A program made the position numbers and the translations under genes. From Candidatus Altimarinota bacterium (GTDB taxonomy: Bacteria; Patescibacteriota; Gracilibacteria; GCA-2401425; JAJOLG01), in assembly GCA_021129445.1 (NCBI GenBank), contig JAJOLG010000007.1:1-9174 (forward strand): a stretch of 9,174 nucleotides of DNA, in the 5' to 3' direction. This document shows, piece by piece, positions 1-9,174 of the stretch. The notes under the pieces were generated by a model. The model saw only the letters and a list, made by a program, of their open reading frames with translations. It was not told the DNA's origin and ran no database searches. Position 1 is the stretch's first letter, and each line of letters begins with the position of its first letter.

Positions 1-348
1 TGAGAAATTTGAGAAAAATAAAAAAAAACTTCTTCTTGATGAGTAAAAATTTGAAATTATCAAAAAACAAAAAATTTAATTTTGGAGAAAAAATCGATTT
101 CTGAAATTGCAAAATTTCATTGATTCAGAGAGCAAACAATTACTGAACACATTGAAAAATTATTTGACGCCTGAGAAATTTCTTTGGAAAATTTAGAATA
201 TCTGAAACCAAATGATGAGAATTTGGACAAAATCAGGAATTCTTTTGCGAAGTTGTGAGATAAAAAATTGAGGCCGATATTTTTGGATTTGGGTGAGAAA
301 ATTAGTTATAAAGAGATTAGGGTTGGGAAGATGTTTCTTGAAATATAA
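1..348 (+). CDS. C-terminal part of a helicase-type protein with HTH tail (5' truncated, possible frameshift)
   Basis: This is the end of a gene entering from the left, stopping at TAA 346-348. The frame open from 22 to 348 encodes a winged/helix-turn-helix tail with the segments SISEIAKFHGFREQTITEHI, then LFDAGEI, then FAKLGDKKLRPIFLDLGEKI. This pattern is known from the C-terminal HTH domain (HTH_40 type) attached to RecQ/PIF1-like helicases, where it probably helps DNA binding. TGA codes for conserved Gly (DAGEI, KLGDKK). The domain frame has a TAA at 19-21 and no good start codon. The frame one base over reads EKFEKNKKK up to the run of nine A at 20-28, after which it stops at 44-46. The natural reading is therefore a frame change in the A run, caused by slippage, mutation or a sequencing error. 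The helicase core is outside the window, so the identity of the whole protein is inferred. Confidence 0.6.
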
Positions 349-378
349 TTTTTATTAATTTTATAATAAAAATTTTTT
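347..378. terminator. Bidirectional terminator between helicase tail and ftsW
   Basis: A perfect 11-bp AT stem (347-357 with 364-374) encloses a 6-nt loop and continues into a T run up to 378 on the plus strand. It begins at the stop codon of the plus-strand gene and lies 26 nt beyond the ftsW stop, so it could end both convergent transcripts. The stem has no G:C pairs, so its strength is uncertain. Confidence 0.5.
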
Positions 379-403
379 CATCTTTTCAAACCATCTTTTT
401 AAA

Positions 404-1537
404 CTACCTCTTCACCTCCCTCGACACCGCCAACAAAATCCCCGCCGCCAAACTCATCATAATCAAACTAGACCCACCATTCGATACAAAAGGCAATGTT
501 ATTCAAGTCAAAGGCATAATCGCAAGATTTACAGAAATATTTATAAATGCCTGAAAAACAATCCACGAGGTAATTCAAACTGCTAAAAGCATTCAGAATT
601 TATCTTTTGCTTTATTTGCAATCATCAACCCCCTCCATCAAATAAATAAAAAAACAAAAACGAAAATTACAACTCTAACAAATCATAATTCCTCAGAAAT
701 AATTGCAAAAATCGTATCTCACTGAACTTCTGGTAAATATCAAAATTTTTGCACAGATTGTCAAAATCAAACTCACCAAAATCATCAAGATCAAATTGTC
801 ATCAATGCTTGCAAAATTTGGTATCAACTTCATCAAATATCAAATTGTGGATCCCAAAATGCCAAAAATCTTTTATAAATATATTCATGCGTCATAATAA
901 TTGGCATCGCTGCTAAAATTCAGATTATTCATGCCCAAAAAATGTGCCACAAATTTCATCATCAAACAAAAAACATTGCTCATGCAATAAATGAAATTAC
1001 TAACACCGCTCAAAAATCTGGTTGTAATCAAATCAATAAAATTATCATTCAAATTAAAAATGCAAATGGAAAAAATCATTCTTTCAATGTTGCAATTTTA
1101 TTCGTTTTTGACTCAATCCAAAGCGTAAAATACAAAATTAATCACAATTTCATAATTTCTGATGGCTGAATAGATGGCAATCATGGAATATTCAACCACG
1201 ATCTCGCTGATCAATAATCGTTTGTCAATCATGGAATAAATAAAATAATCAATAAAATCAAAGAGCCAAAAAATATCGGCATCGCCATTTTTCTCCAAAA
1301 TTTATAAGGAACTGCAATTCAAATCAAAAATACTGGAAGTGCGATCAATAAATTAAAAAATGCTCTTTTTAAGTAAAAAGAATTTGAAATTTCATCAATC
1401 AAACCGGTTCAAACCAATTTACTTGTCAATAAATAACTTTCATAAATTGAAACCGATCAAATCATTATCAATCAAAAAATTGACAATCAAATTATTGAGT
1501 AAAATAAGGGTCTATCTATGTTTTGTAAAAATTTCAT
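404..1537 (-). CDS. ftsW: FtsW, SEDS-family peptidoglycan glycosyltransferase
   Basis: This encodes 377 aa from ATG at 1537-1535 to TAG at 406-404, a normal length for the SEDS family. These polytopic membrane proteins polymerise lipid II into glycan strands, FtsW at the division septum. Visible signatures are NSFYLKRAF near residue 52, SIQPSE at 122-127, LIGLQPDFGAVLVI around 168-181, GFGQSVQKFGYLPEVQGD at 257-274 with the conserved acidic residue D274 before TIFAIISEELG, KAKDKFGMLLAVG at 309-321, and the terminal LPFVSNGGSSL at 348-358. Many conserved glycines are TGA. It is the last gene of a three-gene minus-strand operon, starting 9 nt after the preceding stop. No strong Shine-Dalgarno is visible, only GAAG just before the ATG. 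RodA is the main alternative; the order of motifs and the N-terminus fit FtsW better. Confidence 0.9.
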
Positions 1538-1546
1538 CTTCTATTT

Positions 1547-2248
1547 TTATTTTTTTTCTGTGCACACCATTTTATCTAAAATTCAATTTAATTTTATTTT
1601 TAATTCAAACATATTTGCAATTAAAATTTCTCTAACTTTTTTATTTAATGCGTAAATTCTCGCTGCTAAAAAATTTATTTTATCTTTTTTTGCATCAATT
1701 GAAAAATTGTGTTGAACCCATTGATTTTCTCATCAATCTCATTTTTCTCAATATAAAATTCTTTTTTTATTTTCTTCACAAAATTTTAAAACTGCTTTAA
1801 ATGAGTTCGTATCATCTGTATAACAACTTTTCAAAAAAGAAAAATCCATTTTTAATTGAGGGCAAGAATTTGTGATAAACTTGATATTTTTTTGTCAAAT
1901 ATCTGAACTTCAATACAAAATTGAATTTGTCAATCACTGACAAATTACATCAAAATTACAAGATAAAATTCTAAAATTTTCAGCAATCATTTCTCATTTA
2001 TCAGATAAAGTTAAACATGTTTCATCGCCATCTGAACAAATCTTTTTTGTGATTTTAAAATATGCCTTTCTATTTTCAGAAGCAATTTTTTTCATTTGTT
2101 TTAAAATATCATTTTGACATTTTTCTTGATTAAAATCAGGTTTTTTCTTTATAGATTGTGCAAAATTTTTTTCAGAAAAAAACATTTGCAAAAATAAAAC
2201 TGCTAAAAAAATTAGTCCCGCAAAAAAAATTTTTTGTATTTTTTTCAT
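1547..2248 (-). CDS. Cysteine-rich exported protein of unknown function
   Basis: This encodes 233 aa. I do not recognise a family. The N-terminus (MKKIQKIFFAGLIFLAVLFL) is a signal peptide or membrane anchor, so the rest should lie outside the cytoplasm. The mature part has nine cysteines (C44, 71, 78, 97, 103, 129, 142, 157, 229), a Lys-rich helical middle and a conserved-looking amphipathic tail (residues 193-229, containing LAARIYALNKKVREI). The start overlaps the upstream stop by one base (TAATG), which implies translational coupling. ftsW follows after 9 nt, suggesting a role linked to the cell envelope. The nine cysteines and the VKOR-family gene 2.2 kb away make disulfide bonds plausible. 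TGA codes for Gly at residues such as 85, 105, 113 and 118; with the standard code only the first 84 residues would be seen. Confidence 0.8.
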
Positions 2249-3708
2249 TATTTAATTATTCAAAAATTAAAATAAAACTCTTTTTTTCAATCTCTCATCA
2301 AATAAAATTCATTTTTTTCCCAATTTACAATTGAAATCACATATCTTTTATCAAAAATTTGAATTTCTCAATTCGCATAAAAAATTCAAATAATTTCTTT
2401 TCAGTTTTCAGTTTGATTAAAAACTGTTAAAAAATTTCATTTTTGCTCAGAAAAAACCAATTGAACACTACCACTTTGAGTAAAAATTTCTCACAAAATT
2501 TTTTTATCTGATAAAAAAATTTTTCTTGATTTTTTTTGTGATTTTTTTAAAAAACTAAAATTTCATAAATCATCTGTCAAAATTTCTTCTCAAAATTTTT
2601 GCGGATTTTCTTCATTTTCATAAATGTAAGACACCGGAAAATTTTTTATTCTTGGCTCAATATGTCAAAAAATTTTTCAATCCTGCTCTGAATCTAAAAA
2701 AATTTTTGGAGAAAAAAAGTTAATTTGAATTTTTTTTATAAATTTCTCACCAGTTTTTTTTGTAATTTGTAAATTCACAAAAAAACTTCAAGTGTCCTGT
2801 TGAACCGGCAAAAGAACACTTTCTCAACTTTTTTCAAAAACATCATTTCAATCAAAATCCCATGCAAAAGTATCTCACTCATCAAAATTTGTCAATTCCA
2901 AATCCGAAATTTTCAAAAAATTCTCAACTAAAATCGGATAACTCACTTTTTCAATCGTGGAAATTTTTTTTGGTGGTAAATTTTTTGTATTTCAATACAT
3001 AATTTTTTGTGCAGAAGCAGTAGATAATTTTCAATCTTTTATTCAAAAAATTTTCGCATAAAAAAAATTTTCATCGTTAAAAAAAATTTTTAACTCCGGT
3101 GAAGAAAAATTTTTTTCTGTTAAAAAAATTTTTGCATTGTTTTTTAAATCATCTCAAATTTCAAATTTTGCTTGTCAGTCTTCATCAACTTTTTTCAAAA
3201 TATAAACCAAACTTTTTGTATCAGAATCCAAAAATCAATCAATGCTAGATTTAATTTGAATTAAATATCAATCAAATTTTTCCTCATCTTTCCAAGTCAA
3301 AATCAAAGTTTCTCACTCAACGGATGTTTTAAATAATTTTACAGAATTTTCATTCACAGAAATTTCTCAAAAATCCAAAACTCAAATTTCGGTAGAATTT
3401 CACGAAATAATTTCATTAGAATTTTTCAAAAAAATCTCATTTCAAATTGAATAAATTGCAGTTCTTCAATCATTTGTAATTTTTGGAGTTGAAGTGGAAT
3501 CAAATTCGTCATTGTAATTAAAAAATTTTTCAATTTTTTGCTTAACGGTGTTAAAAAAATAGATTCATTTTTCCGTTTGATTTTCAGCTTCCATTTCAGC
3601 AACGACTTTTTGTCATTCTGCAAGTTGCTCTTCATCAGTTAAATTTACAGCAGAAAAAGCAGTTGAAAACATTGTCAAGCCGATGAAAATTAAAAATATT
3701 TTTTTCAT
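2248..3708 (-). CDS. Secreted multidomain surface protein with FN3-like and PKD-like regions
   Basis: This encodes 486 aa from ATG at 3708-3706 to TAA at 2250-2248. The signal peptide MKKIFLIFIGLTMFSTAFSA is followed by a likely signal peptidase I site after residue 20 (AFSA|V). After an acidic, Gln/Glu-rich stretch, residues about 117-237 look like a fibronectin type III fold (ETLILTWKDEEKFDGYLIQI, closing with IFGIKDGKLSTASAQKI). Residues about 258-315 look like a PKD domain with FAWDFDGNDVFE at 281-292, the usual WDFDGD-type turn. Residues 330-390 resemble a carboxypeptidase-regulatory-like beta fold. No catalytic motif is seen. It heads the operon with the cysteine-rich protein and ftsW, so a structural or adhesive envelope role is reasonable but inferred. 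Domain calls rest on pattern only. Confidence 0.82.
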
Positions 3709-3756
3709 TAATAATATTCTGAAAGTAAAAAAAAATAAATCAAAAAAATTTAATTA

Positions 3757-3780
3757 AAAAAATACTTGAAAGTATTTTTT
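3757..3780 (-). terminator. Terminator downstream of rnhA
   Basis: An inverted repeat (3757-3767 with 3770-3780; core TACTT/AAGTA) has A-rich and T-rich flanks giving a U tract on the minus-strand transcript. It lies 46 nt past the rnhA stop and before the start of the next minus-strand gene at 3708, so rnhA and the envelope operon are probably separate transcription units. Confidence 0.6.
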
Positions 3781-3825
3781 AATAAAAAAAATTTGTAATT
3801 TTATCATTTAAAAAATTACAAACAT

Positions 3826-4305
3826 CTATTTTACACTATTTTTCACCTCCTCACTCTTATCAACATCATCAAACAGCTCTCACCTCCTCGCTTTCCAAGC
3901 CAACTCATCACATCTCTCATTTTCCAAATGTCAATTATGCCCTCTAACCCAATGAAATTCAACATCATGCTTTTGAATCAAATCAAGCAATCTCGCCCAC
4001 AAATCAATATTCATCACCTTTCATAACTTTTTTGTCCATCAATTTGCTTTCCATTTTTTTGCCCATCATTTTTCAATACCATTCACAACATAACTTGAAT
4101 CAGTAAAAACATCAACTTTTGACGGCTCTTTTATTTGTTCAAGTCAAAAAATCACTCATAAAAGCTCCATTCTGTTGTTTGTTGAGTGTTTAAACCCCTT
4201 GCAAAACTCTTTTTTGACTCAATTATATTCTAAAATCACTCAAAAACCTCAAATTCATGGATTTGGACTTGTTCATCAATCTGAATATAATTTTATTTTT
4301 TTCAT
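3826..4305 (-). CDS. rnhA: Ribonuclease HI
   Basis: This encodes 159 aa, the usual RNase HI size, from ATG at 4305-4303 to TAG at 3828-3826. The enzyme cleaves the RNA strand of RNA-DNA hybrids (R-loops, Okazaki primers) using two metal ions. The active-site residues are all visible: D9 in YSDGGT, E47 in NNRMELL, D69 in VFTDSSYVVNGI, H123 in HWVRGHNGH and D133 in NERCDELA. The basic handle region (WAKKWKANGWTKK, 81-93) is also present. Both glycines of the SDGG motif are TGA codons. The C-terminus carries an extra acidic tail of about 17 residues (ELFDDVDKSEEVKNSVK). The gene is divergent from the VKOR gene and followed by its own hairpin terminator, so it is likely monocistronic. No clear ribosome binding site is visible. 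Confidence 0.95.
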
Positions 4306-4413
4306 AAATATTTTTTCTAAAAAAATAAAAAAAATATTTAATTTATCAAAATTTTTCTTGATTAAAAAAAATTTTTCTACATTATGAAAATAATTACAAA
4401 ATAATACTAAAAA
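4306..4413. promoter_or_regulatory. Divergent intergenic region between rnhA and the VKOR gene
   Basis: These 108 nt of almost pure A/T must contain the promoters of both divergent genes. A TTGATT at 4358-4363 on the plus strand could be a -35 element, but no convincing -10 sits at the right distance. A short ATG-started reading frame at 4384 ends after six codons and is not a gene. Confidence 0.4.
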
Positions 4414-4857
4414 ATGATAAATTACTTTATAATATTTTTAGCTCTAATTGCTGAATACAATGCAATTTATTTAACAAAATGAGCATATTTGATTAAAAAT
4501 CAAGAAACAAATTCTTTTGCTTGTGATATCAATAATCAACTTTCTTGTTCATCAGTTTTCAATTTTGATTTCGCGTGGTTTTTCTGAATTCCATTTTCTT
4601 GAATTGCAATTGTGGCATACCTTGCAATAATTATTTTAACAATTTTGTGAATGAAAAAAATCATCAAAAATCATTTTAAAATTTTATTCTGGTTTTGAGT
4701 TTTATGATTGATTTTTAACTGATACATTATTTTACAAGAATATTTAAAAAATACATATTGTCTTTTATGTCTTATGTGTACAGCGATTTTAGCGATTATT
4801 ACTTTTATTGCTTTCAAAAACATGAAAGAAAAAAAGATTACTATAATTTCTGCTTAA
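4414..4857 (+). CDS. Vitamin K epoxide reductase (VKOR) family membrane protein
   Basis: This encodes 147 aa with four to five hydrophobic segments. VKOR homologues reoxidise DsbA-like partners and pass electrons to quinone, driving disulfide formation outside the cytoplasm. The diagnostic features are present: the loop cysteine pair C37 and C45 (ACDINNQLSCSSVF), FGIPFSGIAIVAYLAI at 57-72 with the conserved Ser, and the redox motif C116-L-L-C119 in NTYCLLCLMC within the last helix region. The start at 4414 is the first ATG after an in-frame stop at 4402. No thioredoxin-like domain is fused at either end and none is encoded in this window, so its DsbA partner must be elsewhere. The gene diverges from rnhA and ends 17 nt before a strong hairpin terminator. 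The glycine of FGIPFS is TGA. Confidence 0.92.
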
Positions 4858-4874
4858 AAAATAAAAAAATCTTC

Positions 4875-4906
4875 AAAAAAAATTCCAATTTCTTGGAATT
4901 TTTTTT
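4875..4906. terminator. Strong bidirectional intrinsic terminator
   Basis: A perfect 14-bp stem (4875-4888 with 4893-4906; core ATTCCAA/TTGGAAT) with a 4-nt loop has eight A on one flank and eight T on the other, so it works on both strands. It closes the VKOR gene from the left and the six-gene minus-strand run from the right. The minus-strand stop codon at 4907-4905 overlaps the edge of the stem. Confidence 0.88.
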
Positions 4907-5183
4907 ATTTTTCTATCTCTGCATCAATAATTTTTTCATCAATTTTATCATCGAGAAAAAATTTTTTCTTTATTTTTTCATTTTTACAAAAATTTTCTTC
5001 ATAAAAAGTTTTTTTCTCTCATCAAAAAAATTTTTCTTTTATTGTGTAAAAAATTTTTTTTGCATAAAAAATTCAAACAAAAATTACAATTAAAAATAAA
5101 ATAAATATTGTAAAATAAAATAAAAACCAGATTATCAAAATAAAAACCAATAATCCAGCCAAAATTTTTCCTAATTCGTTCAT
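4905..5183 (-). CDS. Small membrane protein of unknown function
   Basis: This encodes 92 aa. I do not recognise a family. Residues about 8-42 are a long hydrophobic stretch (one long or two short membrane segments: ILAGLLVFILIIWFLFYF, then FILFLIVIFVGIFYA). They are followed by a charged, Lys/Glu-rich cytoplasm-like tail (residues 43-92). It starts one base after the stop of the prohibitin-like gene, so it is co-translated with it and probably works with it. SPFH proteins in bacteria often have small membrane partners, but this one does not show the NfeD OB-fold signature. The stop runs into the shared terminator. Confidence 0.72.
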
Positions 5184-5184
5184 T

Positions 5185-6291
5185 TTATTTTAAATCATTA
5201 AGGTTTAATAAAGGCATTACAGAATCTGGCAAAACTCACCATTTAATACTTGGTGACAACTTATCGATCATCTGCAATTGAATAATTTCTTTATTTTCCT
5301 TTAAAGCTTGTCATTTTAACTTTATAGCCTCAGCCTCTGCTTGTGCTTCAATAATTTTTCTTTCTTTTATAATTAAAGCCTGTTGTTTTTCATATTCAGC
5401 TTTTTGAATTTTTTGCTGTGCAACTTGTTTTTCTTCAATTGCATTTAAATAAATTTTAGAAAATTCAATATTTCTCACTAAAACTCATTCTAGATTTATT
5501 TTTTTATCAGATAAATATTTTTTCATTTTATCAGAAATTTGCATTTGAGTTTTTTGCCTTGTTTCATTTTGGAATAAATCTTTTGAATCAAATCAGGTAA
5601 TTACCTCTCTTGCGATAGAGCGAATTCATGGTCTAATTATTTTTTCCACATAATTCAATCAAATATTTTGGTAAACATTTGGTGCATTTATTTTTTCAAG
5701 GCTAAATTGAATTGTAATATCAACTCATACTTTTTGACCATCTTTTGTTAATGCAGAAATTGCATCATCTCAATATTGACTTCATTCACCAGATGTACTT
5801 GACATCGTGTAAGATTGCATTCTTGTAGTTAAAATTGTTGATTTTTGCCAAAAAGGTATTTTTAAATGAATTCATTCTCACAAAGGTTGCTCTAAAACTC
5901 ACTTTCATCTATCAAAAATTACAGCAACTGAACCTGCTGGAACATTGACAATTCAATCAGCGACTATTGAAAATCATAAAATTCATAAAATAATTGGAAT
6001 TATTGCAATTTTATTCATAATGTAGTTATTATTTTTATTAAAATTTTTTGTAATATCAGAAAATTTTTTTTCTCATTTAAAAAAATTTTCTTTAACTCAC
6101 GTTTTTTTTCTAAAATTATTTTGTTGATTTAAAAAATCTTCAAATCATCAAAAATTTTTACTAATTTTAGTAAAGTTTTGTAATAAAAAAAATCAAGCAA
6201 TTGGTAAAAAAAATAAAATTCCACTTCAAAAAATCATTAAAAGTGCAAAAAAAATTGCCACTCAAATTAAAATTTTTTGTTGTTTTTCCAT
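5185..6291 (-). CDS. Prohibitin-like SPFH protein with N-terminal membrane extension
   Basis: This encodes 368 aa from ATG at 6291-6289. Residues 110-280 form an SPFH/prohibitin domain: VNVPAGSVAVIFDRGKGVLE, GEGIHLKIPFWQ, ALTKDGQKVGVDITIQFSL and ITGFDSKDLF. Residues 283-344 form a charged coiled coil (AEYEKQQALIIKERKIIEAQ), as in prohibitins, which build ring-like membrane scaffolds. A membrane segment at 94-110 sits right before the SPFH domain. The first 91 residues are extra: two close hydrophobic helices (8-41) and a basic linker. An internal ATG at 6018 would give a canonical 277-aa prohibitin. I chose 6291 because the frame is open throughout, the extra part reads like a real membrane protein, and its ATG overlaps the upstream stop (TAATG). 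It lies in an RDD/zinc-ribbon/SPFH/small-membrane-protein cluster. Confidence 0.85.
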
Positions 6292-6482
6292 TATTTTTTT
6301 ATTTTTTCACAGGTTAATTTTTTATCACAAGTATCACATCATTTTACCCATTGCGGAATTTCTCAATTTTCTCATCAAATATTTTCAAAAACAACTCATC
6401 CGCAATTTAAACATTCCAAATTCTCAGAATACAAAGTCTCCAAAATCGACCCGCATTCTTCGCATTTGAAATATTTTATCAT
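6291..6482 (-). CDS. Small double zinc-ribbon protein
   Basis: This encodes 63 aa. It has two CxxC knuckles, C7-C10 (FKCEECGS) and C24-C27 (ECLNCGG), forming a classic zinc ribbon, and a third cysteine group C49, C52, C58 (CDTCDKKLTC) that may bind a second metal. No enzymatic domain is present, so a binding or adaptor role is likely; the partner is unknown. The gene starts 7 nt after the RDD gene stop, and its own stop overlaps the ATG of the SPFH gene by one base, so it is embedded in the operon. The glycine pair after the second knuckle is GGA plus TGA. Confidence 0.78.
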
Positions 6483-6489
6483 AAAAATT

Positions 6490-7053
6490 TTATAAATTTC
6501 ACAATTCTAATTGCATCAAAACTTCTGGATTCTCAATTGCATACATAAACAACATTACAATTCACATTGTTAAAAGTATGAATAAAATAAAAATTAAAAT
6601 ATTCCAAAAAATTACCCATTTTTTTCAAATTGCATTTTCTTCAATAACAAGTGTTTGTGCAAGTAAATCATGAAAAGTTCTTTTTTTTGCATCCCATCAA
6701 GCCCAAGCATATCACAATCATAAAGGTAATGTTGACAAAATAGTTGCAAAACTTCTTCAAATTGCCTGTAAAAAAGTAAGTTTTCCAAAATCTTTATTTA
6801 CAACCTTAACTCAAACAAGCATTTTTCAAGGAGTTTGTCAAAAATAATGATGAAAACATGCAAAATAAAAAAATCAAATTAAATCTAAAATTAATCAAAC
6901 AATTATTCAACTGATAGATTGATAATTGTTATCAATTCAAAAATAATCTACTGCATAAACTATTGGAAATAATGCTATTAAAATTATCATCATATCAATA
7001 AAAAGCGCAATATGTCTTATCCAAAATCCTGCGAAGTTTTTAGTTTTTTCCAT
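6490..7053 (-). CDS. RDD family membrane protein
   Basis: This encodes 187 aa. RDD proteins are small polytopic membrane proteins, some implicated in ion transport; most have no assigned function. Family features are visible: R13 and D20 in the first helix (FWIRHIALFIDMMIILIALF), the cytoplasmic signature GQTPGKMLVGVKVV at 72-85, and KKRTFHDLLAQT at 123-134. Hydrophobic segments lie at about 14-36, 47-67 and 146-172. The C-terminal helix (NILIFILFILLTMGIVMLFM) is longer than in minimal RDD proteins. It lies 66 nt after rlmE and 7 nt before the zinc-ribbon gene, and may start a separate transcription unit if the weak hairpin upstream terminates. Confidence 0.85.
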
Positions 7054-7092
7054 AAAAATTTTTTATTATTTATACTTTTTTTTATATCAATA

Positions 7093-7120
7093 AAAAAATA
7101 TTTTTTTGCAAATATTTTTT
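7093..7120 (-). terminator. Possible weak terminator after rlmE
   Basis: An all-A/T inverted repeat (7093-7103 with 7110-7120) with a 6-nt loop begins at the rlmE stop codon and ends in a T run on the minus strand. It has no G:C pair and could be chance in such AT-rich DNA. Confidence 0.3.
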
Positions 7121-7749
7121 TAAATTCTTTTTCAGATACAATAAATTTCAACCGACCTTGGTCTAACTGCTTTTGGTTTAAAAGTTTTCATTTTTGGGAA
7201 AATTTTTTTTGCTTCAAGCCAAAAATCATTAAAATCCTCTCATCTAAAAACTTTAAAAATCCCATGTCATCATGGTTTTAAATATTTTTTCATAACTTCA
7301 AGTGCTTCTAAATTTAATTCAACACTTGCATACTGATCAACATCCGGAATTCACATAGTTTTTGGTGCCATGTCTGACATTATGACATCAAAATTCATAA
7401 ATCACTCGTTTTCTTTCAAAATTTTTCACACTTTATCCGAGAAAACATCACAAACATAAGTTGAAATTCACTCCAAAGGCTCAATTTCTTGCAAATCAAG
7501 TCAAACAAAAGTTCATCAAGGGCAATTATCTTTCGCAACTTGCAACCAGGATCACGGGCAAGCTCACAAATCTAAAACTTTTTGATTTTTTGTAAAAACT
7601 CTAAATTTTTCTTGAATTTCAAGTAATTTAAAGGCAGATCTGGCACGATAACCAGCCTCTTTTGCACGATAAAAAAACTTGTCATTTGGCGTAAATGCCG
7701 CAACAACTTTTCTTTTTCTTTGCCTTCAACTATTTCATTTTCTTGCCAT
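7120..7749 (-). CDS. rlmE: 23S rRNA (uridine-2'-O-)-methyltransferase RlmE (FtsJ/RrmJ)
   Basis: This encodes 209 aa, matching the usual RlmE length. The enzyme 2'-O-methylates a uridine in the A-loop of 23S rRNA (U2552 in E. coli) with S-adenosylmethionine. The Rossmann SAM motif VLDLGACPGSWLQVA is at 58-72. The catalytic K-D-K-E tetrad is complete: K41 (SAFKLLE), D126 (MSDMAP), K166 (FKVFRGEDF) and E201 (RPRSVEIYCI), shifted two or three places from E. coli K38/D124/K164/E199. The substrate-side element FYRAKEAGYRARSAFKL precedes it, and the N-terminus is basic (GRQRKRK). ATG at 7749 follows the gatC stop by 24 nt in the same frame. Both glycines of LGACPG are TGA. The protein ends GKRI past a TGA that the standard code would take as the stop. 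Confidence 0.95.
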
Positions 7750-7773
7750 AAAAAAATTTATTTTTCAGCAAAA

Positions 7774-8067
7774 TTATAAAACATTTTTCACCAAAAAACT
7801 TCAATTTTCTGATTTATTTGCAGAACATCAAACCAAATCTTTTGAAATTTTTGATTTTACAATTTTATCTTTCCTCATCACATTTTGCAAATTTCAAACT
7901 TGATAAAGTGGCTCGATTCAGTCTGTATCAACTTCTTCAAGTGCTTGTGCATGCTCAAAAAAAGCAGATAATTCTTTTTCATATTTTAAAATTTCTTCCT
8001 CAGAAGGCTTTAATTTTGCAAGTTCTGCAATTTTTTTAACAATTTCAGTTGTAATTATTTTTGACAT
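7774..8067 (-). CDS. gatC: Aspartyl/glutamyl-tRNA amidotransferase subunit C
   Basis: This encodes 97 aa, typical for GatC, from ATG at 8067-8065. GatC wraps around GatA and GatB in the complex that converts Glu-tRNA(Gln) and Asp-tRNA(Asn) to the amidated forms. Family patterns are clear: IVKKIAELAKLKPSEEEILK (9-28), ELSAFFEHAQALEEVDTDGI (32-51), PLYQV (53-57) and the C-terminal MRKDKI. gatA and gatB are not adjacent in this window; the next gene is rlmE. It is the first gene of the minus-strand run and is divergent from the toxin-like gene. Confidence 0.93.
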
Positions 8068-8156
8068 ATTTTATTATTTTTTTTCTAATTTAATTAAAAA
8101 AATTTTTGTAATCAAGAAAAAAATTTTTTTAATGGTAAAAAAATTTTAATGTAATT
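8068..8156. promoter_or_regulatory. Divergent intergenic region between gatC and the MazF-like gene
   Basis: These 89 nt of A/T-rich DNA with repeated A-run/T-run blocks should hold the promoters for both divergent genes. I see no convincing -35/-10 pair and no operator-like palindrome. A toxin gene in an autoregulated TA operon would usually have one. Confidence 0.35.
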
Positions 8157-8175
8157 ATGGAAAAAAATTATTCAC
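8152..8175 (+). repeat. Direct repeat, left copy (start region of the MazF-like gene)
   Basis: These 24 nt are identical to 8781-8804. They include 5 nt of leader, the ATG and the codons for MEKNYS. Similarity continues more weakly for about 30 nt into both genes. Confidence 0.85.
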
Positions 8176-8681
8176 AAAAAAAATTTGAAGAAAAATTTCT
8201 CTTATTTAAAATAAATTTTTTTGAATTATTTAATATTAAAGATAAAAAAAATATTTTTAATTTTTTAAATTGGTTTAATGATAAAATCATCATAAATTTT
8301 AATAAAAATACACCTAATTTAAAATTAAAAAAATGAGAAATTTATTTTATAAATTTATGAATAAATATATGAAGTGAGTTAAATAAACAAAGACCTTGTC
8401 TTATTTTCAGTGATTGGTTTTTTAATAATTGAAAAACAGTTGTTATTATTCCATTAAAATCGTATGAATGAAAAAAATACAATAAAAATATAAATATTTT
8501 TATAAAAAAAAGTAAAATTAATAATTTAAAAGAAAATTCAATGGCTGATTTATCTTGAATTAGACAAGTTTCAAAAAAGAGAATATGATTATTTATTTGA
8601 AATATTGAAGAATGAGATTTATTAAAAATAAATAAAAAATTAACAAAATTTTTATGACTAAAAAAACAAACAGTAAATTAA
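8157..8681 (+). CDS. MazF/PemK-like toxin (probable endoribonuclease)
   Basis: This encodes 174 aa. Residues about 58-168 match the MazF/PemK fold: KKGEIYFINLGINIGSEL, then QRPCLIFSDWFFNNGKTVVI with the conserved Arg-Pro (R79-P80), IPLKS at 98-102, MADLSGIRQVSKKRIG at 129-144 and IGNIEEGDLLKINKKL near the end. MazF-type toxins cut mRNA or tRNA in single-stranded regions; activity here is inferred. A 57-residue N-terminal extension precedes the core. It has a Phe/Asn-rich helix (NIFNFLNWFNDKI), reminiscent of extended PemK proteins seen in CPR genomes, and its first 15 residues copy the start of valS. No antitoxin-sized gene adjoins it. Seven or more conserved Gly are TGA, so the gene is adapted to this code and is not a very recent arrival from a standard-code host. 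Confidence 0.8.
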
Positions 8682-8691
8682 ATTTACTGTT
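8669..8691 (+). terminator. Hairpin over the toxin gene stop codon
   Basis: A 9-bp inverted repeat (8669-8677 with 8683-8691, AACAGTAAA/TTTACTGTT) with a 5-nt loop spans the TAA at 8679-8681. The T tract after it is short (GTTT), so it may be a weak terminator or an mRNA 3' end stabiliser, leaving read-through into valS possible. Confidence 0.45.
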
Positions 8692-8696
8692 GTTTA

Positions 8697-8783
8697 ATGA
8701 AATCTCTTAAACGAGTCCATGCAAGCTTAATTAGCTTAAGTATTAAAATACTAATCACAATTTTAAAAAAGTCAACAATATAA
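8697..8783 (+). CDS. Possible 28-aa small ORF upstream of valS
   Basis: An ATG at 8697 opens a 28-codon frame (begins MKSLKRVHASLISLSIKIL, rich in Leu/Ile/Ser/Lys) ending at TAA 8781-8783, two bases before the valS ATG. It contains no TGA. It fills the gap between the toxin gene and valS and overlaps two hairpins. It could be a leader peptide, a tiny membrane-associated protein or a chance frame. It has only one Val codon, so classical valine attenuation is not supported. No homology is recognised. Confidence 0.22.
   Translation: MKSLKRVHASLISLSIKILITILKKSTI
8723..8752 (+). other. Two tandem small hairpins in the valS leader
   Basis: Stem one is AAGCT/AGCTT (8723-8727 with 8733-8737). Stem two is AGTAT/ATACT (8739-8743 with 8748-8752). 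They are adjacent and 33 nt before the valS start. Neither is followed by a T tract. No T-box consensus is present. They may be chance or a leader structure. Confidence 0.3.
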
Positions 8784-8804
8784 TTATGGAAAAAAATTAT
8801 TCAC
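8781..8804 (+). repeat. Direct repeat, right copy (start region of valS)
   Basis: Identical to 8152-8175, with a repeat period of 629 nt. The copies bracket the toxin gene and the small ORF/hairpin region. See the left copy. Confidence 0.85.
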
Positions 8805-9174
8805 CAAAAAATTTCGAAAAAAATATCTCTAAAAAATGGGAGGAGAGAAAAATTTTTTCTTGCCCAAAAAAATTTGATTCAAAAAAATGAACTCATATCA
8901 ACATAATGCCACCGCCAAATGCTAATTGAAACCTGCATCTTGGGCATGCATCTGGTGAAACAATTATGGATATCGCTTGAAGATATGCAAAAATGAATGG
9001 TAAAGATACTTTTTTATTGCCATGAAAAGACCATGCTGGGATTATGACACAGGTGATTTATGAGAAATTTTTAGCTGAAAAGTGAATTGATAAAGAAAAA
9101 ATGTCGAGAGATGAACTTTTTGAATGATGTTATAAATTTTGTGAAGAAAATTCTGGAAAAATGAGAAATCAGGA
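8786..9174 (+). CDS. valS: Valyl-tRNA synthetase, N-terminal part (runs off the window)
   Basis: The first 129 residues of a class I aminoacyl-tRNA synthetase that charges tRNA(Val). Motifs: KKWEERKIF at 16-24, the ValRS block MPPPNANGNLHLGHA at 41-55 containing the HIGH signature as HLGH (51-54), IMDIAGRYAKMNGKDTFLLP at 60-79 and GKDHAGIMTQ at 80-89. DHAGI.TQ is characteristic of ValRS rather than Ile/LeuRS. The family usually has PNVTG and GTDHAGIATQ; Ala-Asn and Lys replace Val-Thr and Thr here. Gly48, Gly65, Gly80, Gly100 and Gly114 are TGA while Gly53, Gly57 and Gly72 are GGN, which clearly shows TGA as glycine. ATG at 8786 lies two bases after the small ORF stop. The KMSKS part lies beyond the window. 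Confidence 0.95.

What the first reader, a model, noticed from the sequence alone, without database searches (positions are those of the whole stretch)
8152..8804. The 5' end of valS is duplicated in front of a MazF-like toxin gene
24 identical nt (8152-8175 and 8781-8804), including leader, ATG and six codons, begin both genes. Similarity then decays over about 30 nt (the proteins begin MEKNYSQKKFEEKF and MEKNYSPKNFEKNI). A duplicated start region would leave valS intact while a toxin cassette sits in front of it and borrows its translation start. Integration at a gene 5' end with regeneration of the target, or a tandem duplication in which the first copy was overwritten by a toxin domain, would both give this. 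I know of no described toxin that captured the start of an essential tRNA synthetase.
Basis: partly seen in the sequence, partly recalled or inferred. Interest (0 to 1): 0.72.

Follow-up and report, generated by a model that had tools for sequence, protein, structure and literature searches.

The report
Toxin gene wearing valS's first codons
In an uncultivated bacterium that reads the codon TGA as glycine, a MazF-like RNA-cutting toxin gene, together with a predicted small RNA gene facing it, sits in front of the essential gene valS and begins with a copied piece of valS's own start, so the toxin seems to have taken over the start signal of an essential gene while leaving that gene whole.

Summary
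The 24-nt identity (8152-8175, 8781-8804) is the core of a 47-nt block, 89% identical (8148-8194, 8777-8823); the 24-mer is found nowhere else in the genome even with 3 mismatches. The downstream gene is a genuine valS; the upstream one is a PemK/MazF toxin. Ten related toxins all start exactly eight residues later, so MEKNYSQK is an added, valS-derived prefix, and the old toxin start codon is now AAA. No other valS locus examined has the toxin beside it. The same RNA type follows most related toxins in TGA-recoded genomes, with compensated hairpins, but also some HsdM and KilA-N genes. Best reading: a toxin/sRNA module landed in the valS start and left a short duplication; the toxin uses the old valS start and valS the regenerated one. 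Insertion is inferred: no close relative with an empty site is held. Whether the sRNA is an antitoxin is untested; it would be the more novel part.

The parts
8148..8194 (+). Repeat copy 1: leader, ATG and first codons of the toxin (24-nt identical core 8152-8175)
   Evidence: 89% identical to 8777-8823 over 47 nt; 24-mer unique to these two places in the genome at 3 mismatches
8777..8823 (+). Repeat copy 2: leader, ATG and first codons of valS (identical core 8781-8804)
   Evidence: gapped extension to 8830
8157..8681 (+). N-extended PemK/MazF-like toxin, 174 aa, ten in-frame TGA read as Gly
   Evidence: Pfam PF02452 E 5e-20, residues 58-166; PDB MazF/PemK matches
8157..8180 (+). Eight valS-derived codons (MEKNYSQK) added in front of the toxin
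   Evidence: ten relatives have 50 residues before KG[ED] and 30 before the conserved W; this toxin 58 and 38
8181..8183 (+). Place of the toxin family's own start codon, now AAA (Lys9)
   Evidence: alignment of toxin N-termini
8664..8695 (.). Hairpin over the toxin stop codon, with T-rich flanks on both strands: predicted shared terminator
   Evidence: fold -10.6 kcal/mol, z -4.1; corresponding hairpins behind related toxins
8748..8775 (-). Predicted promoter of the small RNA: TTGACT (8775-8770), 16 nt, TAGTAT (8753-8748)
   Evidence: same spacing and following ACT in 14 aligned loci
8660..8742 (-). Predicted convergent small RNA, 5'-UACU, hairpins about 8738-8722 and 8720-8697, then the shared terminator
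   Evidence: close to the RNA behind the G089 toxin
8786..9174 (+). valS, 5' part (contig ends inside the gene)
   Evidence: NCBIfam valine--tRNA ligase E 8e-35; class valS share the YxPKxFE start

Best explanation
A small module, an N-extended MazF-like endoribonuclease gene plus a convergent structured small RNA gene, was inserted at the 5' end of valS, and about 24-47 bp of that end now flank it on both sides. Upstream, the old valS leader, ATG and first eight codons are fused in frame to the toxin at its former start codon, so the toxin is translated from the valS start. Downstream, a second copy provides a complete valS start right behind the small RNA promoter. Shown: the duplication, the prefix of eight residues, the toxin and its predicted small RNA between the copies. 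Inferred: that one insertion caused the duplication, that copy 1 is the older one, that valS now depends on read-through or a weak new promoter, that the toxin is active, that the small RNA is made, and that it restrains the toxin, more likely by binding the protein than by antisense pairing.
For: Repeat unique and far beyond background. YSPKNFEK is the ordinary valS N-terminus, while ten related toxins start exactly at the place of Lys9, so the direction of copying is valS to toxin. No toxin beside 30 other valS loci. Right border: the small RNA's -35 box ends at 8775, the second repeat begins at 8777. Left border: the repeat runs into the toxin's former start codon. Both borders of the module meet the repeat. 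The RNA gene recurs behind related toxins. Elements in the 5' ends of dusA and prfC are a precedent for an insertion that supplies a new start (PMC8409611, PMC4482086).
Against: No empty site is available. The module carries no integrase or transposase, and a 24-47 bp duplication is long for common transposases (own knowledge). The two copies differ at 5 of 47 sites, so the event is not fresh or the repeat was never perfect. The small RNA is predicted only; the window's copy scores weakly with the model made from others (19.8 bits, E 0.11 in the window; no genome-wide hit), and the RNA type also accompanies HsdM and KilA-N genes.
Confidence: 0.62

Rival explanations
1. The 5' end of valS was first tandemly duplicated, or copied by template switching, and the toxin/sRNA module later recombined into the first copy through short A-rich homology near the two start codons.
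For: Toxin codons 9-13 (AAA TTT GAA GAA AAA) resemble both valS codons 9-13 and native toxin starts such as MFDKK, so short homology for a join existed. No recombinase gene lies in the module. The similarity is imperfect beyond the 24-mer.
Against: Needs two events, and nothing of the duplicated valS beyond about codon 13-16 remains; the second border falls directly beside the small RNA promoter.
Confidence: 0.25
2. The shared start is kept because it works: a common translation or decay signal (for example a site cut by the toxin, or bound by an RNA) ties toxin and valS together, whatever its origin.
For: The identical core lies exactly over the ribosome entry region while flanks have drifted: all differences inside the coding part fall after the 24-mer.
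Against: The predicted small RNA has no special complementarity to either start; ACA, the E. coli MazF site (own knowledge), is present in the toxin copy but not in the valS copy. No related locus shows such pairing of starts.
Confidence: 0.08
3. Chance likeness of two A-rich gene starts, or an assembly artefact.
For: The genome is 75% AT and gene starts are A-rich; the window is one draft contig that ends inside valS.
Against: Far outside the distribution of 10,878 gene-start pairs; imperfect similarity extends on both sides of the identical core, which a k-mer misjoin would not give.
Confidence: 0.03

Closest known systems
Integrative elements in the 5' end of dusA, and ICE SXT in prfC (PMC8409611, PMC4482086)
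   Same: Foreign DNA at the 5' end of a translation-related gene, semi-conserved direct repeats at both ends, target gene left with a complete start
   Different: Those elements are large and carry an integrase, and supply a changed N-terminus to the target. Here the piece is about 0.6 kb without integrase, and the old start is fused in frame to a toxin
PemK/MazF toxins of type II systems
   Same: Toxin domain, above the Pfam cut-off; R79 and S102 align with the conserved Arg and the Thr position of MazF (alignment; residue roles from own knowledge)
   Different: 50-residue N-terminal extension, no protein antitoxin gene beside it, predicted small RNA instead
Type III toxin-antitoxin systems (ToxIN, CptIN, TenpIN)
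   Same: Type III toxins are endoribonucleases of MazF-like fold neutralised by a structured RNA (PMC5086642)
   Different: Type III antitoxin RNA lies upstream in the same transcript, is repeated and pseudoknotted; here it is a single-copy RNA on the opposite strand behind the toxin with its own promoter
par locus of pAD1 (Fst, RNAI/RNAII; type I)
   Same: Toxin gene and small RNA converge on a shared bidirectional terminator (PMC8167048)
   Different: Fst is a small toxic peptide controlled by antisense pairing through repeats. Here the toxin is a MazF-like RNase and no such complementarity was found

Membership tests
PemK/MazF toxin family (PF02452) | Match above the curated cut-off over the full domain | tested here: met
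   72.2 bits against cut-off 23.1, profile 1-109 of 109
PemK/MazF toxin family (PF02452) | Sequence-specific endoribonuclease activity | not testable with these tools
   needs protein work
Type II toxin-antitoxin module | Protein antitoxin gene adjacent to the toxin | tested here: not met
   Neighbours are a divergent GatC-like gene and valS; no small same-strand ORF between
Type III toxin-antitoxin system | Structured RNA gene beside an endoribonuclease-fold toxin | tested here: met
   Predicted RNA gene with conserved promoter pattern and compensated hairpins
Type III toxin-antitoxin system | Antitoxin RNA upstream of the toxin on the same strand, as repeats | tested here: not met
   RNA is downstream, opposite strand, single copy
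Type III toxin-antitoxin system | RNA binds and neutralises the toxin | not testable with these tools
   needs binding and rescue tests
Type I toxin-antitoxin system (par-like) | Convergent RNA with shared terminator | tested here: met
Type I toxin-antitoxin system (par-like) | RNA complementary to the toxin mRNA start or translation region | tested here: not met
   duplex energies no better than shuffles (138/200 as good); only the terminator and 3' end overlap
Site-specific integrative element at a gene 5' end | Flanking direct repeats that restore the target gene | tested here: met
Site-specific integrative element at a gene 5' end | Integrase or transposase gene inside | tested here: not met
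   Only toxin and predicted RNA gene between the repeats
Site-specific integrative element at a gene 5' end | Empty site with one copy in close relatives | not testable with these tools
   Only one genome of the family and two of the order are held; genome contigs gave no close relative

The most novel reading that the evidence does not exclude
N-extended MazF-like RNases of TGA-recoded Gracilibacteria and relatives form, with a convergent single-copy structured small RNA sharing their terminator, a new layout of RNA-controlled toxin-antitoxin module (type III-like in partners, par-like in layout). The RNA family also accompanies other defence-type genes (HsdM, KilA-N), and one such module has hijacked the start of valS.
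Probability: 0.4. Interest if true: 0.82.

Novelty: new variant of a known kind. Interest (0 to 1): 0.64.

Why it matters
If right, it shows a toxin module that entered an essential gene without breaking it and took its translation start, which would tie toxin expression to that of a tRNA synthetase. The conserved small RNA offers a testable answer to how these toxins, which have no protein antitoxin beside them, are held in check, and may add a new layout to the RNA-controlled toxin-antitoxin systems. No Rfam family matches it, and no paper found in the searches made describes a MazF/PemK toxin paired with such an RNA (open-licence papers only).

Tried and rejected
Other copies of the 8140-8810 stretch in the genome: only AT-rich background, and no second toxin. 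Genome-contig search for close valS relatives: one distant hit only. Toxin in viral contigs, phages and plasmids: none, none, and two distant plasmid MazF. PADLOC: no match. Structure prediction without an alignment failed (pLDDT 38), so no fold search was made. The repeat-flanked toxin in G122 looked like a second case, but its repeats are a dispersed family with 35 matches in that genome. Integron attC sites were considered for the conserved hairpins and set aside without a formal test: fixed promoter-to-RNA spacing and a terminator speak for a transcribed gene. An exclusive sRNA-MazF pairing was rejected, since HsdM and KilA-N genes have the RNA too. The automatic alignment of the second hairpin was poor, so stem variation was counted per folded sequence, not on alignment columns.

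Full report
Setting. The window is the whole of contig 32 of a 673-kb draft genome. TGA is read as glycine: valS has TGA at G48 in the PPPNANG stretch, and the toxin reads through ten TGA codons. The genome's family holds one member and its order two in the held set, while its class holds 353 genomes, several lineages of which have TGA inside the same genes.

The observation. The sequence shows TAATTATGGAAAAAAATTATTCAC at 8152-8175 and 8781-8804. It is the centre of a block of 47 nt with five differences (8148-8194 / 8777-8823), extendable to 55 nt with a one-base gap. The pattern occurs nowhere else in the genome at up to three mismatches. In a sample of 148 ATG gene starts, 10,878 pairs gave at most an 18-nt run across ATG; the only pair near 39/44 identity was a tandem pair with a shared nucleotide-binding motif in L103. 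Common descent of the two starts is therefore nearly certain.

Which gene owned it. The downstream gene is valS. Valyl-tRNA synthetases of the class begin with forms such as MEFPKQYTPKNFEKNLAQRWEQ, so ...YSPKNFEKNISKKWEE is the normal valS beginning. The upstream gene is an N-extended PemK/MazF toxin. Its ten nearest relatives used here, in other TGA-recoded genomes, all have exactly 50 residues before the KG[ED] motif and 30 before a conserved W; the window toxin has 58 and 38. Residue 9, Lys (AAA), stands where the relatives have Met. The prefix MEKNYSQK is therefore extra and valS-derived. Codons 9-13 fit both valS and native toxin starts, so the junction cannot be placed more closely than about codons 7 to 13.

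Uniqueness. None of the other valS loci examined (up to 1.5 kb upstream) has the toxin. Around the other toxin loci no repeat like this one joins the toxin start to the downstream side; the one exception, G122, has copies of a dispersed repeat on both sides.

What lies between the copies. The toxin's stop codon lies in a hairpin with T-rich flanks on both strands. Behind it, on the opposite strand, relatives show a promoter-like TTGNNN-N16/17-TATAAT, then about six bases, then ACT, two hairpins, and the shared terminator hairpin. In 14 aligned loci TTG, the TA and T of the -10 box, and ACT are invariant and the promoter part aligns without gaps. Both hairpins form in all 14, and most stem positions show three or four pair types. 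A second subtype has ACUUAGAUGUAG in place of the first hairpin. The promoter-ACT pattern is present behind 22 of 32 N-extended toxins on the expected strand and 0 on the other, 0 of 18 plain MazF genes, 0 of 213 other ORFs in the sampled part of the window's genome and 2 of 57 in relatives. This count is partly circular because the pattern came from some of these loci.

Genome-wide searches with two covariance models. Model R1 gave 17 hits in 353 genomes, 12 of them beside toxins listed; seven of those twelve were in the model, so five of ten independent hits are toxin neighbours. Model R2 gave 15 hits at E up to 2.2e-4, ten beside such toxins (two of them, G023 and G144, independent of the model), two beside HsdM-like genes, one beside a KilA-N gene, one near a DUF3800 gene and one unassigned. 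In G122 a KilA-N reading frame ends in a toxin-like tail before the RNA. The RNA family is thus tied mainly, not only, to these toxins. No Rfam family matches.

The window's own RNA. R1's best match in the window is at 8775-8687 on the minus strand, 19.8 bits, E 0.11; it did not pass the genome-wide search, so by itself it is a weak match. Directly aligned, however, the window RNA and its terminator are close to the RNA behind the G089:C184 toxin, one of the two nearest toxins. Predicted elements: -35 TTGACT 8775-8770, -10 TAGTAT 8753-8748, RNA about 8742 to 8660. The module ends within two bases of the second repeat (8777), and its other end is the toxin's former start. Both borders coincide with the repeat, which is what an insertion with duplication or regeneration of the target would leave.

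Mechanism, graded. Shown by sequence: duplication; valS-derived prefix on the toxin; a toxin plus a predicted RNA gene between the copies. Inferred: one insertion event; copy 1 is the old valS start; the toxin now uses the valS start; valS, with ten bases between the small RNA's -35 box and its start codon, needs read-through or a weak promoter (no plus-strand promoter-like site was listed between the toxin stop and valS). Function of the RNA: a structured RNA beside a MazF-type toxin without a protein antitoxin suggests neutralisation, as in type III systems, whose toxins share the MazF fold (PMC5086642); the convergent layout with a shared terminator recalls the par locus (PMC8167048). Lack of special complementarity and varying but paired stems favour protein binding over antisense pairing. 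This is untested, and the HsdM and KilA-N neighbours argue for a wider role.

Precedent and difference. [quoted passage not shown]). What is unusual here is the other half: the old start is fused in frame to a toxin, and the inserted piece is only about 0.6 kb with no integrase.

Verdict. Observation confirmed. The small RNA partner is the more novel part and the best next target.

Noticed in passing
L174:1501-1602 (G108), L036:1983-2078 (G116), L175:1501-1595 (G022), L170:1501-1606 (G105): The second small RNA subtype also sits convergent with HsdM-like methylases, a KilA-N gene and near a DUF3800 gene, so it may mark defence-type cassettes in general.
   Followed up: partly
L036 (G116:C1:837480-838266), L084 (G113:C32), L077 (G121:C42:1827-4015): Small RNA copies occur in series within 0.7-2.1 kb (in G116: HsdM, RNA, MazF-like toxin, RNA), as if gene-RNA units were stacked in arrays.
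   Followed up: partly
L160 (G122:C19:20723-23819): A KilA-N reading frame ends in a MazF-toxin-like C-terminal tail directly before the small RNA, perhaps a replaced toxin gene.
   Followed up: no
L022:1240-1971 and other G122 contigs: A toxin that lacks its N-terminal extension lies between copies of a dispersed, partly palindromic repeat with 35 matches in that genome.
   Followed up: partly
L090:1755-4001 (G078) and L021:1504-3420 (G102): Two other MazF-like toxins lie upstream of an isoleucyl-tRNA-synthetase-like gene (directly in G078, with one ORF between in G102), without a copied start.
   Followed up: partly
L080 and L081 (G047:C11:7402 and 14247): Two toxin copies with the same score and the same 3' flank 6.8 kb apart in one contig.
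   Followed up: no
window:8157-8681: The toxin gene is far richer in AT (86%) than its flanks (72%), as are its relatives.
   Followed up: no
L103:3120-5029: Tandem pair of P-loop genes (MRIAF..GKGG..KTT) in the window's genome, the only other sampled pair of gene starts as alike as toxin and valS.
   Followed up: no
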